Shown here: positions 1 to 64,000 of the stretch, piece by piece | Numbering within the stretch: position 1 is the stretch's first letter | Layout of the letters: each line of letters begins with the position of its first letter | Assembly: GCF_006575665.1 (NCBI RefSeq) | Contig: NZ_CP041253.1 | Location: forward strand, 4,563,001 to 4,627,000 | Source of the DNA: Echinicola soli | Lineage (GTDB): Bacteria > Bacteroidota > Bacteroidia > Cytophagales > Cyclobacteriaceae | Reading direction: 5' to 3' | DNA: 64,000 nt | Translations under genes and position numbers: made by a program | Notes under the pieces: generated by a model | The model's database searches: none | The model's input: only the letters and a program-made list of their open reading frames with translations | Told to the model about the DNA's origin: nothing

Positions 1-459
1 GGTCTCTGCACACCGCTTTCCTTCGTCGTAACATGCCCTGATCCCAGTGGTGTTGACACTGCCTTTATAGCTTTCAGGTTGCGGATGCAATTCTGGGTCG
101 CCATACACCTCTGATGTACTGGCCTGAAGGATCCTTGCCTTTAGCCTCTTTGCAAGCCCCAGCATATTAATCGCCCCGATGACTGAAGTCTTGGCCGTCT
201 GCACGGGATCAAACTGATAATGAACCGGACTGGCCGGACAGGCTAGGTTATAAATTTCATCTACTTCCACATATAGCGGAAAGGTGATGTCATGCCGGAG
301 GAATTCAAAGTTTTTCTCATCTAACAAGTGATGAATATTTGATTTTCGACCGGTAAAAAGATTGTCCACACAGAGTACCTCATTCCCTTCCTTTAACAGT
401 CTGTCGCAGAGGTGGGATCCTAAGAATCCCGAGCCTCCTGTCACTAAAATTCTTTTCAT
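1..459 (-). CDS. UDP-glucuronate decarboxylase (partial, C-terminus off the left edge)
   Basis: NAD-dependent SDR-family enzyme predicted to convert UDP-glucuronate to UDP-xylose in the cytoplasm, feeding polysaccharide synthesis. The first 153 residues are visible. They carry an N-terminal Rossmann motif (GGSGFLGSH, from about residue 8) and the catalytic pair in YDEGK (Tyr144, Lys148); the RACYDEGKR context is typical of UXS-type decarboxylases rather than 4-epimerases. The ATG at 459 is the first methionine and directly precedes the Rossmann strand. It is the first of a run of minus-strand exopolysaccharide genes, with Wzc 467 nt upstream, so it probably has its own promoter. dTDP-glucose dehydratase is a less likely alternative. 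Confidence 0.85.
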
Positions 460-926
460 CTTTTGCTTCAAATGGTGAATAATTGGTAAAGTTTCTAAGG
501 CTTCCGGAGCTACCTGCTATTGACAGACAGGTCACTGTCATAAATAGTTACTGGGTTGCCTTGACGTTATGAGTCGATTATGTGCTGCCTGGATACAGCT
601 TCGCCCCGTCAGTCCCATTTTTCATGAACTTAATGAAGACGTTATAAAAACTATTATTTATAAATATAATATTAAAAAACACCAATTGAATATGTTTTTT
701 AATATAAAATCAATGATTATTAATTAAATGATCTAATTTGATAATTAAGTGAACCAGTCTGCTTTAGGGCTTTTTATCATGCTGCCAAAAGCGTTAATCA
801 ACTGGTGTTTTTCAGTAAAATCCACCATCAAAGTACTTACTCGCTCTGATTTAAGAGCGCCCCGGACATTGCCCGAGACGCCTGCTAAATCAACTATCAA
901 CAAATGCTGAAGAGGCTATAATGGGT
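460..926. other. Gene-free spacer with an AT hairpin
   Basis: AT-rich spacer between the Wzc-like gene and the UDP-glucuronate decarboxylase gene, both on the minus strand. It contains a perfect 13-bp inverted repeat (669-681 with 693-705, arms ATATTAAAAAACA and its complement) with T-runs on both strands. This could be a weak terminator for the upstream kinase gene; the stem is almost all A/T so this is uncertain. The decarboxylase promoter must lie between this hairpin and 459. No ORF of note. Confidence 0.5.
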
Positions 927-3353
927 TTATTTTTTACCAACTAGTTTGCCTAGCCAATTAGATTCTTCTCTGTCATTCTCATGGTATCCATTTGACCCGT
1001 AACCGTATCCATAGGCATAACCATACTGTCCTATTTCAAAATCGACGTCATTTAATAGCGAATACATCTTTTTCACTCCGCCTTTTTCTACCAATCCCTT
1101 TAAGAGTTGGATGTTTGCTTTAGGCGAATAGTTTTGTCTAAACACGTACATATTGATATCGGCCAGAGAGAACAGCTCCTTTGTTTCTGAAACAAGTCCT
1201 ACAGGTGCACAATCAAGGATCAACACATCATAATTTGCTTTGATGTCTCCGATCATTTCTTTAAAATAACCTTGCGCCAAAAGCTCCGCCGGATTTGGTG
1301 GGACAGGACCGGAAAGGAGCACATCTAGGTTATCATAGCCAGATGGTTTGACTGCCTCTTTCCAGGGCATTCCTACACTCAGACAAGTACTCACTCCACG
1401 GTCGTTGATCATTCCGAATTCCTCTGCAATCTTTGGCTTCCGAAGATCCAAACCGACCAAAATGGTCTTTTTGCCCATCATGGCATATACCGAGGCCAAA
1501 TTGACAGAACAGAATGTTTTACCTTCCCCTGATATCGATGAGGTAAAAAGTATGGTCAGCTTCTTTGCACCCGGGCTTAGAAAGGTCATATCTGCACGGA
1601 GGCTTCTGAAGTTTTCCGAAATAGTGGATTTTGGCTTTTTCATGACAGTCAGGACATTTCCCTGTTTCGACGGACTTTTCCCTATCATTCCTATTAGCGG
1701 GGTAGGAATCTGTTCCTCCAGTTCCTTGGGATCCTCTACCTTATTATTGAAAAAGTTTCTAACGAAAATAAACCCTACAGGCAAGATCAAACCGGCAAAT
1801 GCCCCCAGGACTAGATTGATGAGGGTTTTAGGTTCCACTGGTTTTTCAGCTGCCCTTGCGGTATCCAATATGGAGTTTTTAGGTGTATTGGAAGCCAAAA
1901 CGATCTGAGACTCCGCCCTTTTCTGGAGCAAATACAAATAGATGTTTTCATTGATAGAAAACTTTCGCTGTATCCCCAACAGGTTTCTCTCTGTCTCTGG
2001 CAGCTTGTTAATTTCCTGTTCCACTTGATTGATACGATTAGTAATTTCAGCCAGCGAACTTTTCGTGTTATTTTTGGCTGACTTAGTATTCTCCAGAACC
2101 GACTGTCTTGTGGTTTTGATCTGCGTATTGATCTGTTCTAAAGCCGGTGTGGATGATGAATAGGTGGATTTTAACCTCAAACGTTCAGTCTGAAGTTCGG
2201 ACAGTTTGACTACAAGGCTGTTTAATAATGGATCAGTATTTCCAATGATGGATGGGGCCACCAGCCCCTCTTCAGTTTCTCCCAGAAGGTAATCTTCCAA
2301 GGTGTGGTAATAATCCAGTTTCAGTTCGATTTCACTCCGTTGTTTTTCATAATCTTGGAGTCTTTCAAAAATCATCACGCCTTCCTCACTGAGATTAAAC
2401 ACATGATTTTTGGTCCTGTATTCCTGAAGTCTATTTTCAAAATAGCTTAGGGAATCCGTAATTCCATTGAGCTGATCATCGATAAAACTTATGGTATTGG
2501 CAGTAGCCTTATTTTTTTCACTAAGCTCCCGCTCAAGATAGACGCGCATAAGGCTATTGATGAAGTCCTGCCCCAATTTCCTAATGGGCGTCTCCATGCT
2601 GATCTGAAGGATGGATGCCAGTTTATTAGTAGGTGCGACACTGATGGCTTTTTGGTATTTGATCACCTGCGAATGAGTGTCGGAAAACTTAAAAAACAGA
2701 ATTTCTCCAGGCTGACCGGAAATGTTGTTTACCTGAAATTCGAAATAGTCTCCTTGTACCGTCTCACCAAACTTATGCTCTCCTGTCAATCCTTCCAATT
2801 CTTCCTCCAACTCCTTTTTGAAGTAGGGATCTTTAGGATTGTAGATATAGAGAGCGTCATTATCGATAGATAATTGGTAAGTTTCTTCACTGAGCACTTC
2901 CAGTGCCAGCATCCCCCCTACCAGCTGTTCCCTATTCCAGTTTACAGTGATATTAAGTGGAATATTACCGTATAAGCTGTTTTTGGAGAAAACACCCTCT
3001 TCAAAATAAGACACGTTTAGCTTTAGCTCCTCCACGACTTGCTCTGTCAGCGCATAGGAGGTAAGAATCCCAATTTCATTTTCGATATTATTCTTTGGCT
3101 GAAGCAAAGAACTCGCCCCCAGAAAGTCCGCGCCTAGATCTTGGGACTCTTCTCCTACCAGGACAGAGCCGTTCACCTTATAAATAGGAGTCATCACTTT
3201 ACTAGCAGCATAGGCCAAAAGAATCCCCAAAATAGTGCAGGCCACAATTACCTTCCAGTGCCTCAGGTAATTATTAAGGATGGTCTTGACGTCCACATCT
3301 TCCTCCTGATTAAGCTCAGGCAGCTGATTTACATGGGTGTTCTTCGCTAACAT
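927..3353 (-). CDS. Wzc-like polysaccharide co-polymerase with tyrosine autokinase domain
   Basis: Inner-membrane protein that controls chain length and export of exopolysaccharide by cycling its tyrosine phosphorylation. At 808 aa it has the fused Wzc layout: an N-terminal transmembrane helix near residues 34-52, a long periplasmic Wzz/GNVR region with coiled coil (about 280-470), a second transmembrane helix near 505-530, then a BY-kinase domain with Walker A (SSISGEGKTF, 605-614), Walker A' (ILVGLDLRKP, about 631-640) and Walker B (VLILDCAP, about 706-713). The C-terminal tail has a tyrosine cluster (about 772-786, GYAYGYGYG), the usual autophosphorylation site. It lies 7 nt after the Wza-like gene and is surely cotranscribed with it. 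Confidence 0.93.
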   Translation of the reverse strand: MLAKNTHVNQLPELNQEEDVDVKTILNNYLRHWKVIVACTILGILLAYAASKVMTPIYKVNGSVLVGEESQDLGADFLGASSLLQPKNNIENEIGILTSYALTEQVVEELKLNVSYFEEGVFSKNSLYGNIPLNITVNWNREQLVGGMLALEVLSEETYQLSIDNDALYIYNPKDPYFKKELEEELEGLTGEHKFGETVQGDYFEFQVNNISGQPGEILFFKFSDTHSQVIKYQKAISVAPTNKLASILQISMETPIRKLGQDFINSLMRVYLERELSEKNKATANTISFIDDQLNGITDSLSYFENRLQEYRTKNHVFNLSEEGVMIFERLQDYEKQRSEIELKLDYYHTLEDYLLGETEEGLVAPSIIGNTDPLLNSLVVKLSELQTERLRLKSTYSSSTPALEQINTQIKTTRQSVLENTKSAKNNTKSSLAEITNRINQVEQEINKLPETERNLLGIQRKFSINENIYLYLLQKRAESQIVLASNTPKNSILDTARAAEKPVEPKTLINLVLGAFAGLILPVGFIFVRNFFNNKVEDPKELEEQIPTPLIGMIGKSPSKQGNVLTVMKKPKSTISENFRSLRADMTFLSPGAKKLTILFTSSISGEGKTFCSVNLASVYAMMGKKTILVGLDLRKPKIAEEFGMINDRGVSTCLSVGMPWKEAVKPSGYDNLDVLLSGPVPPNPAELLAQGYFKEMIGDIKANYDVLILDCAPVGLVSETKELFSLADINMYVFRQNYSPKANIQLLKGLVEKGGVKKMYSLLNDVDFEIGQYGYAYGYGYGSNGYHENDREESNWLGKLVGKK

Positions 3354-3360
3354 AGGTTGG

Positions 3361-4182
3361 TTAATTAAAAAGGTTAAGAAGTAAAGCCAATGCTGTAATG
3401 GATGAAGTAATCAGGGTCAACGTCTGGGTGGCATTGACACCTGAGCCTATCTCTCTCACTTTCATGGGCTCAGCATAGATCTGATCGTTTGGTTGGATAA
3501 AATAGTAGGGAGATTCAATGATATGCCGATCATTCAAATTGATCCTATGTAGTTTCGTTCCTTCAGGGTATTGACGGATAAGTAATATTTCGTCTCTTTT
3601 GGCCACCGTGCTCAAGTCACCTGCTTGGGCAATGGCCTCAAAAATGGTCATTCGGTCTTGCAGGACCACATACTTGCCAGGATGCCTGAATTCTCCTATG
3701 GCTGAAAAGCGTATTCCTCCGAGCTTCACTCGCACGTAAAACTCGGAAGAAAGAAAGTCCTTTAGCTTTTCCTGGACTTTTACTCTCACCTCTTCCACTG
3801 TAAGGTTCATGACATTCAGCTCTCCTATGATCGGAATGCGCACATTTCCTTTGACGTCGACAGAGTAACCGGTCATATAATACACATCACCGCCTGTCTG
3901 TGCTATCTGTCCCATCATCATGCTGCTAGTGGAACTGGACTGACTGCTGTTAAACCCATATTCGATGAGATCTTCAGCTGTCATGACCTGAATATCTATA
4001 ATGTCATTATACTGTAAATGGTACTCTGGCTGTTCGTAGCTAATGAGTTGTTCATCAGGAATCGGCTCTTTACCTTCTTGGTTTTGGAGGTAAATCACTT
4101 TCTCATTAGGAACACAGGAAAACACTGCGAAACAAAACAACAATACCAGTGGCAATGCACAGGCTCTAAAGTTGGTGGTCAT
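3361..4182 (-). CDS. Wza-like polysaccharide export outer-membrane lipoprotein
   Basis: Outer-membrane channel component for exopolysaccharide export (Poly_export followed by SLBB domain). The 273-aa protein starts with a lipoprotein signal; the lipobox cysteine is Cys23 in VFSC. The export domain begins near residue 55 (YHLQYNDIIDIQV) and the SLBB-like region contains the GEFRHPGKY segment. A hydrophobic helix ends the protein (about 253-272), as in Bacteroidota homologues that close the barrel. It is the first gene of the two-gene unit with the downstream autokinase, so its promoter lies in the 4183-4658 region. Family assignment is firm; the polymer exported is unknown. Confidence 0.92.
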   Translation of the reverse strand: MTTNFRACALPLVLLFCFAVFSCVPNEKVIYLQNQEGKEPIPDEQLISYEQPEYHLQYNDIIDIQVMTAEDLIEYGFNSSQSSSTSSMMMGQIAQTGGDVYYMTGYSVDVKGNVRIPIIGELNVMNLTVEEVRVKVQEKLKDFLSSEFYVRVKLGGIRFSAIGEFRHPGKYVVLQDRMTIFEAIAQAGDLSTVAKRDEILLIRQYPEGTKLHRINLNDRHIIESPYYFIQPNDQIYAEPMKVREIGSGVNATQTLTLITSSITALALLLNLFN

Positions 4183-4658
4183 AATAGTTAGTTAAATAAA
4201 GGCTATGTTTTTTGAATGATTTTTATAAGTCATTCATATATTCCCTCTAACAAATTTCAGGGATTGGAAGTAAGTCACTGTGGTAAACAGGTTATTTGAA
4301 TGCTTACTTCAACAAGGCTTCTGGGCTATTGACAAGTGAAAATTGGAACGAATCATCCGAAAAGTGAAATTTTCAAAAACATATGACAGATTTTGTAAAC
4401 CAAACGTACAAGGCGTTGTTTTCAAGTCTTCATGAACACCCCATTTCACCGAAAATCACACAAAAAGTAGCATTTACACCATTTTTCAGCCTTTAACCAT
4501 CACCTTAATTCTAAAACCTAACTTAACCCAGCCTATATATCAATGTTTATTTACAAAAACTACCCTTTAATATCAAACAAACAATAATACAGTATAAAAA
4601 ATATCATTTTTATATTCTTTCATTCCAATTATTACAAAAACAAAAACATAATAATCTT
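4183..4658. other. Upstream region of the wza-wzc unit
   Basis: Very AT-rich leader region ahead of the Wza-like gene on the minus strand. It must contain that promoter, but I cannot single out a convincing -33/-7 pair. No ORF with coding character. Ends at the left end of a transposon-like repeat. Confidence 0.4.
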
Positions 4659-4850
4659 TTACTGACATCCGACTAAATTTCAAATATGATCAAAAGCTCT
4701 CTTTGTATAGAAATTTGAGGGTTTTTATTCTAATCCCTAAAATGACCCCGTCCCCTAAAGGGGGGCTTTAGAAAGTCCCCTTTAAGGGATTTAGGGGTGT
4801 AAACAGTTGATTTTTTTCAATTTTACGATTGTTTTCTCGGACGCCAGTAA
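4659..4850. mobile_element. TTACTGG-family miniature element, copy 1 (192 bp)
   Basis: Non-coding element with terminal inverted repeats: TTACTGACATCCGA at the left and TCGGACGCCAGTAA at the right. It is flanked by a direct repeat TAATCTT (4652-4658 and 4851-4857); the match extends to 10 bp, TAATAATCTT, if the terminal TAA is counted. Inside is an imperfect long hairpin built on the motif CCCCTAAAGGGG. A near-identical copy lies at 47410-47590 in the opposite orientation and a truncated one at 22376-22475. No coding capacity, so it must be moved by a transposase encoded elsewhere, if still mobile. Confidence 0.8.
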
Positions 4851-4928
4851 TAATCTTAATGACTATCGGTAATTTTACACGTAGTGGTACCATTCCAAAA
4901 TGTGATTTGGAAAGTTAAGGAAGTCCCT

Positions 4929-5196
4929 TGGTGAGACCGGTTTAAGAAAAATGAGCAGGCCGTTAAGAAAATGAATTAGCTCGCGTCGTGGAACAGCGAG
5001 ATCCATTCATTTTCAGGCCGGAGCAGTTTTCTTAAATTAAATTGGGTAACGTATTGTCCTCCCTGGAAAACGTGTCCTTCCCAATTTAAAGGGCTCACCA
5101 CCGGACTGGATTTTCCGTCCTTTTCATCAAGGGAAATGCGTAGCATTCATGAAGACCCATTAAAAGCAATTTTGCACCTGAATAAAAGGACGGAAA
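4929..5196. other. Multi-stem inverted-repeat structure, possible structured RNA or folded DNA element
   Basis: Nested perfect inverted repeats with no ORF. Stem P1: TGGTGAG at 4929-4935 pairs with 5094-5100 and encloses two arms. Arm 2: 4941-4950 with 5027-5036 (10 bp), GGCC 4958-4961 with 5016-5019, 4967-4976 with 5005-5014 (10 bp), CTCGC 4980-4984 with 4996-5000. Arm 3: TTAAATTGGG 5037-5046 with 5080-5089 (10 bp). Next to it a further 13-bp pair, TTTCCGTCCTTTT 5112-5124 with 5184-5196, encloses a small AATGC/GCATT hairpin. The arrangement resembles a closed multi-branch fold. I do not recognise it as a known RNA family. Confidence 0.55.
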
Positions 5197-6108
5197 CACT
5201 ATTTATTCAATTATGCTTGACTACTTGTATGATTGCCGTGACTCATAATAATATTTCACTTTTTCCAAAACTGGGATTTCACGCAATAATTTGCTTATAA
5301 AACTATTTTATCCAATATCACCAATTGGTGACAAAAAATCCCTCGATGTGCCTCTTCCCTTCAGTGATGTGTAGGTTTTATTGATTAAAAATACTGATCA
5401 GGAAACATGCCTTCAGTACATGCAAATCCAACCGAACCTTACAAAATCGATCGTTTACGTTTTTTTTACCATAAATAAGTATTTTATAAAAATATTGAAT
5501 ACTTCAATAAAAAGGCATTTGTTTTGCAATTCGTTAACCAAAACCAATCGATCGTAAACAAAAAACAACAAATAAATTACATTATTTGCACTTTATTAAA
5601 TAACCGACAAATAAAAAAACCTGCAATTACAATTTATTTACAAATAAATACCGAACATTTACGAATAACTACAATTACTAAAATAAAATTCTTATTTTTA
5701 TAATAAATATTAATAATCATTGAAAAATATATATTTATATGACAGGACAAAGAGAAAAAACCTAACCACCAAGACAAACAAGTGCCAAAAGCACCTTACA
5801 GTACCTTTGACCGTCATTCCACTACTCCATTTAGCGTACCCATTTTGTAGAACTAATACGCAAATATTGACACAAAGAACACTTACCTCCAACACGGCCC
5901 AAAGGTTTTAGAGAACACCACAAATAATTTTAATTGCGCATCAATTCACCCAAAAGCATACCTAAAAGTCAACTGGAAATTACACCAACTTCTTCCAGTT
6001 ATAGACAAACATAGCTAACAGCGCTACCTCCTGCCTTTTTGAAAGGGTCAAGGGAGCAAGCCATTAGGAGTAAAAATTATTTGACCACGCATTTAGACTA
6101 CCACGACT
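5197..6108. other. AT-rich gene-free region upstream of the LytTR regulator
   Basis: About 900 bp with no convincing ORF. It holds a perfect 14-bp palindrome TCACCAATTGGTGA (5318-5331) and two CGATCG-centred motifs near 5447 and 5547, each next to a TTTAC or TAAAC flank. These may be protein binding sites for regulation of the adjacent genes. Two opposite short reading frames at 5710-5911 lack any protein character. Confidence 0.4.
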
Positions 6109-6825
6109 ATGAAGAAAATTTTAATCGTTGAAGACGAATTGGATTTGGGGGAAAACCTGGAGGAAATTTTAACTGTCCTAGGCTATAATGTATCTCCCGT
6201 TATCTCAGATGGCAATATGGTTTTGGATTATTTGAGGTTTAGCCAACCGGACCTCATCCTCATGGATGTGCTTATCGATGGGGACATGGATGGAATAGAA
6301 CTGGCAAAAAAAATAAAAGAAGCCTATCATATCCCCATTATTTTCTTAACCGGTTATTCTGATAAAATGATACTTGATAGAATTTCCAAAGTTATGTATG
6401 AAGGATATCTACTAAAGCCATTTCATATCGAAACCCTTAAGACCTGCCTTTATCTTACCTTTAAAAATCAAGAAGGTCCCAAGAAAAAAGCCAAGCCACA
6501 AACCCTGAAAATAAGGGATAAAGGCTTTATGGTCCCAGTTCCCGTCGAAGACATCACTGTTTTGGAAGCAGATGGGCTATATACCAAGATTTACACATTG
6601 TCCAAGCCCTACACGATTCGGGATATCCTAAAGGATGTCACAGAAAAACTGCCTGATGAGACATTTCTCCGAATCCACAAATCCTTCACCATCAATGTAA
6701 ACCATATCAATGCCTATAATGCCAAAGAATTAACCGTCGGTGGCCAAATAATTCCTATGAGAAGGGGTTTTCTGAAAAAACTTAAAGGTATTCTGGAAGA
6801 AAGAAAAGTGCTGTCAGTCAATTAG
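6109..6825 (+). CDS. LytTR-family response regulator
   Basis: Two-component response regulator of 238 aa: receiver domain at residues 1-120, with acidic pair Glu8/Asp9, phospho-acceptor Asp53 (LILMDV) and the conserved lysine in LLKPF, followed by a LytTR DNA-binding domain at about 130-235 (FLRIHKSFTINVNHI is the family hallmark). No histidine kinase is adjacent, so its partner is elsewhere. It sits inside the exopolysaccharide block on the opposite strand, next to a long AT-rich upstream region, which suggests (inference) that it controls the surrounding polysaccharide genes. No Shine-Dalgarno sequence precedes the ATG. Confidence 0.93.
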   Translation: MKKILIVEDELDLGENLEEILTVLGYNVSPVISDGNMVLDYLRFSQPDLILMDVLIDGDMDGIELAKKIKEAYHIPIIFLTGYSDKMILDRISKVMYEGYLLKPFHIETLKTCLYLTFKNQEGPKKKAKPQTLKIRDKGFMVPVPVEDITVLEADGLYTKIYTLSKPYTIRDILKDVTEKLPDETFLRIHKSFTINVNHINAYNAKELTVGGQIIPMRRGFLKKLKGILEERKVLSVN

Positions 6826-6894
6826 CCCGGATCGCTGGCATCCACCTTTTGGTGCTGATGCCTACTCATGGAAAGGATCCATCGAGCAAGCAAT

Positions 6895-6985
6895 AGGAGG
6901 CTGTTCCATAACCATCAAATCCACTACCCTTTCTCCAGCTGTCTATAGGAAAAAGTGATGATGGAAATTTATGAGACAGCCTCCT
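6895..6985. repeat. Miniature inverted-repeat element with GGCTGT ends (91 bp)
   Basis: Ends are AGGAGGCTGTTCCATA (6895-6910) and TATGAGACAGCCTCCT (6970-6985), which match as inverted repeats at 14 of 16 positions. No coding capacity. Related ends occur at 12388-12521 and a single one near 51343. It lies downstream of the LytTR regulator gene and just past the 3' end of the convergent epimerase gene. Confidence 0.5.
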
Positions 6986-7012
6986 TTTATCACACCACAG
7001 GCCAATTTATTC

Positions 7013-8080
7013 TTAGGTCTCGGAATGAACATTTTCAGGATAATAGCAAGAATACCAATCCACGAATTGCCTCACCCCTATTTCCAGGGGGGTATCTGGC
7101 CTATATCCTGTATCTGTTTTCAAATCCTGCACATCTGCATAAGTAGAAACCACATCTCCGGCCTGCATCGGCATCATTGTCTTTTTGGCACTCTTCCCCA
7201 TCGCCTTTTCTAAAGCATCAATATAATCCATTAACTTGACAGGTTTGCTGTTCCCTATATTATAAACTTTATAAGGAACATATGAAGTGCTTGTTTTTGG
7301 GGAATTATGCCAGTTCTGATCTGGCCGGGAAGGCCTTTCTGCCACTTTCACCACCCCTTCTACAATATCATCTATATATGTAAAGTCCCTTTCCATCCTA
7401 CCGTGATTAAACACCTTGATCGGCTCTCCTTTTCTAATGGCATCAGCAAAGAGAAACATCGCCATATCCGGCCTGCCCCATGGGCCATACACCGTAAAAA
7501 AACGCAATCCCGTGGTAGGAATCTGAAACAGATGGCTATATGTGTGAGCCATAAGTTCATTGGATTTTTTGGTTGCAGCATACAGACTTACGGGATGATC
7601 GACAGCATGCTCTGTCGAAAACGGCATCGCTTTATTTGCCCCATAGACAGAACTCGAGGAGGCATACACCAAGTGCTTAACAGGATAATGCCGGCAAGCT
7701 TCCAGGACATTTAGAAAGCCTTGGATATTTGCCTGCACATAAGCATCTGGATGCTCTAGAGAATACCTTACTCCTGCCTGCGCCGCCAAATGGATGACCA
7801 CATCAATCTCATTTGCAGCCATCAATTCCAAAAGGGAAGATTTATCTGCCAAGTCCATCTTTACAAAGGTATAATTTTCATAAATGGTGGACCGAATGTC
7901 TTTTCCACTATCTATCTGGTCACGCGAAATGCCCGTTGCCTCCAATCGGGCATACTTTAGGTTAACATCATAATAATCATTAATGGAGTCCACACCGATT
8001 ACCTCATCCCCTCTTTTCAGCAATTTCAAGGCTACATGAAAGCCAATAAATCCTGCAGTGCCTGTCACTAAATACTTCAT
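7013..8080 (-). CDS. UDP-glucuronate 4-epimerase-like NAD-dependent epimerase
   Basis: SDR-family sugar nucleotide epimerase of 355 aa, predicted to interconvert UDP-glucuronate and UDP-galacturonate in the cytoplasm. N-terminal NAD-binding motif GTAGFIG is at residues 7-13; the catalytic YxxxK is in LYAATKK; the TVYGPWGRPDMA stretch is characteristic of the CapI/LpsL-type UDP-glucuronate epimerases. Full length for the family. It follows the sugar transferase gene on the same strand, but a strong hairpin at 8120-8147 separates them, so it is probably transcribed on its own. With the decarboxylase at the left edge it implies uronic-acid-derived sugars in the polysaccharide. Confidence 0.9.
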   Translation of the reverse strand: MKYLVTGTAGFIGFHVALKLLKRGDEVIGVDSINDYYDVNLKYARLEATGISRDQIDSGKDIRSTIYENYTFVKMDLADKSSLLELMAANEIDVVIHLAAQAGVRYSLEHPDAYVQANIQGFLNVLEACRHYPVKHLVYASSSSVYGANKAMPFSTEHAVDHPVSLYAATKKSNELMAHTYSHLFQIPTTGLRFFTVYGPWGRPDMAMFLFADAIRKGEPIKVFNHGRMERDFTYIDDIVEGVVKVAERPSRPDQNWHNSPKTSTSYVPYKVYNIGNSKPVKLMDYIDALEKAMGKSAKKTMMPMQAGDVVSTYADVQDLKTDTGYRPDTPLEIGVRQFVDWYSCYYPENVHSET

Positions 8081-8119
8081 TTATACTGCTTAAATGGTAA
8101 TAAATCTATTTTTCATTAA

Positions 8120-8147
8120 AAAAGTCCTTCAGCTGCGAAGGACTTTT
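8120..8147 (-). terminator. Rho-independent terminator after the sugar transferase gene
   Basis: Stem AAAAGTCCTTC (8120-8130) pairs perfectly with 8137-8147, with a 6-nt loop and T-runs on both strands. It lies 25 nt downstream of the sugar transferase stop and just upstream of the epimerase start (both minus strand), so it most likely ends the transferase transcript. Confidence 0.85.
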
Positions 8148-8171
8148 TTTATTTGAAGCTATATGCCCTTA

Positions 8172-8888
8172 TTAATAAGCGTTTTCGCGGTCGAGCACTA
8201 GGCTCAAAAAGGTCATCCAAATGATCTTGTAATCCAAGACTGGATTCCACTTTTTAAGGTAAAAAATATCCATGCGGTACCGAGCATACATTTGGTAAAA
8301 CTCAGCGGTTTCTCCTCTGTAGCCTTTGGCCTGCGCAAGTCCGGTCAACCCTGGCTTTGAGTGATGCCGTGACATGAATCCATTGATCTGAGAAGAGAAT
8401 TGCTCATTTAAGGACACTGGATGAGGACGTGGCCCTACGATGGACATATCACCTTTAAATACATTGATCAACTGCGGCAGCTCATCAATACTGGTCTTCC
8501 TGATAAACTTTCCCACGCGGGTTACCCGTGCATCATTCTTCGTGGCCTGCTTGATATCAGCTTCATGGTTTACGACCATGCTTCTAAACTTATAACAGAA
8601 AAAAAGCTCATTGTCCTTCCCGTGACGCTTTTGCTTAAAAAACACCGGTCCTTTGGAATCCAATTTTATCAAAATTGCAATGATCGGAAACAACCAAAAC
8701 CCTATGATTAACATAAACATCAGCGCTATAAAGATGTCTGAAGCCCTCTTCACCACCAAATTTGCCTTGTTAAAGCCTGATGATACCATTGGAGACTGCT
8801 CTCTCCCTGCATTTTTTTCCACATGTGGTTTATCCATTAACCCCACATTGTTCTCACTTTCTCTGAAATGTACAACTGAACCATTCAT
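8172..8888 (-). CDS. Undecaprenyl-phosphate sugar phosphotransferase (monotopic PGT)
   Basis: Initiating glycosyl-1-phosphate transferase that loads the first sugar of the repeat unit onto undecaprenyl phosphate at the inner membrane. At 238 aa it is a short, WcaJ/WbaP-C-terminal-like monotopic enzyme: about 45 flexible N-terminal residues, one re-entrant hydrophobic helix (about 52-74), then the bacterial sugar transferase domain with KFRSM (about 100-104), the catalytic Asp135-Glu136 dyad in SIDELPQL, and the GPRPHP motif near 152-157. The protein ends shortly after the domain, as expected. It lies between the Wzi-like gene and the epimerase gene on the same strand. The sugar specificity cannot be read from the sequence. 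Confidence 0.92.
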
Positions 8889-9183
8889 AAGACATTAAGT
8901 TTTGGTTTTAGACAGAAATAATTCATTTAAAAAAAAACCAGGTGTTCGTGCTGATTTATTAGGCTATAAAGGGTTCACCCGAAACGCATCCGGTTTTTTG
9001 GCCGGACACATACCGCATATGACAACCGTATTGTTAATTTAAAACATATATTATTATTTAAATAATTAAAATAATAATAGGTAAACTAAATGAATATTTT
9101 TTATAACTAAATGTTATTATATATCACTATAAAGCTTTATGTAGTTCATTTATGGCATCACCTTAGCCGACCACTTCTCTGGA

Positions 9184-10944
9184 TTAAAAAAGATAGGAAA
9201 GTCCAATATTCGTGTTTAAGTTTAGGGCAGGATCTCCCCGATAACGGCCATCTTTTTCATTGTAGTAGGGAGCATAAAAATTATAATTCATGCCCTTGAT
9301 CAGCCTCATTTGCACTTGTAAAAGCAGATGGTCAATTACTTCATCTTCATATTTTCCCCCAACAGCAAAATCAATCCATGGTGCCACCTGCTCTCCATTG
9401 CTATTGGCGTATTGGTAAAAGTTCTGATCACGAGCATAACGCTCCAGTTGCAAAGCGATCTTTTTAAGCCCTTTTACATGGCTGATTTCTAGAATTTGTA
9501 TATTACCGCTCCTTCCCAATCCTGATCCAAGGACTTGCCCCCTGTTCGTTACCCCATGGATCACTTGGTAATTATCATAGAGCCCACGTCCCCTGTTCGG
9601 CAAACCATCCCATCTGATAATATTGTTAATGGAATTCTGTGTCTGGGTCATCTCTAAACTGAGTCCAATAAACTGCCCATTGGCCATCGGAATATATTTG
9701 CTTGCCCCTATCACATAGCCGCGGGAATGCTCTAAATTCAAAATAGTTTCTCTCCAGTTTAAGGAGTGATCAGTACGCATAAATTCAAAATAGAGCTCAC
9801 TGTGTGCCTCAGGTATCGCCCATCTGAAATAAAACTCCAGCACTTGGTCTTCTCGTCTATTAACATTCTCCAGCACACCCTCTCCATCTTTCGGAAGGGG
9901 GGAGAATAGCGGAACCCAAGCTCTAATATTGTCTTCCATATCACCTCTATAGATCTGGAAGGCGCGGCTTGCCCCCAGTGAAAGTCCTGGTAGCCACCTG
10001 GGAGAATACGAAACAGTGATCCCCGTAAAATACCTCCAATCATCTTCCTGAATAGGCTTAAAAACAGATGAATAGGCCTTATCACTATAATAAGTATGGC
10101 CAGAACCTTCCAGGCTTCCCATAATATATTGCCCTTCAAAATGTCCCAAAAAGGTCTTTACAGGCTTGGTGGTATGAAGGGTGGCATGAGGAAATCCCTG
10201 CGCATTGTCTCCGATCATCAGCGGATTATATCTCGCAGGGCCCCACCAGATATTTTCAGTGGAGACTCCTGCTGCAAATCCCCCAAACATTACTTTTACA
10301 TGTGAATTCCCCGGCAACAACTCACTAATCGGACCATCTCCATATCGCACCGGCAAATCAATGTCACCCACTCCTCGCTCCATAAACTCAAAAAAAGTAA
10401 TTGGCGCATCTTCAGGATATTCTTCAAATGGCAGATTCTGTGCATAGTGGTATTGTGGATAAAGCTGAATACTTACAGGACCGGCCTGCACATGAATCCC
10501 TGCATTTAACAGAAACTGTTGGCCCTTTGCAGGTACTTCGGCTCCATTTCCCCAACCATATGGGTAATTTGAATTGAATGAATGGGTCAGAGTTGCTGGC
10601 ATCACTCGAAGGACAAATGACTTCTTGTCCACTACTTTCCCCAACAGGCCTTCTGCCATCAGCTCACTGTACTTGCCATCTTCGATTTTATTCAAGTACA
10701 AAGGCCGGACATTAAAACTGACAGGACCACTTGTGGTGTCGATAAGTTGCTCCCGGCGGATATAATCTTGGAAAACAGGCTGGTTTAAGGGCAAGCTCTG
10801 AGCATAAATCCCCTGAACAGACAAAAACAAGAAAAGCCCTGTAAGCAGTACTACAATGGTAAAATAAAGATCTGCCTTACCACTACAGGAATTACATTTT
10901 TCTTTGAACATCACTAAAATCATTGAAAATAAACTAATCAACAC
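9184..10944 (-). CDS. Wzi-like capsule assembly outer-membrane protein
   Basis: 586-aa outer-membrane beta-barrel of the capsule assembly Wzi family, which in other Bacteroidota lies in exopolysaccharide clusters and is thought to hold or organise polymer at the surface. A hydrophobic signal segment lies at about residues 25-48 and ends in YAQ; an internal ATG 11 codons downstream (MFKEK) is an alternative start giving a more usual signal peptide. The body is rich in alternating aromatic/polar beta strands (for example WWGPARYNPLMI, typical of the family) and ends in aromatic residues (LSYLF), as barrels do. Being first in the minus-strand run with the sugar transferase, it supports assignment of the block to surface polysaccharide export. 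Confidence 0.85.
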   Translation of the reverse strand: MLISLFSMILVMFKEKCNSCSGKADLYFTIVVLLTGLFLFLSVQGIYAQSLPLNQPVFQDYIRREQLIDTTSGPVSFNVRPLYLNKIEDGKYSELMAEGLLGKVVDKKSFVLRVMPATLTHSFNSNYPYGWGNGAEVPAKGQQFLLNAGIHVQAGPVSIQLYPQYHYAQNLPFEEYPEDAPITFFEFMERGVGDIDLPVRYGDGPISELLPGNSHVKVMFGGFAAGVSTENIWWGPARYNPLMIGDNAQGFPHATLHTTKPVKTFLGHFEGQYIMGSLEGSGHTYYSDKAYSSVFKPIQEDDWRYFTGITVSYSPRWLPGLSLGASRAFQIYRGDMEDNIRAWVPLFSPLPKDGEGVLENVNRREDQVLEFYFRWAIPEAHSELYFEFMRTDHSLNWRETILNLEHSRGYVIGASKYIPMANGQFIGLSLEMTQTQNSINNIIRWDGLPNRGRGLYDNYQVIHGVTNRGQVLGSGLGRSGNIQILEISHVKGLKKIALQLERYARDQNFYQYANSNGEQVAPWIDFAVGGKYEDEVIDHLLLQVQMRLIKGMNYNFYAPYYNEKDGRYRGDPALNLNTNIGLSYLF

Positions 10945-11298
10945 ACCTGATTATTGCAAAAAGTTAGATAAACGCAGGAAAACTTAAGGGTAAATTGTAG
11001 CGAATCGTAAATAAAAAGTCATCACCATAATAGCTTCATGCTAACCATCGGAAACTAACGTAAATAAAAAGTAAAATCTGATTATCCCTCCGTGAGGTAC
11101 CCAGAAAAACTCCCCGTCACAGATAGCTAAGTTTTTGCCTTCAATGCCGGTTTCTTTACCCAATGTAGAACCAAGAAAAATATACACCACCTCATATTTA
11201 AGCAATCAAAAAATCCCTGTATCAAAAAGCTTGAAACTTTAATTAACGCAATAATGTTGCATTAACTACCAGCTCTATTTTAAACTTAAAATCACATC
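10945..11298. other. Divergent intergenic region
   Basis: 354 bp between the minus-strand Wzi-like gene and the plus-strand oxidoreductase gene. It must carry both promoters. I see no clear palindrome, terminator or small ORF. Confidence 0.4.
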
Positions 11299-12198
11299 AT
11301 GAAAATAAACACTTACGATGCTATCATTATCGGCGGCAGCTATGCGGGACTGTCTGCCGCCATGTCTCTGGGACGCGCTTTGCGAAAAGTCCTTATTATA
11401 GATAGTGGTAATCCCTGCAACAAACAAACTCCCCACTCACATAACTTCCTGACACAGGATGGGAAAAAGCCAAGCGAAATTGCTGAAATAGGCCTAAAAC
11501 AGGTACTCAGCTACTCTACCGTGGAAAGTATGAATGGAAAAGTAATCGGTACAACAAAATCCAAGGATGGTTTTGACGTGCAGTTGGCTACTGGTAAAAG
11601 CTACTTTGCGAAAAAGTTACTTTTTGCTACTGGCATAGCGGACCAAAAGCCCGCTATAGAGGGATTTGCTGACTGCTGGGGCATTTCGATCATCCATTGC
11701 CCTTACTGCCATGGATATGAGGTCAAAGGCCAGCCCACAGCTATCATGGCCAATGGTGACAAGGCCTTCCACCTGAGCAAGCTCCTCCAAAATTGGACAA
11801 ATGAGCTCACTCTTCTTACCAATGGCCCATCAGAGCTCACCGCTGAGCAGCAGGCAGCACTAAAGGCTAATGGCATTCCTATGATTACGGATAAAATCAC
11901 CTCCATAAGCCATAAAAATGGACAATTGGAAAGTATCCATTTTGAAACAGGGGCATCCATAAGCCTACCGGTGATGTATGCAGCCATTCCCTTTTTACAG
12001 CATACTGACCTTCCAGAAAAACTAGGATGTCAAGTAAATGAGCACGGCTACTTGGTGATCAATGAAAAACAGGAAACTACCGTACCAGGCATTTATGCAG
12101 CTGGGGACAATTCAAGCCCGCTCCGTGCTGTCGCTATGGCAGTAGCGGGAGGATCAAAGGCCGGGGCCATGATCAATTTTGATCTGGTGATGGGATAA
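11299..12198 (+). CDS. Thioredoxin-reductase-like FAD/NAD(P) oxidoreductase
   Basis: Flavin-dependent disulfide oxidoreductase of 299 aa. The FAD-binding motif GGSYAGLSA is at residues 12-20, the redox-active pair is Cys134-Pro-Tyr-Cys137 (HCPYCHGYE), and a second FAD contact GIYAAGDNSS lies near the C-terminus. The CPYCHGYE context and short length mark the TrxB-like branch often annotated as an NAD(P)/FAD-dependent oxidoreductase rather than the canonical thioredoxin reductase (CATCDG). The electron partner is not evident; no thioredoxin gene is adjacent. It stands alone between long intergenic regions. Confidence 0.88.
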   Translation: MKINTYDAIIIGGSYAGLSAAMSLGRALRKVLIIDSGNPCNKQTPHSHNFLTQDGKKPSEIAEIGLKQVLSYSTVESMNGKVIGTTKSKDGFDVQLATGKSYFAKKLLFATGIADQKPAIEGFADCWGISIIHCPYCHGYEVKGQPTAIMANGDKAFHLSKLLQNWTNELTLLTNGPSELTAEQQAALKANGIPMITDKITSISHKNGQLESIHFETGASISLPVMYAAIPFLQHTDLPEKLGCQVNEHGYLVINEKQETTVPGIYAAGDNSSPLRAVAMAVAGGSKAGAMINFDLVMG

Positions 12199-12387
12199 AT
12201 AGAGTGATTTGCTTTTCATGTTTCCTAAATGAAATCACAGGATATGATAGCCCTTTGCCCATATTGCAAGACCAACCTAAAAACCAATTAGTAACATTGA
12301 CGGCTTACGCAAAAATGAACTGTCACAATAAATAAAGGAAAAGTTGGGGCAAATTACTTTCCTTGACTAATTTTAAGATTCAATTTT

Positions 12388-12521
12388 GGAACTGTCCCAT
12401 AAGCCAGATTAATTATCATTCTGACGTCAATGCCTGTCCCGGTCCGTATCGGGAAAGAATCTCAACTACGTATTTACAAGGAAATACAAGGTTTTAGAAT
12501 GACTCCTTTTGAGACAGCCCC
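12388..12521. repeat. Miniature element with GGCTGT-type ends abutting topB
   Basis: Left end GGAACTGTCCCATAAG (12388-12403) and right end CTTTTGAGACAGCCCC (12506-12521) match as inverted repeats at 12 of 16 positions and resemble the ends of the element at 6895-6985. It contains a CCCG/CGGG hairpin near 12438-12456. The right end lies 16 nt before the topoisomerase start, so the element supplies or displaces the promoter of that gene. It also makes an artificial 36-codon extension upstream of the true start. Confidence 0.45.
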
Positions 12522-12537
12522 TTTTATCATTTTTGGA

Positions 12538-14880
12538 ATGAAAGTTTGTATTGCCGAAAAACCAAGTGTAGCCCGAGAAATAGCCCAAGTCATTGGAGCC
12601 AAAAGCCGCAAAGAAGGATATTTCGAAGGCAATGGCTATCAGGTTACCTGGACCTTTGGCCATTTTTGTTCCCTGTATCCCCCGGAGGATTATGATCCCA
12701 CTTGGAAACGTTGGGACCTCTACACCCTTCCTATGCTGCCCAAGCGCTTCGAAACGAAAGTCATAGCAGATAATGGTGTAAAGAAGCAATTTAAGATCAT
12801 CCGAGACCTGGTAAACAAGGCCCAATTGGTGATAAACTGTGGTGACGCCGGCCAAGAGGGCGAACTCATCCAGCGCTGGGTACTAAAACAAGCGGATTAT
12901 CAAGGGAAAGTACAGCGGTTGTGGATTTCTTCACTGACCGCAGAATCTATCCAGTCAGGTTTTGAAAACCTTAAGCCGGCGGAGGAATTTGACAATTTAT
13001 ACTATGCAGGAAGTTCCAGGGCGATCGGCGATTGGCTGCTCGGCATGAACGCTACCCGGCTTTACACACTCAAGTACGGCGGTTATAAGCAAGTCCTCTC
13101 CATCGGCCGTGTCCAGACTCCTACCCTGGCCATACTGGTCAACAGGCACCATGAGATCGAAAATTTCAAACCTGAACCTTACTGGGAATTACAGACCCAT
13201 TACAGGGACACTATCTTCAACAGCACCGAGGGGAAATTTCTCAAGAAAGAGGATGGGGAAGCCTTACTGACCCAAATCACAGGGAAGGATCTTTTCATCA
13301 CCGCCATAGACCAAAAAGAAGGAAAAGAATATGCTCCAAAACTTTTTGACCTGACCAGCTTACAGGTCTACTGCAACAATAAATTTAACCTTACCGCTGA
13401 CAATACCCTCAAGACTGTCCAAAGGCTGTACGAAATGAAAGTGGTCACTTACCCAAGGGTGGACACTACCTTTCTTCCCAATGACATGTACCCCAAGATC
13501 CCCGGGATACTAAGTGGGCTCAGCAGTTACCATCAATTTACGGCGCCCTTGTTGGCAAAGAAGATCAGAAAATCACCAAAGGTCTTTAACGACAAAAAAG
13601 TAACCGACCACCATGCAATTATTCCTACCGGCGAAGAAAAACAACTGGGCCACACCGAACAGAAAGTCTACGACATTATTGTCAGGAGGTTTTTGGCCGT
13701 TTTCTATCCCGATTGTAAAGTAGCAAAAACCCAAGTAACCGGAGAAATAGAAAACACCAGCTTCACCGCTAAAGGAAAGGAAATCCTGGAAGAAGGATGG
13801 CGGGTACTTTTTCCCAAGGACAACAAAAAAGAAAAAGATGACGGTGACAACAAGGAAGACGAAGAAGAAGGCATCCTCCCAGCATTCGAAAAAGGAGAAC
13901 ATGGACCGCACCAGCCTACGCTAAAAGAAAAAACTACCAAGCCTCCCAAAAATTACACAGAGGCCTCTCTGCTCAGGGCGATGGAAACAGCTGGCAAACA
14001 AGTAGAAGATGATGAGCTCCGGGAACTCATGAAGGCCAATGGCATAGGAAGACCTTCCACACGGGCCAGCATCATCGAGACCCTTTTCAGGCGTAAATAT
14101 ATCGAACGGCGAAAAAAACTGGTTGTACCCACAGAAATGGGTATTCAGCTCATTGGTACCATTCAAAACGACCTTCTGAAATCAGCTGAACTTACTGGCC
14201 AATGGGAGAAGCAACTGAAAGAAATCGAGGAAGGAGAATTCAGTGCCATCCAGTTTATATCGAACATGAAAAAAATGGTGGCAGGGCTGGTCATGGAGGT
14301 AAAGCAAGAATCCAACAAACCGCGCTTAGCCTCTCCCTATGCTTCGGACAGCAGCAAAAAAAACACCCCAACCAACCCTAAAAAGGGATCTTCCAAACCG
14401 GCTGCAAAAGGGTTTCCTGAAGTTTCTTGCCCAAAATGCGGTCAAGGAAACATCATCAAGGGCAAAACGGCTTATGGCTGTAGCCAATGGAAAACAGGAT
14501 GTGACCTACGCGTTCCTATGAAAGTCATGGGCAAAAAACTAACAGACAAGCAGATCCAGCGTTTAATCGAGAAAAAGGTTACCACCAAACTCAAGGGCTT
14601 CCAAATGGATGGACAAAAGGTGGAAGGAATTTTAAGATTAACCGACAACTTCCAAGTGGATATCGATCTCAAATCCTCTCCCACCAACAAGCCCAGCCCC
14701 GAACAAATGCCTCCTTGCCCAAAATGCACAAAAGGAACTATCATCAAAGGCAAGACTGCCTATGGCTGCAGTGAATGGAAAAATGGTTGTGACTTTAGGT
14801 TTACTTTTAAGGACATCAAAGGAAAGGCCAATGGGCGTCCGCTTACCAAAGAGTTGGTGCTTGAAATCATTAGCCAATAA
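12538..14880 (+). CDS. topB: DNA topoisomerase III-like type IA topoisomerase with two C-terminal zinc-ribbon-like repeats
   Basis: Relaxes or decatenates DNA by single-strand passage. I choose the ATG at 12538 because the protein then begins with the Toprim strand (MKVCIAEKPSVAREIA); the in-frame ATG at 12430 lies inside a repeat. 780 aa. The Toprim Glu6 is present, and the second acidic motif reads GDAGQEGE (102-109), where E. coli topoisomerase III has DADREGE, so the second Asp is Gly. The catalytic tyrosine is Tyr305 in TYPRVDT. An acidic lysine-rich insertion sits near residue 420-450. The tail carries two copies of a CPKC...GKTAYGCS...GCD module. The Toprim variant may be usual in Bacteroidota paralogues. 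Confidence 0.9.
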   Translation: MKVCIAEKPSVAREIAQVIGAKSRKEGYFEGNGYQVTWTFGHFCSLYPPEDYDPTWKRWDLYTLPMLPKRFETKVIADNGVKKQFKIIRDLVNKAQLVINCGDAGQEGELIQRWVLKQADYQGKVQRLWISSLTAESIQSGFENLKPAEEFDNLYYAGSSRAIGDWLLGMNATRLYTLKYGGYKQVLSIGRVQTPTLAILVNRHHEIENFKPEPYWELQTHYRDTIFNSTEGKFLKKEDGEALLTQITGKDLFITAIDQKEGKEYAPKLFDLTSLQVYCNNKFNLTADNTLKTVQRLYEMKVVTYPRVDTTFLPNDMYPKIPGILSGLSSYHQFTAPLLAKKIRKSPKVFNDKKVTDHHAIIPTGEEKQLGHTEQKVYDIIVRRFLAVFYPDCKVAKTQVTGEIENTSFTAKGKEILEEGWRVLFPKDNKKEKDDGDNKEDEEEGILPAFEKGEHGPHQPTLKEKTTKPPKNYTEASLLRAMETAGKQVEDDELRELMKANGIGRPSTRASIIETLFRRKYIERRKKLVVPTEMGIQLIGTIQNDLLKSAELTGQWEKQLKEIEEGEFSAIQFISNMKKMVAGLVMEVKQESNKPRLASPYASDSSKKNTPTNPKKGSSKPAAKGFPEVSCPKCGQGNIIKGKTAYGCSQWKTGCDLRVPMKVMGKKLTDKQIQRLIEKKVTTKLKGFQMDGQKVEGILRLTDNFQVDIDLKSSPTNKPSPEQMPPCPKCTKGTIIKGKTAYGCSEWKNGCDFRFTFKDIKGKANGRPLTKELVLEIISQ

Positions 14881-15520
14881 TACTATCCCCACGACGGGCA
14901 TTCATAATACTCGTGGATTGACCAACAACTAGTACTACCCAAGCATCCTTTTGATGAACACAACGTTTAATTAGGAATTGTAGGGAAGCCTGAAATGCAA
15001 GAAAATCAGTTAGTTTGGAGACAGAAGCATAGCATCGCTATGATGATGTTGAAAACTAAAGCAAAGCGTCTGATTTTAAAGTAGCTTCAGGTCGTAATAA
15101 ATAGGCTAATGCATATTTCATGTTTAAGCTAATCTGCCAGTAGTTTTTTGCCTGATAGAAGCATTGCTCGAAAACTAAATAAAACCTTATACTCAACACA
15201 TTACACAATATCTCCCACTTAAGAACAATTATTTAATGGCGAACAATCAGCCTTTACGAATTAGACAACCTTAAAAATGTATATTTACTCTAATTTAACA
15301 CCAGACACTAGTGATTTCCTCTCTATATATAATATTGGTGACTTAGAAGTTTGAAATATTCGATAAATATCTGGTTTTAGCTAGTAATTTTACTTGGAAT
15401 ATCATAGATTATGTCTTTTGAGAGTATTCAAAACAAAAGAAACCAATAGTACTGTAGCCCTAAACGAGAAAGTGGAAAGAAAACACATTTAGAATTACTT
15501 ACTGAATTAATCAATTTTTG
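14881..15520. other. Gene-free region with palindromic repeat
   Basis: 640 bp without a convincing gene. It contains the imperfect palindrome at 14989-15091, listed separately. The remainder is AT-rich and should include the promoter of the response regulator gene at 15521. Confidence 0.45.
14989..15091. repeat. Imperfect 103-bp palindrome, REP-like
   Basis: Outer arms CCTGAA...AAAATCAG (14989-15009) and CTGATTTT...TTCAGG (15070-15091) are inverted. The centre holds a perfect CATAGC/GCTATG hairpin (CATAGCATCGCTATG, about 15029-15043). It has no ORF. It resembles intergenic palindromic repeats rather than a terminator, as no T-run follows. Confidence 0.5.
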
Positions 15521-15916
15521 ATGACAAGTATAAAGAGCCTTTGTATAATAGACGATGATCCTATATATACTTTTGGAGTAAAAAAAATCATTGAGATGGG
15601 AAATTTCAATGTAAATGCCATGTTTTACCAAAATGGCCATGAGGCCTATGAAGGCTTATCGTCAAAAATCGATAATGGGGAATCCATGCCTGATATGATC
15701 CTGTTGGATATAAATATGCCCATTTGGAATGGATGGAAATTTCTGGACGAATTTCTTAAAATCCAGCCCGACACCAATATTACCATTTACATTATTTCCA
15801 GCAGTATTGACCCCAACGACACTAAAAAGGCAAAAGAATATAATATTATTAAAAATTTTATAGTTAAGCCTATCTCTATTGAAAAAGTAAAGGAATTATT
15901 GGAACAGAATACTTGA
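15521..15916 (+). CDS. Single-domain response regulator
   Basis: Stand-alone receiver domain of 131 aa with no output domain. The acidic pair is in CIIDDDP (residues 7-13), the phospho-acceptor Asp in LLDINMP, and the conserved Lys in FIVKPIS. I start at the ATG at 15521; the TTG just before it (15518) is unlikely. Proteins of this type pass phosphate within relays or bind a target directly, and Bacteroidota genomes carry many, often partnered with hybrid kinases encoded elsewhere. No kinase is adjacent. Confidence 0.9.
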   Translation: MTSIKSLCIIDDDPIYTFGVKKIIEMGNFNVNAMFYQNGHEAYEGLSSKIDNGESMPDMILLDINMPIWNGWKFLDEFLKIQPDTNITIYIISSSIDPNDTKKAKEYNIIKNFIVKPISIEKVKELLEQNT

Positions 15917-16343
15917 CACCATCCACTTTGCTTCCAGCTATCAGGGGCTTGGCGCCCCCTTATACATACTAATTTGCCAGTTGGACAGTGCATATACCGG
16001 CTTTGATAACGTTAATACCCATCTATTCTCCGCTGGTTTCATTTCCCAAGGCAGTAACATACCCCATGCTGCAATGCAGAAACCGGGTGATCCCTATTAG
16101 CCTCAGTTCAATTCTAACCACCATCACTGCGAGGCTTGAGGGATGATTTGTGTGCATTGGAAAAGGGCCTGAATGGCGCAAACAAGCCTGCTTGGCTTCA
16201 GACAAGCCTGTTTGGCACCAGACAAGCCTGTCCCGGTACTTTCGGAGACGTTTCAATACCAATTATAAGTCGAGCTCAGGTTATTAGTTGGCTTTTATCC
16301 AAGGCATTATTTAATACTCCTTTCACAGGACTATTGGACACAA
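15917..16343. other. Gene-free convergent region
   Basis: 427 bp between the response regulator and the minus-strand VOC gene. It holds a threefold 20-bp tandem repeat (16181-16240), listed separately. No terminator with a clear T-run and no gene seen. Confidence 0.4.
16181..16240. repeat. Three tandem 20-bp repeats
   Basis: Units at 16181-16200, 16201-16220 and 16221-16240 share ACAAGCCTG at the same offset; the first two also share TTGGC. The third diverges after the core. Repeat spacing is exactly 20 bp. Confidence 0.7.
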
Positions 16344-16835
16344 TCAATCTTCAAAAGCCGCTTTAAGTTTTTCAATTTCCAGTTTTTTCATTTTCATCAC
16401 TGCTTCCATCATTTTCTTGGCTCCATTTACATTTTTGGAGGAAAGCATTTCCCCAAGTTCTTTGGGTACAATTTGCCAGGAAAAGCCATACTTATCTTTC
16501 AGCCATCCACACTGGGATTCCACCCCTCCATAATCGATTAATTGGTGCCAATAACGGTCTATTTCCGCTTGGTCTTCACACTGCACGAAAAAGGAAACCG
16601 CTTCATTGAACTTAAAATTGGGACCTCCATCGAAGGCATGCACCCGAAGTCCATTGATGACAAAATCGCCAATCTGTACCGTACCGGCAGGCATCGGCCC
16701 TCCTTCGGGCCATTTGGTCAATTTCTTGATTTCCGAGTTGGGAAATAATCCTGTATAAAAACGGATGGCTTCTTCAGCCTCTTTGTCAAACCATAGAAAT
16801 GGGATAATGTTTTGGGTTGTTTGAATGGTGCTCAT
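16344..16835 (-). CDS. VOC-superfamily protein (3-demethylubiquinone-9 3-methyltransferase-like / PhnB-like)
   Basis: 163-aa protein of the glyoxalase/bleomycin-resistance fold, PhnB-like branch: NIIPFLWFDKEAEEAIRFYTGLFPNS at the N-terminus (abbreviated, residues about 9-34) and the FFVQCEDQAEIDRYW and GWLKDKYGFSWQIVP stretches are hallmarks of this family. The name derived from ubiquinone methyltransferase is misleading; no methyltransferase fold is present. A lysine/methionine-rich helix ends the protein. It follows the SRPBCC gene by 56 nt on the same strand, a pairing common in small stress or detoxification operons. Substrate unknown. Confidence 0.85.
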   Translation of the reverse strand: MSTIQTTQNIIPFLWFDKEAEEAIRFYTGLFPNSEIKKLTKWPEGGPMPAGTVQIGDFVINGLRVHAFDGGPNFKFNEAVSFFVQCEDQAEIDRYWHQLIDYGGVESQCGWLKDKYGFSWQIVPKELGEMLSSKNVNGAKKMMEAVMKMKKLEIEKLKAAFED

Positions 16836-16891
16836 GGTTGGTTATTGAGTTATTGAGTTAATAGGTTTTGGGAAAAAGAACAGGCTGCAGG

Positions 16892-17314
16892 TTACGACTC
16901 CTGCATTTTGGTTTCGACATATTTTTTAAAATTGTCCAAAATTGCCTGCCAGCCTCCTTTTTGCATTTCGATGGGATTGGTCTGTTCAGGATCAAAGGTT
17001 TCTTTGATCACTGTTCCTTCTCCCTCTGGCGTAAAAACGACCTCTACTTCCCGGCCATCATCCAGTGCATAAGAAAGCATCTTTCCTTCATGAACGGCCT
17101 GATAGGTCCCCGAAAAGTCAAAGCCGATAGTTCCATCTTTTGACTCCATCCTAGAGGTAAAAGCTCCTCCTTCACGAAGGTCATTGCTGGCATGTGGTGT
17201 ATGCCAATCATCAGATGCATTGTTCCATCTCATGATATGCTCAGGGCCAGTCCAATAGGCCCAAACTTTGTCTACTGGTGCATTTACGCTCGTGGTTACT
17301 GTGATCTTTTTCAT
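16892..17314 (-). CDS. SRPBCC / AHSA1-family protein
   Basis: 140-aa START-like helix-grip fold protein of the AHSA1 (Aha1-C, COG3832) branch. The N-terminus KITVTTSVNAPVDKVWAYW and the motif PEHIMRWN are diagnostic, and the C-terminal QKGGWQAILDNFKKYVE helix closes the ligand pocket. These small cytoplasmic proteins bind hydrophobic ligands; the function is not known here. First gene of a likely two-gene unit with the VOC protein. ATG at 17314 has no Shine-Dalgarno sequence. Confidence 0.88.
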   Translation of the reverse strand: MKKITVTTSVNAPVDKVWAYWTGPEHIMRWNNASDDWHTPHASNDLREGGAFTSRMESKDGTIGFDFSGTYQAVHEGKMLSYALDDGREVEVVFTPEGEGTVIKETFDPEQTNPIEMQKGGWQAILDNFKKYVETKMQES

Positions 17315-17678
17315 GGTATCGCTATTTTGGTTTCAGTAAATTATCATTCTGATAACCTACTACTACAAATATCATACATAAAATACTTTTAGTGGCGGTA
17401 CAAAAACGGCGATCACAAGGGGCAATCACGTCAAGCCCCTTCCCCTAGCTGCATTTATATTTTCCCAATACAATACTATCCACGAAATCCGGCGGAAAAT
17501 CTTTTATTTAAAAAAATGAATCAGGCACCAGAGAAGTCTTTGAAAGCCTATTCCCACATCGGAGCATACTGGCATCATTATAGTTAATTAAAAATTAATA
17601 ATTCCTTCACTGAAAATAATCGTAATTCAAGCTGAACACATGCATTTTCGCTTCTATTTTAATGTAAACAGTATAATC
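17315..17678. other. Divergent intergenic region
   Basis: 364 bp between the minus-strand SRPBCC gene and the plus-strand phospholipase-like gene. Must hold both promoters. No repeat, hairpin or small ORF recognised. Confidence 0.4.
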
Positions 17679-18764
17679 ATGAAGAGTGTCAAATTACTTA
17701 TTGTAGGAGCTATCACGGCACTAATGCCTGCTTGTAACCCATCCAAGGAACATAAAAATGAAGCTATACAGCTAAATGACATCCAAGTAATCGGCAGTCA
17801 CAACAGTTATAAAATCGGAATTGAACCTGAAATAATGGCCATCATTGCTGAAAAGGACTCCGGTACGGCCGTTGCCTTAGAATATGACCATATTCCACTA
17901 AACGAGCAGTTGGAATTAGGTCTGCGCAATTTGGAATTGGATGTATTTCATGATCCAATTGGCGGCAGGTACAGCCAGCCAAAAACCTTGGTAAACCTTG
18001 ACTCAGCAGGGATTCCCCATTTACCTTTTGATGAAGCCGGCAAACTCGACCAAGCAGGACTAAAGCTATTCCACGTCCAGGACATAGACTTCAGAAGCCA
18101 CCATTTGTTGTTTAAAGACGCCCTGAACGAGCTTTCCAATTGGAGCTATTCCCACCCAGAACACACCCCTATCATCATCCTGATCAATGCCAAAGATGGC
18201 AATTCGCCCCAGATGACACCTGCACTTCCCTTTACGGCCGCTGCACTTGACAGTATTGACAAAGAAATCCGATCGGTTTTTCCTCAAGAAAAATTGATCA
18301 CACCGGATTTGGTACGAGGAGAATATGCTTCATTGGAGGAAGCGGTTTTGACTGAAGGCTGGCCGATACTGGAAAAAGTAAAAGGGAGATTTTTGTTTGT
18401 ATTGGACGAAAAGGAAGAAAAAAACAATCGCTACCTCTCTGTCCATCCTAACTTAGAAAACGCTGTACTCTTTATCAATGTCAAGGAAAGAGACCCAAAT
18501 GCAGGTTTTCGCATCATCAATGACCCGATCGAAAACCATGACTACATCAAAGACCTTGTCGCCAAAGGTTATATGATCAGAACCCGAGCAGATGCTGGCA
18601 CCATGGAAGCCAGAAACAATGACTACAATCGATTTGAAAAAGCCAAAAGTTCCGGTGCTCAGGTGATATCTACTGATTATTATATTCCAAGTAGCTTGTT
18701 TGAATCCAATTATAAGGTGGTATTCGAAGGAAACGGATACGAACGACCGCAATTGAAAAATTAG
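17679..18764 (+). CDS. Phosphatidylinositol-specific phospholipase C-like lipoprotein (Ca2+-dependent PLC1-like)
   Basis: Predicted envelope lipoprotein with a PLC-like TIM-barrel phosphodiesterase domain. I choose the ATG at 17679, not the one 39 nt upstream, because it starts a clean signal peptide ending in Cys19 (MPAC). The catalytic histidine is His41 in IGSHNSYK, followed by the metal-binding ELDVFHD segment and a second His in LFHVQDIDF. Family members are annotated as phosphatidylinositol-specific phospholipase C1-like proteins; in bacteria the true substrate is seldom known and could be a phosphodiester lipid or glycan. 361 aa. Monocistronic by spacing. Confidence 0.85.
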   Translation: MKSVKLLIVGAITALMPACNPSKEHKNEAIQLNDIQVIGSHNSYKIGIEPEIMAIIAEKDSGTAVALEYDHIPLNEQLELGLRNLELDVFHDPIGGRYSQPKTLVNLDSAGIPHLPFDEAGKLDQAGLKLFHVQDIDFRSHHLLFKDALNELSNWSYSHPEHTPIIILINAKDGNSPQMTPALPFTAAALDSIDKEIRSVFPQEKLITPDLVRGEYASLEEAVLTEGWPILEKVKGRFLFVLDEKEEKNNRYLSVHPNLENAVLFINVKERDPNAGFRIINDPIENHDYIKDLVAKGYMIRTRADAGTMEARNNDYNRFEKAKSSGAQVISTDYYIPSSLFESNYKVVFEGNGYERPQLKN

Positions 18765-18910
18765 TTTTTCGTTGAATTTAACATCTATTTATAAAATAAA
18801 ATTCCGATTTAACAAGTTTTCACATAAAAAACAGAAACAATTATATCAATTTAGGCTAATTTTAGATGTATTATTTCTCGCATTTATTATTTTCCTAATA
18901 TAATTAAAAA

Positions 18911-20587
18911 ATGAAACGTTTATTTCTAGCAGTTATCTTAACCTTTTTTGCCATCCTTTTTACACACGCTAGAGAACTCACTCCACTTAATGAATCACAA
19001 AAATTTAAACAGTTCGGCTTAGTTTGGGGTCTAATGAAATACCACCACCCTTTAGTCAGTAAAGGAAAATATAATTGGTCTGAAGTATTTGTGAAAAATG
19101 CAGAAAAGTTAGAACGCATAAAAAACCAGGAAGAGCTTAACTTTTTTTTGCTAAACTTTATCAACTCCTTTAAATCTTCCAAAATCAAAATATCCAATGA
19201 TTTTGATGGATTGTTCACAAAAAATTATGACTATGATTGGATAGCAAAATTCCAACCAACTTCAGAACTTTATAAAAAACTAAATGAGCTAAAATTAAAC
19301 ACCAACATCAATGATTATTATGTATCCATTGGGAAGCTGTCAGTAATCCCGACTTTTGAAAATGAAAAGGCACTGGAAAAATTCGACTTCTCAATAAAAA
19401 GCCACAGACTTTTAACATTATTCAGTTTTTGGAATGCTATACAATATTTTGATGTCAACAAATATTTAATGGATACTGACTGGGAAGACACCCTGGACAA
19501 ACTTATCCCCGCATTCTTAACCTGCGATGCTGAATTAAATTATGAAAAGCTTAAAGCTGAAATGGTAAGAGCCTTGGATGACTCTCATGCGTTTTACTTA
19601 AATCAAAATTTACTCGATTCATTGTTTGAATATAAACCATCATTTGTGACAAATCTAGTAAATGACACCTTAGTGGTTATTGCAACATTTGACAAAAACG
19701 TGGACGAATATAACAATATCAAACTGGGAGATAAAATTGTCAAAATTGGGGACAAAAGCATTAAAACAAGCATTTTGGAAGACTTAAGTCCATATATCTC
19801 TGCTTCTAATTACTCATTTTTAAAAAGATTAAGTAACTGGGTATTGCACGGTAAATCAGACTCGCTCAAAGTAACAATAGCTAGAAACGATTCTCTCTTT
19901 TCAAAAAATCTACCACGCTATAAAGACTTCACAAATACAAACCCAAAAGTATTATCTAGAGATACTCCAAGGAAAAAATGGCAATTTATAGAGGACGATA
20001 TAGGCTACATTAATCTAAAATCCATTTCAAAAAAAGAAATAAAAACTGCTTTTTCCAGCTTCTCTCAAACTAAAGGAATAATCATAGATTTAAGGAACTA
20101 TCCTAATAATTTAGCATTAAATGAACTTACCCACTATCTGTATCCAGAGAGAAAAACGTTCATTCATGTACTAGGCCCAATTGCAAACAGACCCTCTTTA
20201 GCTAAACATGTAAAATCTCCGCTAAAGCTAATTATTGATCCATTTAAGACAGGACATAAAAACCGTAACTTTTATAGCAAAAGAATTGTTTTGCTGGTAA
20301 ATAACAACACCATGAGTCAATCCGAATATATCGGCATGGCGATCCAGGGCTCTCCAAACTGTCTAACAGTAGGAGAAACCACTGCTGGTGCTGTCATGAA
20401 CATCGCTGCCTTTACACTTCCGGACGCCACGGAGGTGAATTTCACTAGCTTAGGTGCGTTTTACCCAGACGGCAGTGGAGCACAAAGGAAAGGTCTAAAA
20501 ATAGATCACTATGTAAATGAAACCACTTCAAATTTCTTAAAAGACCAATATGTTCTGAAAGGAATAGAATTGATTAAGATGAAATGA
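18911..20587 (+). CDS. S41-family (C-terminal processing-like) peptidase
   Basis: 558-aa exported protein: signal peptide at residues 1-20 (ends in THA), an N-terminal helical region, a PDZ-like segment with YNNIKLGDKIVKIGDKSI, then the S41 core. The nucleophile serine is predicted in NNNTMSQSEYIGMA, and the following GETTAGA loop is typical of the family; the general-base lysine is not obvious to me, so activity is unproven. The gene is clearly more A/T-rich than its neighbours, with many AAA and TTT codons, which fits recent acquisition or relaxed selection. It converges with the sulfatase gene; a 13-bp hairpin lies between them. Confidence 0.85.
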   Translation: MKRLFLAVILTFFAILFTHARELTPLNESQKFKQFGLVWGLMKYHHPLVSKGKYNWSEVFVKNAEKLERIKNQEELNFFLLNFINSFKSSKIKISNDFDGLFTKNYDYDWIAKFQPTSELYKKLNELKLNTNINDYYVSIGKLSVIPTFENEKALEKFDFSIKSHRLLTLFSFWNAIQYFDVNKYLMDTDWEDTLDKLIPAFLTCDAELNYEKLKAEMVRALDDSHAFYLNQNLLDSLFEYKPSFVTNLVNDTLVVIATFDKNVDEYNNIKLGDKIVKIGDKSIKTSILEDLSPYISASNYSFLKRLSNWVLHGKSDSLKVTIARNDSLFSKNLPRYKDFTNTNPKVLSRDTPRKKWQFIEDDIGYINLKSISKKEIKTAFSSFSQTKGIIIDLRNYPNNLALNELTHYLYPERKTFIHVLGPIANRPSLAKHVKSPLKLIIDPFKTGHKNRNFYSKRIVLLVNNNTMSQSEYIGMAIQGSPNCLTVGETTAGAVMNIAAFTLPDATEVNFTSLGAFYPDGSGAQRKGLKIDHYVNETTSNFLKDQYVLKGIELIKMK

Positions 20588-20624
20588 CAAAATAAAATTC
20601 AGCATTTGTTTCCCCCTCCCAGAA

Positions 20625-20662
20625 GATTAACACAGATATCATAATTTTCATCTGTGTTAATC
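20625..20662. terminator. Hairpin between convergent genes
   Basis: Perfect 13-bp stem GATTAACACAGAT (20625-20637) with 20650-20662, loop 12 nt. It sits between the convergent S41 peptidase and sulfatase genes, so it could act in both directions, but neither side has a long T-run. The arms also resemble a repeat seen in many Bacteroidota intergenic regions. Confidence 0.5.
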
Positions 20663-20680
20663 CGTGGCTTTTCACCAGTT

Positions 20681-22255
20681 TTACTTTAGCTCTAGCTGTT
20701 CTGCTTCGCCTTGATCGCTTCCTCTTACCTTTTCATATGCTGCCACCATTTCTTGAAGCTTTTCAGGCTTGGATTGGGCTAGGTTCTGCTGTTGGCCAAT
20801 ATCTTCTTTCAGGTTATAAAGTTGGTATTCATCATCATTCCCTATTTCTATATTGACCGATTTGATTACCGCTTGTCCTCCATTAGGTGGAATCATCGCC
20901 CAGTCCCCTTTACGGAAAGCTGTGCGGCCAGTAGCTTCAATGATCAGTTCATTCCTGCCTTGTTGGCTTTTTCCCATAAACGCATCCAGCAAAGCTTCAC
21001 TATCCGGGCCTTGCTTATCACTGCCCACCAAGTCGGCCAATGAAGACATCAAATCCACTTGGCAAACCAAGGCATCAGAAACTTGTGGTACTATTTTACC
21101 TTTCCAGTATACCGCAAAAGGCACCCGGGTTCCTGCCTCAAACAAGCTGTACTTCCCACCCCTCAGCGGTCCCGCAGGCTTGTGGTTACCTAATTTTTCT
21201 ACCGCATCATCATAATAACCGTCGTTTAGCACGGGACCATTGTCACTCGAAAATACGATCAGGGTGTTTTCTAGAATTCCCTCTTCCTCCAGTGTCTTCA
21301 GAAACTCCCCAATACACCAATCCGCTTCAGCAATCACGTCACCCCTAGGCCCCATTCCTGTGGCCCCTACAAATCTTGGGTTTGGTGTACGAGGTACATG
21401 GGGCTGCTGTAAGGCATAGTATAAAAAGAAAGGTTCTTCCTTATGTCCCTTCACAAATGCTTTGGCTTTTCCCAAAAAGTGGTCAGCCATATCCACATCA
21501 CTCCACCTGGCTGCCTCCCCACCTTTCATAAAACCAATTCTCGGTATACCATTTACGATGCTGTTATGATGCCCATGATGCCACTTCATGGTCAGCATCT
21601 CCGGATTATCCTTTCCTGTAGGTTCTCCTTCAAAGTTCTTTTGGTAATCCACTTCAACAGGGTCACTGGGATCGAGGTTTACCACATGGCCATTTTCGAT
21701 ATATACCGTCGGCACCCGATCCTGTGTAGCTGCCAAAATATGACTGTAATCAAATCCAACCTCATTGGGACTGGGGCTGATCTTCTGGTTCCAATCTACA
21801 TTTCCGTTGCCCAGACCGAGATGCCATTTTCCTACAATGCCGGTATAGTAACCGTGCTGTTTCAGCATTTTCGGCAAGGTCATTTGTGCAGTGTCTATCA
21901 GTAAAGGTGCTGTACCAGGCAAAATTTTAGCATCCTTATTCCTCCATGGGTACATTCCGGTGAGTAAAGCATAGCGACTCGGTGTACAGGTGGCCGAAGA
22001 AGCATAACCATTGGTAAAGCGAACACCTTCATTGGCCAGTTTATCCATATTAGGAGTACTGATCTCTGTGGCTCCATAGGCACTCATATCACCATAACCG
22101 AGGTCATCCATGTAAATGACCACAATATTAGGATGATCAGGTGAGGATTCTTCCACTTGTTTTGATTGCTTATTGGAATCACAAGCCATTAACAAAAAAA
22201 CAGGCAATGCATAATAGAGACGGCTGAAAAACGTGGTTAATTTAGTCTTATTCAT
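20681..22255 (-). CDS. Type I sulfatase lipoprotein (arylsulfatase-like)
   Basis: Hydrolyses sulfate esters, probably of sulfated polysaccharide or glycolipid, at the cell envelope. With the ATG at 22255 (preferred over an ATG 39 nt upstream) the 524-aa product starts with a lipoprotein signal and lipobox Cys25 (LMAC). Metal-binding Asp50-Asp51 is in YMDDLGYGD, and the formylglycine cysteine is Cys90 in CTPSRYALLTG, the CxPSR sequence of S1 sulfatases that need the anaerobic/aerobic maturase elsewhere in the genome. FSSDNGP marks the second metal site. No other carbohydrate-degrading gene is adjacent, so the substrate is open. Confidence 0.92.
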   Translation of the reverse strand: MNKTKLTTFFSRLYYALPVFLLMACDSNKQSKQVEESSPDHPNIVVIYMDDLGYGDMSAYGATEISTPNMDKLANEGVRFTNGYASSATCTPSRYALLTGMYPWRNKDAKILPGTAPLLIDTAQMTLPKMLKQHGYYTGIVGKWHLGLGNGNVDWNQKISPSPNEVGFDYSHILAATQDRVPTVYIENGHVVNLDPSDPVEVDYQKNFEGEPTGKDNPEMLTMKWHHGHHNSIVNGIPRIGFMKGGEAARWSDVDMADHFLGKAKAFVKGHKEEPFFLYYALQQPHVPRTPNPRFVGATGMGPRGDVIAEADWCIGEFLKTLEEEGILENTLIVFSSDNGPVLNDGYYDDAVEKLGNHKPAGPLRGGKYSLFEAGTRVPFAVYWKGKIVPQVSDALVCQVDLMSSLADLVGSDKQGPDSEALLDAFMGKSQQGRNELIIEATGRTAFRKGDWAMIPPNGGQAVIKSVNIEIGNDDEYQLYNLKEDIGQQQNLAQSKPEKLQEMVAAYEKVRGSDQGEAEQLELK

Positions 22256-22375
22256 AAAATTATTCAATGGAATGATGTGTAACCGAGGTGTCACGACTAC
22301 GTTTGTAATAATTCAAAGCTACATCGAAAGATATCAAAAGAAAATTGTATTATAAACTACAACTCACAATTTTTA

Positions 22376-22475
22376 TTACTGGAGTCCGAGAAAACAATCG
22401 TCAAATTGAAAAAAACCAACTGTTTTCACCCTAAATCCCCTAAAGGAAACTTTCTAACACACCCTTTTAGGGGAT
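22376..22475. mobile_element. TTACTGG-family miniature element, copy 2 (truncated)
   Basis: Begins with the inverted-repeat end TTACTGGAGTCCGA and follows copy 3 (47410) for about 100 bp through the CCCCTAAAGG hairpin arm. It then diverges, so the right half and right terminal repeat are missing. This shows decay of the family rather than a recent insertion. Confidence 0.7.
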
Positions 22476-22560
22476 GGAAATGTTTCCCCAGACGATCTAT
22501 AAACTGACACATACCTCCTTTAGGACGCTCTTTCTTGAAAGGTCCAAAGAACACTTTTTA

Positions 22561-22600
22561 AAAAAGGAGGATTGCCTACTGATAACAATCCTCCTTTTTT
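22561..22600 (+). terminator. Strong orphan terminator hairpin
   Basis: Stem AAAAAGGAGGATTG (22561-22574) pairs with 22586-22599 around an 11-nt loop, followed by T-run. On the plus strand no gene lies upstream within the gap, since the nearest gene (sulfatase) is on the minus strand. It may end a small untranslated transcript or be a leftover. Confidence 0.8.
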
Positions 22601-22714
22601 ATTTAAATGACAGAGATGGATTAAATCCTAATCATTATCTTTGGAAAGTAATCGAAATTTTAACGGAACATTCCAATTAGGGAAGTCCAAATTCTCCTGT
22701 TAACCCTTCTAAAG

Positions 22715-23521
22715 ATGAATTTAAACTTAAAAACTCCCATTGCATTTTTTGACCTAGAGGCTACTGGCATCAATATTTCTACTGACCGAATCGTGGAAGT
22801 GTCCATCGTAAAGGTACATCCGGGGGGAGAAGAGGAAACCAAAACCATGCAAATCAACCCGACTATTCCGATTCCAAAGGAAGTTTCCCTGATCCATGGT
22901 ATTTATGATAAAGACATTAAGGATGCCCCGACTTTTAAAGATGTCGCCAAGGAACTTCACCAGTTTTTGGAAGGGGCTGATTTGGCCGGATTTAACGTCC
23001 TTAAGTTTGATATCCCACTTTTGGTAGAGGAATTCCTGCGTGCCGGTATCGACTTTGACATCGAAAAGCGAAACCTGCTGGACGCACAGAAAATTTTCCA
23101 CATGATGGAAAAGCGAAACCTTACGGCTGCCTATAAATTCTACTGTGGCAAGACCCTCGAAAATGCCCATAGTGCAGAAGCCGACACTATAGCCACCTAT
23201 GAGGTATTCAAGGCACAGATAGAACGGTATAAGGATGAAGAAGCCTTTGACCTGCAAGGAAACAAGCTTGGTGTGATTGAAAATGACATGAAAAAAGTCC
23301 ACCAACTGATCAACGAAAAAATGGTGGACCTGGCAGGAAGATTTATTTTCAACGATGAAGGGGTGGAATGCTTTAACTTCGGCAAGCATAAAGGCAAGCC
23401 TGTCGAGCAGGTACTGAAAGAGGAGCCAAACTACTACGACTGGATGATGAAGGGGGATTTCCCGCTGGACACCAAACGTAAGTTTACCCAAATCAAACTC
23501 CGGAATTTTAATAATCGGTAG
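22715..23521 (+). CDS. DEDDh 3'-5' exonuclease with C-terminal DUF3820-like domain
   Basis: 268-aa DnaQ-like exonuclease. Exo I motif FFDLEATG has Asp and Glu ligands near residues 13-15, Exo II follows in LAGFNVLKFDIPLL, and Exo III is HSAEADT with the DEDDh histidine. A short C-terminal module (FNFGKHKGKPV, YYDWMMKGDFP) matches the DUF3820-type segment often fused to such nucleases. It probably trims DNA or RNA ends in repair; it is too short and isolated to be called the polymerase III epsilon subunit. Single-gene unit. Confidence 0.87.
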   Translation: MNLNLKTPIAFFDLEATGINISTDRIVEVSIVKVHPGGEEETKTMQINPTIPIPKEVSLIHGIYDKDIKDAPTFKDVAKELHQFLEGADLAGFNVLKFDIPLLVEEFLRAGIDFDIEKRNLLDAQKIFHMMEKRNLTAAYKFYCGKTLENAHSAEADTIATYEVFKAQIERYKDEEAFDLQGNKLGVIENDMKKVHQLINEKMVDLAGRFIFNDEGVECFNFGKHKGKPVEQVLKEEPNYYDWMMKGDFPLDTKRKFTQIKLRNFNNR

Positions 23522-23693
23522 TAAGATGTTAGTATTGAGTCTTGAGACTTGAGAATTTTGTTCCTCCCCGCCGCTGCGGGGAGGTTAGGCGGGGTACTTT
23601 TGGAGAAAAGTCAACCCTCGGAGGGCTGGTATGGTAACCAACAAGTTTTTAGCAATTATTAAAATCCTGCAATCTTTTAATTTTCCAATCGAT

Positions 23694-24428
23694 TCACTCC
23701 AGCATTCCCTTTCGATCAAAATACCTTAACCGGTAACACTGCATGGCCGTTTTCCCCAAATGGTCGGAAAGTTGCCAATTGGCCACTGCCCCCACTCCTG
23801 CTCCGATGACAGGAATGAGTTGTGCCAACTTCGCCAAATCCATGTAATCGCGATATTCGATCTGAAAACTCCTCCAGTCAAACCCATCCTCTTTTACTGG
23901 AAGGCTCTCTTTGTGGTTATTCCAATTTTCAATGATGCCAATCAGCTCATTCCTTTTCTTCTGGCTACAAAAGGCAAGTTGGAAAACGTGCAGGATAAAG
24001 AGCCGTTCCCTAAAATCCTTCACATCATGGCCATAAAGAGAGGCCACTTCAAACATCATTTTCATTTTGATGGTAAGAAAGGCCGGAAAATCTGCAAAGC
24101 CCATCAAAATTCCGCCTGCACCAGTCACCGCGCCCTCCACTGAAGCGGTGCTCTTATACCATTTGATCTTATTTTTCACTTTCCCTTCCCGTTTTTCAAA
24201 GCTCACTTCCCGAGGCACAGAAGCATTGATATAGCTGGAGCCATAAAGCACCCCTTTCACCATCTTTTCGATAGCATAGGTGATCGCCTGGTGCACCTTT
24301 TCAGGAATGATATTATTGATCCGGTGCTGAACACCTTTGGCCATTCTATTCATCAATGAAGGGCTTTTCTTCATTTTTTGAAGCCAAGCAATCATTTCAT
24401 AAAAAGCAATTTCTTCGTATAGCAACAT
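23694..24428 (-). CDS. EcsC-family protein
   Basis: 244-aa protein matching the EcsC family, named after a Bacillus gene next to an ABC transporter, with no known biochemical role. Characteristic parts are the amphipathic N-terminal helices, the glycine-rich stretch EGAVTGAGGILMGFADFPAF near residues 96-115, and the second hydrophobic helix LAQLIPVIGAGVGAVANW near the C-terminus, which suggest membrane association. No ABC transporter is nearby. The following phosphoesterase gene is on the same strand 129 nt upstream, so they could share a transcript. Confidence 0.82.
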   Translation of the reverse strand: MLLYEEIAFYEMIAWLQKMKKSPSLMNRMAKGVQHRINNIIPEKVHQAITYAIEKMVKGVLYGSSYINASVPREVSFEKREGKVKNKIKWYKSTASVEGAVTGAGGILMGFADFPAFLTIKMKMMFEVASLYGHDVKDFRERLFILHVFQLAFCSQKKRNELIGIIENWNNHKESLPVKEDGFDWRSFQIEYRDYMDLAKLAQLIPVIGAGVGAVANWQLSDHLGKTAMQCYRLRYFDRKGMLE

Positions 24429-24557
24429 CGTTGTCAGTTAATGGTTGACTGGTCACTGTCTACTGATATTGGTAAAACTTCCACGGTCCTTGGCTGACTG
24501 ACCAGCACCGAATTCATAATTGGTTATTCGTTACTGGCTATCAACTTACCGATCTCC

Positions 24558-25061
24558 TTACACACCCCCACGTTTCCCTAATTCAACGACCCTGAGATTT
24601 TTTGGTTGGCCAGCCTCTAAGTTAAATTTCAGGAGGGTCTTTACTTGGTGAAAGCCATGATTGCCCACTGCCCCGGGATTCATGTACAGACAGCCCAGCT
24701 CTTTGTCAAATTCCACTTTACAAATATGGCTATGACCACAAATGAAAATGGTTGGCTTTATTTCTTTTATGTGCTTTTTGACTCCTGCGGCGTACCTTGG
24801 CGGCTTGCCACCGATATGGATCATCATCACTCTGGCACCTTCCAGATCAAAAATCAATTCCTCAGGATATTTTTGTTGACAGGCCAAATCATCAATATTT
24901 CCGTAGACAGCCCTGACTTTTTTATCCTTGGGTAAGGCCTCCATGACCTTTTCATCCCCTATATCACCTGCATGCCAGATTTCATCTACATCTTGCAGAT
25001 GGGAAAGTATCTTGTCATCGATAAAACTGTGTGAATCAGAAATTAAAGCAATTTTCACCAT
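24558..25061 (-). CDS. YfcE/MJ0936-family metallophosphoesterase
   Basis: 167-aa calcineurin-like phosphodiesterase of the small YfcE type. All metal-binding blocks are visible: DSHS (Asp9, His11), HAGDIGD, GNIDD, and GHSHICK, with the final MNPGAVGNHG loop typical of the family. These enzymes hydrolyse phosphodiesters in the cytoplasm; the physiological substrate is unknown. Correct length. Lies upstream of the EcsC gene on the same strand. Confidence 0.92.
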   Translation of the reverse strand: MVKIALISDSHSFIDDKILSHLQDVDEIWHAGDIGDEKVMEALPKDKKVRAVYGNIDDLACQQKYPEELIFDLEGARVMMIHIGGKPPRYAAGVKKHIKEIKPTIFICGHSHICKVEFDKELGCLYMNPGAVGNHGFHQVKTLLKFNLEAGQPKNLRVVELGKRGGV

Positions 25062-25238
25062 ATTGTCTACTGTTAAAACCTAAAGTAAAAGCAACTTGGA
25101 GACTCCCAAGCCGATAACAAAGAAATGGAATTTAACGACGACACAAAAGATAAAGACTAATTCACTCCCTGTCCGTTCTTTTCTGTGAAGTATTTTACTA
25201 TTTTTAAACCTTGTAAAAACAATTATACTTAAATCAAT

Positions 25239-26105
25239 ATGGCTTCAGGCTTTTTTGCAATTCTAGATGATATCGCCACGCTGATGGATGATGTGGCTTC
25301 CATGACTAAAATAGCTACCCGAAAAACAGCGGGGATACTGGGGGATGATTTGGCCGTAAACGCCGAAAAGGCCTCAGGTTTTGCTTCATCCAGGGAAATC
25401 CCAGTTCTCTGGGCCATTTCCAAAGGGTCCTTTGTCAATAAACTTATCATCCTTCCCATTGCATTTTTGCTGAGTTCGTTTTTGCCTTGGGCAGTCACTA
25501 TCATCCTACTCATTGGTGGAGTATATTTGGCCTATGAAGGAGCGGAAAAAGTGTACCATTTCTTTGTACCCCACCTCCATTCCAAAAAAGAGGCCATCCA
25601 AGAAACACGCACCAAAGAAGAAATTCTGGAAGTGGAAAAAGAGCGAATAAAATCAGCCATTGTAACCGATTTTATCCTTTCTGTGGAAATTGTCATCATT
25701 GCCTTGGGAGCCGTAGTAAGCGAACCACTCGTCAATCAGATCATCATTGTCTCCTTTATCGCCCTTCTGGCCACTGTAGGAGTCTATGGAATAGTAGCTT
25801 TGATCGTACGAATGGACGAGACTGGCTATAAGATCATGGCCAGAAGTAAGGAAAAGTCAGGCTTTCTCTTCACCGTCGGCCAGGGTTTGGTCAATGCCCT
25901 CCCTATTGTCATCAAAGCCTTGGGAATTATCGGCACGCTAGCCTTGTTGCTCGTAGCCGGGGGGATATTTACCCACAATATCGAATTTCTCCACCACTTT
26001 GCCCCCGTGGTACCCGGCATGGCCAAGGATTTTGTTGTTGGCCTAATTGTTGGGTTTATTGCCTTGCTGATATTCAAAGGTGTGACAAAGTTGATAGGAA
26101 AGTAG
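25239..26105 (+). CDS. DUF808-family inner-membrane protein (YedI-like)
   Basis: 288-aa membrane protein. The start MASGFFAILDDIATLMDD and the KTAGILGDDLAVNAE stretch are the DUF808 signature. About five to six hydrophobic helices follow (near residues 66-85, 86-100, 145-165, 170-190, 220-240, 265-280). The function of the family is unknown. It is monocistronic between intergenic gaps. Confidence 0.9.
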   Translation: MASGFFAILDDIATLMDDVASMTKIATRKTAGILGDDLAVNAEKASGFASSREIPVLWAISKGSFVNKLIILPIAFLLSSFLPWAVTIILLIGGVYLAYEGAEKVYHFFVPHLHSKKEAIQETRTKEEILEVEKERIKSAIVTDFILSVEIVIIALGAVVSEPLVNQIIIVSFIALLATVGVYGIVALIVRMDETGYKIMARSKEKSGFLFTVGQGLVNALPIVIKALGIIGTLALLLVAGGIFTHNIEFLHHFAPVVPGMAKDFVVGLIVGFIALLIFKGVTKLIGK

Positions 26106-26303
26106 GCCTGAAAATGCACATACAGTCTGTGATGCAGAACCTCAATGAATAAAAAACTGTGTTTATCAGCAAAACAATCCATAAGGTACTATTTTGATGC
26201 TACTGCTTTCTCGCAAATTGATGAATAAGCCTTATTTTCACATTGGTCCGTTATTTAATTTTGGACCTATGTTTATTAGTTGTTAACCACTGAAACCCAT
26301 CCT

Positions 26304-27665
26304 ATGAAATCGATCAATCCATATACAGGAGAACTTTTGGAAGAATTTGCTGAATTCACTGAAAAACAAGTGGAATCAGCGATACAATCAGGACAAAATG
26401 CCTTCTTTTCCTGGCGAGAAATGCCAATTTCACAAAGGGCAGAACTAATGAAAAAGGCAGGACAAGTCCTTAGGGACAATGTCAATAAATACGGGGAAAT
26501 CATTTCCCTTGAAATGGGAAAAGTCATTACAGAGTCCAGATCCGAAGTGGAAAAATGTGCTTGGGTATGTGAATATTACGCCGAAAAAGCAGCGGAAATG
26601 CTTGCTGATGCCCCCATATCCCTACCAGATGGGAAAAAAGCTAAAGTGGTGTATAATCCACTCGGCATTGTGTTGGCCGTGATGCCATGGAACTTCCCTT
26701 TTTGGCAAGTATTTCGCTTTGCCGCTCCGAACCTGACCGCAGGCAACGTAGGACTGCTAAAACATGCCAGCAATGTCCCCCAATGTGCCCTGGCCATAGA
26801 GGAAGTATTCACCAAAGCCGGATTCCCGGAAGGTGTATTCCAAACCCTTTTGGTCGGCTCCGACAAGGTTGCCAATATTATCGCCCATCCTGATGTGAAG
26901 GCCGCCACCCTTACCGGAAGCGAAAAAGCAGGCCAAATCATCGCAGCCCAAGCAGGCGAACAGATCAAAAAAACAGTATTGGAACTGGGTGGAAGTGACC
27001 CCTTTATCGTACTGAAAGACGCTGATGTGAAAGAAGCCGCTAAGGTAGCTGCCAAAGGACGCATGATCAACTTTGGCCAAAGCTGCATTGCGGCCAAGCG
27101 CTTCATCATAGAAGAAGCCATTTATGACGAATTTGTTATCAATTTTAAGTCAGCCATAGAGTCCTATTCACCTGGAGACCCGCTGGATGAAAATGCTGGA
27201 TATGCCTGTATGGCCCGTCCCGACCTGGCGATGGAACTTTACGAGCAAGTGGAAGCTTCCATCCAAAAAGGTGCGGAGGTGATTTTGGAAGGAATAAAAC
27301 CAGAAGAAGGCAAGGCGTTTTTTAAGCCCTATATCCTAGGTAATCTCTCGTCGGAAATGCCAGCATACAGGGAGGAGCTTTTTGGCCCCGTAGCTTCAGT
27401 ATTCAAGGTAAAAGATGAAACAGAAGCCATTGCCATTGCAAATGATTCTGATTTTGGGCTGGGCGCTTCCCTGTGGACCAAAGATCCAGAAAAAGCCGAC
27501 CAACTGAGTCGGAAGATCGAAAGTGGTGCGGTATTCATAAATTCCATGGTAGCCTCCAATCCCTACCTGCCCTTTGGTGGCATCAAGAAATCAGGTTATG
27601 GCAGGGAGCTGGCCGAAAATGGCATCAAAGAGTTTATGAATGTGAAGACCGTTTATATAGGGTAA
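26304..27665 (+). CDS. NAD(P)-dependent succinate-semialdehyde dehydrogenase
   Basis: Aldehyde dehydrogenase of 453 aa that oxidises succinate semialdehyde to succinate (GABA or related degradation). The ATG at 26304 gives MKSINPYTGE, the usual start of the YneI/Sad branch; the TTG at 26280 is not needed. Catalytic residues are the Glu in VLELGGSDPF and the Cys in FGQSCIAAKRF; the NAD-binding MPWNFPFWQVFR block is intact. The FGQSCIAAKR variant favours Sad (YneI)-like enzymes. No GABA aminotransferase is adjacent. Confidence 0.88.
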   Translation: MKSINPYTGELLEEFAEFTEKQVESAIQSGQNAFFSWREMPISQRAELMKKAGQVLRDNVNKYGEIISLEMGKVITESRSEVEKCAWVCEYYAEKAAEMLADAPISLPDGKKAKVVYNPLGIVLAVMPWNFPFWQVFRFAAPNLTAGNVGLLKHASNVPQCALAIEEVFTKAGFPEGVFQTLLVGSDKVANIIAHPDVKAATLTGSEKAGQIIAAQAGEQIKKTVLELGGSDPFIVLKDADVKEAAKVAAKGRMINFGQSCIAAKRFIIEEAIYDEFVINFKSAIESYSPGDPLDENAGYACMARPDLAMELYEQVEASIQKGAEVILEGIKPEEGKAFFKPYILGNLSSEMPAYREELFGPVASVFKVKDETEAIAIANDSDFGLGASLWTKDPEKADQLSRKIESGAVFINSMVASNPYLPFGGIKKSGYGRELAENGIKEFMNVKTVYIG

Positions 27666-27771
27666 GTGAATAGGATTGTTTTGGCTCAAGCGAAACATAG
27701 ACATGCTCAAATATGCCCTTAGGGCTCTAAATGAAATTTATCATATTTGTAATATGAATAAGAAAAAAAAT

Positions 27772-28240
27772 GGCTCTATATGGATTATAGTGGGTAAATA
27801 TACAAGGCGTTTTTTTCCAACTGTTTCACACTCCTTAGTTAAGGGGAGAATCTCCTTTCTCAGGTATTTGACGTTGAAAAATCAAAGAAGCGGGCAAATA
27901 AAAAAGGCTATCTCTTAAGTTAAGCAAGTGAATTAAGTCCCAAATAATTTTTCTTAATTGGCTTGACCCATAATACAATATTCAAATAACAATTTTGACG
28001 ATACGGTTATTCATTACTACTGAAAGCGGGGCGGACGACATAGCAGCGAGGCGGCGGCTGGTTTGTGGGTTGAAGCATTGCTATGTCTTGATTTTTTCGT
28101 TCTTTTTTATCAAGAAAAAAGGACAAATAGTTTCCAATCTTATTACATGAAAATGCTTCTTTTCACGTTTCCAAAAATATAAATGCTCAATCTGTACTAA
28201 CATATATAAATTCAGCATATACAGTAAATCATATAGAACC
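27772..28240. mobile_element. Non-autonomous element A with GGYTCTRTATG ends (469 bp)
   Basis: Left end GGCTCTATATGGATTATAGT and right end (read inward on the minus strand) GGTTCTATATGATTTACTGT form terminal inverted repeats. Perfect 8-bp direct repeats AAAAAAAT flank it (27764-27771 and 28241-28248). The interior has no transposase; it contains a GACATAGC/GCTATGTC inverted repeat (about 28037-28087). The 8-bp duplication and GG-starting ends suggest mobilisation by an ISL3-type transposase (inference). The same ends occur at 28704-29100. Confidence 0.75.
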
Positions 28241-28391
28241 AAAAAAATGATATTTCCGTTCAAATCAAAGAATTCAAACGTAGGTTAAAGTCACAGATGC
28301 CTCATGTTCGAAAGGAAATTTCGATTTACTAAAAAAACGTTGCATTAGGTATACAAAAAAAACACCCTAAACCTTCTCCTAAATTTAAGTA

Positions 28392-29349
28392 ATGGCATTG
28401 CCAATACTTTTAGTAATAGGGGGATGTAATGAAGCTGAAAAATCCACTTATTCTCGAACGTTGCCCCCTGAATCCATCGATATTTTTGATTATGACAAAC
28501 ATTTCTTGCGAATATACGAATCGCTGATGTCCTCGGAATTTCAGGACATGATGGCTCATAATATGGCTTTTCGGGAGTTAGAGCAAAAAACGGATATTGC
28601 TATCAAAAATGGTCAATCTTTTGCCTATGAAACAAATTTCCACTCCACTCTATTGGCCGAACATTTTTAAAAGTAGAGGGTATGAAATAAGCCTAATTTA
28701 TTTGGTTCTGTATGATTTACTATGGATAAACTGAGCGCTAGTGGGCTATGGAGATCGAAGAATCGCGTGGATGGATGAATTTGGGTGCCCATGCTCCTGA
28801 TGCAGTCGATAATGATATTTGTTTTCCTTGTCCATGGTCAGTACCTACGGCACTGTTAGGATGCTGTATCCAATTTCTGTTACCAAGCTAATGCTCCTAA
28901 CGGAGCATCCCTGCCGACACTTCTGTCGGCTAAAATAGAGAGGGGGGAGTCCTGGCCAATGCCACTAGGCATTTAAGCTTGGTAAGATCAGGTTGCCTCT
29001 AATGGTCTTTGTGCCGTAGGAACAAAACTATTCCCCTGATCTATCCGCACAAGTGGGACAGTCCCGTGGATAATTTACCCACAGTATTCCATATAGAACC
29101 ATTTATTTTTGCTTAGATTCAATAGAAAAGGCGAAAAGAAGGGTAGCGATTCGTGTAGAAAATAACGGTCACCATGTTCCAGATCATGAAATTGAAAAAA
29201 GATATATAGAAGTGTTTAATAATTTAGATGAACATTATACTTTTTTTGATAACCTCCATGTTTTTAACAGTTCCTTCTATAACGCTCCTCCTGAAAATTG
29301 TTTTTCAATGAAAAAAGGAAGGCTTGTGATGATGGAAACCCTTCCCTGA
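28392..29349 (+). pseudogene. Zeta-toxin-like P-loop kinase, disrupted by element B
   Basis: Remnant of a COG4185/zeta-toxin-type ATPase. The first part (28392 to about 28700) encodes PILLVIGGCNEAEKSTYS, a P-loop in which both expected glycines of GxNGAGKS read Glu, then the family-typical DYDKHFLRIYESLM stretch. A single-base frameshift lies between about 28643 and 28665. The frame IFKSRGYEISLIYF is then cut by element B (28704-29100). After removal of the element and one duplication copy, translation runs on as CLDSIEKAKRRVAIRVENN and GHHVPDHEIEKRYIE, ending at 29349. With the P-loop lost, frame broken and insertion present, it is surely inactive. The living family phosphorylates small molecules; its role as a toxin here is not shown. 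Confidence 0.8.
28704..29100. mobile_element. Non-autonomous element B with GGYTCTRTATG ends (397 bp), inside the kinase pseudogene
   Basis: Left end GGTTCTGTATGATTTACTAT and right end (minus strand) GGTTCTATATGGAATACTGT are inverted repeats. Perfect 8-bp target duplication ATTTATTT lies at 28696-28703 and 29101-29108. No ORF. The interior carries small hairpins, ATGCTCC/GGAGCAT (about 28891-28909) and GCCGACA/TGTCGGC (about 28913-28931). The interior differs from element A, so only the ends are shared. Confidence 0.82.
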
Positions 29350-29557
29350 TTTTTAAAGAAAGTTTCACCCCTTATGTACCAACGCGTAACTTCAGAAGCT
29401 AAATCCCTTTAAGAAAAACCAAAAGCAACAGTAAAGATTAATAAAGAAATGATTTATTAAGTTTAAGCACTTGGTTTTCTAAAGCACGTTCATTAAAACA
29501 CTAAAACCTTTAAACATTCAAACCTTCTAACATTCCTAGGTTAATTCCGCAATCGAC

Positions 29558-29588
29558 TTGGTAATTGAAGGATTACTTTCTATTTTTA
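29558..29588 (+). promoter_or_regulatory. Candidate promoter of the pyruvate dehydrogenase E1 beta gene
   Basis: TTG at 29558-29560 is followed after 20 nt by TATTTTTA (29581-29588), close to the Bacteroidota -33 TTTG / -7 TAnnTTTG pattern with 19-21 nt spacing. The start codon is 23 nt downstream. Confidence 0.4.
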
Positions 29589-29611
29589 CGAGCGAAAATT
29601 TTGGCTAAAAA

Positions 29612-30592
29612 ATGAGAGAAATACAATTTAGAGAAGCATTAAGAGAGGCCATGTCCGAAGAAATGAGACGCGATAAAAACGTGTTTCTCATGGGTGAGGA
29701 AGTGGCCGAATACAATGGAGCCTATAAAGTAACCCAGGGCATGTTGGATGAATTCGGGCCGGACAGGGTGATCGACACCCCGATCTCAGAAGGCGGTTTT
29801 GCCGGACTGGGCGTAGGTGCCGGAATGAACGGTCTGAGACCAATCATCGAATTCATGACGTTTAACTTTTCCTTGGTGGCCATTGACCAGATCATCAATT
29901 CAGCAGCAAAGATGTACGCCATGTCTGGCGGTGCTTACAATGTGCCTATCGTATTCAGGGGGCCTACCGGTAATGCCGGACAATTGGGTGCTACCCACTC
30001 TTCCAACTTCGAAAATTGGTTTGCCAATACACCAGGACTGAAAGTAGTGGTTCCCAGTAACCCTTACGATGCAAAAGGTCTGCTAAAAGCAGCCATTCGT
30101 GACGATGATCCTGTGATTTTTATGGAATCTGAGCTGATGTACTCCGATAAAGGTGAAGTACCTGAAGGAGAATATCTCTTGCCCATCGGTGTAGCGGAGA
30201 TCAAGCGAAAAGGAGCCGATGTGACAATTGTCTCTTTTGGCAAAATCATGAAAGTGGCCCTGGAAGCAGCTGAAGAGCTTGCCAAAGACGGTATCGAAGC
30301 TGAGGTAATTGACCTTAGAACCGTTCGCCCTATCGATTATGCCACGGTGTATGAATCCGTAAAGAAAACCAATCGATGTGTAGTGGTAGAAGAAGCCAAC
30401 CCTGTTTCCTCACTGGCTACCGACCTGGCTTTCAACATCCAGAAAAACATGTTTGACCATTTGGATGCGCCAGTACTTAGGGTAAACTCCATGGACATCC
30501 CATTGAGCTATTCACCTACTTATATCGAGGCTACCCTTCCAAATGTGAAAAGGACCATAGAAGCGGTGAAGCAAGTGACATATGTGAAGTAA
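29612..30592 (+). CDS. pdhB: Pyruvate dehydrogenase E1 component, beta subunit
   Basis: 326-aa beta chain of the heterotetrameric E1 of the 2-oxoacid dehydrogenase complex, which decarboxylates pyruvate with thiamine diphosphate. The N-terminus REIQFREALREAMSEEM, the GEEVAEYNGAYKVTQG loop (with the Glu that activates the cofactor), the FMTFNFSLVAIDQI block and the C-terminal EEANPVSS segment match PdhB rather than branched-chain or acetoin homologues. The alpha subunit and E2 are not adjacent, as is common in Cytophagales. A strong terminator follows at 30611-30648, so it is a single-gene transcript. Confidence 0.93.
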   Translation: MREIQFREALREAMSEEMRRDKNVFLMGEEVAEYNGAYKVTQGMLDEFGPDRVIDTPISEGGFAGLGVGAGMNGLRPIIEFMTFNFSLVAIDQIINSAAKMYAMSGGAYNVPIVFRGPTGNAGQLGATHSSNFENWFANTPGLKVVVPSNPYDAKGLLKAAIRDDDPVIFMESELMYSDKGEVPEGEYLLPIGVAEIKRKGADVTIVSFGKIMKVALEAAEELAKDGIEAEVIDLRTVRPIDYATVYESVKKTNRCVVVEEANPVSSLATDLAFNIQKNMFDHLDAPVLRVNSMDIPLSYSPTYIEATLPNVKRTIEAVKQVTYVK

Positions 30593-30610
30593 AACAATAC
30601 CGTTTTGACT

Positions 30611-30648
30611 AAAAAAAGCACGCTAAACAGTTTTAGCGTGCTTTTTTT
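30611..30648 (+). terminator. Bidirectional terminator after pdhB
   Basis: 17-bp perfect stem: seven A then GCACGCTAAA (30611-30627), tetraloop CAGT (30628-30631), complement 30632-30648 ending in seven T. It serves pdhB on the plus strand and, through its symmetric T-run, the convergent barrel gene. Confidence 0.92.
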
Positions 30649-30685
30649 ATATAAAAAGAAAATTATCCAATATTTCCTTGCTTAC

Positions 30686-31423
30686 TCATTTATCATTCTT
30701 CTTTATCAATGTAAAAAACAGTGCAATACGATTGGATTTATACTTCCGCTTGAAAGGGTAGGTTTCACCATACAGCACGTAGCCATCGCTCAGACTACTA
30801 TCGATATTTCGTACACTAATATAGGCCAGTTCGAACCGATGGTAATCCAATGAAACACCGTAAAAGTAATTGGTATAACTTTTTTTGGGAATGGTAATGG
30901 CGGCATTTAGTGCTGCTACTTTTTCCTCTGACCAGGTCTCCCCATCTGGAACTTTATCATAATGATAGGCACTTTTTGCCGTTATTACAGGAGCAATGCC
31001 GCCCAATAAGTTTAGTTTCATCCCTTTGTATTTCATTAAAACATACCTTACAGTAAAAGGAATTTCAAAATTCCTGACTCCAACCGAAGTGCCTTTCTCT
31101 GAAAGATTTAAATTGTTATTCTGGGGATATGGACTGGGTGCATAATTACTTGCAATACCGATGGTTATACCTGTCCAATGATATTGTAAACCAGTGGCCA
31201 AACTAAACCTATTATTTATAATCCATTTGTATTCTATCGCAGGCATTAATCCTGGGCCACCTTGGAGATAATCCTCATAAACATAAATATCCCCTGAATG
31301 AATCACCGTATTGCTATAGACCGGATATCGTGGGATATAACCAAAGCCTAACTTTAATTCCTGTGCCAAAGAAGCTAAAGGTAATGCAATAATAAATAGT
31401 AAAATTAGCAAGCCTCTTATCAT
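30686..31423 (-). CDS. Outer-membrane beta-barrel protein of unknown function
   Basis: 245 aa with an N-terminal signal peptide (cleavage after SLAQ, near residue 21) and a porin-like body of alternating beta strands (for example FSLATGLQYHWTG, NFEIPFTVRYVLM). Such small barrels are common in Bacteroidota and have no assigned substrate. It probably ends at the shared terminator 30611-30648. Neighbours give no functional hint. Confidence 0.7.
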   Translation of the reverse strand: MIRGLLILLFIIALPLASLAQELKLGFGYIPRYPVYSNTVIHSGDIYVYEDYLQGGPGLMPAIEYKWIINNRFSLATGLQYHWTGITIGIASNYAPSPYPQNNNLNLSEKGTSVGVRNFEIPFTVRYVLMKYKGMKLNLLGGIAPVITAKSAYHYDKVPDGETWSEEKVAALNAAITIPKKSYTNYFYGVSLDYHRFELAYISVRNIDSSLSDGYVLYGETYPFKRKYKSNRIALFFTLIKKNDK

Positions 31424-31610
31424 TATTTAAGGGTTAATACAAAAATTAAATCGCCAGTATCATATACTTCTATATCATCACCACTGGTTTTGTCACAATA
31501 ACTCACTATTTCCTCTCTTAGAGGATTCACTCCTACTATCTGTAGAAATGGATTTCTTGATCTGTTTCAAATATGATGTACTTGAATTTGTAAAGACAAT
31601 AAAATATATC

Positions 31611-31893
31611 TCAGGAGGGCCATGTACCCATTTTTCTGCATTCATAAATTGATTGTGTGGATGCACCATCAAACTGTTCATCCACTTTAGTTTTGACAAA
31701 GCTCCTTAGATCAGGGTTTTCAAGTCCTTGGGAGAGTGCCTTGGCAAATAAGAACCCAGGCTCTGATTCATCTACCTCATACTTTTCAGATGGGATATTT
31801 GCCAACGGTTTATACTCCTCTTCCGAGGAACAACTAGACAACCCTAACAGTACTATTGAGACTACTAATAATGCAATTAAGTAGTGTTTTCAT
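31611..31893 (-). pseudogene. Decayed small lipoprotein gene
   Basis: Read on the minus strand, an in-frame segment encodes LIALLVVSIVLLGLSSCSSE, a textbook lipoprotein signal with lipobox, followed by a charged region ending at the stop at 31611. The only ATG (31893-31891) is out of frame with it; the coding frame has a TGA overlapping that ATG, so one or two bases seem to have been lost in the AAAA run after the start. The C-terminus also appears to continue in another frame (GPPEIYFIVFTNSST, down to 31493). Two frameshifts, or a start I have not recognised, are both possible. Function unknown. Confidence 0.4.
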
Positions 31894-32100
31894 AAAAATA
31901 ATATTTTAAAATTAACAATTACTCATTAGTTACAAATTAAAACCAACAATAAAAACAAAATTATATTTTAAAAAAATAATTACTAAAAAATATTATTTTA
32001 TACTTTTTATAGGTGTTAATTACAGACTCATATCTACTTAAGTTTTAAATGTACTCGTACGCGTATACTTTATTATACATCTTACTAAATACTTGATACT
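31894..32100. other. AT-rich spacer
   Basis: About 200 bp, extremely A/T-rich, between the decayed lipoprotein gene and the PagL-like gene, both on the minus strand. Presumably the promoter of the former; nothing else is recognisable. Confidence 0.35.
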
Positions 32101-33360
32101 CTAAAATGGCCGCTTATTTCCAAAAGTATACCCCATCCCAAGCATTAGGAAATTGGCCTCGCTAAAGTCCTTGAGGTTATAGCCAATATGGATAAAGGCA
32201 CTTCTGCTCACCCGCGTCTTTAGCAAAAAAACCTGGTATGTTCCCTTGAAATCTCCTCCCCTGTGCATCACATTCGTTCCCAAACCTACTCCCACAGAAA
32301 ATACCGGCATGACAAATTCCGCACGGGCAGACACCCCAAGCGCCAGTTGATAACTTAGGTCAGGCTTAATGAAATCTGGAGGATCATAAGGCCCTCCTAT
32401 TGGCTGGATATAATCATCTGCATACACATTGGCACTTCCATCAAACAGCGGATCCAGAGAAAGCCCTGTCCGGAATTTATGGCTGACATGGTACAGGGCA
32501 CTAATATTTGCCCCGATGACTGGATAAGAATCAGGGGAAGGAATCCGCTCTCCATTAAAGGCCACTCCCTTCCTACGCCAAGAACCAAAGAGCACCACAT
32601 CATAACTCATGTGTCGGGGGAACATCAAATCTGAAGAAAACTGTTTTGATTCATCATATTGACGGCGACCAAAATCTCCCAACCGGTACACAGCACCCAG
32701 TTTTCCGCCAAGCATATTGACACCGGCATTGGGATAGACCGTGTTGCCATTGGAAAAATGGGTAAGATCAGATCCTAGTGTAAAATAGAGATGGTCACTA
32801 TGCCTCCACTTGAGCTGTATTCCAGCGTTGATATAGGCATTGTAACGGGAGCCGACGGTCTTATTGTTCGGATTACTTTCCGGATCATATGGATTCCAGC
32901 CACCGGACAGTCCAAAATTCCATTCAAAATCCAAAGTAACCTTTTGAGAGAGGTTGGCTATCCGTGCACCTTGGTACAGATATAGTGCGACGGGATTTCC
33001 AAATTCTTTTGGATTTCCAAAATAAAACCGGGCCAAACCAATCCCCCAATAAGTGTCTCCATACACACGATAGCGTTTGGTTCCATCAGGAAGGTAAAAT
33101 CCATACCGCAAATGTGCAGAAAATGCACTTTTGGCCAGTCGAGACGGGGGCTCCTCATTTCTGTAAAAAGACTTAGGTGGAAAAACATAAGCATAACGCA
33201 TCTCCGCCCCGAAACCATGCAAGTATTTTTTTGAAGTGAAAGTATTTACGGAATCAGTATCTGGGTCATCCTGCGCAAAGACAGGGGAAAACAAACAAAA
33301 AAAGTAAAGCGATACGAACACGCCAAAAAGCCACACATTACGCTTCTTCATTATGGACAA
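32101..33360 (-). CDS. Acyloxyacyl hydrolase-like protein (PagL-type lipid A deacylase)
   Basis: 419-aa outer-membrane barrel with a signal peptide (ends in VFAQ, about residue 30). The segment LTHFSNGNTVYPNAGVNM carries the His-x-Ser-Asn motif of PagL-type lipid A 3-O-deacylases, which trim acyl chains from lipid A in the outer membrane. The protein is longer than PagL itself, but Bacteroidota homologues annotated acyloxyacyl hydrolase have this size. The C-terminus ends GMGYTFGNKRPF, consistent with a barrel. It lies downstream of the TonB receptor gene but is separated from it by a terminator (33486-33517). Confidence 0.78.
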   Translation of the reverse strand: MSIMKKRNVWLFGVFVSLYFFCLFSPVFAQDDPDTDSVNTFTSKKYLHGFGAEMRYAYVFPPKSFYRNEEPPSRLAKSAFSAHLRYGFYLPDGTKRYRVYGDTYWGIGLARFYFGNPKEFGNPVALYLYQGARIANLSQKVTLDFEWNFGLSGGWNPYDPESNPNNKTVGSRYNAYINAGIQLKWRHSDHLYFTLGSDLTHFSNGNTVYPNAGVNMLGGKLGAVYRLGDFGRRQYDESKQFSSDLMFPRHMSYDVVLFGSWRRKGVAFNGERIPSPDSYPVIGANISALYHVSHKFRTGLSLDPLFDGSANVYADDYIQPIGGPYDPPDFIKPDLSYQLALGVSARAEFVMPVFSVGVGLGTNVMHRGGDFKGTYQVFLLKTRVSRSAFIHIGYNLKDFSEANFLMLGMGYTFGNKRPF

Positions 33361-33485
33361 AATACAGTTTTACAAATACCTTTGGAAGGCTAATATACAG
33401 CTTTTAGCCAAACCTGATTTTACACGTTGAAAAATCTTGTTTCTATAATAATTTACCTAGGCCGAGCTGATCGGAAATCCAGCAA

Positions 33486-33517
33486 AAAAGCCTGCCAGAA
33501 TATTCCAACAGGCTTTT
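33486..33517 (-). terminator. Terminator of the TonB-dependent receptor gene
   Basis: Stem AAAAGCCTG (33486-33494) with CAGGCTTTT (33509-33517), loop 14 nt, with six T on the minus strand. It lies 79 nt after the receptor stop. Confidence 0.75.
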
Positions 33518-33595
33518 CTACTTAACCCTTTTAACATTAACAAAGAGGGTATGCTACCCTCATTCATTCTATACTTGATACTTAGCCAGCGCCCT

Positions 33596-36121
33596 TTATT
33601 GAGTCGGCCCCATCATTCCTCCGCCACTGTCACCGCCTTTAAGGTCTTCGTTTTCGATAGAGCGTTTCTTCCTTTTTGGTGATACACTCATTTTACCGAT
33701 TCGATAACTGAAATTGATCTTAAAGTTCATGTTCCTCATGATATTGGTACTGTGCTGGGTGATGGTAGGTGAGGTAATCTCATTTTCCATCTTAAATTCT
33801 GGCGTGAAGAAGTTCTCTGCACCAAAACCAATACTTCCCTTCTTTTCAGCAAATTGTTTGTTGATATTAAGGCCATAGATGGCAAAACCAGTTTCATAGC
33901 CCTGTAAATTCACCCTTCGACCTCTTGCAAAAGCAAAGCCTTGCAGCACCCAGCTGTCGGTGATATTGTAATTACCAAACATCCTTCCACTCACCACAAA
34001 ACCTTCATTGGAGGCATTGTAGAGTGGATCGTCTACGTTATTATCGATCATGGCATAATAGGTATCAATGCCACCATTAAAGGAAAGCTTATTGGAGATA
34101 TTGATATTGGCAAAGAGGTTTAACCCCACTGCTTGCTCACTACCGATATTTTCATAGGTGGTGTAGATCACTCCGTCATCCAATACGCTCCTGATTGGCT
34201 GGATTGATCCGGAAGTATTGCGATAGAAACTGGCGATATTGATGCTGGCGGATTTGAAATAAGTGCTGTATGCCAATTCGAAATTATCAGTGTACTCTGG
34301 ATCCAAAAGAGGATTTCCTTGTGTAATCTGTGTGGGGTTGGCCCCTTGGATATTGGGATTTAAAAACTGTAGGGACGGCCGCTGGATTCGGCGGTTATAC
34401 GCCGCTTTGATCATATTTCCACTTTCAAATTTACGGCTCAGGTTTACACTGGGTACCAGCACGCCATAATCCGGAATATCCTCCTGAACTTCCCCTGTTT
34501 TGAAATCTGCATTAATAGTAGTGTATTCATACCTTGCTCCTACTTTTGCAGTGTAATGTTTAAGAAAACCTTGAGTATAGGAAACATATCCTGCAGTCAC
34601 ATTCTGGTCGTAATCAAATTCATTGGAAAAATCCGCATTTTCATTTTCCACATATTCACCATCATTACCCGCTGCTGTAAAATAAGCATAATCACTGCTT
34701 ACTCTCCTCAGGATATTTTTGGCTCCGTACTCCAGAATCTGATCTTCACCGTCACCCAAAGGCGTGATATAATCTACCTGAAGGGTAAATTCCTGGTTAT
34801 TGGAAGCATTTTCATTTTTTGTGCGTTGCTCCACTTCTTCAAAATTGCCATCCAATAAAGCCTGAACAAAGTCATTGGTGCGGTTATTTCTGCTGTAAAG
34901 CCCCATGATGCTAAATTCCTTTTGGGGCTTTTCATAAGTTCTGGTGTAGTTTAGGCTTACATCCACGGTATTGGAAAGATTTTCCATATCCACGGTTCTC
35001 ATCAGTGCACTTACTAACTCATCATCCAGGTAGTTTTCTGTCAAAAGATTATCCTGGTTGTTCTTGAAATTAAACATGCCAAAATTAACAGATGCTGCCA
35101 ACCAATTATATTTGTCAATTTCATAGTCTGCCCCAAAATTATAGCGTCCCATCAGCATATTGGTACGGGTATCGGTATTTTGCAGGATATTGGATACTGA
35201 TCCATCAGGATTTGTTACCAATTGGCTGTTTTCGAAGCCACCATTGATATTATAACCAGCCCGGCCAAAACCTCCCAGGTTAAATCCCCATTTGCCTTTT
35301 CTGGCGCTGGCGTTAAGGCCAAGGTTACTTCCTCTCATCCCTGCTGATGTGTTGATGCTCAAGGAAGTGCCTTGAAGGTTGTTTTTCTTGGTGACAATAT
35401 TGATCACGCCTCCTGTACCTTCTGCATCGTATTTGGCAGATGGAGAAGTGATCACTTCCACCGATTTGATCTCATCCGCAGGGATTTGCTTCAAAGCATC
35501 CGCGATGGAACTTGCCGACATGGTAGAAGGCTTATTGTCAATCAGCACCCTGATATTACTACTTCCTCTCATAGACACATTTCCATCCAGGTCCACCGAA
35601 AGCATCGGCACCCTTCTCAGTACATCGGTAGCATCACCACCTACAGTGGTTTTATCATTTTCGGCATTGTAAATAGTCCTGTCTACTTTTTCAGTGATCA
35701 GTTCCCGCTGGCCTTGGACAGTTACTTCGTCCAGTGAGACGGATTCCTCAGCCAGCCCAATTTTGCCTAGACTGATTTCTTTCTGACCATTCGCCACCTT
35801 GATCCCTGACTTATGATAAGGTGCAAACCCCACGAAGTTAACTTGAAGTTTATAAGCCCCAGGGCCAAAACCGGTGATAAAGAACTTCCCTTCATCATCA
35901 GCCACTCCCCCAGACACTTGCTTATCAGTCCCTTCCTCCAGTAAAAGCACAGTAGCATAAGCCACAGGAGCTCCGCTTTCAGCTTCCACCACGGTACCTG
36001 TCAGCTGGTAGTCCTTTCCACTGCTTTTGGAAGTCTCTTGGGCCTGTGCCATATATCCCGTTCCTACCAGAATGAGGATCCACATTCCCATTTTTTGAAT
36101 AATTGATTTCATGTATATCAC
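33596..36121 (-). CDS. TonB-dependent receptor, carboxypeptidase-regulatory plus OMP_b-brl_3 type
   Basis: 841-aa outer-membrane receptor. In order: signal peptide (cleavage after AQAQ, about residue 28), a carboxypeptidase-regulatory-like beta-sandwich (TGTVVEAESGAPVAYATV, about 41-120), a TonB plug domain (VDRTIYNAEND to GGVINIVTKKN, about 145-255) and a beta-barrel of the OMP_b-brl_3 group. The C-terminus is polar (GGDSGGGMMGPTQ) rather than ending in an aromatic residue. An ATG nine nt downstream (MKSIIQK) could also be the start. It imports an unknown substrate; there is no SusD partner. It is divergent from a LytS/LytTR pair, which may regulate it. Confidence 0.9.
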   Translation of the reverse strand: MIYMKSIIQKMGMWILILVGTGYMAQAQETSKSSGKDYQLTGTVVEAESGAPVAYATVLLLEEGTDKQVSGGVADDEGKFFITGFGPGAYKLQVNFVGFAPYHKSGIKVANGQKEISLGKIGLAEESVSLDEVTVQGQRELITEKVDRTIYNAENDKTTVGGDATDVLRRVPMLSVDLDGNVSMRGSSNIRVLIDNKPSTMSASSIADALKQIPADEIKSVEVITSPSAKYDAEGTGGVINIVTKKNNLQGTSLSINTSAGMRGSNLGLNASARKGKWGFNLGGFGRAGYNINGGFENSQLVTNPDGSVSNILQNTDTRTNMLMGRYNFGADYEIDKYNWLAASVNFGMFNFKNNQDNLLTENYLDDELVSALMRTVDMENLSNTVDVSLNYTRTYEKPQKEFSIMGLYSRNNRTNDFVQALLDGNFEEVEQRTKNENASNNQEFTLQVDYITPLGDGEDQILEYGAKNILRRVSSDYAYFTAAGNDGEYVENENADFSNEFDYDQNVTAGYVSYTQGFLKHYTAKVGARYEYTTINADFKTGEVQEDIPDYGVLVPSVNLSRKFESGNMIKAAYNRRIQRPSLQFLNPNIQGANPTQITQGNPLLDPEYTDNFELAYSTYFKSASINIASFYRNTSGSIQPIRSVLDDGVIYTTYENIGSEQAVGLNLFANINISNKLSFNGGIDTYYAMIDNNVDDPLYNASNEGFVVSGRMFGNYNITDSWVLQGFAFARGRRVNLQGYETGFAIYGLNINKQFAEKKGSIGFGAENFFTPEFKMENEITSPTITQHSTNIMRNMNFKINFSYRIGKMSVSPKRKKRSIENEDLKGGDSGGGMMGPTQ

Positions 36122-36412
36122 TTTAGGTTTGAAAGTTCATTTAACTGGATTTAGCCTATCTCTTTTTGTGGCTAGGCAAAATTCAAAAGCAAAGTAATTC
36201 TATTCGAAACCACAAAAAAACACAATAGATGACAAGCGGTACTTTATCGACAAAAGTGGCATTACAATAGATAGTTGGACTGGAGCCCTCTCCAAATCAC
36301 TTCCAAAGACCCAATTCCCCGATCTATAGGGAAAAACCCCTATTTGGACGATTATACTTTTCAATATTGGGGACTTTGTTTTATGTTTATCAAATAACTA
36401 ATCCCCTCACGC
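36122..36412. promoter_or_regulatory. Divergent promoter region
   Basis: 291 bp shared by the TonB receptor (minus) and the histidine kinase (plus). It likely carries both promoters and possible LytTR sites, but I cannot point to a specific direct-repeat pair. Confidence 0.4.
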
Positions 36413-37489
36413 ATGGACCAAGGCCTCAAAATGCACAGGAATATCTCCTTCCTCATCCATATCCTTGCTTGGATCTTGATCGGGGCGGTGTTGTTTCTTT
36501 TGGGACCACTCTCTTGGAACACCACATTGCCAATGGAGTTTTGGTACAGGCAATTGACCCTTATGGTAATACTGGTAGCTTTTTTTTATACCAATAAGGA
36601 CATCTTTGTTCCACTGCTTCTATTTAAAGGAAAGACCTGGTTTTTTTTACTGCTTATATTTGGCTTGTGTTTCGCCCTGATGTATGCCATGGAATATTTC
36701 GAAAACCTGATCCATCTTCCGGAACTGATGCACAAAGCCTTTCATCCAGATGATAACAAGCCCTTTAAGCCCAAAAGGGACTATATTGATATTTTCATGC
36801 TGTTAGTGCTGTTGTTGGCAGCGGGAATCAGTACGAGTGTGGCCGCCGTGCAAAAATGGCAGGCAGACGAGGCCCTGAGAAGGCAATTGGACCAGCAGCG
36901 GATCAGCTCTGAACTTTCCTACCTTAAGGCCCAAATCAACCCCCACTTCTTTTTCAATACACTGAACAACATCTATTCACTCACCAGTATCGATGTGGAA
37001 AGTGCTCGCATAGCGCTGCACAAACTTTCCAGAATGATGCGCTATGTGCTCTATGAGACTGAAAAAGACCAGACCCTGCTTAGCAAGGAAATCGGCTTTA
37101 TCAAGGATTTTATCGAATTAATGAAACTGAGGATTTCAGAAAAGGTAAAAATCCAGCTGGATATTGCCGAAAACTTTGAAGACCGTGTGGTCGCACCTAT
37201 GCTGCTTTTGCCTTTTGTGGAAAATTGCTTTAAACACGGTGTCAGTAGCCGACAACCAAGCATCATTTCCATAAAAATCCATGCACAGGAAAATGTTCTC
37301 ACTTTGGAAACTTCCAACAAAATCGTCCCTAAAAATCCGGGAAGCCCGGAATCCGGCCAGCAAGGAATCGGCTTGGCCAATACAAAAAGGCGATTATCTT
37401 TGCTTTATCACCATAAGCATGAGCTCACCATCGATGATCAAAACCCGGAAAACGAGTACCATGTCACCCTCAAAATCAACCTTGCATGA
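36413..37489 (+). CDS. LytS/YehU-type sensor histidine kinase
   Basis: 358-aa membrane kinase. Four hydrophobic helices occupy about residues 10-135, then the His_kinase domain begins with QINPHFFFNTLNNIYSL (phosphoacceptor His in NPHFFFN, near residue 180), followed by an HATPase_c region with the N-box LPFVENCFKHG and a GIGLANTKRRL G-box. It lacks a periplasmic sensor domain, so the membrane part probably senses the signal. Its stop overlaps the regulator start (ATGA, 37486-37489), so they are translationally coupled. Confidence 0.93.
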   Translation: MDQGLKMHRNISFLIHILAWILIGAVLFLLGPLSWNTTLPMEFWYRQLTLMVILVAFFYTNKDIFVPLLLFKGKTWFFLLLIFGLCFALMYAMEYFENLIHLPELMHKAFHPDDNKPFKPKRDYIDIFMLLVLLLAAGISTSVAAVQKWQADEALRRQLDQQRISSELSYLKAQINPHFFFNTLNNIYSLTSIDVESARIALHKLSRMMRYVLYETEKDQTLLSKEIGFIKDFIELMKLRISEKVKIQLDIAENFEDRVVAPMLLLPFVENCFKHGVSSRQPSIISIKIHAQENVLTLETSNKIVPKNPGSPESGQQGIGLANTKRRLSLLYHHKHELTIDDQNPENEYHVTLKINLA

Positions 37490-38217
37490 TGCTAAAATGT
37501 ATTGCTGTCGATGATGAGCCTTTAGCGCTGAAGATGCTTTGCAACTTTATCGAACAAACGGCCTTTTTGTCCTTGGAAGCTAAATTTGAAAATGCCATTG
37601 ATGCACTTTCCTACACACATAAAAATGAGGTGGACATGATCTTCTTGGACATCCAGATGCCCGACCTCTCCGGGATGGAACTGGCCCGCGTGCTGGAAAG
37701 CAAAAAATCTTCCAATAATACCCGTATTATTTTCACGACTGCTTATAATCAATTTGCCGTGGAAGGATATAAGGTGGATGCATTGGACTATCTTCTAAAG
37801 CCCTATAACTATGAGGAATTTCTAAAAGCAGCCAGCAAGGCCTACAAATATTTCGAAGCGCAGCACCAAACTAGCGCTCAAGAAACCCATAAAAAAGACT
37901 TTATCTTTCTGAAAGTAGAATACCAACTGGTCAAGGTAATGCTCAACGATATTCTTTACCTAGAAGGGTACAAGGATTATGTAAAGGTTCACCTTATGGG
38001 CAAACCCTCTCCCACTCTCTCTTTAACCAGCCTAAAAAACATGGAAGACATTCTTCCTGATGCACAGTTTATGCGCATTCACAGGTCATTTATCATCTCC
38101 CTTGACCACATTGACTCGATCACACGGAACACAGTTAACATTGGCAATACAACCATTACCGTAAGTGACCACTATAAGGAAAATTTTCTCCAGTTTGTCA
38201 ACAAGTGGATTGGATAA
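37486..38217 (+). CDS. LytTR-family response regulator (cognate of the preceding kinase)
   Basis: 243-aa regulator: receiver domain at 1-120 with acidic VDDE (about 8-11), phospho-acceptor Asp in IFLDIQMP and the conserved Lys in YLLKPYN, then a LytTR DNA-binding domain at about 145-240 (QFMRIHRSFIISLDHI). It overlaps the kinase gene by 4 nt. Together they form a LytS/LytTR pair; the divergent TonB receptor gene is the obvious target candidate (inference). Confidence 0.94.
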   Translation: MMLKCIAVDDEPLALKMLCNFIEQTAFLSLEAKFENAIDALSYTHKNEVDMIFLDIQMPDLSGMELARVLESKKSSNNTRIIFTTAYNQFAVEGYKVDALDYLLKPYNYEEFLKAASKAYKYFEAQHQTSAQETHKKDFIFLKVEYQLVKVMLNDILYLEGYKDYVKVHLMGKPSPTLSLTSLKNMEDILPDAQFMRIHRSFIISLDHIDSITRNTVNIGNTTITVSDHYKENFLQFVNKWIG

Positions 38218-38369
38218 AACTTGAATAAAAGCGAACATTCCCCTTTTTAAACTTCAGTATCTTAGCCCCTTAAATGCCTTTTATTTTTTTGGTTTTATTA
38301 TTCACCAAACTATTCTAATTTAGAACATCTAAACCTGTTTGGTATTTAAACGCTCACTTTGTAACTAAC

Positions 38370-38846
38370 ATGACAGATCTTCAAAAAACATTTATGGAGA
38401 TGGCCATAAGCCTCTCGCGTGAGGGAATGGTTTCCGGTAAAGGAGGCCCGTTTGGCTGTGTGATCGTCAGGGATGGTGTGGTGATCGGAAAGGGGAACAA
38501 TCAAGTCCTGAGCACCAATGACCCCACTGCCCATGCTGAAGTAGTCGCTATCCGCGAAGCCTGCAAAACGCTCCGCACCTTTCAGCTGGATGGGTGCGAA
38601 ATCTACACTTCTTGTGAACCTTGCCCCATGTGCCTGGGTGCTATCTACTGGGCCAGGCCTTCCAAGGTATTCTTTGCCAATACCAGACAGGAAGCGGCTG
38701 AAGCCGGGTTTGATGATGATTTTATTTATCAAGAACTTCCACTACAGCCATCCGAAAGAAAAATTTTGATGATCCACTCCCCTGACAAGACCGCATTGGA
38801 TGTGTTCCAAGAGTGGATTTCCAAAGAAGACAAGAAGGTTTACTGA
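38370..38846 (+). CDS. Nucleoside/guanine deaminase of the cytidine deaminase-like fold
   Basis: 158-aa zinc enzyme. The HAEVVAIREA motif gives the zinc His and proton-shuttling Glu, and CEPCPMCLGAIYWAR gives the two zinc cysteines. The C-terminal FDDDFIYQEL region resembles bacterial guanine deaminases (GuaD) more than tRNA adenosine deaminase TadA, so the likely reaction is guanine to xanthine. The start at 38370 gives the usual N-terminal helix. Its stop at 38846 precedes the following PLP enzyme gene by 55 nt. Confidence 0.85.
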   Translation: MTDLQKTFMEMAISLSREGMVSGKGGPFGCVIVRDGVVIGKGNNQVLSTNDPTAHAEVVAIREACKTLRTFQLDGCEIYTSCEPCPMCLGAIYWARPSKVFFANTRQEAAEAGFDDDFIYQELPLQPSERKILMIHSPDKTALDVFQEWISKEDKKVY

Positions 38847-38901
38847 TTCTCTGCAAAACCTGGAAGAGCCGGGATATGCCCACTGGCTAAAAGAACTACC
38901 A

Positions 38902-40314
38902 ATGCACAAAATTTTAAAAACTGAGCTCAATCAGCTTGATGAGCTACTTACCACAGCAAAAGAAAAAGGGATGGCCTACCTTAACTCCCTTTCGGAAAGG
39001 CCTAATTCCTCGACTCATCAAGTTACCGGCAGCATAAGTTTACCGGAAAAAGGACCAGGCACCCTTAAAGCGCTAGATCAGTTCAGTCTACGCTATGAAC
39101 CACTTATGGTTGCTTCCTCTGGGCCACGCTTTTGGGGTTTCGTCACAGGAGGCACCACACCAGCTGCTATTGTCGGAGACTGGCTTACCTCCATATACGA
39201 TCAAAACACTCAAACCACAAAAGGCCATGGCGATGTATCTGCCACCATCGAAAGGGAAACCATCCAGCTACTCCTTGAGCTTCTACAGTTGCCCAATGAT
39301 TACTTGGGAGGATTTGTTTCTGGAGCGACGATGTCAAACTTTACCTGTCTGGCCGTGGCACGGCAGTGGGCCGGTCATCAGCTAGGAAAGGATTTCGCCA
39401 GGGACGGCATTTCGGAGGCCATCCCTGTCCTATCAGCCACGCCACACTCCTCATCCATCAAATGCCTGGCGATGCTCGGTATTGGCAGCAAAAACATCAT
39501 AAAGATTAAGACCAAAAGTGGCAATAGGGAGGCCATGGATATAGCGCACCTTGAAAGTACCATTGCAAACCTTGATGGCAAACCCTTTATACTCATCTCA
39601 AGCGCTGGAACAGTAAATACAGTGGATTTTGATGATTTTTTGGCCATTGCCAAAATCAAGGAAAAGTACTGTTTTTGGTGGCACATCGACGCAGCCTTCG
39701 GTGGCTTTGCTGCATGCTCACCATCGTATAAGCAGCTATTGACAGGCTGGGAAGTAGCGGATAGTATCACATTAGATGGCCATAAATGGCTTAATGTCCC
39801 CTATGAAAGCGGTATCTTTCTGGTAAAGGAAGAGCATCATTATCTCCAAGTAGCCTCATTCCAAAACTCCAATGCGCCCTACCTGGGAGATCCCATGGAG
39901 AATTTTAATTATCTCAATTTACTTCCAGAAAATTCGAGGCGCCTCAAAGCCCTTCCTGTCTGGTTTAGTCTCATCTCTTATGGACGAGAAGGATATCAGG
40001 CCATTGTTGAAAATTGCATCGCACTGGCAAAAGAATTTGGTCAGGCAATTCAGGAAAGCAAACGATTCGAGCTCTTGGCTCCCATTAGACTGAATACCGT
40101 CTGTTTTTCCTTAAAAGACCAAGCCCATACGGCTTCATTCTTATCTTCCCTGAATGCAACGGGTAACGTTTTTATGACCCCTACTGTCTATCAGGGGAAG
40201 GAGGCCATCCGAGCAGCATTTGTCAACTACAGAACAACAAAAAATGATATAGTGTCTGTCTTAAAACTTATGGAAGAAATCGGTTTTCAGCTACACGCTG
40301 GTGGGGAATTTTAG
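38902..40314 (+). CDS. PLP-dependent group II decarboxylase-like protein
   Basis: 470-aa enzyme of the pyridoxal-dependent (aspartate aminotransferase fold) decarboxylase family. I choose the ATG at 38902, which avoids a 47-nt overlap with the deaminase gene and starts a normal N-terminal helix. The PLP-binding lysine is in SITLDGHKWLNVPY and the cofactor-contacting Asp/Ala is in HIDAAFGGFA; the N-terminal GFVTGG and the FVSGATMSNF segments are family landmarks. The substrate (glutamate, aspartate, aromatic amino acid) cannot be read. It could share a transcript with the deaminase gene. Confidence 0.88.
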   Translation: MHKILKTELNQLDELLTTAKEKGMAYLNSLSERPNSSTHQVTGSISLPEKGPGTLKALDQFSLRYEPLMVASSGPRFWGFVTGGTTPAAIVGDWLTSIYDQNTQTTKGHGDVSATIERETIQLLLELLQLPNDYLGGFVSGATMSNFTCLAVARQWAGHQLGKDFARDGISEAIPVLSATPHSSSIKCLAMLGIGSKNIIKIKTKSGNREAMDIAHLESTIANLDGKPFILISSAGTVNTVDFDDFLAIAKIKEKYCFWWHIDAAFGGFAACSPSYKQLLTGWEVADSITLDGHKWLNVPYESGIFLVKEEHHYLQVASFQNSNAPYLGDPMENFNYLNLLPENSRRLKALPVWFSLISYGREGYQAIVENCIALAKEFGQAIQESKRFELLAPIRLNTVCFSLKDQAHTASFLSSLNATGNVFMTPTVYQGKEAIRAAFVNYRTTKNDIVSVLKLMEEIGFQLHAGGEF

Positions 40315-40398
40315 CACCGAACTTCATTAGAATAACAGAACCTGGATTTAGCACTTCACTTTCATAGAAGCATTGCCCCCCCCTTTTTGCGTGTAGGT

Positions 40399-40416
40399 GC
40401 TGTTGGTGGCTTGTGT
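40399..40416 (-). repeat. Left inverted flank of the 225-aa gene
   Basis: The minus-strand reading ACACAAGCCACCAACAGC matches the plus-strand flank at 41142-41159 (ACACTTGCCACCAACGGT) at 14 of 18 positions, with identical core GCCACCAAC. It lies 20 nt past the stop of the gene between them. Confidence 0.5.
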
Positions 40417-40435
40417 TCTTGTCTGTACCATTTCG

Positions 40436-41113
40436 TTACCAATTTTCAAATCGTGTATTTTTTAACCAATAGTCATAATAGTCAAGCATTTCCTTAATTT
40501 CCTTTTTCTTGGTTAAATAGTCTTTTAAGTCAATTGTCCCGTTTTCTCTTTGCTCTTCAAGGTCTGCTTTTTCTTTTCTTTTGAACTGTCTTTTTTTTAC
40601 GTTTTCGTAATGCTCAAAATCCTTTTTTTGTTGTTCAACAATATCTAGTCTAAATCTATTAGGGTTGGCTTGATCAATCGTTTGTTCTAGTGAAAATCCA
40701 CATCTCTCAATAAATGAAATTGTCTGTCCGAATTGAAAAAATGGTTCTTGCCTAATCCATTGTGCAAATTCTTCTGCTTCTAATTCAATGTCGCCTTGTT
40801 TAGTAATAATTGTCCATTGAAATTTGTTGTCTGACTTATTCAATTCAATATCTTCAATATCAATGGCTTCGTCAAAAGCAGTATCAATTTCAAATTGAAT
40901 GTTACTAATTTTCTTAAAAATCAAAGTCGCAGGTGCAACCCAAAAAGTAAATGGCAAACCTTCAATGTCTGGCTTATTCCAATTTAAAATATAGTCAATG
41001 TCTAATTCTAAATCGTCTGTCAACCTAATTTTATATATTCGGCAGTCGTGCCAACCCATATTTTTAAAGTCGGCTTCTGTCCATATTTTCTTTTCAAGTT
41101 CGTATTTTTCCAT
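40436..41113 (-). CDS. Conserved hypothetical protein, 225 aa
   Basis: I do not recognise a named family. Visible features are the N-terminal GWHDCRIYKI stretch, LPFTFWVAPATLIFKKI (around residues 57-73), a central beta-rich region with several acidic strands, and a lysine/glutamate-rich C-terminal helix (from about 165). Proteins with the WHDCRIY and FWVAPATL motifs appear scattered in Bacteroidota. The gene is much more A/T-rich than its neighbours and is bracketed by inverted repeats (40399-40416 and 41142-41159), which together suggest lateral acquisition. An immunity-like or accessory role is possible but unsupported. Confidence 0.6.
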   Translation of the reverse strand: MEKYELEKKIWTEADFKNMGWHDCRIYKIRLTDDLELDIDYILNWNKPDIEGLPFTFWVAPATLIFKKISNIQFEIDTAFDEAIDIEDIELNKSDNKFQWTIITKQGDIELEAEEFAQWIRQEPFFQFGQTISFIERCGFSLEQTIDQANPNRFRLDIVEQQKKDFEHYENVKKRQFKRKEKADLEEQRENGTIDLKDYLTKKKEIKEMLDYYDYWLKNTRFENW

Positions 41114-41141
41114 TTATTTTCGTTTGTTTCTGACGTCCGTT

Positions 41142-41159
41142 ACACTTGCCACCAACGGT
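41142..41159 (+). repeat. Right inverted flank of the 225-aa gene
   Basis: ACACTTGCCACCAACGGT, partner of the left flank at 40399-40416. It lies 29 nt upstream of the gene start. The motif also forms a short CCGTT/AACGG palindrome (41137-41158). Confidence 0.5.
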
Positions 41160-41388
41160 CAATAATTGTCATTTTATTCAACCGGAGACTAAATGTCTTT
41201 TAGTACTGTCTCGTATTCTTTATCCTTGGCTATCGATACCAATGCTAGCCTTTCACCCACGGTTCCACTATAAGGGGAAGACCTAGCCCGGATAAAGCCC
41301 TGTTTGCAGATAAGAAAACCCCTCGTAGTATCTTGATACTTGCATCACTTTGTCTTTGATCTTTACTCTAATCTTGATGATTTCAAAT

Positions 41389-42945
41389 TTACTTTTCCCT
41401 CACCATCTTCTTCTGAAACTTTTCCCTGATCACCTCTTGAACAGGGCGGTTCTGGATTTTACTGTCCAGCCAGGAAATGATGTCCAAGTACAGAAAAGCA
41501 CGTTTTTCATAGGGGTGGTTTTCGTATTGCACCAGCTTGTCCCTTAATTCCTTAAAAGCGGATTTTAGTTCATATTCATAAATTCTGTTGAGGTTCCTGA
41601 CGAAATGCATCATCTCCTGCTGTACCAAATGCAAATCCTGCATTTTGATCAAAAACTTATAGACATTCCTGATCTGCTGCTCCAGGTTATCATCCAGTCC
41701 CTCCTCATAGCTGGCAATCAACTTCAGGATATGCGCAAAGCACTGCAAATCCTCTCTCAGCCCATCACCAGTGTGGCTAATCACTTCATCCAAATGCCTG
41801 ATGGCTCCCATATTATCCCCACTTCCAAAATACAAACAAGCAATCTTATAGTGGAGAACGACCACATGGTGCACATCCAATTTTGACCGAAGGTCGCGCA
41901 TTTCGGCCAGCAAAGGAGGAATGACTTTTTCCACCCCCAAACTAAAGTCACCAATTAAAAAATAATAATTGATGCTATTCGAATAATAATAGAGAAATGC
42001 CAAGATACGGCAGTTATCGTCCATTCTAAAATCATCATTTTCCAAACTGTCCTTAAACTGTTCAAAGACGACAATAAACCGCTCATACTGTTGCAAATAA
42101 AACAGCGTATCCAATAAGTAATGGTAGGCTTTCAGGTAATTGCCAGTGGCGACCATTTTCATTTGGGAATGGTTTTGGTACAGTCCCACCCACCGCTGCG
42201 CAGCACGATAGCAAAGGGGGAAATCCTGTAGAATATGATAGAACCAAACCTGAGACTGGAAAAGGTACAGTTTTTCATAAAAATTCAGTTCCTCCAGCTC
42301 GTATTCTGGCATATTTTTTAGATAATATGCCTCTACCAATCTCCTGTCATACTCATCCTTGACGTGGCCCATTTTGAGGTACAGGCCATAAAGCTGCAAG
42401 GAAAGATTACTCAGTGTGTTCTTCAGTGAGGCACTGCTGACAAGACCGTTTGCTTCATTGGCCAGTATCTCTGCCCGGTCGCGCATACTACGCGTGATAT
42501 GCTGCGACTCTATCACCTTCTCCAACTCCACAATCCGCAGCATGATCGTATCCAAAAAATACTTTTTAGCTGTTTGCTTGGCCTTGTCCAGCAGCTTTAA
42601 ACTCTGCTTATACAGCCCCTTGTTATATAAAATCCTCGCAAAATCAATCTGCTCATTCAGCTGCAATTCTACATTGTGATCCGTATAGATCAAACGTAGA
42701 CTGACCAAAATCTGCTTATACAAATGGGATTTCATATTGGCCAATTGCTTCTTGGTCACCGGAGTTTTTTCTATCAGCCACTTTTCATCATATACCTGCA
42801 TCTTGTCCATGACATCGAATAGCTTTACGAACTTGGCATTTTCATTGGCACCAAAGCGTCTTACATAAAGCTTAAACCCACGCTTATCAGAAGCGCTCAG
42901 GGACTTGATCAAAATAAATACACTATCTTTTTCTTTGTCAGACAT
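41389..42945 (-). CDS. Conserved TPR-like helical protein, 518 aa
   Basis: No enzyme signature. The sequence is almost all helical, with tetratricopeptide-like pairs through residues about 90-420 (FARILYNKGLYKQSLKLLDKAK is a clear unit) and no signal peptide or membrane segment, so it is probably cytoplasmic. Bacteroidota homologues are annotated as hypothetical proteins. The neighbouring leuA gene is divergent and gives no functional clue. Confidence 0.7.
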   Translation of the reverse strand: MSDKEKDSVFILIKSLSASDKRGFKLYVRRFGANENAKFVKLFDVMDKMQVYDEKWLIEKTPVTKKQLANMKSHLYKQILVSLRLIYTDHNVELQLNEQIDFARILYNKGLYKQSLKLLDKAKQTAKKYFLDTIMLRIVELEKVIESQHITRSMRDRAEILANEANGLVSSASLKNTLSNLSLQLYGLYLKMGHVKDEYDRRLVEAYYLKNMPEYELEELNFYEKLYLFQSQVWFYHILQDFPLCYRAAQRWVGLYQNHSQMKMVATGNYLKAYHYLLDTLFYLQQYERFIVVFEQFKDSLENDDFRMDDNCRILAFLYYYSNSINYYFLIGDFSLGVEKVIPPLLAEMRDLRSKLDVHHVVVLHYKIACLYFGSGDNMGAIRHLDEVISHTGDGLREDLQCFAHILKLIASYEEGLDDNLEQQIRNVYKFLIKMQDLHLVQQEMMHFVRNLNRIYEYELKSAFKELRDKLVQYENHPYEKRAFLYLDIISWLDSKIQNRPVQEVIREKFQKKMVREK

Positions 42946-43088
42946 CGGTAAATAAATAGATTCAATTATTTGATTATCAATAACTTAAAAAAACAAATCA
43001 TTCATTAGACATTGGACAATTAAAGTTAAACCAATTTACAATCAATCCATAAGATTTTACTTTAGATTTTAGAATAAAAACACAGATT

Positions 43089-44261
43089 ATGGATAAACGA
43101 CAAGTATTGATCTTTGACACCACGTTGAGGGACGGAGAACAGGTCCCTGGCTGTAAATTGAACACCCCACAGAAAATCGAAATTGCACGACAGCTGGAAA
43201 GTCTGGGTGTGGATGTTATCGAGGCGGGATTTCCGGTTTCCAGTCCAGGCGATTTCAAATCAGTCGTAGAAATTTCTAAAAGCGTTTCCGAACCTATTAT
43301 CTGTGGCCTTTCCCGTGGTGTGGCTAAAGATATAGAAGTAGCTGCTGAAGCCCTAAAATACGCCAAACGACCGCGTATCCATACGGGAATCGGCACATCC
43401 CCTTCCCATATCAAATACAAATTCAAGAGCACGCCCGACCAAATCCTTGAACGGGCCGTTGCTGCTGTAAAACACGCTAAATCTTTTGTTGAAGACGTAG
43501 AGTTTTATGCGGAAGACGCCGGAAGGACAGACAATGAATATCTTGCCCGCATATGTGAATCAGTAATCAAAGCCGGCGCAACAGTCCTTAATATTCCTGA
43601 CACTACAGGCTACTGCCTTCCTGATGAATATGGCGCAAAAATAAAATACCTCATGGACAATGTGAGAGGCATTGAAAATGTCATCATTTCTGCCCATTGT
43701 CATAACGATCTAGGACTGGCCACAGCCAATTCCATATCTGCTGTCATGAACGGTGCGCGGCAAATCGAATGCACCATCAATGGCATAGGCGAAAGGGCCG
43801 GCAACACTTCTCTGGAAGAAGTCGCCATGATCATGAAGCAGCACCCAAGACTCGATGTCTATAACAATATCAACTCCAAACTGCTAAATCCAATTTCAAG
43901 ACTGGTTTCTGAGCGCATGGGCATGCATGTCCAACCAAACAAGGCCATCGTTGGTTCGAATGCCTTTGCTCACTCCTCCGGTATCCACCAAGACGGTGTC
44001 ATCAAAAACCGTGAAACATACGAAATCATAGACCCTGAGGAAGTTGGTGTTCACGAATCCATGATCGTTTTGACCGCAAGAAGTGGTCGAGCAGCATTGG
44101 CCTTCAGGCTCCATAAGATTGGCTATACTGTTACCAAGCTCCAGCTGGACGAAATCTACCAACTTTTCCTTGAGCATGCCGATTTGAAGAAAGAAATTAC
44201 TGATGATGATCTTCATGAAATCATGAAAATTTCCAGCGTCCCCGGAAGTGTAGAAGCCTAA
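43089..44261 (+). CDS. leuA: 2-isopropylmalate synthase (short form)
   Basis: First enzyme of leucine biosynthesis: condenses acetyl-CoA with 2-oxoisovalerate. The [11 protein letters not shown] motif opens the TIM barrel; the metal-binding HCHND is in [29 protein letters not shown] and the SGIHQDG segment are typical of LeuA rather than homocitrate synthase. At 390 aa it ends after the catalytic and linker parts, without the C-terminal LeuA allosteric domain (about 120 aa) that binds leucine. This fits the LeuA2-like short class, which may escape leucine feedback. A terminator follows at once. No other leu gene is adjacent. Confidence 0.88.
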
Positions 44262-44283
44262 AAATGCTGAAGATCAATTATCC

Positions 44284-44322
44284 AAAAAAAATCCAGTAGG
44301 TGATAACTTACTGGATTTTTTT
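44284..44322. terminator. Bidirectional terminator between leuA and ffh
   Basis: A-run plus ATCCAGTA (44284-44298) pairs with TACTGGAT plus T-run (44309-44322) around a 10-nt loop. It lies 22 nt after leuA and 24 nt after the convergent ffh. Confidence 0.85.
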
Positions 44323-44346
44323 ATGGTTTGAACGAAAGAGGAGGTT

Positions 44347-45687
44347 TTATTTTCCTCCCATATTGTTAGGCATCAAATTACCCAAGGCCCGTTGAGCTCC
44401 CCCCATTTTATTCATCTGTTTCATCATCTTTCTCATGTCCCTAAACTGCTTCATCAGGTTATTTACCTCCTGGATAGATCTACCACTGCCATCCGCGATT
44501 CGCTTCCTCCTACTTCCATCGATTACATCTGGATTATCTCTTTCCAAAGGCGTCATACTTCTTATAATCGCTTCTATCGGCTTAAAGGAATCATCATCGA
44601 TATCCAGTCCTTTGATCATTTTTCCCATACCGGGAATCATCCCCATCAGGTCTTTTAGGTTCCCCATCTTTTTGATCTGCTCGATCTGTGAAAGGAAATC
44701 ATCGAAGTTAAACTGATTTTTACGGATCTTTGCATTGATACGCTTGGCTTCATCTTCGTCAAAAGACTCTTGGGCACGCTCCACCAGGGAAACCACATCC
44801 CCCATACCAAGGATCCGCTGAGCCATCCTGTCTGGATAGAAGATGTCCAAGTTTTCCATTTTCTCACCAGTAGAGATAAACTTGATCGGTTTATCCACTA
44901 CGTGACGAATGGAAATGGCCGCACCACCACGGGTATCGCCATCCAACTTGGTAAGCACCACCCCGTCAAAGTCCAAGCGCTCATCAAAGGTCTTGGCCGT
45001 ATTCACCGCGTCCTGACCTGTCATGGAATCCACCACAAACAAGGTTTCCGCTGGATCAAGATGCTTCTTCAAATCGGAAATCTCATTCATCATCTGTTCA
45101 TCAACAGCCAGACGGCCCGCTGTATCGACGATGACATTCTTCTTTCCATTTTTCTTGGCATATTCGATTGCCCTATTGGCAATATCCAAGGCATTTTTAT
45201 TTTCAGGCTCAGCGTAAACTTCTACACCTATCTGCTCACCCAGCGTCTTCAACTGCTCGATAGCCGCCGGACGGTAAATATCACAGGCCACTAATAGCAC
45301 TTGGCGACCTTGCTTCTTCAAATGCGTTGCCAACTTACCGGAAAAAGTGGTTTTACCGGATCCTTGAAGCCCTGAAATCAAAATCACATTGGGATCCCCC
45401 TTGAGACTGATGTCCTCTTTGGTTCCTCCCATTAATTTGGTCAGTTCTTCCTGTGTGATTTTCACAAGCAACTGCCCAGGAGAAACAGAGATCAACACAT
45501 CTCTTCCTAGCGCCTCACTCTTAATCGTATCAGTGACTTCCTTGGCTACTTTATAGTTTACGTCAGCATCGATCAACGCCCTACGAATTTCCTTTACTGT
45601 CGTGGCTACGTTGATTTCGGTAATCTTACCCGTACCCTTAAGGGTCTTAAATGCTCTATCTAGTTTATAACTAAGATTATCAAACAT
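44347..45687 (-). CDS. ffh: Signal recognition particle protein Ffh
   Basis: SRP GTPase of 446 aa that binds the SRP RNA and signal sequences of nascent membrane proteins and docks with FtsY. The N-domain is followed by the GTPase G1 motif GLQGSGKTTFSGKLA (about 107-121), DTAGRLAVD (G3) and TKLDGDTRGGAA (G4), and a methionine-rich M domain with RKRIADGSGRSIQEVN (RNA binding) near 385-400. Full length. A likely -7 element TATTTTTGC lies at 45719-45711 on the minus strand, 24 nt before the start. Confidence 0.97.
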   Translation of the reverse strand: MFDNLSYKLDRAFKTLKGTGKITEINVATTVKEIRRALIDADVNYKVAKEVTDTIKSEALGRDVLISVSPGQLLVKITQEELTKLMGGTKEDISLKGDPNVILISGLQGSGKTTFSGKLATHLKKQGRQVLLVACDIYRPAAIEQLKTLGEQIGVEVYAEPENKNALDIANRAIEYAKKNGKKNVIVDTAGRLAVDEQMMNEISDLKKHLDPAETLFVVDSMTGQDAVNTAKTFDERLDFDGVVLTKLDGDTRGGAAISIRHVVDKPIKFISTGEKMENLDIFYPDRMAQRILGMGDVVSLVERAQESFDEDEAKRINAKIRKNQFNFDDFLSQIEQIKKMGNLKDLMGMIPGMGKMIKGLDIDDDSFKPIEAIIRSMTPLERDNPDVIDGSRRKRIADGSGRSIQEVNNLMKQFRDMRKMMKQMNKMGGAQRALGNLMPNNMGGK

Positions 45688-45710
45688 GTCTTCTTTCCTT
45701 CTATTTTACT

Positions 45711-45719
45711 GCAAAAATA
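45711..45719 (-). promoter_or_regulatory. Candidate -7 element of the ffh promoter
   Basis: Minus-strand TATTTTTGC matches the Bacteroidota -7 consensus TAnnTTTG, 24 nt upstream of the ffh ATG. No convincing -33 TTTG at the right distance. Confidence 0.45.
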
Positions 45720-45970
45720 CAATAAATTAATTTCTATCGAAGGCCTAGGGTATTTATTCGTCCAATTCTTTTGGTTTCCAAACCTAATTTCTATTTCACT
45801 AGGAAAATTTTTATCGGAAGCGATCCCCATTTGCTTTTAAATTAGCATTCGGCTTAAAAGCAATCTAACCAAAATAAAGCCACTTATAATTTCAACACAA
45901 ACATCAGTATTATCCCCATATCAAAAGTGAAAAATTGGACATCAACCACCCATCTACAATAAAAAATCAA

Positions 45971-45994
45971 AAAATACCGTAATTACGGTATTTT
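45971..45994. promoter_or_regulatory. 24-bp perfect palindrome, possible operator
   Basis: Arms AAAATACCGTAA and TTACGGTATTTT, 24 bp with no loop, in the middle of a gene-free gap. Too symmetric to be chance in an AT-rich spacer; a dimeric regulator site is a reasonable guess. A TTTTG lies just after it and TATCTTGT about 13 nt further on, vaguely promoter-like, pointing to a short transcript ending at the hairpin at 46091-46121. Confidence 0.5.
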
Positions 45995-46090
45995 GTTTTA
46001 TCAAATTATCTTGTACCTTAGAAGTACTGTTTCACTTTTTTAAATCTAGAAGTAATATTAAATACTTTTAATTTTTAATCCTTAAAAAGG

Positions 46091-46121
46091 AAAAAACCGC
46101 CGATTGAATCGGCGGTTTTTT
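46091..46121. terminator. Strong symmetrical terminator
   Basis: Stem AAAAAACCGCCGAT (46091-46104), loop TGA, complement 46108-46121, T-runs on both strands. It may end a short plus-strand transcript starting near the palindrome at 45971, or it may be the original terminator of the minus-strand gene at 46503-47054, now separated by the insertion at 46180-46506. Confidence 0.85.
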
Positions 46122-46179
46122 TTCATCATTAAAAGGTTGGAATGGGGAAAAATTAGAAGGTTGATTCGTTCAATTTATC

Positions 46180-46307
46180 CGTCAATGCGAACCTAGCAGT
46201 AGCGGAGTGAAGCAATCCCGGCTAGCTAAACGTCATAGCGAATGGAATGAAGCAATCTCGTTTTCTTAATACGGGATTGCCACGTCACAAGCTCCTCGCG
46301 TATGACG
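46180..46307. repeat. Clustered palindromic repeat, three units
   Basis: Three related units: GTCAATGCGAAC...GAAGCAATCCCG (from 46181), CGTCATAGCGAATGG...GAAGCAATCTCG (from about 46230), and a third unit inverted (CGGGATTGCC...GTATGACG, to 46307). The core GAAGCAATCNCG recurs and each unit is roughly 30-40 bp. The cluster replaces the 5' part of the nuclease remnant that follows. Confidence 0.7.
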
Positions 46308-46506
46308 TAAAAGAATATACGAACACAAATTAGCTGAAAACACTAATTCCTTTACTAAAAGGTACAATTTAAACAAACTGGTTTACTATGAGGCTTTTCA
46401 TTCCATTGAAGAGGCCATTATTCGAGAAAAACAAATCAAGAGTGGTAACCGATTAAAGAAATCTGTATACTATAGCTTTCACCTTGTGCGCTGTACACAC
46501 CATTAA
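46306..46506 (+). pseudogene. 3' remnant of a GIY-YIG-family endonuclease gene
   Basis: The frame encodes RIYEHKLAENTNSFTKRYNL followed by LVYYEAFHSIEEAIIREKQI, the C-terminal half of the short GIY-YIG nucleases. The N-terminal half with the GIY and YIG motifs is missing, and no start codon exists upstream; the reading frame begins inside the palindromic repeat cluster at 46180-46307. The stop at 46506 overlaps the end of the minus-strand gene. It is a fossil, but the repeat-nuclease linkage recalls RAYT/REP pairs (inference). Confidence 0.7.
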
Positions 46507-47054
46507 AAATATTTACGGTTTAGGATTTCAGAAACCACTACTGCGTCCTTCAGTGTCTGCGGATCCTTGAGTATTCTTCTATATCGGTTGGTGCCGGCAT
46601 TTTCTTCTGCCACATCTTCTACTTCCTTCAGCAGTTTTTCATTGGCTTCCAGATCCACCTGATCATCTAGTTTTACCAGTTTTTCTCCATAAGTAGTATG
46701 ATCTGCCTGATAAGTCCCTTCATAATACTGTGTCTCCGGTTTAGGCCGCTCTTTATCAGGGATTTCCTCTAATACTTCATTGGTAGTTTTGGGTGGTTCA
46801 GGAACTTTCTCAAACTGCTTTTGTCCGGATTTCTCCAGATCGGCCTGACGTTCATGCTGATTTTGACGGATCTCTTTTAGCAATTCATCAAAAGAAACCT
46901 GTTTTCGTGGCGCCTCTTCTCCCTCAGGCAAGTCAAAATCTTCCTGCCCCTTATCCTTTTTCTTCTTGGTCAAAGCCTGAATCACAAAAAACACGATCGT
47001 CAGAATGATATATATCAGCGTTCCGTTGTCCACTTTAATTGTTGTTTGATCCAA
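46503..47054 (-). CDS. Hypothetical membrane-anchored charged protein, 183 aa
   Basis: No family recognised. A single transmembrane helix lies at about residues 12-28 (LIYIILTIVFFVIQALT), followed by a highly charged cytoplasmic or periplasmic region rich in Lys, Glu and Gln, with proline-rich parts (VPEPPKTTNEVLEEIPDKERPKP), ending in the folded-looking KDPQTLKDAVVVSEILNRKYF. This last segment recurs at the C-terminus of many short Bacteroidota proteins, which suggests a conserved binding helix. The 3' end abuts the nuclease remnant. Confidence 0.65.
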   Translation of the reverse strand: MDQTTIKVDNGTLIYIILTIVFFVIQALTKKKKDKGQEDFDLPEGEEAPRKQVSFDELLKEIRQNQHERQADLEKSGQKQFEKVPEPPKTTNEVLEEIPDKERPKPETQYYEGTYQADHTTYGEKLVKLDDQVDLEANEKLLKEVEDVAEENAGTNRYRRILKDPQTLKDAVVVSEILNRKYF

Positions 47055-47722
47055 TGCAAGGTAAGAAAAAAAAACAAAACCATTGCTTCGTTTTAATCAC
47101 CATCCAGCAAAAGTCTTTAATTGACAAAGTCAATTATTTAGTATCATGCTATAGATATCCTGTGCTATTATTCTGCGGTTATAGGAACATACCAACTTAC
47201 CGAAAAGGATCAGCGAAATTGTTTTTAAATCTAAAGGAAAGGGGTGCTTAATCCAGCCCAATGAAACGCATTGGGCTAATAGGGATTGTAAAGGAACAAA
47301 GCTGGAAGATTTCGAGCAATCCCATGAAAAAGCTAAAGAAATATTTAGTCAAAACTCAAAAAAACAGGATGTTTTTCATCCATGATTTTAAAGAATAATC
47401 TCATTTTTTTTACTGGCGTCCGAGAAAACAATCGTCAAATTGAAAAAATCAACTGTTTTCTTCCTAAATCCCCTAAAGGGGACTTTCTAAAGCTCCCCTT
47501 TAGGGGATTTAGGGATTGGAATAAAAACCCTCAGATTTCTATTTAAAGACAGTTTTTGATCATATTTGAAATTTAGTCGGACACCAGTAATTTTTTTGCA
47601 AGTCACAAGTCCTGGCATTACTCCCAAGGGAAATCATATCATCTACTTACACGTCCTCCCATTTGCTTATTGCCCTGAACTGATTAATTTTGTTTGTCAT
47701 ATTCTATTTTAATTGAGCGTAC
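47055..47722. other. Gene-free region upstream of smc
   Basis: 668 bp. It holds the TTACTGG element (47410-47590) and a 9-bp hairpin AGCCCAATG/CATTGGGCT (47255-47277) without T-run. Short frames at 47039-47251 and from 47261 have weak coding character. The last 130 bp must contain the smc promoter. Confidence 0.45.
47410..47590. mobile_element. TTACTGG-family miniature element, copy 3 (181 bp)
   Basis: Ends TTACTGGCGTCCGA and TCGGACACCAGTAA; almost identical to copy 1 in inverted orientation. A perfect 19-bp stem, CCTAAATCCCCTAAAGGGG (47463-47481) with 47495-47513, forms the core. Both flanks are T-runs, so a target duplication of 6-7 T is possible but not distinguishable. No ORF. Confidence 0.8.
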
Positions 47723-50700
47723 ATGCAGCTGACCAAGCTTGAGATCAAAGGTTTTAAGAGTTTTGGGGACAAGGTCACCATTCATTTTGACAAAGGCATT
47801 ACCGGTATCGTAGGGCCTAATGGCTGTGGCAAGTCCAATGTGGTGGATGCCATTCGCTGGGTGCTGGGCGAGCAGAAGACCAGAATGCTGCGCTCCGATA
47901 AAATGGAGAACGTGATCTTCAACGGCACCAAAAACCGGAAGCCTACCAATATGGCGGAGGTTTCCCTCACTTTTGAAAATACTAAGAACCTCCTCCCCAC
48001 CGAGTATACCCATGTGACCATCACCAGAAGGTATTATCGCTCAGGAGACAGCGAATACCTGCTCAATGGCATCGCTTGCCGTCTCAAAGACATCAACAAC
48101 CTCTTCATGGACACGGGAATCCAGTCCAATAGCTACGCGATCATCGAACTAAAAATGATCGACGAGCTGCTCAATGACAAAAACAATTCCCGTCGTGACC
48201 TATTTGAGGAAGCTGCTGGAATCTCCAAATTCAAAACCCGTAAAAAAGAAACACTCAGAAAGCTTGATGACACGGATGCTGATCTGGACCGGGTGGAAGA
48301 TTTACTTTATGAGATTGAAAAAAACCTGAAGTCCCTGGAAAAGCAGGCCAAGCAAGCTTCCAAGTATTTTGACATCAAAAAGTCCTACAAAGCTTCCAGC
48401 ATAGCACTCGCCAAAAAGAGTGTAAAGACTCATACTGACAACCTGATCAGTACCAATGAAAAAATAACGGCCGAAAACGACCGAAAACTTCAGATAAACA
48501 ACGAAATCACTACCAAGGAGGCAGCACTAGAAAAATTCAAATCAGACCTCATTCATAAAGAAAAACTCCTTTCTTCCCGCCAAAAAAGCCTTAATGAGCA
48601 TGTTAACAAAATCCGGCAATTTGAGAGTGAGAAGAAAATCAAGAATGAACGACTCCGCTTTCTGGAAGATCGGGCCCTGAAGCTTCGCGACCAAATCGAC
48701 CAAGACCGTAAGTCCAACGACCGAGCAGGATTCAGCATCCGATCCCTGGAACAGGAAAAAGAAGTCGCCGAAAAGCTACTTGCCGAGAAGGAACACACCG
48801 TACAGGGACTCAAGGAAGAATACGAAGAGCAAAAGTCTGCCCATGCCATTCAGCAAGAACGCCAGAAAGTACTCGGCAAAGACTACACATCCCGAAAAGA
48901 AACCATCTACCAACTCAGTAAAGAACTGGAGATCAAACAGATCCAACTATCATCACTTAAACAGGAGCTGGAAAAAACCGCTTCTGACGATGATAGTCAA
49001 GAAGCCAACCTGGCGGACTTTGAGGAAAAGATGGTGGTACTCAAAGACGAGCTGGACACAAAAACAGAACAGCTCCAAAAGCTAAAAGCCCAAGAAGAAG
49101 ATCAAAACCAAAAGATCGAAGACTCCAATCGTACCATTGAGCTGATCCGCGAAGAGGTTACCCAACTGGGCCGAAAACTGGACGCTAAGCAGAATGAGTT
49201 TAACCTGACCAAATCATTGGTGGAGAATCTGGAGGGTTTTCCGGAGGCCATAAAATTCCTGAAGAAAAAGTCCAGTTGGGGAAAAGATACCCCGCTGCTT
49301 TCGGACATTCTCACCACTAGCGAAAACTACCGTGTTGCGATCGAGAACTACCTTGAAAGCTACATGAACTATTATGTGGTGGAAACAGAATCCCAGGCCA
49401 TTTCCGCAGTCAACTTACTGAGTGATGCCGCCAGAGGAAAAGCCAACTTCTTCATTTTGGAGCACTTTGAGCGATTTAGGCCTGCCCAAAACAAACTTTT
49501 CCCCAATGCCATCGCTGCCACAGAAATCATCGAATACGATGAAAAGTACAGCAAACTGATCAGCTACATCCTTGATGATGTCTATATCGTCAGGGGAGAA
49601 ATCACCGATGTTCCCCAAGACAATGACGCCATATTCATTACTGAAAGTGGCAAGTTCACAAGACGTAAATTCAGCATTTCGGGTGGTTCAGTAGGACTCT
49701 TTGAAGGCAAGCGAATCGGTAGGGCCAAGAATCTCGAAAAACTGGAAGTAGAGATAAAGGAACTCAATAAAAAAGTAAGCTCTGCCAGATCAAACCTTGA
49801 TAAAAATGTCAGTGATCTGATGAAGCTAAAAGAGGTTTCCTACAAAAAGGATATCGAAAACCTCCAAAGTGAAATCAGCGAAGTCAACCAACAATACATC
49901 TCCATCAAAACAAAAAAGGAGCAGTTAGCAGAAATGCTATCGACCAATGCCAACAAGCGGGAAGATATCTTGGAGAAAATCGAAAGCCTCAGTACAGAGG
50001 TCGATAAAATCGGGCCTCAGCTGGACGAAGCAAAAAGTGGCTTTGATGGCATGGAAGAAGAGCTGGAAGTCATGAACGATCAATTACTCCAAGAAGAGGA
50101 AAACCTGGCCGTCCGCTCCAGCAATTACAACCAAGAAAATATACAATACCACCAACACCTGAACAAAGTCAACAGCCTGGAACAGGAGATTTCCTTTAAG
50201 AAAACGGCTTTCGAAAACAGTAAGGACAGGATAGAAAAATCACAGGGCGAACTCAGTAGTATCGACCAGGAAATCAAGGGATTGCTGGACAATAATGAGA
50301 TCAAGGATGATGAACTGATCGAGCTGTACGCTGAAAAGGAATCTATCGAAACAGGCGTAACCGAAGCTGAGAAAAATTACTATGCCTCCCGTGGGGATAT
50401 CGATGAAATGGAAAAGGGTATCCGTGCCATATCCAAACAAAAAGAAGGTATCGACACCATCATAATGGAGCTGCAAAACTCCCTGAATGAGGTTAAACTC
50501 AAACTTTCGAGTATGAAAGAAAGACTGAGTGTGGAGTTTGAGATTGACCTTGACTCGCTCATGGAAGAAGATCCTGAAGTAGCTCCCGAATACCAAGACC
50601 AATCCACAGACCAAATCCGTGAAGAGGTCAGTAAAACCAAACAAAAACTGGAAAAAATAGGCCCTATCAATCCAATGGCCATGGAGGCCTATGATGAGAT

Positions 50701-51277
50701 CAAAGAACGACATATCTTCATTACCAGCCAAAAGGAGGATCTGGAGAAGGCCAAAAACTCCCTGATGGACACCATTAAGGAAATTGACACCGTAGCCAAA
50801 GAAACCTTCCTGGAAGCCTTTGATCAGATCAAAACGAATTTCATAAAAGTGTTCCGAAGCCTGTTTACGGCCGAAGATGACTGTGATCTGAAACTCACCG
50901 ATCCCGACAACCCGCTGGAAAGCACCATTGAGATCATGGCCAAACCGAAAGGCAAGCGGCCACTCACCATCAATCAGCTTTCGGGAGGTGAAAAGACGTT
51001 AACAGCCACTTCCCTACTCTTTTCCATCTACCTGCTGAAGCCCGCTCCATTCTGTATTTTTGACGAAGTGGATGCCCCGCTGGATGACGCCAATATCGAC
51101 AAATTCAACCAGATCATCCAAAAATTCTCACACGAATCCCAATTCATCATCGTGACGCACAACAAGCGCACCATGGCCAGCACGGACATCATCTATGGCA
51201 TCACCATGATCGAAGCCGGTGTCTCCCGGGTGGTCCCAGTGGATCTCAGGGAACTGGAGGATATTATTGAGGATTGA
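47723..51277 (+). CDS. smc: Chromosome segregation protein SMC
   Basis: Condensin-type ATPase of 1184 aa that compacts and organises the chromosome together with ScpA/ScpB. The N-terminal head has Walker [15 protein letters not shown] (about 32-45), then long coiled coils (about 165-500 and 650-1000) around a hinge at about 505-650 (with [16 protein letters not shown]), and a C-terminal head with the ABC signature [13 protein letters not shown] and Walker [16 protein letters not shown]. Length is normal for bacterial SMC. Single gene; Scp genes are not adjacent. Confidence 0.97.
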
Positions 51278-51499
51278 GACTTTAGGATTGAAAAATTTCA
51301 AGATTTCAGGATTGTGGTTCGCCGAAAACACGTCCAACTAAATGAGGCTGCCCCATAAGTTGTCATGTCGATTTACCTCAGCGGACAGGCTAAAGAAAAG
51401 TCTCATTAATTTGGTTTACCTTGATAATCGGATATGATTATACGCTTTTCTGCCAGCTAAAGAATATCCATAAAACTACCTTATATCAATCAATGATCA

Positions 51500-53674
51500 T
51501 CAAAAAACCAGCAATCCCTGCTCTCTTAAAATCTCCCAAACCTCTGACTCGACCAATTCTTCAAAATCCCCTATTGCCGCCTCGTATTCCTCCCAGATCA
51601 CCTGAAGTCGATGAAGTGGTTGGTCATAAGATACCCTAGCCAAAAGACCAGCTATCCACTCCCCAAATTCCAACGGCAATTCCATAACAAAATCCTCTTT
51701 CTTGCCTGAAAACACCAATTCCATAAATCCTTCCTCTTCGCCATCCTGGATATCCGGCTGCACTCCTATCCAAACAATCCGCAGATGCTTCTTATAGGTA
51801 AACGGCGGCTCATCCAGTAACTGCTGCTGGATATAATTCTCGGAAATAGTGGTATTTGGAATTTCAAAATCAAACCACTGCTCCAATGGCATGTCAAAGC
51901 CAACTCCATGCATATAATTAAACAAGGATTTGCGAAGCCCTTCCGAAAAAGCAGCATGATCCACTCCAAGAGGATCTTCATAATCCACCTCATTATTGGC
52001 AAATGGTGCCGAACTCAAGTCCGTACGATGGACACCAAATGCTGCAGGATCCAGTCCTACTGGGCTATGGGCCGTCATGGCAAACCGATGCCAAAAACCA
52101 GACTGCAACACGCCCTCTTCAAAAAGCTGTCGAACCATTTCCAAAGAATCCACTGTCTCCTGGGCAGTCTGCGTAGGATAGCCGTACATCAGGTAAGCAT
52201 GCACCATGATGCCCGCTTGGGTGAGGTGGTTTGTCACTTGGGCTACTTGGGCCACTGTCACCCCCTTCTTGATCAATCCCAACAAACGATCAGAAGCCAC
52301 CTCCAACCCGCCTGAAATAGCAATACAACCTGAAGCCCTGAGCAGCCTGCAAAGGTCTGCAGTGAAATTGCTTTCAAAACGAATATTGGTCCACCAGACC
52401 ACCACCAATCCTCGCCTTAAAATCTCCAACGCCAAATCCCGCATCAAGGCAGGAGGAGCCGCCTCATCCACAAAGTGAAACCCGTTGGTTCCTGTCTTTA
52501 ACATGATCTCTTCAATGCGATCACAAAGCATAGAGGCGGTAATTGGCTCATATCGACCAATATAATCAAGCGAAATATCACAGAAAGTACATTTGCCCCA
52601 GTAGCACCCATGCGCAAGCGTCAGTTTGTTCCATCGACCATCACTCCAAAGACGGTGCATGGGATTGGCCACCTCGATCACTGAAAGATAATTCCCCAAG
52701 GGCAAGTCGCCATAGTCAGGCGTCCCTACTTCCCGCTGTGAGACATCCTTGACAGAAGGATTATCCATCATCTTCACTTCACCGTCCAAACGTACGAAAG
52801 TACGCTTCAGCTCCTCCATTGGTCGCAGACCGTCCAGGTGCTCTAACAGCAAACGCACAGGAGCCTCGCCATCATCCAGCGTGATATAGTCTACATAATC
52901 AAATATCCTTGGATCCTTCAGCGTCCTGAGTTCTGTATTCGGATAGCCTCCACCCATCCATATTTTAATGTTTGGATGCTGATCTTTGAGGTATTGTCCG
53001 CACTTGAGGCCACCATATAAATTCCCCGGAAAAGGAATTGAAAAAGCCACTGACTTGGGTTGAAACGCTTGTATTTTCTCCTCCAGTACATCCAAAAGTA
53101 TGGAATCGACCAAGGTCAAAGGCGCTAGCAAAGCAGCTTCCATCCCATCAAACGTACTGGCCGACATGCCCAATTGCTCTGCATAACGGCTAAACCCAAA
53201 ATGAGGATCAATGGCCTCTGTGACCAAGTCACCCAAATCCTCCAAATATAAAGTGGACAGATAGCGAGCTTTGTCCCTTAGCCCCATACTTCCAAAAGCC
53301 CAATCCACATCATCCAGCTGTGCAAAACGATCCGCTTGGGGCAAGAAATTCCCTTCGGAAATATGGTAAGCCAACGTAGGGTTTTTATCCTGCAAAAAAT
53401 CGATCACCGTATCGATGGTTTGCATATAGGCTGCCTTCATCCTGATAATCCGCTGTACATTTTCTGAATAATCCAGGCCTTGCTCCTCAGCCAAATCAAA
53501 TACTTGCGACAACCCTTCCCTGGAAAATAATCGCAATATCACCTCCAGTCCCAAATCGGCCTGATTGGAATCAATATTTAGTGTATTCAGATATCCCTTA
53601 AGGTAAGCGGTTGCTGGATAAGGGGTATTGAGTTGAGTAAATGGCGGAGTGATAAATAAAACTTTTGTTGCCAA
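51500..53674 (-). CDS. B12-binding-type radical SAM protein, TTG start
   Basis: 724-aa radical SAM enzyme. The [4Fe-4S] cysteines are in HGCYWGKCTFCD (CxxxCxxC, about residues 360-370), preceded by a cobalamin-binding-like N-terminal Rossmann region (VLFITPPFTQLNTPYPATAY at the start; WMGGGYPNTE further in) and followed by the TIM barrel. The DxHxxG cobalamin motif is not evident, so cobalamin binding is unproven. The substrate is unknown. The ORF is closed by a stop 30 nt upstream and has no ATG or GTG near its start, so the TTG at 53674 giving MATKVLFITPP is the best start. Confidence 0.8.
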   Translation of the reverse strand: MATKVLFITPPFTQLNTPYPATAYLKGYLNTLNIDSNQADLGLEVILRLFSREGLSQVFDLAEEQGLDYSENVQRIIRMKAAYMQTIDTVIDFLQDKNPTLAYHISEGNFLPQADRFAQLDDVDWAFGSMGLRDKARYLSTLYLEDLGDLVTEAIDPHFGFSRYAEQLGMSASTFDGMEAALLAPLTLVDSILLDVLEEKIQAFQPKSVAFSIPFPGNLYGGLKCGQYLKDQHPNIKIWMGGGYPNTELRTLKDPRIFDYVDYITLDDGEAPVRLLLEHLDGLRPMEELKRTFVRLDGEVKMMDNPSVKDVSQREVGTPDYGDLPLGNYLSVIEVANPMHRLWSDGRWNKLTLAHGCYWGKCTFCDISLDYIGRYEPITASMLCDRIEEIMLKTGTNGFHFVDEAAPPALMRDLALEILRRGLVVVWWTNIRFESNFTADLCRLLRASGCIAISGGLEVASDRLLGLIKKGVTVAQVAQVTNHLTQAGIMVHAYLMYGYPTQTAQETVDSLEMVRQLFEEGVLQSGFWHRFAMTAHSPVGLDPAAFGVHRTDLSSAPFANNEVDYEDPLGVDHAAFSEGLRKSLFNYMHGVGFDMPLEQWFDFEIPNTTISENYIQQQLLDEPPFTYKKHLRIVWIGVQPDIQDGEEEGFMELVFSGKKEDFVMELPLEFGEWIAGLLARVSYDQPLHRLQVIWEEYEAAIGDFEELVESEVWEILREQGLLVF

Positions 53675-53738
53675 AACGGAGCGGTTTGATACGGGGCAAA
53701 GTTAGAAAGAATAGATGGAATATTGCATCATCGAAAAC

Positions 53739-54449
53739 TCAGCAATTTCCATCTACATCACATGCTGCTCCATCACCATTTCCACTGAGATCCTGGACAG
53801 AAGGTTTGTTCTCCGCATATTCCTTCCAAGCGGTTTCCAATGCTTGGGAAAAAGTCTCCTTAGGCTGTGCCCCCGACACCCCATACTTCTCATTCATCAC
53901 GAAAAAGGGCACGCCCCTTACGCCAAGCTGATGGGATTCATAAATATCCTGTGTCACCAAAAGGTCCAAATCCCGGGAATCAAGTGCTTCTTTTGATTTC
54001 TCCACATCCAGCCCCACTTCCGCAGCCAAGTTCACTAAAGTTTCCGGATCAGCCGTATTGGCTCCTTCGGTAAAATAAGCCTTAAAAAGCCTTTCCTTCA
54101 TAGCATCTCCTTTCCCTGCGGACTTCGCAAATTGTAACAGACGATGTGCCACTCGTCCATTGGCCACGACCACTTTGTCAAAATCATATTCCAGTCCTTC
54201 CTCCCTGGCCATTTCAGCAACTTGGTTACCGGCCTCCCTGGCCTGTTCTACGGTCCAACCTTTGGTCTCTGCCAGGTATTGGGCAATGCTCTTATCAGGA
54301 TCGGTTTTCATATCTGGATTGAGCAAAAAACTCTTCCAAATCACTTCTACCTCATCCTTGTGTGGAAATTCTGCCAAAGCAGATTCCAGCCTTCGCTTGC
54401 CGATATAACAAAACGGACACATGATGTCCGACCAAATCTCTATTTTCAT
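53739..54449 (-). CDS. DsbA-family (FrnE-like) thioredoxin-fold oxidoreductase
   Basis: 236 aa with the redox motif Cys11-Pro-Phe-Cys14 right after the first beta strand (IEIWSDIMCPFCYIG), the arrangement of FrnE/HCCA-isomerase-like cytoplasmic DsbA proteins. No signal peptide. The conserved cis-proline region is GVRGVPFFVMNEKYGVSGAQ. An unusual C-terminal tail, AACDVDGNC, adds two more cysteines that could bind metal or act in redox. Substrate unknown; it is transcribed upstream of the radical SAM gene on the same strand, 64 nt apart. Confidence 0.87.
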   Translation of the reverse strand: MKIEIWSDIMCPFCYIGKRRLESALAEFPHKDEVEVIWKSFLLNPDMKTDPDKSIAQYLAETKGWTVEQAREAGNQVAEMAREEGLEYDFDKVVVANGRVAHRLLQFAKSAGKGDAMKERLFKAYFTEGANTADPETLVNLAAEVGLDVEKSKEALDSRDLDLLVTQDIYESHQLGVRGVPFFVMNEKYGVSGAQPKETFSQALETAWKEYAENKPSVQDLSGNGDGAACDVDGNC

Positions 54450-54622
54450 TTTTTATTTAATTTTAATAGCTAAATCAATTGAAGGGAATTTGAGTTCCCG
54501 GTTGTTGGTTTCTTTTAGAAACGTCCATTCGTAAAAGCCATCAATAACTTATATCTTAGTAACCCAACAATCACCCTTTGACAATACTAAAGGGACCAAC
54601 ACCAAGTAACTTAATAACTAAT

Positions 54623-54778
54623 ATGAAAACCAAAGAATGCCCCTCCTGCGCTATGGAAGTAGATGCCAAATCCAACGTCTGCCCCATCTGCAAATTTGAA
54701 TTCCCACAACGCAGCCCCATTATCCAATGGGTGGCCATTCTGTTGGCGATATTGTTTGTTTTATTGTATGTTTTATAG
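54623..54778 (+). CDS. Small zinc-ribbon membrane protein, 51 aa
   Basis: Starts at the ATG at 54623 (MKTKECPSC), 45 nt downstream of an earlier in-frame ATG, since the zinc ribbon then sits at the very N-terminus. Cys6-x2-Cys9 and Cys20-x2-Cys23 form a zinc ribbon, followed by one transmembrane helix (WVAILLAILFVLLYVL) that ends the protein. The organisation predicts a membrane-anchored domain facing the cytoplasm. Function unknown. Confidence 0.65.
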   Translation: MKTKECPSCAMEVDAKSNVCPICKFEFPQRSPIIQWVAILLAILFVLLYVL

Positions 54779-54942
54779 TCTTGAGTAATGAGCTGGGCGA
54801 CACTAAGTAATATCACATTTATTAATAAGCAAAAAAATCATAACTCATCCTATCGATCAGCGTCATCTGCGTGCTATTTTTATTCCTCAAACAACACTAA
54901 AAAAGGGACTCCTAAAAGCCCCCTTTTACCTAAAACCACCCT

Positions 54943-56013
54943 CTAAAGCATCTCCAAATGCTGCTGCAGGGAATCCTTCACCGCATCCGCCACCAGATGA
55001 TAAAACGGCACGGGGTCATTCTTGACCTGAACAGCCTCCAGGGCTTTATAGTAAGCTAGCCGGGAAGCCTGATCCCCTTTCAGGTTAGCAATGGTATATC
55101 CATTCCCTACCAGCACCAGATTCATGATCAAACGGCTAGTGCGGCCATTGCCATCCACGAAAGGATGGATACTTACCAGCCGCTCATGCATCTCAGCGGC
55201 TAAAATTACCGGATGCAGCACGTTCTTTTGCTCCCGGTAATGGACAAAATAATCTTCCATCATCTTATCCACCAGATAAGGCTGAGGCGGAACATGCTCA
55301 CTTCCGGCAATCCTCACGGGCACCGAACGGTATTTCCCTGCATTTTCCCTATCTATTCCTTTCAGCACCAGATAGTGCAGCTCAAGCATAGTCCTATTAT
55401 AGATATCACCCTTCATACTGATCAGATCTTCTAGATAATCCACCGCCTCAGCATGATTGATCGCTTCCAGATGCTCCCGCATGGACTTCCCACCGATGGT
55501 AATCCCTTCATTGACCACCAAATGGGTTTCCTGAAGGGTCAAGGTATTACCTTCTATCCGGTTACTTTCAAAAGTATAGGCCACATTAAAATATTCTTTC
55601 ATCTTTTGCAGCTGAGTGCCCCCCAACGGACGTCTTTGCTGCCATTGATCTTTAAGCTGATCGATTTCCTCCAGCTTTTCCTGTACATGGGCAGGGATTT
55701 TATCCATTTCCAGTGCCTTCTCTCCTGCAAGGTATTCCACCCTGCTTTCTGCCAAAGCCAGGATCTCGTCCGCATTCACTTCGTACTGAACCAGCTCCAG
55801 GACTTTCTCTGCCAGCCACTGCTTCTTCAAATCTGCAAAAGAAAGCTGATAGGCCTCCGAAAAAGCCTTGAGATTGGCAGCTGCTGGTATTCTTTTGCCC
55901 CGCTCAAATTTACTGATCAGCCCTGCATCTATCCCGGTACCCTTCACCGCATCTTTTAGGGTGAAGCCTTTTTCCTCTCTGGCTTCTTGTAAGATTTGTG
56001 CAAGGTATTTCAT
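54943..56013 (-). CDS. Autoinhibited Fic-family AMP transferase-like protein with N-terminal XRE HTH
   Basis: 356 aa. Residues 1-65 form an XRE helix-turn-helix (QEAREEKGFTLKDAV; GLISKFERGKRIP). The Fic domain follows, with the active-site motif His283-PFVDGNGR (283-291). Upstream, Ser150-NRI-Glu154-Gly155 matches the class II inhibitory motif (S/T)xxxE(G/N), in which the Glu blocks productive ATP binding. So the enzyme should AMPylate a protein only when the inhibitory helix is displaced. The HTH suggests autoregulation or DNA-dependent control; such fusions are widespread and can act as toxin-antitoxin-like units. No separate antitoxin gene is adjacent. Confidence 0.9.
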   Translation of the reverse strand: MKYLAQILQEAREEKGFTLKDAVKGTGIDAGLISKFERGKRIPAAANLKAFSEAYQLSFADLKKQWLAEKVLELVQYEVNADEILALAESRVEYLAGEKALEMDKIPAHVQEKLEEIDQLKDQWQQRRPLGGTQLQKMKEYFNVAYTFESNRIEGNTLTLQETHLVVNEGITIGGKSMREHLEAINHAEAVDYLEDLISMKGDIYNRTMLELHYLVLKGIDRENAGKYRSVPVRIAGSEHVPPQPYLVDKMMEDYFVHYREQKNVLHPVILAAEMHERLVSIHPFVDGNGRTSRLIMNLVLVGNGYTIANLKGDQASRLAYYKALEAVQVKNDPVPFYHLVADAVKDSLQQHLEML

Positions 56014-56408
56014 GTTTTTGACTATTTCATTTTTGACAAATTAAGTCAATATCTGGAATTTTACAATTTTTTTCTCTTCCTATCCTTAAGTTTTTTATCA
56101 ACTATTAATTGAAAACCACCATCTTTAATATTCTCGGTACAAAAAATCGATAAACGTAACTATTTGGCAATAAATGAAATAAAATTTTACACATTTAAAA
56201 ACCCACCCTGTTCACACCCCCTAATCAGGCCAAAAAGGCTGTTCACCCAAATAATCATCGGTAAAAAAATACATTTATATAAAAGAAATTCAGCAATATC
56301 AGGAAACCCACAAAGCAAACCAGAACAACAAGTCTGATTTCATAAAATTTATCGAAAAATATTTTGTATATTTAATTTTTAATTCGAACATTTGTACCGT
56401 ATTAGAAA
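56014..56408. other. AT-rich gene-free region
   Basis: 395 bp between the Fic gene (minus) and the arginine leader ORF (plus). Divergent, so it contains both promoters. No strong palindrome or repeat. Confidence 0.4.
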
Positions 56409-56528
56409 ATGAGCAATTTAATTAACATAGCAACCTTTAACAGCAAGTTGGATATCCTTTCCATCAACAGTATTGCTATGCCTATTTTTTCGCCCAGGAA
56501 AAACTTCAGGAATCTTTTTAGGGCCTAG
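56409..56528 (+). CDS. Candidate leader peptide of the arginine operon (39 aa)
   Basis: ORF from ATG 56409 to TAG 56528. Its last ten codons encode RKNFRNLFRA with three AGG arginine codons, and the peptide lies 160 nt upstream of the first arginine biosynthesis gene. Such short ORFs with clustered codons for the end product control transcription attenuation. Between it and the first gene are a GACGTCC/GGATGTC stem (about 56545-56563) and the perfect palindrome ATCCCGATAGCTATCGGGAT (56624-56643). A long T-run is not present, so the terminator identity is uncertain. The N-terminal half lacks any known domain. Confidence 0.4.
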   Translation: MSNLINIATFNSKLDILSINSIAMPIFSPRKNFRNLFRA

Positions 56529-56623
56529 TCCCTACTATATTATTTGACGTCCTACGTGGATGTCAGCCTTCAAAATCATAATCAAATTTATTTCTTAGAA
56601 CATTCAGGAGTCAATTATTGGCG

Positions 56624-56643
56624 ATCCCGATAGCTATCGGGAT
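56624..56643. repeat. 20-bp perfect palindrome ahead of the arg operon
   Basis: ATCCCGATAGCTATCGGGAT. The core CCCGATAGCTATCGGG is a frequently repeated motif in related genomes, so it may be a common repeat rather than a specific terminator. It sits 46 nt before the first arg gene. Confidence 0.6.
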
Positions 56644-56688
56644 TGGGGGATTTTGTGTCAATCAGGACTCTGTTGATAAATACCAAAC

Positions 56689-57363
56689 ATGACAAAAAGT
56701 CAATTTATCATACAAACTGCGGGAGTGCAGCACTGTAAATACGCTGAAACCATCGTAGATGAAATGGCTCTTTCGGCCAAAGCGAGGGGTACTGGTATTG
56801 CCAAACGCTCACCCGATTACATCATTCAAAAGATGATGGAAGGAAAAGCGGTCATTGCCCTTTCCAAAGAAGGCGAATGGGCGGGATTCTGCTATATTGA
56901 GGCCTGGGGCCATGGTAAATTCGTGGCAAACTCCGGCTTGATCGTATCACCCAACTTCCGAAAATCAGGCTTGGCAAGGGATATCAAAAAAGCGGTATTC
57001 AAACTCAGCCGTACCAAATTTCCCAATGCCAAAATCTTTGGGCTGACCACAGGGGCTGCAGTAATGAAGATCAATTCAGAGCTAGGCTATATACCGGTAA
57101 GCTACTCGGATCTTACCGACGACGAAGAATTCTGGAAAGGCTGCCAAAGCTGCGTCAACTATGAAATACTAAAAAGCAAAAACCGCCAAAACTGCCTCTG
57201 CACCGCCATGCTCTACGTCCCTAAGGACCAAAAGAAAAAAGACGTGGCCATGAAAAAAGATTTTGGCAAAAACCTCAACCTGTTCGAACGATTGGTACGT
57301 ATGAAACGTGCGGTCTTTACAGGTTTAAAAAAAAAGACAATAAAGACCTTTGAATTAATATAA
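56689..57363 (+). CDS. GNAT-family N-acetyltransferase, probable N-acetylglutamate synthase
   Basis: 224-aa acetyltransferase with the GNAT core at about 10-150: acetyl-CoA-binding segment NFRKSGLARDIKKAVF (about 89-104), preceded by the FCYIEAWGHGKFVANSGLIV beta strands. It lies at the head of the arginine operon, 9 nt before argG, and has the size and context of the stand-alone ArgA-type synthases of Bacteroidota. It should acetylate glutamate with acetyl-CoA, the first committed step. A lysine-rich tail follows the domain. Called from context more than from motif; substrate not proven. Confidence 0.75.
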   Translation: MTKSQFIIQTAGVQHCKYAETIVDEMALSAKARGTGIAKRSPDYIIQKMMEGKAVIALSKEGEWAGFCYIEAWGHGKFVANSGLIVSPNFRKSGLARDIKKAVFKLSRTKFPNAKIFGLTTGAAVMKINSELGYIPVSYSDLTDDEEFWKGCQSCVNYEILKSKNRQNCLCTAMLYVPKDQKKKDVAMKKDFGKNLNLFERLVRMKRAVFTGLKKKTIKTFELI

Positions 57364-57372
57364 ACTACACAC

Positions 57373-58572
57373 ATGAAAAAAGTTGTTTTAGCATACAGCG
57401 GTGGTTTGGACACCACTTTTTGCGCCATTCATCTATCCCAAGAAAAAGGCTACGAAGTACATGCCGTATTGGTCAATACCGGTGGGTTCAGTGAAGAAGA
57501 GCTTAAAACCACTGAAGAAAGGGCAGGCAAATTGGGCATTGCCTCTTTTGAAGTATTGGACGTCACCCAAACGTACTATAATGAGGTGATCAAATACCTG
57601 ATCTTTGGCAATGTGCTAAAAAACCAAACATATCCGCTTTCGGTCAGTGCCGAAAGAATCCTTCAAGCAAAAGCCTTGGCCGAATATGCCAAAAAAATAG
57701 GCGCTAAGTCGGTAGCACATGGAAGTACTGGAGCTGGAAATGACCAAGTCCGTTTTGACATGATCTTCCAGACCATTCTTCCCGAAGCAGAAATTATCAC
57801 CCCTATCCGTGACCTCAAACTCAGCCGTGAAGCTGAAATCGAGTACCTGAAAAAACACGGTGTGGAAATGAATTTCGAAAAGGCAAAGTACTCCATCAAC
57901 AAAGGCATCTGGGGTACATCTGTGGGTGGCAAGGAAACACTTACATCTGGAGACACGCTCCCTGAAGAAGCCTATCCTACCCAGCTGACAAAGGAAGAAC
58001 CTGCCAAAATCACCCTTCAATTTGAAGCGGGAGAACTGGTAGGGGTAAATGGTGAAAAATTCGATAATCCAGTTGATGCCATTCTAAAAGTGCAGCAATT
58101 GGCAGATCCTTATGCCATTGGCCGTGATATTCACGTGGGAGACACTATTATCGGTATCAAAGGCCGTGTGGGTTTTGAAGCAGCTGCTCCGTTGATCATC
58201 ATCAAAGCACACCAACTACTGGAAAAGCACACCCTTACCAAATGGCAAACCTTCTGGAAAAATCAGCTTTCCGAATTTTATGGCAACCACCTCCACGAAG
58301 GACATTACCTGGATCCGGTAATGAGAAACCTAGAAGCCTTCTTGGAAGACACGCAACACTTCGTGACTGGCGAAGTCAAAGTGGCCTTGAAACCATACCA
58401 ATTCCAGCTGATCGGTATCGATTCTCCACACGACTTGATGTCTGCTAAATTTGGTAGCTATGGAGAAATGAACAAAGGCTATACTGCTGAAGATGTAAAA
58501 GGATTCACCAAAATCCTGGGCAACCAAACTGCGATTTTCCACAAAGTGAACCAAACCTTAGACAATGACTAA
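57373..58572 (+). CDS. argG: Argininosuccinate synthase
   Basis: 399 aa; joins citrulline and aspartate with ATP. The N-terminal P-loop AYSGGLDTTFCA (residues 6-17), the HGSTGAGNDQVRF segment and the GRVGFEAAAPLI region are characteristic. Full length. It follows the acetyltransferase by 9 nt and overlaps argC by 8 nt, so they are cotranscribed. Confidence 0.97.
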   Translation: MKKVVLAYSGGLDTTFCAIHLSQEKGYEVHAVLVNTGGFSEEELKTTEERAGKLGIASFEVLDVTQTYYNEVIKYLIFGNVLKNQTYPLSVSAERILQAKALAEYAKKIGAKSVAHGSTGAGNDQVRFDMIFQTILPEAEIITPIRDLKLSREAEIEYLKKHGVEMNFEKAKYSINKGIWGTSVGGKETLTSGDTLPEEAYPTQLTKEEPAKITLQFEAGELVGVNGEKFDNPVDAILKVQQLADPYAIGRDIHVGDTIIGIKGRVGFEAAAPLIIIKAHQLLEKHTLTKWQTFWKNQLSEFYGNHLHEGHYLDPVMRNLEAFLEDTQHFVTGEVKVALKPYQFQLIGIDSPHDLMSAKFGSYGEMNKGYTAEDVKGFTKILGNQTAIFHKVNQTLDND

Positions 58573-59533
58573 AATCAAAACTGCCATTATTGGTGCGGCG
58601 GGTTATACCGGCGGTGAACTACTGAGAATTCTGGTTCACCATCCGAATTGCGAATTAGTATACATCCACAGCAACAGCCAAAAGGGCAAAAAAATAGATG
58701 AAGTACACCCTGACCTGATCGGGGATTCCAATCTGGTCTTTACAGATGAAGTAAAAACAGAAGGGCTGGATGCCGTTTTTCTGGGCTTGCCCCATGGACA
58801 GGCCAAAACTTTCCTGGAGGAAAATGTATTTGATGAAAATACCGTTATCATCGACCTGAGCACGGATTTTCGTGATGAGTCCAATGGCTTTCTGTACGGC
58901 CTTCCGGAAATCAATGCCATGAAGACCAAAGGAGTCAAACGGATAGCCAATCCTGGCTGTTTTGCCACTGGTGTCCAATTGGCCCTAGCACCGGCCATTG
59001 CTGCAGGGCTAGTTAAGGCTGACCTCCATATTACCGGTATCACCGGAAGCACCGGCGCCGGAAAAAAACTAAGCGAAACCACCCATTTCAGTCAGCGAAA
59101 CCAAAATGTATCGGTGTACAAGCTCTTCACACACCAACACTTAAAAGAAATCAAACAAACTTTTGGACAACTACAGTCAGGGTTTGACCAAAACCTACTG
59201 TTTGTCCCCTACCGGGGCAATTTCTCCAGAGGAATTTGGATAACGGCGTATTTCCCATTTGATGGTTCACTGGATGAAGCCTACAAGGTCTACCTTGACT
59301 TCTACGCTAACGCTGCCTTTACACATGTTTCGGAAAAGGACATTGACCTGAAGCAGGTGGTCAGTACCAATAAATGCATAGTCCACTTGAAAAAAGAGGC
59401 CGGACAACTAGTGATATATTCGGCCATTGACAATTTGCTGAAGGGTGCTTCTGGCCAAGCCGTCCAGAATTACAATCTTGCCTTTGGGCTGGATGAAAAA
59501 GAAGGCCTCAGGCTCAAAAGCCTTGCCTTTTAA
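58565..59533 (+). CDS. argC: N-acetyl-gamma-glutamyl-phosphate reductase
   Basis: 322 aa; reduces N-acetylglutamyl phosphate with NADPH. The Rossmann motif GAAGYTGGELLR (about 10-21) and the active-site cysteine in ANPGCFATG are present, and the TGSTGAGKK segment is typical. The start overlaps the argG end by 8 nt, showing translational coupling. Confidence 0.95.
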   Translation: MTKIKTAIIGAAGYTGGELLRILVHHPNCELVYIHSNSQKGKKIDEVHPDLIGDSNLVFTDEVKTEGLDAVFLGLPHGQAKTFLEENVFDENTVIIDLSTDFRDESNGFLYGLPEINAMKTKGVKRIANPGCFATGVQLALAPAIAAGLVKADLHITGITGSTGAGKKLSETTHFSQRNQNVSVYKLFTHQHLKEIKQTFGQLQSGFDQNLLFVPYRGNFSRGIWITAYFPFDGSLDEAYKVYLDFYANAAFTHVSEKDIDLKQVVSTNKCIVHLKKEAGQLVIYSAIDNLLKGASGQAVQNYNLAFGLDEKEGLRLKSLAF

Positions 59534-59623
59534 GCCAGGCCCTAAGTCATTTAGTTAACTATATTTCTGGATTGTCAGCTCAGGTAGCCATCAAAGAAGG
59601 TCGAAGTCCCAAGATACCCTCCG

Positions 59624-59666
59624 ACTCCGCTCAGGGTGACACGCGGTTTGTCAGGTCGAGCGGAGT
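59624..59666. repeat. REP-like inverted repeat between argC and argD
   Basis: ACTCCGCTC...(TGACA/TGTCA core)...GAGCGGAGT, a 43-nt palindromic sequence in the 232-nt argC-argD gap. It resembles Bacteroidota intergenic repeats. As the gap lies inside an operon, it may modulate mRNA stability or expression of the distal genes. Confidence 0.6.
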
Positions 59667-59765
59667 TGAGCCCCAGTCTCTTTGACAAAATTATACAGTG
59701 TTTGACTTAACCGAAATTGATTGGCAGTACAACCCCAATCCCTTAACAACTTTATATCCTAACAC

Positions 59766-60908
59766 ATGAAACCATTTGACGTATACCCCCTGATCAATGT
59801 CACTCCGGTAAAAGCTTCCGGAAGCAAAATCTGGGACGACCATGGCACTGAATATTTAGATCTATATGGTGGTCATGCTGTGATCAGCATTGGACATAGC
59901 CATCCGCACTATACCAAACGGATCAAAGAACAGTTGGATAATATTGCCTTTTACTCCAACTCTGTCCAGATCCCGATCCAAAAGGAATTGGCCATGAAAC
60001 TCGGAGAACTTTCAGGCTATCCCGATTACGACCTTTTCCTCTGCAATTCTGGCGCGGAAGCCAATGAAAACGCCTTGAAGCTCGCTTCTTTTGAAACAGA
60101 CAAAAAAGGATTCATCGCCTTCACCAAAGGCTTTCATGGCAGGACTTCTGGAGCGGTAGCCCTCACCGACAATCCCAAGATCATTGCGCCATTCAATGAA
60201 CACGAAAATGTACACATTTTACCTTTCAATGATCTGGAAGCAGTGGAAAAGCAGCTGGCAAAAGGAACTATTGCCGGTGTGATCGTGGAAGGCATCCAGG
60301 GAGTTGGAGGAATCCAAGTACCTGATCCAGCTTTCTTGCTGGGCCTTTCCAGATTGACCAAACAATACGGTGCCAAATTGATCCTGGATGAAGTACAGTC
60401 CGGCTATGCCCGTACAGGAAAGTTCTTTGCCCATCAATGGGTCGATGGTCTAAAGCCTGACTTGATCACTGTAGCAAAAGGAATGGGCAATGGATTTCCG
60501 ATCGGCGGAGTACTGATCAGCCCTGAATTCAAGGCTTCACATGGCCTGCTGGGAACCACCTTTGGAGGAAACCACTTGGCGTGCGCCGCCGCTTTGGCGG
60601 TGCTTGAAGTGATCGAAGAAGAAAGCCTGATTGCCGCAGCAGCAAAAAATGGAAAAGCCATCATGGCGGCATTGGAGAAAGTAGATGGCGTGACAGAAGT
60701 ACGGGGGCGGGGACTGATGATTGGCTTTGACTTGGAAATCGAAGCCGCACCGGTTCGATCCGCCCTGATCCATGAGCATAAAATATTTACCGGAAGCTCC
60801 GGAGGAAAGCATACCATTCGGTTACTCCCTCCACTGAATATTGAGCCAAAAGCCTTAACTTTATTCGTGGAGAAACTAGAAGAAGTACTGAAAGTCAAAC
60901 AGGCATAA
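59766..60908 (+). CDS. argD: Acetylornithine aminotransferase
   Basis: 380 aa class III PLP aminotransferase; converts N-acetylglutamate semialdehyde to N-acetylornithine. N-terminal YLDLYGGHAV, NSGAEANENALKLA, LILDEVQSGYARTGK, and the PLP lysine in VAKGMGNGFPIG are all present. It could act also on succinyl or lysine pathway substrates, but context supports arginine. Confidence 0.94.
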   Translation: MKPFDVYPLINVTPVKASGSKIWDDHGTEYLDLYGGHAVISIGHSHPHYTKRIKEQLDNIAFYSNSVQIPIQKELAMKLGELSGYPDYDLFLCNSGAEANENALKLASFETDKKGFIAFTKGFHGRTSGAVALTDNPKIIAPFNEHENVHILPFNDLEAVEKQLAKGTIAGVIVEGIQGVGGIQVPDPAFLLGLSRLTKQYGAKLILDEVQSGYARTGKFFAHQWVDGLKPDLITVAKGMGNGFPIGGVLISPEFKASHGLLGTTFGGNHLACAAALAVLEVIEEESLIAAAAKNGKAIMAALEKVDGVTEVRGRGLMIGFDLEIEAAPVRSALIHEHKIFTGSSGGKHTIRLLPPLNIEPKALTLFVEKLEEVLKVKQA

Positions 60909-61059
60909 TTTCACCAACTCATCGAACCAAAGATCAAGGTGACTTCTTGCAATATTTCACCAGAGTAATTGAGTTAAAAGAATAGGAAAAACACAGCAAA
61001 ACCGAAAAGACCAAGTTAAATGATGCAGTCCTTGAGGCTTTGCTAGAAAACAAAAAAGC

Positions 61060-62001
61060 ATGAAATATTACACCCAATTTGAAAACAAATCCCTTGCTGA
61101 TCAGCTTATTAAAAAAGCCTTGGAATACAAAAAAGAACCACTTTCTGATAGTAACCTTGGTAGGGGCAAGCGAATTGGATTATTATTTCTTAATCCTAGC
61201 CTAAGAACGCGCCTCAGCACTCAAATTGCTGCATCAAACCTTGGCATGGAGTCCATTGTCCTGAATATGGATAAAGAAAGCTGGGCACTGGAAATGGAAG
61301 ATGGAGTGATCATGAACCAGGGCAAAGCCGAACACATCCGGGATGCAGCGGGTGTATTGGGAAGCTATTTCGACATCCTGGCGCTGCGGGCTTTCCCCTC
61401 TCTTAGCAATAAAGATGAAGATAGTGAAGATTTCATCCTCCATCAGTTCGCAAAGCACAGTGGGCTGCCATTGATCAGCTTGGAAAGTGCTATCCGCCAT
61501 CCTTTGCAGAGCTTGGCCGATATGGTAACCATTGATGAGCACAAGAAAAAAGACAAGCCTAAAGTAGTCCTTACCTGGGCTCCGCATATCAAAGCTATTC
61601 CGCATGCTGTAGCCAATTCCTTTGCCGAATGGTCCATTGGATGTGGCCACGATGTGACCATCACCCATCCGGAAGGATATGAGTTGGACGAGCGCTTCAC
61701 AAACGGGGCCAAAATCGAACACGACCAGGACAAAGCACTGGCCGATGCCGATTTTGTTTACGTTAAAAATTGGAGTGCCTTTAATGATTACGGGAAAATC
61801 CTTTGCACCGATGAATCCTGGATGCTCAATGAACAAAAACTTGGGCAGGCACCCAATGCCAAAGTAATGCACTGCCTTCCAGTGAGAAGAAACGTAGAGC
61901 TTTCGGACGAAATCCTGGATGGACCAAGAAGCCTTGTCCAGCACCAAGCCAAAAACCGGATTTTCGCTGCCCAAGCAGCCATTAGTGAGCTTTTGAAATA
62001 A
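61060..62001 (+). CDS. argF': N-acylornithine carbamoyltransferase (probable N-acetylornithine type)
   Basis: 313-aa transcarbamylase. The carbamoyl-phosphate motif, usually STRT(R) in OTCases, reads SLRTRLS (about 47-53), and HCLPVRR near the C-terminus replaces the HCLP of OTCase, both diagnostic for the N-acylornithine family of Bacteroidota and xanthomonads. The family splits into N-acetyl- and N-succinylornithine enzymes, separated chiefly by one residue (Glu92 in Xanthomonas, Pro90 in Bacteroides fragilis); this protein reads GKAEHI at 88-93 without a proline, which leans to acetylornithine. The neighbouring acetyl-type genes agree. No canonical argF is present. Confidence 0.9.
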   Translation: MKYYTQFENKSLADQLIKKALEYKKEPLSDSNLGRGKRIGLLFLNPSLRTRLSTQIAASNLGMESIVLNMDKESWALEMEDGVIMNQGKAEHIRDAAGVLGSYFDILALRAFPSLSNKDEDSEDFILHQFAKHSGLPLISLESAIRHPLQSLADMVTIDEHKKKDKPKVVLTWAPHIKAIPHAVANSFAEWSIGCGHDVTITHPEGYELDERFTNGAKIEHDQDKALADADFVYVKNWSAFNDYGKILCTDESWMLNEQKLGQAPNAKVMHCLPVRRNVELSDEILDGPRSLVQHQAKNRIFAAQAAISELLK

Positions 62002-62031
62002 TCCCGTGACCATCACAACCTATTACCTGAT

Positions 62032-62832
62032 ATGAATATAAGCATTGTCAAAATCGGCGGGAACGTCATCGATGACCCCCAAAAGCTGGATGAGTTTTTA
62101 CTCCTGTTTTCCCGCTTGGAAGGAAAAAAAATCCTCGTTCATGGAGGTGGTGTCATGGCTTCCAAATTTGGCTCAAGCCTGGGAATCGAACCAAAAATGG
62201 TCGATGGCCGACGGATTACCGATGCGGATACCCTGGACGTGGTCACCATGGTCTATGCCGGTCTGATCAATAAAAAGATCGTGGCCAAACTCCAGCAATT
62301 TGAGCAAAACGCCATGGGATTCACTGGTGCTGACGGAAATCTTATTCGTTCAGCGAAGCGTCCGGTAAAAGACATCGACTACGGATTTGTAGGAGATGTC
62401 AAAGAAATAAATACCGAACTGATGGAAGTGCTATTGGAAAAAGATGTCGTGCCGGTATTTTCGGCCATCACGCACGATCGAAAAGGCAACCTGCTAAATA
62501 CCAATGCGGATACCATTGCTTCTGAAATCGCCACATCCATGTCCGTAAAGCATACCGTAAGACTGTATTTCTGCTTTAATAAAGCCGGGGTACTGATCGA
62601 TGAAAACAATGATGATTCACTCGTCCCCAAAATCAACGAGGACATTTATGATGAACTCAAAAGGGACAACGTTATCCATAGCGGCATGATCCCCAAGCTG
62701 GACAATGCCTTCAGTGCACTTCACAAGGGAGTCAGCAATGTGTGGCTGGGCAAAGCAGAAAACCTGATCTTAGCCTCCAAAGGCAAAAAATCAGGCACCA
62801 ATATCGAGCGACACCGGTACGATCTTTATTGA
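62032..62832 (+). CDS. argB: Acetylglutamate kinase
   Basis: 266 aa amino-acid kinase family; phosphorylates N-acetylglutamate. The N-terminal KIGGNV (about 6-11), LVHGGG nucleotide motif, KMVDGRRITD and the C-terminal SGMIPKLDNAF segments are canonical. It lacks an N-terminal arginine-binding helix extension, so it may be less sensitive to arginine feedback. It lies 30 nt after the carbamoyltransferase gene. Confidence 0.95.
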   Translation: MNISIVKIGGNVIDDPQKLDEFLLLFSRLEGKKILVHGGGVMASKFGSSLGIEPKMVDGRRITDADTLDVVTMVYAGLINKKIVAKLQQFEQNAMGFTGADGNLIRSAKRPVKDIDYGFVGDVKEINTELMEVLLEKDVVPVFSAITHDRKGNLLNTNADTIASEIATSMSVKHTVRLYFCFNKAGVLIDENNDDSLVPKINEDIYDELKRDNVIHSGMIPKLDNAFSALHKGVSNVWLGKAENLILASKGKKSGTNIERHRYDLY

Positions 62833-62976
62833 TATTATAATGAATGGAATTACAGATGTAAGCGTCAATGTCGTTTCCTTTTTGTTAATGCCCCTTGTAA
62901 GTGGATAAAGAAAAAGTAAGCAAAAAAGTGTCAACTGAATTCAGGACGTGACAGCAGCAGATGCCTTTTGATTCAT

Positions 62977-62984
62977 TACTTTTG
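62977..62984 (+). promoter_or_regulatory. Candidate -7 element ahead of the argE-like gene
   Basis: TACTTTTG matches TAnnTTTG exactly, 31 nt upstream of the start codon. It suggests the last gene may also have its own promoter; no good -33 partner is seen. Confidence 0.35.
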
Positions 62985-63015
62985 ACACTACACTTGAAAT
63001 AGATACTTAACAGAC

Positions 63016-64000
63016 ATGCCCTACCCAATCATCCATGAACTTAAACAAGAAGCCAAACAACTTCTACAACAACTAATAGAAACCCCTTCTCTTAGCCGGG
63101 AGGAAGAAAACACCGCACAGCTGCTGGCAGATTACCTGACCAAAAAAGGCGTCCAGGTAAAGCGGTTACAAAACAATGTTTGGGCAGTCAATAAGCATTT
63201 TGATCCCAAACTGCCCAGCATCCTTCTCAATTCCCACCATGACACTGTAAAACCCAACAATGGCTACACCAAAGATCCTTTTAAGGCCATTGTAGAAGAT
63301 GGGAAACTATACGGGTTGGGCAGTAATGATGCAGGAGGATGCCTAGTCAGCCTTATCGCTACCTTTGTCCATTTCTATGAGCAAAAACTCCCTTACAACC
63401 TCATTTTGGCAGCCACCGCTGAGGAAGAAGTAAGTGGAAAAAATGGCATTGCTTTGTTACTGAAAGAATTGCCAACGATAGCACTGGCCATCGTAGGAGA
63501 ACCAACACTGCTGGATGTGGCCGTTGCTGAAAAAGGGCTGATGGTCATCGATGCCACCGTGACGGGAAAAGCAGGTCATGCTGCCAGAAACGAAGGCGTA
63601 AACGCACTCTACGAAGCACTTCCCGACCTCAATGCCCTCAAAGATTATAAATTCAAAAAAGTATCCGATTACTTGGGCGAAAGCAAAGTATCAGCCACCA
63701 TCATCCAAGCGGGTTCACAGCACAATGTCGTGCCGGACAAATGTGTCTATACAATAGACGTCAGGGTCACAGACAGCTATACCCTTCAGCAGGCCTTGGA
63801 TGAACTCAAGGGCTTCCTAAAAGCTGATCTCCAACCAAGATCCATGCGGCTCAACTCTTCCGCATTGCCAAAAACCCACCGCATCTGGGAAGTAATCGAT
63901 CAATTATCACTCAAATGCTATGGCAGCCCAACCCTATCTGATCAGGCATTGATCCCTTACCCGTCGATCAAAATCGGCCCCGGTGATTCTGCCCGTTCAC
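63016..64000 (+). CDS. argE: M20-family deacetylase, argE-like (partial, cut at right edge)
   Basis: The 328 visible codons encode a zinc aminoacylase-fold hydrolase: metal-binding LLNSHHDTV and GLGSNDAGG, catalytic Glu in AEEEVSG, then the dimerisation domain with VTGKAGHAARNEG. In this operon it should remove the acetyl group from N-acetylcitrulline (or acetylornithine). The 3' end, with the last zinc His, lies outside the window. Gap from argB is 183 nt. It is an M20 peptidase family member, so dipeptidase activity cannot be excluded. Confidence 0.87.
   Translation, partial: MPYPIIHELKQEAKQLLQQLIETPSLSREEENTAQLLADYLTKKGVQVKRLQNNVWAVNKHFDPKLPSILLNSHHDTVKPNNGYTKDPFKAIVEDGKLYGLGSNDAGGCLVSLIATFVHFYEQKLPYNLILAATAEEEVSGKNGIALLLKELPTIALAIVGEPTLLDVAVAEKGLMVIDATVTGKAGHAARNEGVNALYEALPDLNALKDYKFKKVSDYLGESKVSATIIQAGSQHNVVPDKCVYTIDVRVTDSYTLQQALDELKGFLKADLQPRSMRLNSSALPKTHRIWEVIDQLSLKCYGSPTLSDQALIPYPSIKIGPGDSARS

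Follow-up and report, generated by a model that had tools for sequence, protein, structure and literature searches.

Target duplications of 8 bp are the length for the ISL3 family of insertion sequences (ISs), and MITEs in general need not be internal deletions of a parent element. A described case close to the one presented here is a 187-nt MITE of Microcystis with GGCTCTTCG ends and 8-nt duplications, which was ascribed to ISL3 on evidence like ours according to the portion of that report drawn on here, where an 8-bp duplication is also stated for an ISL3 IS (PMC11448079). We analysed two elements, A and B, in a 64-kb window (the whole stretch of DNA under analysis), for which an earlier note had given coordinates, ends and 8-bp duplications; all of these were exact when checked again. 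The features are listed below by position in the window, "the IS" being the resident ISL3-family insertion sequence described further on, and G005 and G010 being other genomes of the genus.

27772..28240, + strand: element A, 469 bp, read as an ISL3-type MITE, with relatives elsewhere in the genome
27764..27771, no strand: left copy of the A target duplication, AAAAAAAT; present once at the unoccupied site of G005 and of G010
28241..28248, no strand: right copy of the A target duplication, AAAAAAAT
27772..27797, + strand: left terminal repeat of A, GGCTCTATATGGATTATAGTGGGTAA; 22/26 against the left end of the IS
28223..28240, - strand: right terminal repeat of A, GGTTCTATATGATTTACT; 18/18 against the left end of the B consensus
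28023..28127, + strand: core of A (GACATAGCA...TGCTATGTCTTGATTTTTTCG...); present in at least 7 congeners
28704..29100, + strand: element B, 397 bp, read as an ISL3-type MITE, at 40 or more genomic places
28696..28703, no strand: left copy of the B target duplication, ATTTATTT; single at G005:C1:4699552-4699559
29101..29108, no strand: right copy of the B target duplication, ATTTATTT
28704..28731, + strand: left terminal repeat of B; family consensus 22/26 against the right end of the IS
29073..29100, - strand: right terminal repeat of B; family consensus 26/26 against the left end of the IS
28815..29061, + strand: core of B, palindromic repeat R1, whose hairpins include AGTACCTACGGCACT and ATGCTCCTAACGGAGCAT; R1 occurs without transposon ends as well

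The ends are GGCTCTATATG and GGTTCTATATG in A, and GGTTCTGTATG and GGTTCTATATG in B, the window copy of B carrying G for A at the seventh base of its left terminal repeat. The pattern GG[CT]TCT[AG]TATG has exactly four matches in the window, all of which are edges of A and B, and GGYTCTATATGRNNTA with at most one mismatch gave 94 matches in the genome, compared to 5 for a reversed-pattern control. The 14 exact duplications of this genome match over 8 bases and never over 9. Neither A nor B fully contains an ORF of at least 80 aa; one of 80 aa, at 27676-27918, spans the left edge of A. Alignment of A with the B consensus was limited to the ends, the interiors being unrelated. The different interiors and missing transposase described in the earlier note were thus borne out, but the interiors are not arbitrary, because both enclose sequence that occurs elsewhere in the genus without ISL3-type ends.

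Empty sites were searched by comparing positions 27100-30300 of the window with 11 genomes of the genus, this genome included. G005 presented three adjoining blocks, 82-90% identical to the window, which cover the left flank of A, the spacer that separates it from B, and the right flank of B. The overlap between the second and third blocks is precisely ATTTATTT, 8 bases long (G005:C1:4699552-4699559), and the A site reads GCAAAAAAATGATATT, with one target copy. The A site is also empty in G010, again with one target copy, and there are small length differences in this stretch relative to both genomes. Since both sites are empty in G005, both elements were inserted after the split from that species, and a precise loss of A and B from G005 instead of insertion here is less likely. 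A and B are thus real, fairly recent insertions. Empty sites had been suggested for sister strains; the comparison obtained, with G005 empty at both sites and a single target at each, is between species. B sits between two pieces (28392-28703 and 29101 onward) of an apparently decayed gene, which is uninterrupted by B in G005. The left piece, of 92 aa, had no match in Pfam and NCBIfam at E up to 1; its motifs suggest a decayed gene for a P-loop (zeta-like) protein.

PF01610 has two matches in this genome (G000), a complete gene and a fragment. The complete gene encodes a 405-aa transposase and belongs to a 1287-bp ISL3-family IS (G000:C1:5250363-5251649), the only intact copy in the genome, with ends GGTTCTATATGGAATACTGTGGGTAA and GGCTCTAAATGATTTAGTATGGCTAAAC and an exact 8-bp duplication, TAAAAAAT. 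The full IS with the same ends and a transposase that the earlier note had proposed looking for is therefore present. Its transposase scored 246.8 bits for PF01610, 41.2 bits for HTH_Tnp_ISL3 and 305.3 bits for the NCBIfam ISL3 equivalog (cut-off 180), with the zinc-ribbon PF14690 at 22.3, under the cut-off of 25.5. Residues D158, D215 and E363, which we take to be the DDE triad of the ISL3 transposase, are invariant in all 120 aligned transposase sequences (query included). The left end of the IS matches the right end of the B consensus at 26/26 positions and its right end matches the left end of the B consensus at 22/26, the match of the IS ends to A being weaker (left 22/26, right 17/26). 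Outside the terminal 26-28 bp, A, B and a 367-bp MITE of G005 have nothing in common with the IS save short matches at chance level, so these MITEs are not simple deletion derivatives. Two further pieces of the IS were found. L046 is a truncated copy, 98.7% identical over 613 bp, an identity that suggests recent movement of the IS, and L113 is a remnant of about 154 bp.

Within the genus, PF01610 was matched in this genome, G004 and G003 only. The G003 match is a distant relative (25% identical), and the best G004 copy (L161; G004:C2:997986-999197) shares 76% identity with the G000 transposase and has a single TAA within the match. Among seven related ISs inspected (one in G004, six in other genomes), L077 alone had both clear ends and an exact duplication; it is a 1288-bp element of a Calditrichota MAG with a transposase 55% identical, 20/20 inverted ends GGCTCTATGTGAAATAGTGT and the duplication TTTTATTT. 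L078 has GGCTCTATGTGAAATACAGT at each end, L080 has 20/20 ends of another sequence (GGGGCTATGTCG...), and L161 has imperfect ends (GGCTCTATAGG.../GGCTCTAAGTGG...; its ends read GGCTCTATAGGATTTGTAGT and GGCTCTAAGTGGAATATAGT), all three without a matching duplication. No convincing ends were found in L081, in L082 or in L079, the available sequence of which stops shortly after the match. When plasmids were searched with the G000 transposase, only relatives of less than 60% identity were returned. A search across the family for the end pattern gave, outside the genus, 7 matches in 144 genomes, compared to 22 for the control, which is not above background.

The AT-rich target preference proposed in the earlier note was seen in 44 exact duplications (14 from this genome and 30 from G005). 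All 44 have at least 6 A/T among their 8 bases, compared to 27.5% of the 8-mers of the window, and are 93% A/T overall, in a set that was chosen for exactness and somewhat favours AT-rich sites. The 30-bp flanks in this genome are 64-65% A/T, compared to 57% for the fetched DNA. T adjoins the GGA-type end in 33 of the 44, and every one of the 14 exact-duplication pairs here combines one GATTTA/GATTAA-type end with one GGA/GGG-type end.

Further inverted-repeat copies, another point to be checked, turned out to be numerous. When the best 40 of 80 candidates for B were scored, giving 46 pieces, the family was found at no fewer than 40 places in this genome, 24 of them near full length and one (341471, L115) consisting of the core alone. 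The 24 near-full-length copies are 81.8-98.5% identical to the consensus, with a median pairwise identity of 91.6%. Because of this spread B is not a fresh burst, which tempers the "active mobilising transposase" of the earlier note, although the insertion since the G005 split and the intact transposase gene agree with it. Flanking 8-mers of the 24 copies matched exactly in 8 cases, with one mismatch in 3, two in 4 and three or more in 9; only 0.04 exact duplications were expected (1 exact in 552 off-diagonal flank pairs). Copies with three or more flank mismatches include ones 97-98% identical to the consensus. Four copies (G000:C1 140745, 593874, 2430869 and 3981245), 95.5-98.2% identical to the consensus, lack an 8-bp duplication at the expected place, and the copy at 3981245 has a duplication within one mismatch in a shifted register. 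Recombination between copies is one possibility for the duplication-less copies. Whole B was not found in a search of 58 other genomes that included 10 congeners, with the best 11 or fewer candidates scored per genome; partial matches were present in four congeners (G003, G005, G008 and G010).

R1 occupies positions 112-358 of B and matches repeats outside MITEs in this genome and in congeners. In this genome it occurs without the ends at L115 (B positions 112-358), L287 (131-276) and L289 (113-261). The flanks of these three loci resemble the B ends no more closely than shuffled sequence does, their similarity being reached by 10-100 of 100 shuffles (the lowest value, 10, is that of the left flank of L289), and two-mismatch end motifs lie at some distance from L115 and L289. 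The congeners G010, G005 and G003 also carry R1: 11 of 14 congener loci had no end motif (up to 2 mismatches, 400 bp), 2 had a two-mismatch motif only, and L126 in G005 lies beside a MITE. B is, as judged from these copies, a chimera in which MITE ends surround an independent palindromic repeat. Two R1 hairpins are nearly invariant over 16 copies from 3 species, the alignment consisting of the window copy and 15 of 19 found, with 4 left out as the same DNA from a neighbouring locus. Compensatory change was seen in 0 of 12 predicted pairs of the two hairpins over the 16 copies, so covariation is no test of the R1 structure, which is suggested by sequence and fold energy, not by covariation. An Rfam family was rejected for 27600-29620, where the single match had an E of 0.94, far below the gathering score.

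REP/BIME palindromes go together with a RAYT Y1 transposase, and Y1_Tnp is present in 10 of the 11 genomes of the genus. In G010, a gene for a Y1 transposase and an R1-like repeat are separated by about 1 kb (G010:C1:2847632-2847976 and 2849005-2849080), and a RAYT-type link between the two is possible. In G000, three of four Y1 (IS200-like) matches have an ISL3-like end at a distance of about 1.5 kb or less. At L118 (G000:C1:4335928-4336632), a degenerate B copy aligns as far as B position 268, next to an IS200-like Y1 gene of 148 aa; another Y1 gene is near the ISL3 IS remnant of about 154 bp, and a third is near a one-mismatch motif without B or IS match. We draw no conclusion from this proximity.

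For A, the best 40 of 95 candidates were scored, which gave at least one relative, with 93% over A positions 162-469, and at least 12 further places with partial matches only, mostly to the first 120 bp or the right end. The left 26 bp of A are identical to the left end of the G005 367-bp MITE consensus (26/26), as is the right terminal repeat to its right end (18/18). Since A shares with this MITE 31 bp at the left end, 34 bp in the interior and 18 bp at the right end, it belongs to an older, diversified family. The congeners with the A core are, among the matches listed, G001, G003 and G005-G009, and an ISL3-type end motif with 0-1 mismatch was absent within 400 bp of all four congener A-core loci inspected. 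In G007, G006 and G009 (L230, L231 and L232) the A core lies inside a common repeat of about 270 bp, 85-89% identical, and is thus part of another repeat there rather than standing alone. The inverted ends of this repeat are only weak, and it is possibly another MITE-like family.

Exact end motifs number 70 in G005 and 57 in this genome, compared to 0-3 in the other nine congeners. Of 20 pairs in G005 stretches around likely pairs, 15 had exact duplications; 28 further stretches gave 22 elements, 15 of them exact, that pass a filter which itself uses the duplication, and 6 stretches yielded none. These 48 fetched stretches contain 28 full-length copies of the 367-bp MITE family (for example L233-L252 and L277-L279), 22 of them at least 99% identical to the consensus, with 6 hits at 100%, one over 364 of 367 bases. 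Searches of the single-contig G005 assembly with PF01610 and with the G000 transposase were both negative. In 24 longer G005 stretches (4-6.5 kb, with unpaired exact ends), no element above 963 bp, up to 5 kb, combined the ends with a duplication that was exact or had a single mismatch; the other 24 stretches, of about 1-1.6 kb, are too short to reveal a long element. Three elements of 673-674 bp (L266, L269 and L271) with the same end type and exact duplications form a separate length class. The simplest account is that the G005 transposase came from a plasmid outside the assembly or from an IS that has recently been lost.

With the ends, duplications, empty sites, copy families and an intact IS with matching ends and duplication all observed, A and B are very probably non-autonomous MITEs mobilised in trans by a DDE transposase of the ISL3 family. 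The ISL3 link, which the earlier note had offered as an inference, is now the best reading of both elements and comes with a candidate transposase. We infer that the IS transposase acted on A and B, and the chemistry of transposition would run as follows. An ISL3 transposase would recognise the terminal 26 bp or so on either side, a GGAATA/GGATTA-type end being paired with a GATTTA-type end, and the element would enter an AT-rich 8-bp target, often with T beside the GGA-type end, which would be duplicated. The single intact IS at G000:C1:5250363-5251649 is the candidate resident source. R1 may have entered B when ISL3 ends came to flank a free-standing copy, with amplification afterwards, and A would be an old member of a second family, a relative of which spread separately in G005.

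Two other accounts of the movement deserve weighing against this one. A different transposase might recognise the ends, the resident ISL3 IS merely sharing ancestral ends, and the 22 copies of the G005 family at 99% or more in a genome without PF01610 or G000-transposase match would fit such an enzyme. We consider it very unlikely, however, because the 24 longer G005 stretches held no alternative element above 963 bp with such ends and duplication, the G000 IS has these ends together with the same duplication length, and an ISL3 gene of G005 may be on a plasmid missing from the assembly or have been lost. That A and B are static palindromic repeats, their duplications being chance matches in AT-rich DNA, is hardly conceivable: B does fold well as DNA (z of -4.4 for the whole element, compared to only -0.7 for A), its core is a repeat and the targets are AT-rich, but the exact empty sites in G005 already contradict this reading, and chance would have given 0.04 exact duplications in place of the 8 in 24 observed.

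It is compatible with the ISL3-type MITE reading, although improbable, that B serves chiefly as a vehicle for a functional R1, acting as a terminator, in mRNA stability or in protein binding. The two almost invariant hairpins (16 copies, 3 species) agree with this, as does the high conservation of B positions 121-180 (0.96-0.97), though the first 20 bp reach 0.96 too; on the other hand, conservation along B is nearly even (0.90-0.97, slightly uneven), and none of the 12 predicted pairs was compensatory. More widely, though still doubtfully, ISL3 ends might be interchangeable "brackets" that repeatedly enclose and amplify unrelated folded host repeats species by species, with bursts in genomes without their own ISL3 transposase driven by a transient or external source.

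A candidate transposase can now be named for two otherwise orphan elements. G005, with near-identical copies and no detectable transposase, lends itself to a direct test of where the mobilisation came from, and one transposon family enclosing independent palindromic repeats is a possible route by which such repeats spread. The literature searched contained no report of such MITEs in this lineage. Elements of this kind are already known; less ordinary are the chimeric interior of B and the G005 burst without a detectable transposase.

The resident IS fits the ISL3 family (PF01610/HTH_Tnp_ISL3, 1287 bp, 8-bp duplication), whereas A and B have no transposase. As far as the portion of the Microcystis report drawn on here describes it, the MITE of that genus resembles A and B in being non-autonomous, in having ends that match those of an ISL3 IS, duplications of 8 nt and a stem-loop, and in its copy number of about 31-33, but it is 187 nt long with 9-nt GGCTCTTCG ends, compared to 26-bp asymmetric ends and 397-469 bp here, where there are several families with other repeats in their interiors (PMC11448079). 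MITECca01 of Cardinium, according to the section of its report used here, is likewise a lineage-specific MITE that has spread in a genome where its parental IS is still intact, although the parent is of the IS982 family and the MITE is about 240 bp (PMC9769881). R1 is similar to REP/BIME sequences, as characterised in the part of the source consulted, in being built of short palindromes that hardly vary and are arranged as paired modules; however, it is longer than the 20-40 bp REPs (PMC3733652), and here one copy is enclosed in a DDE-type MITE.
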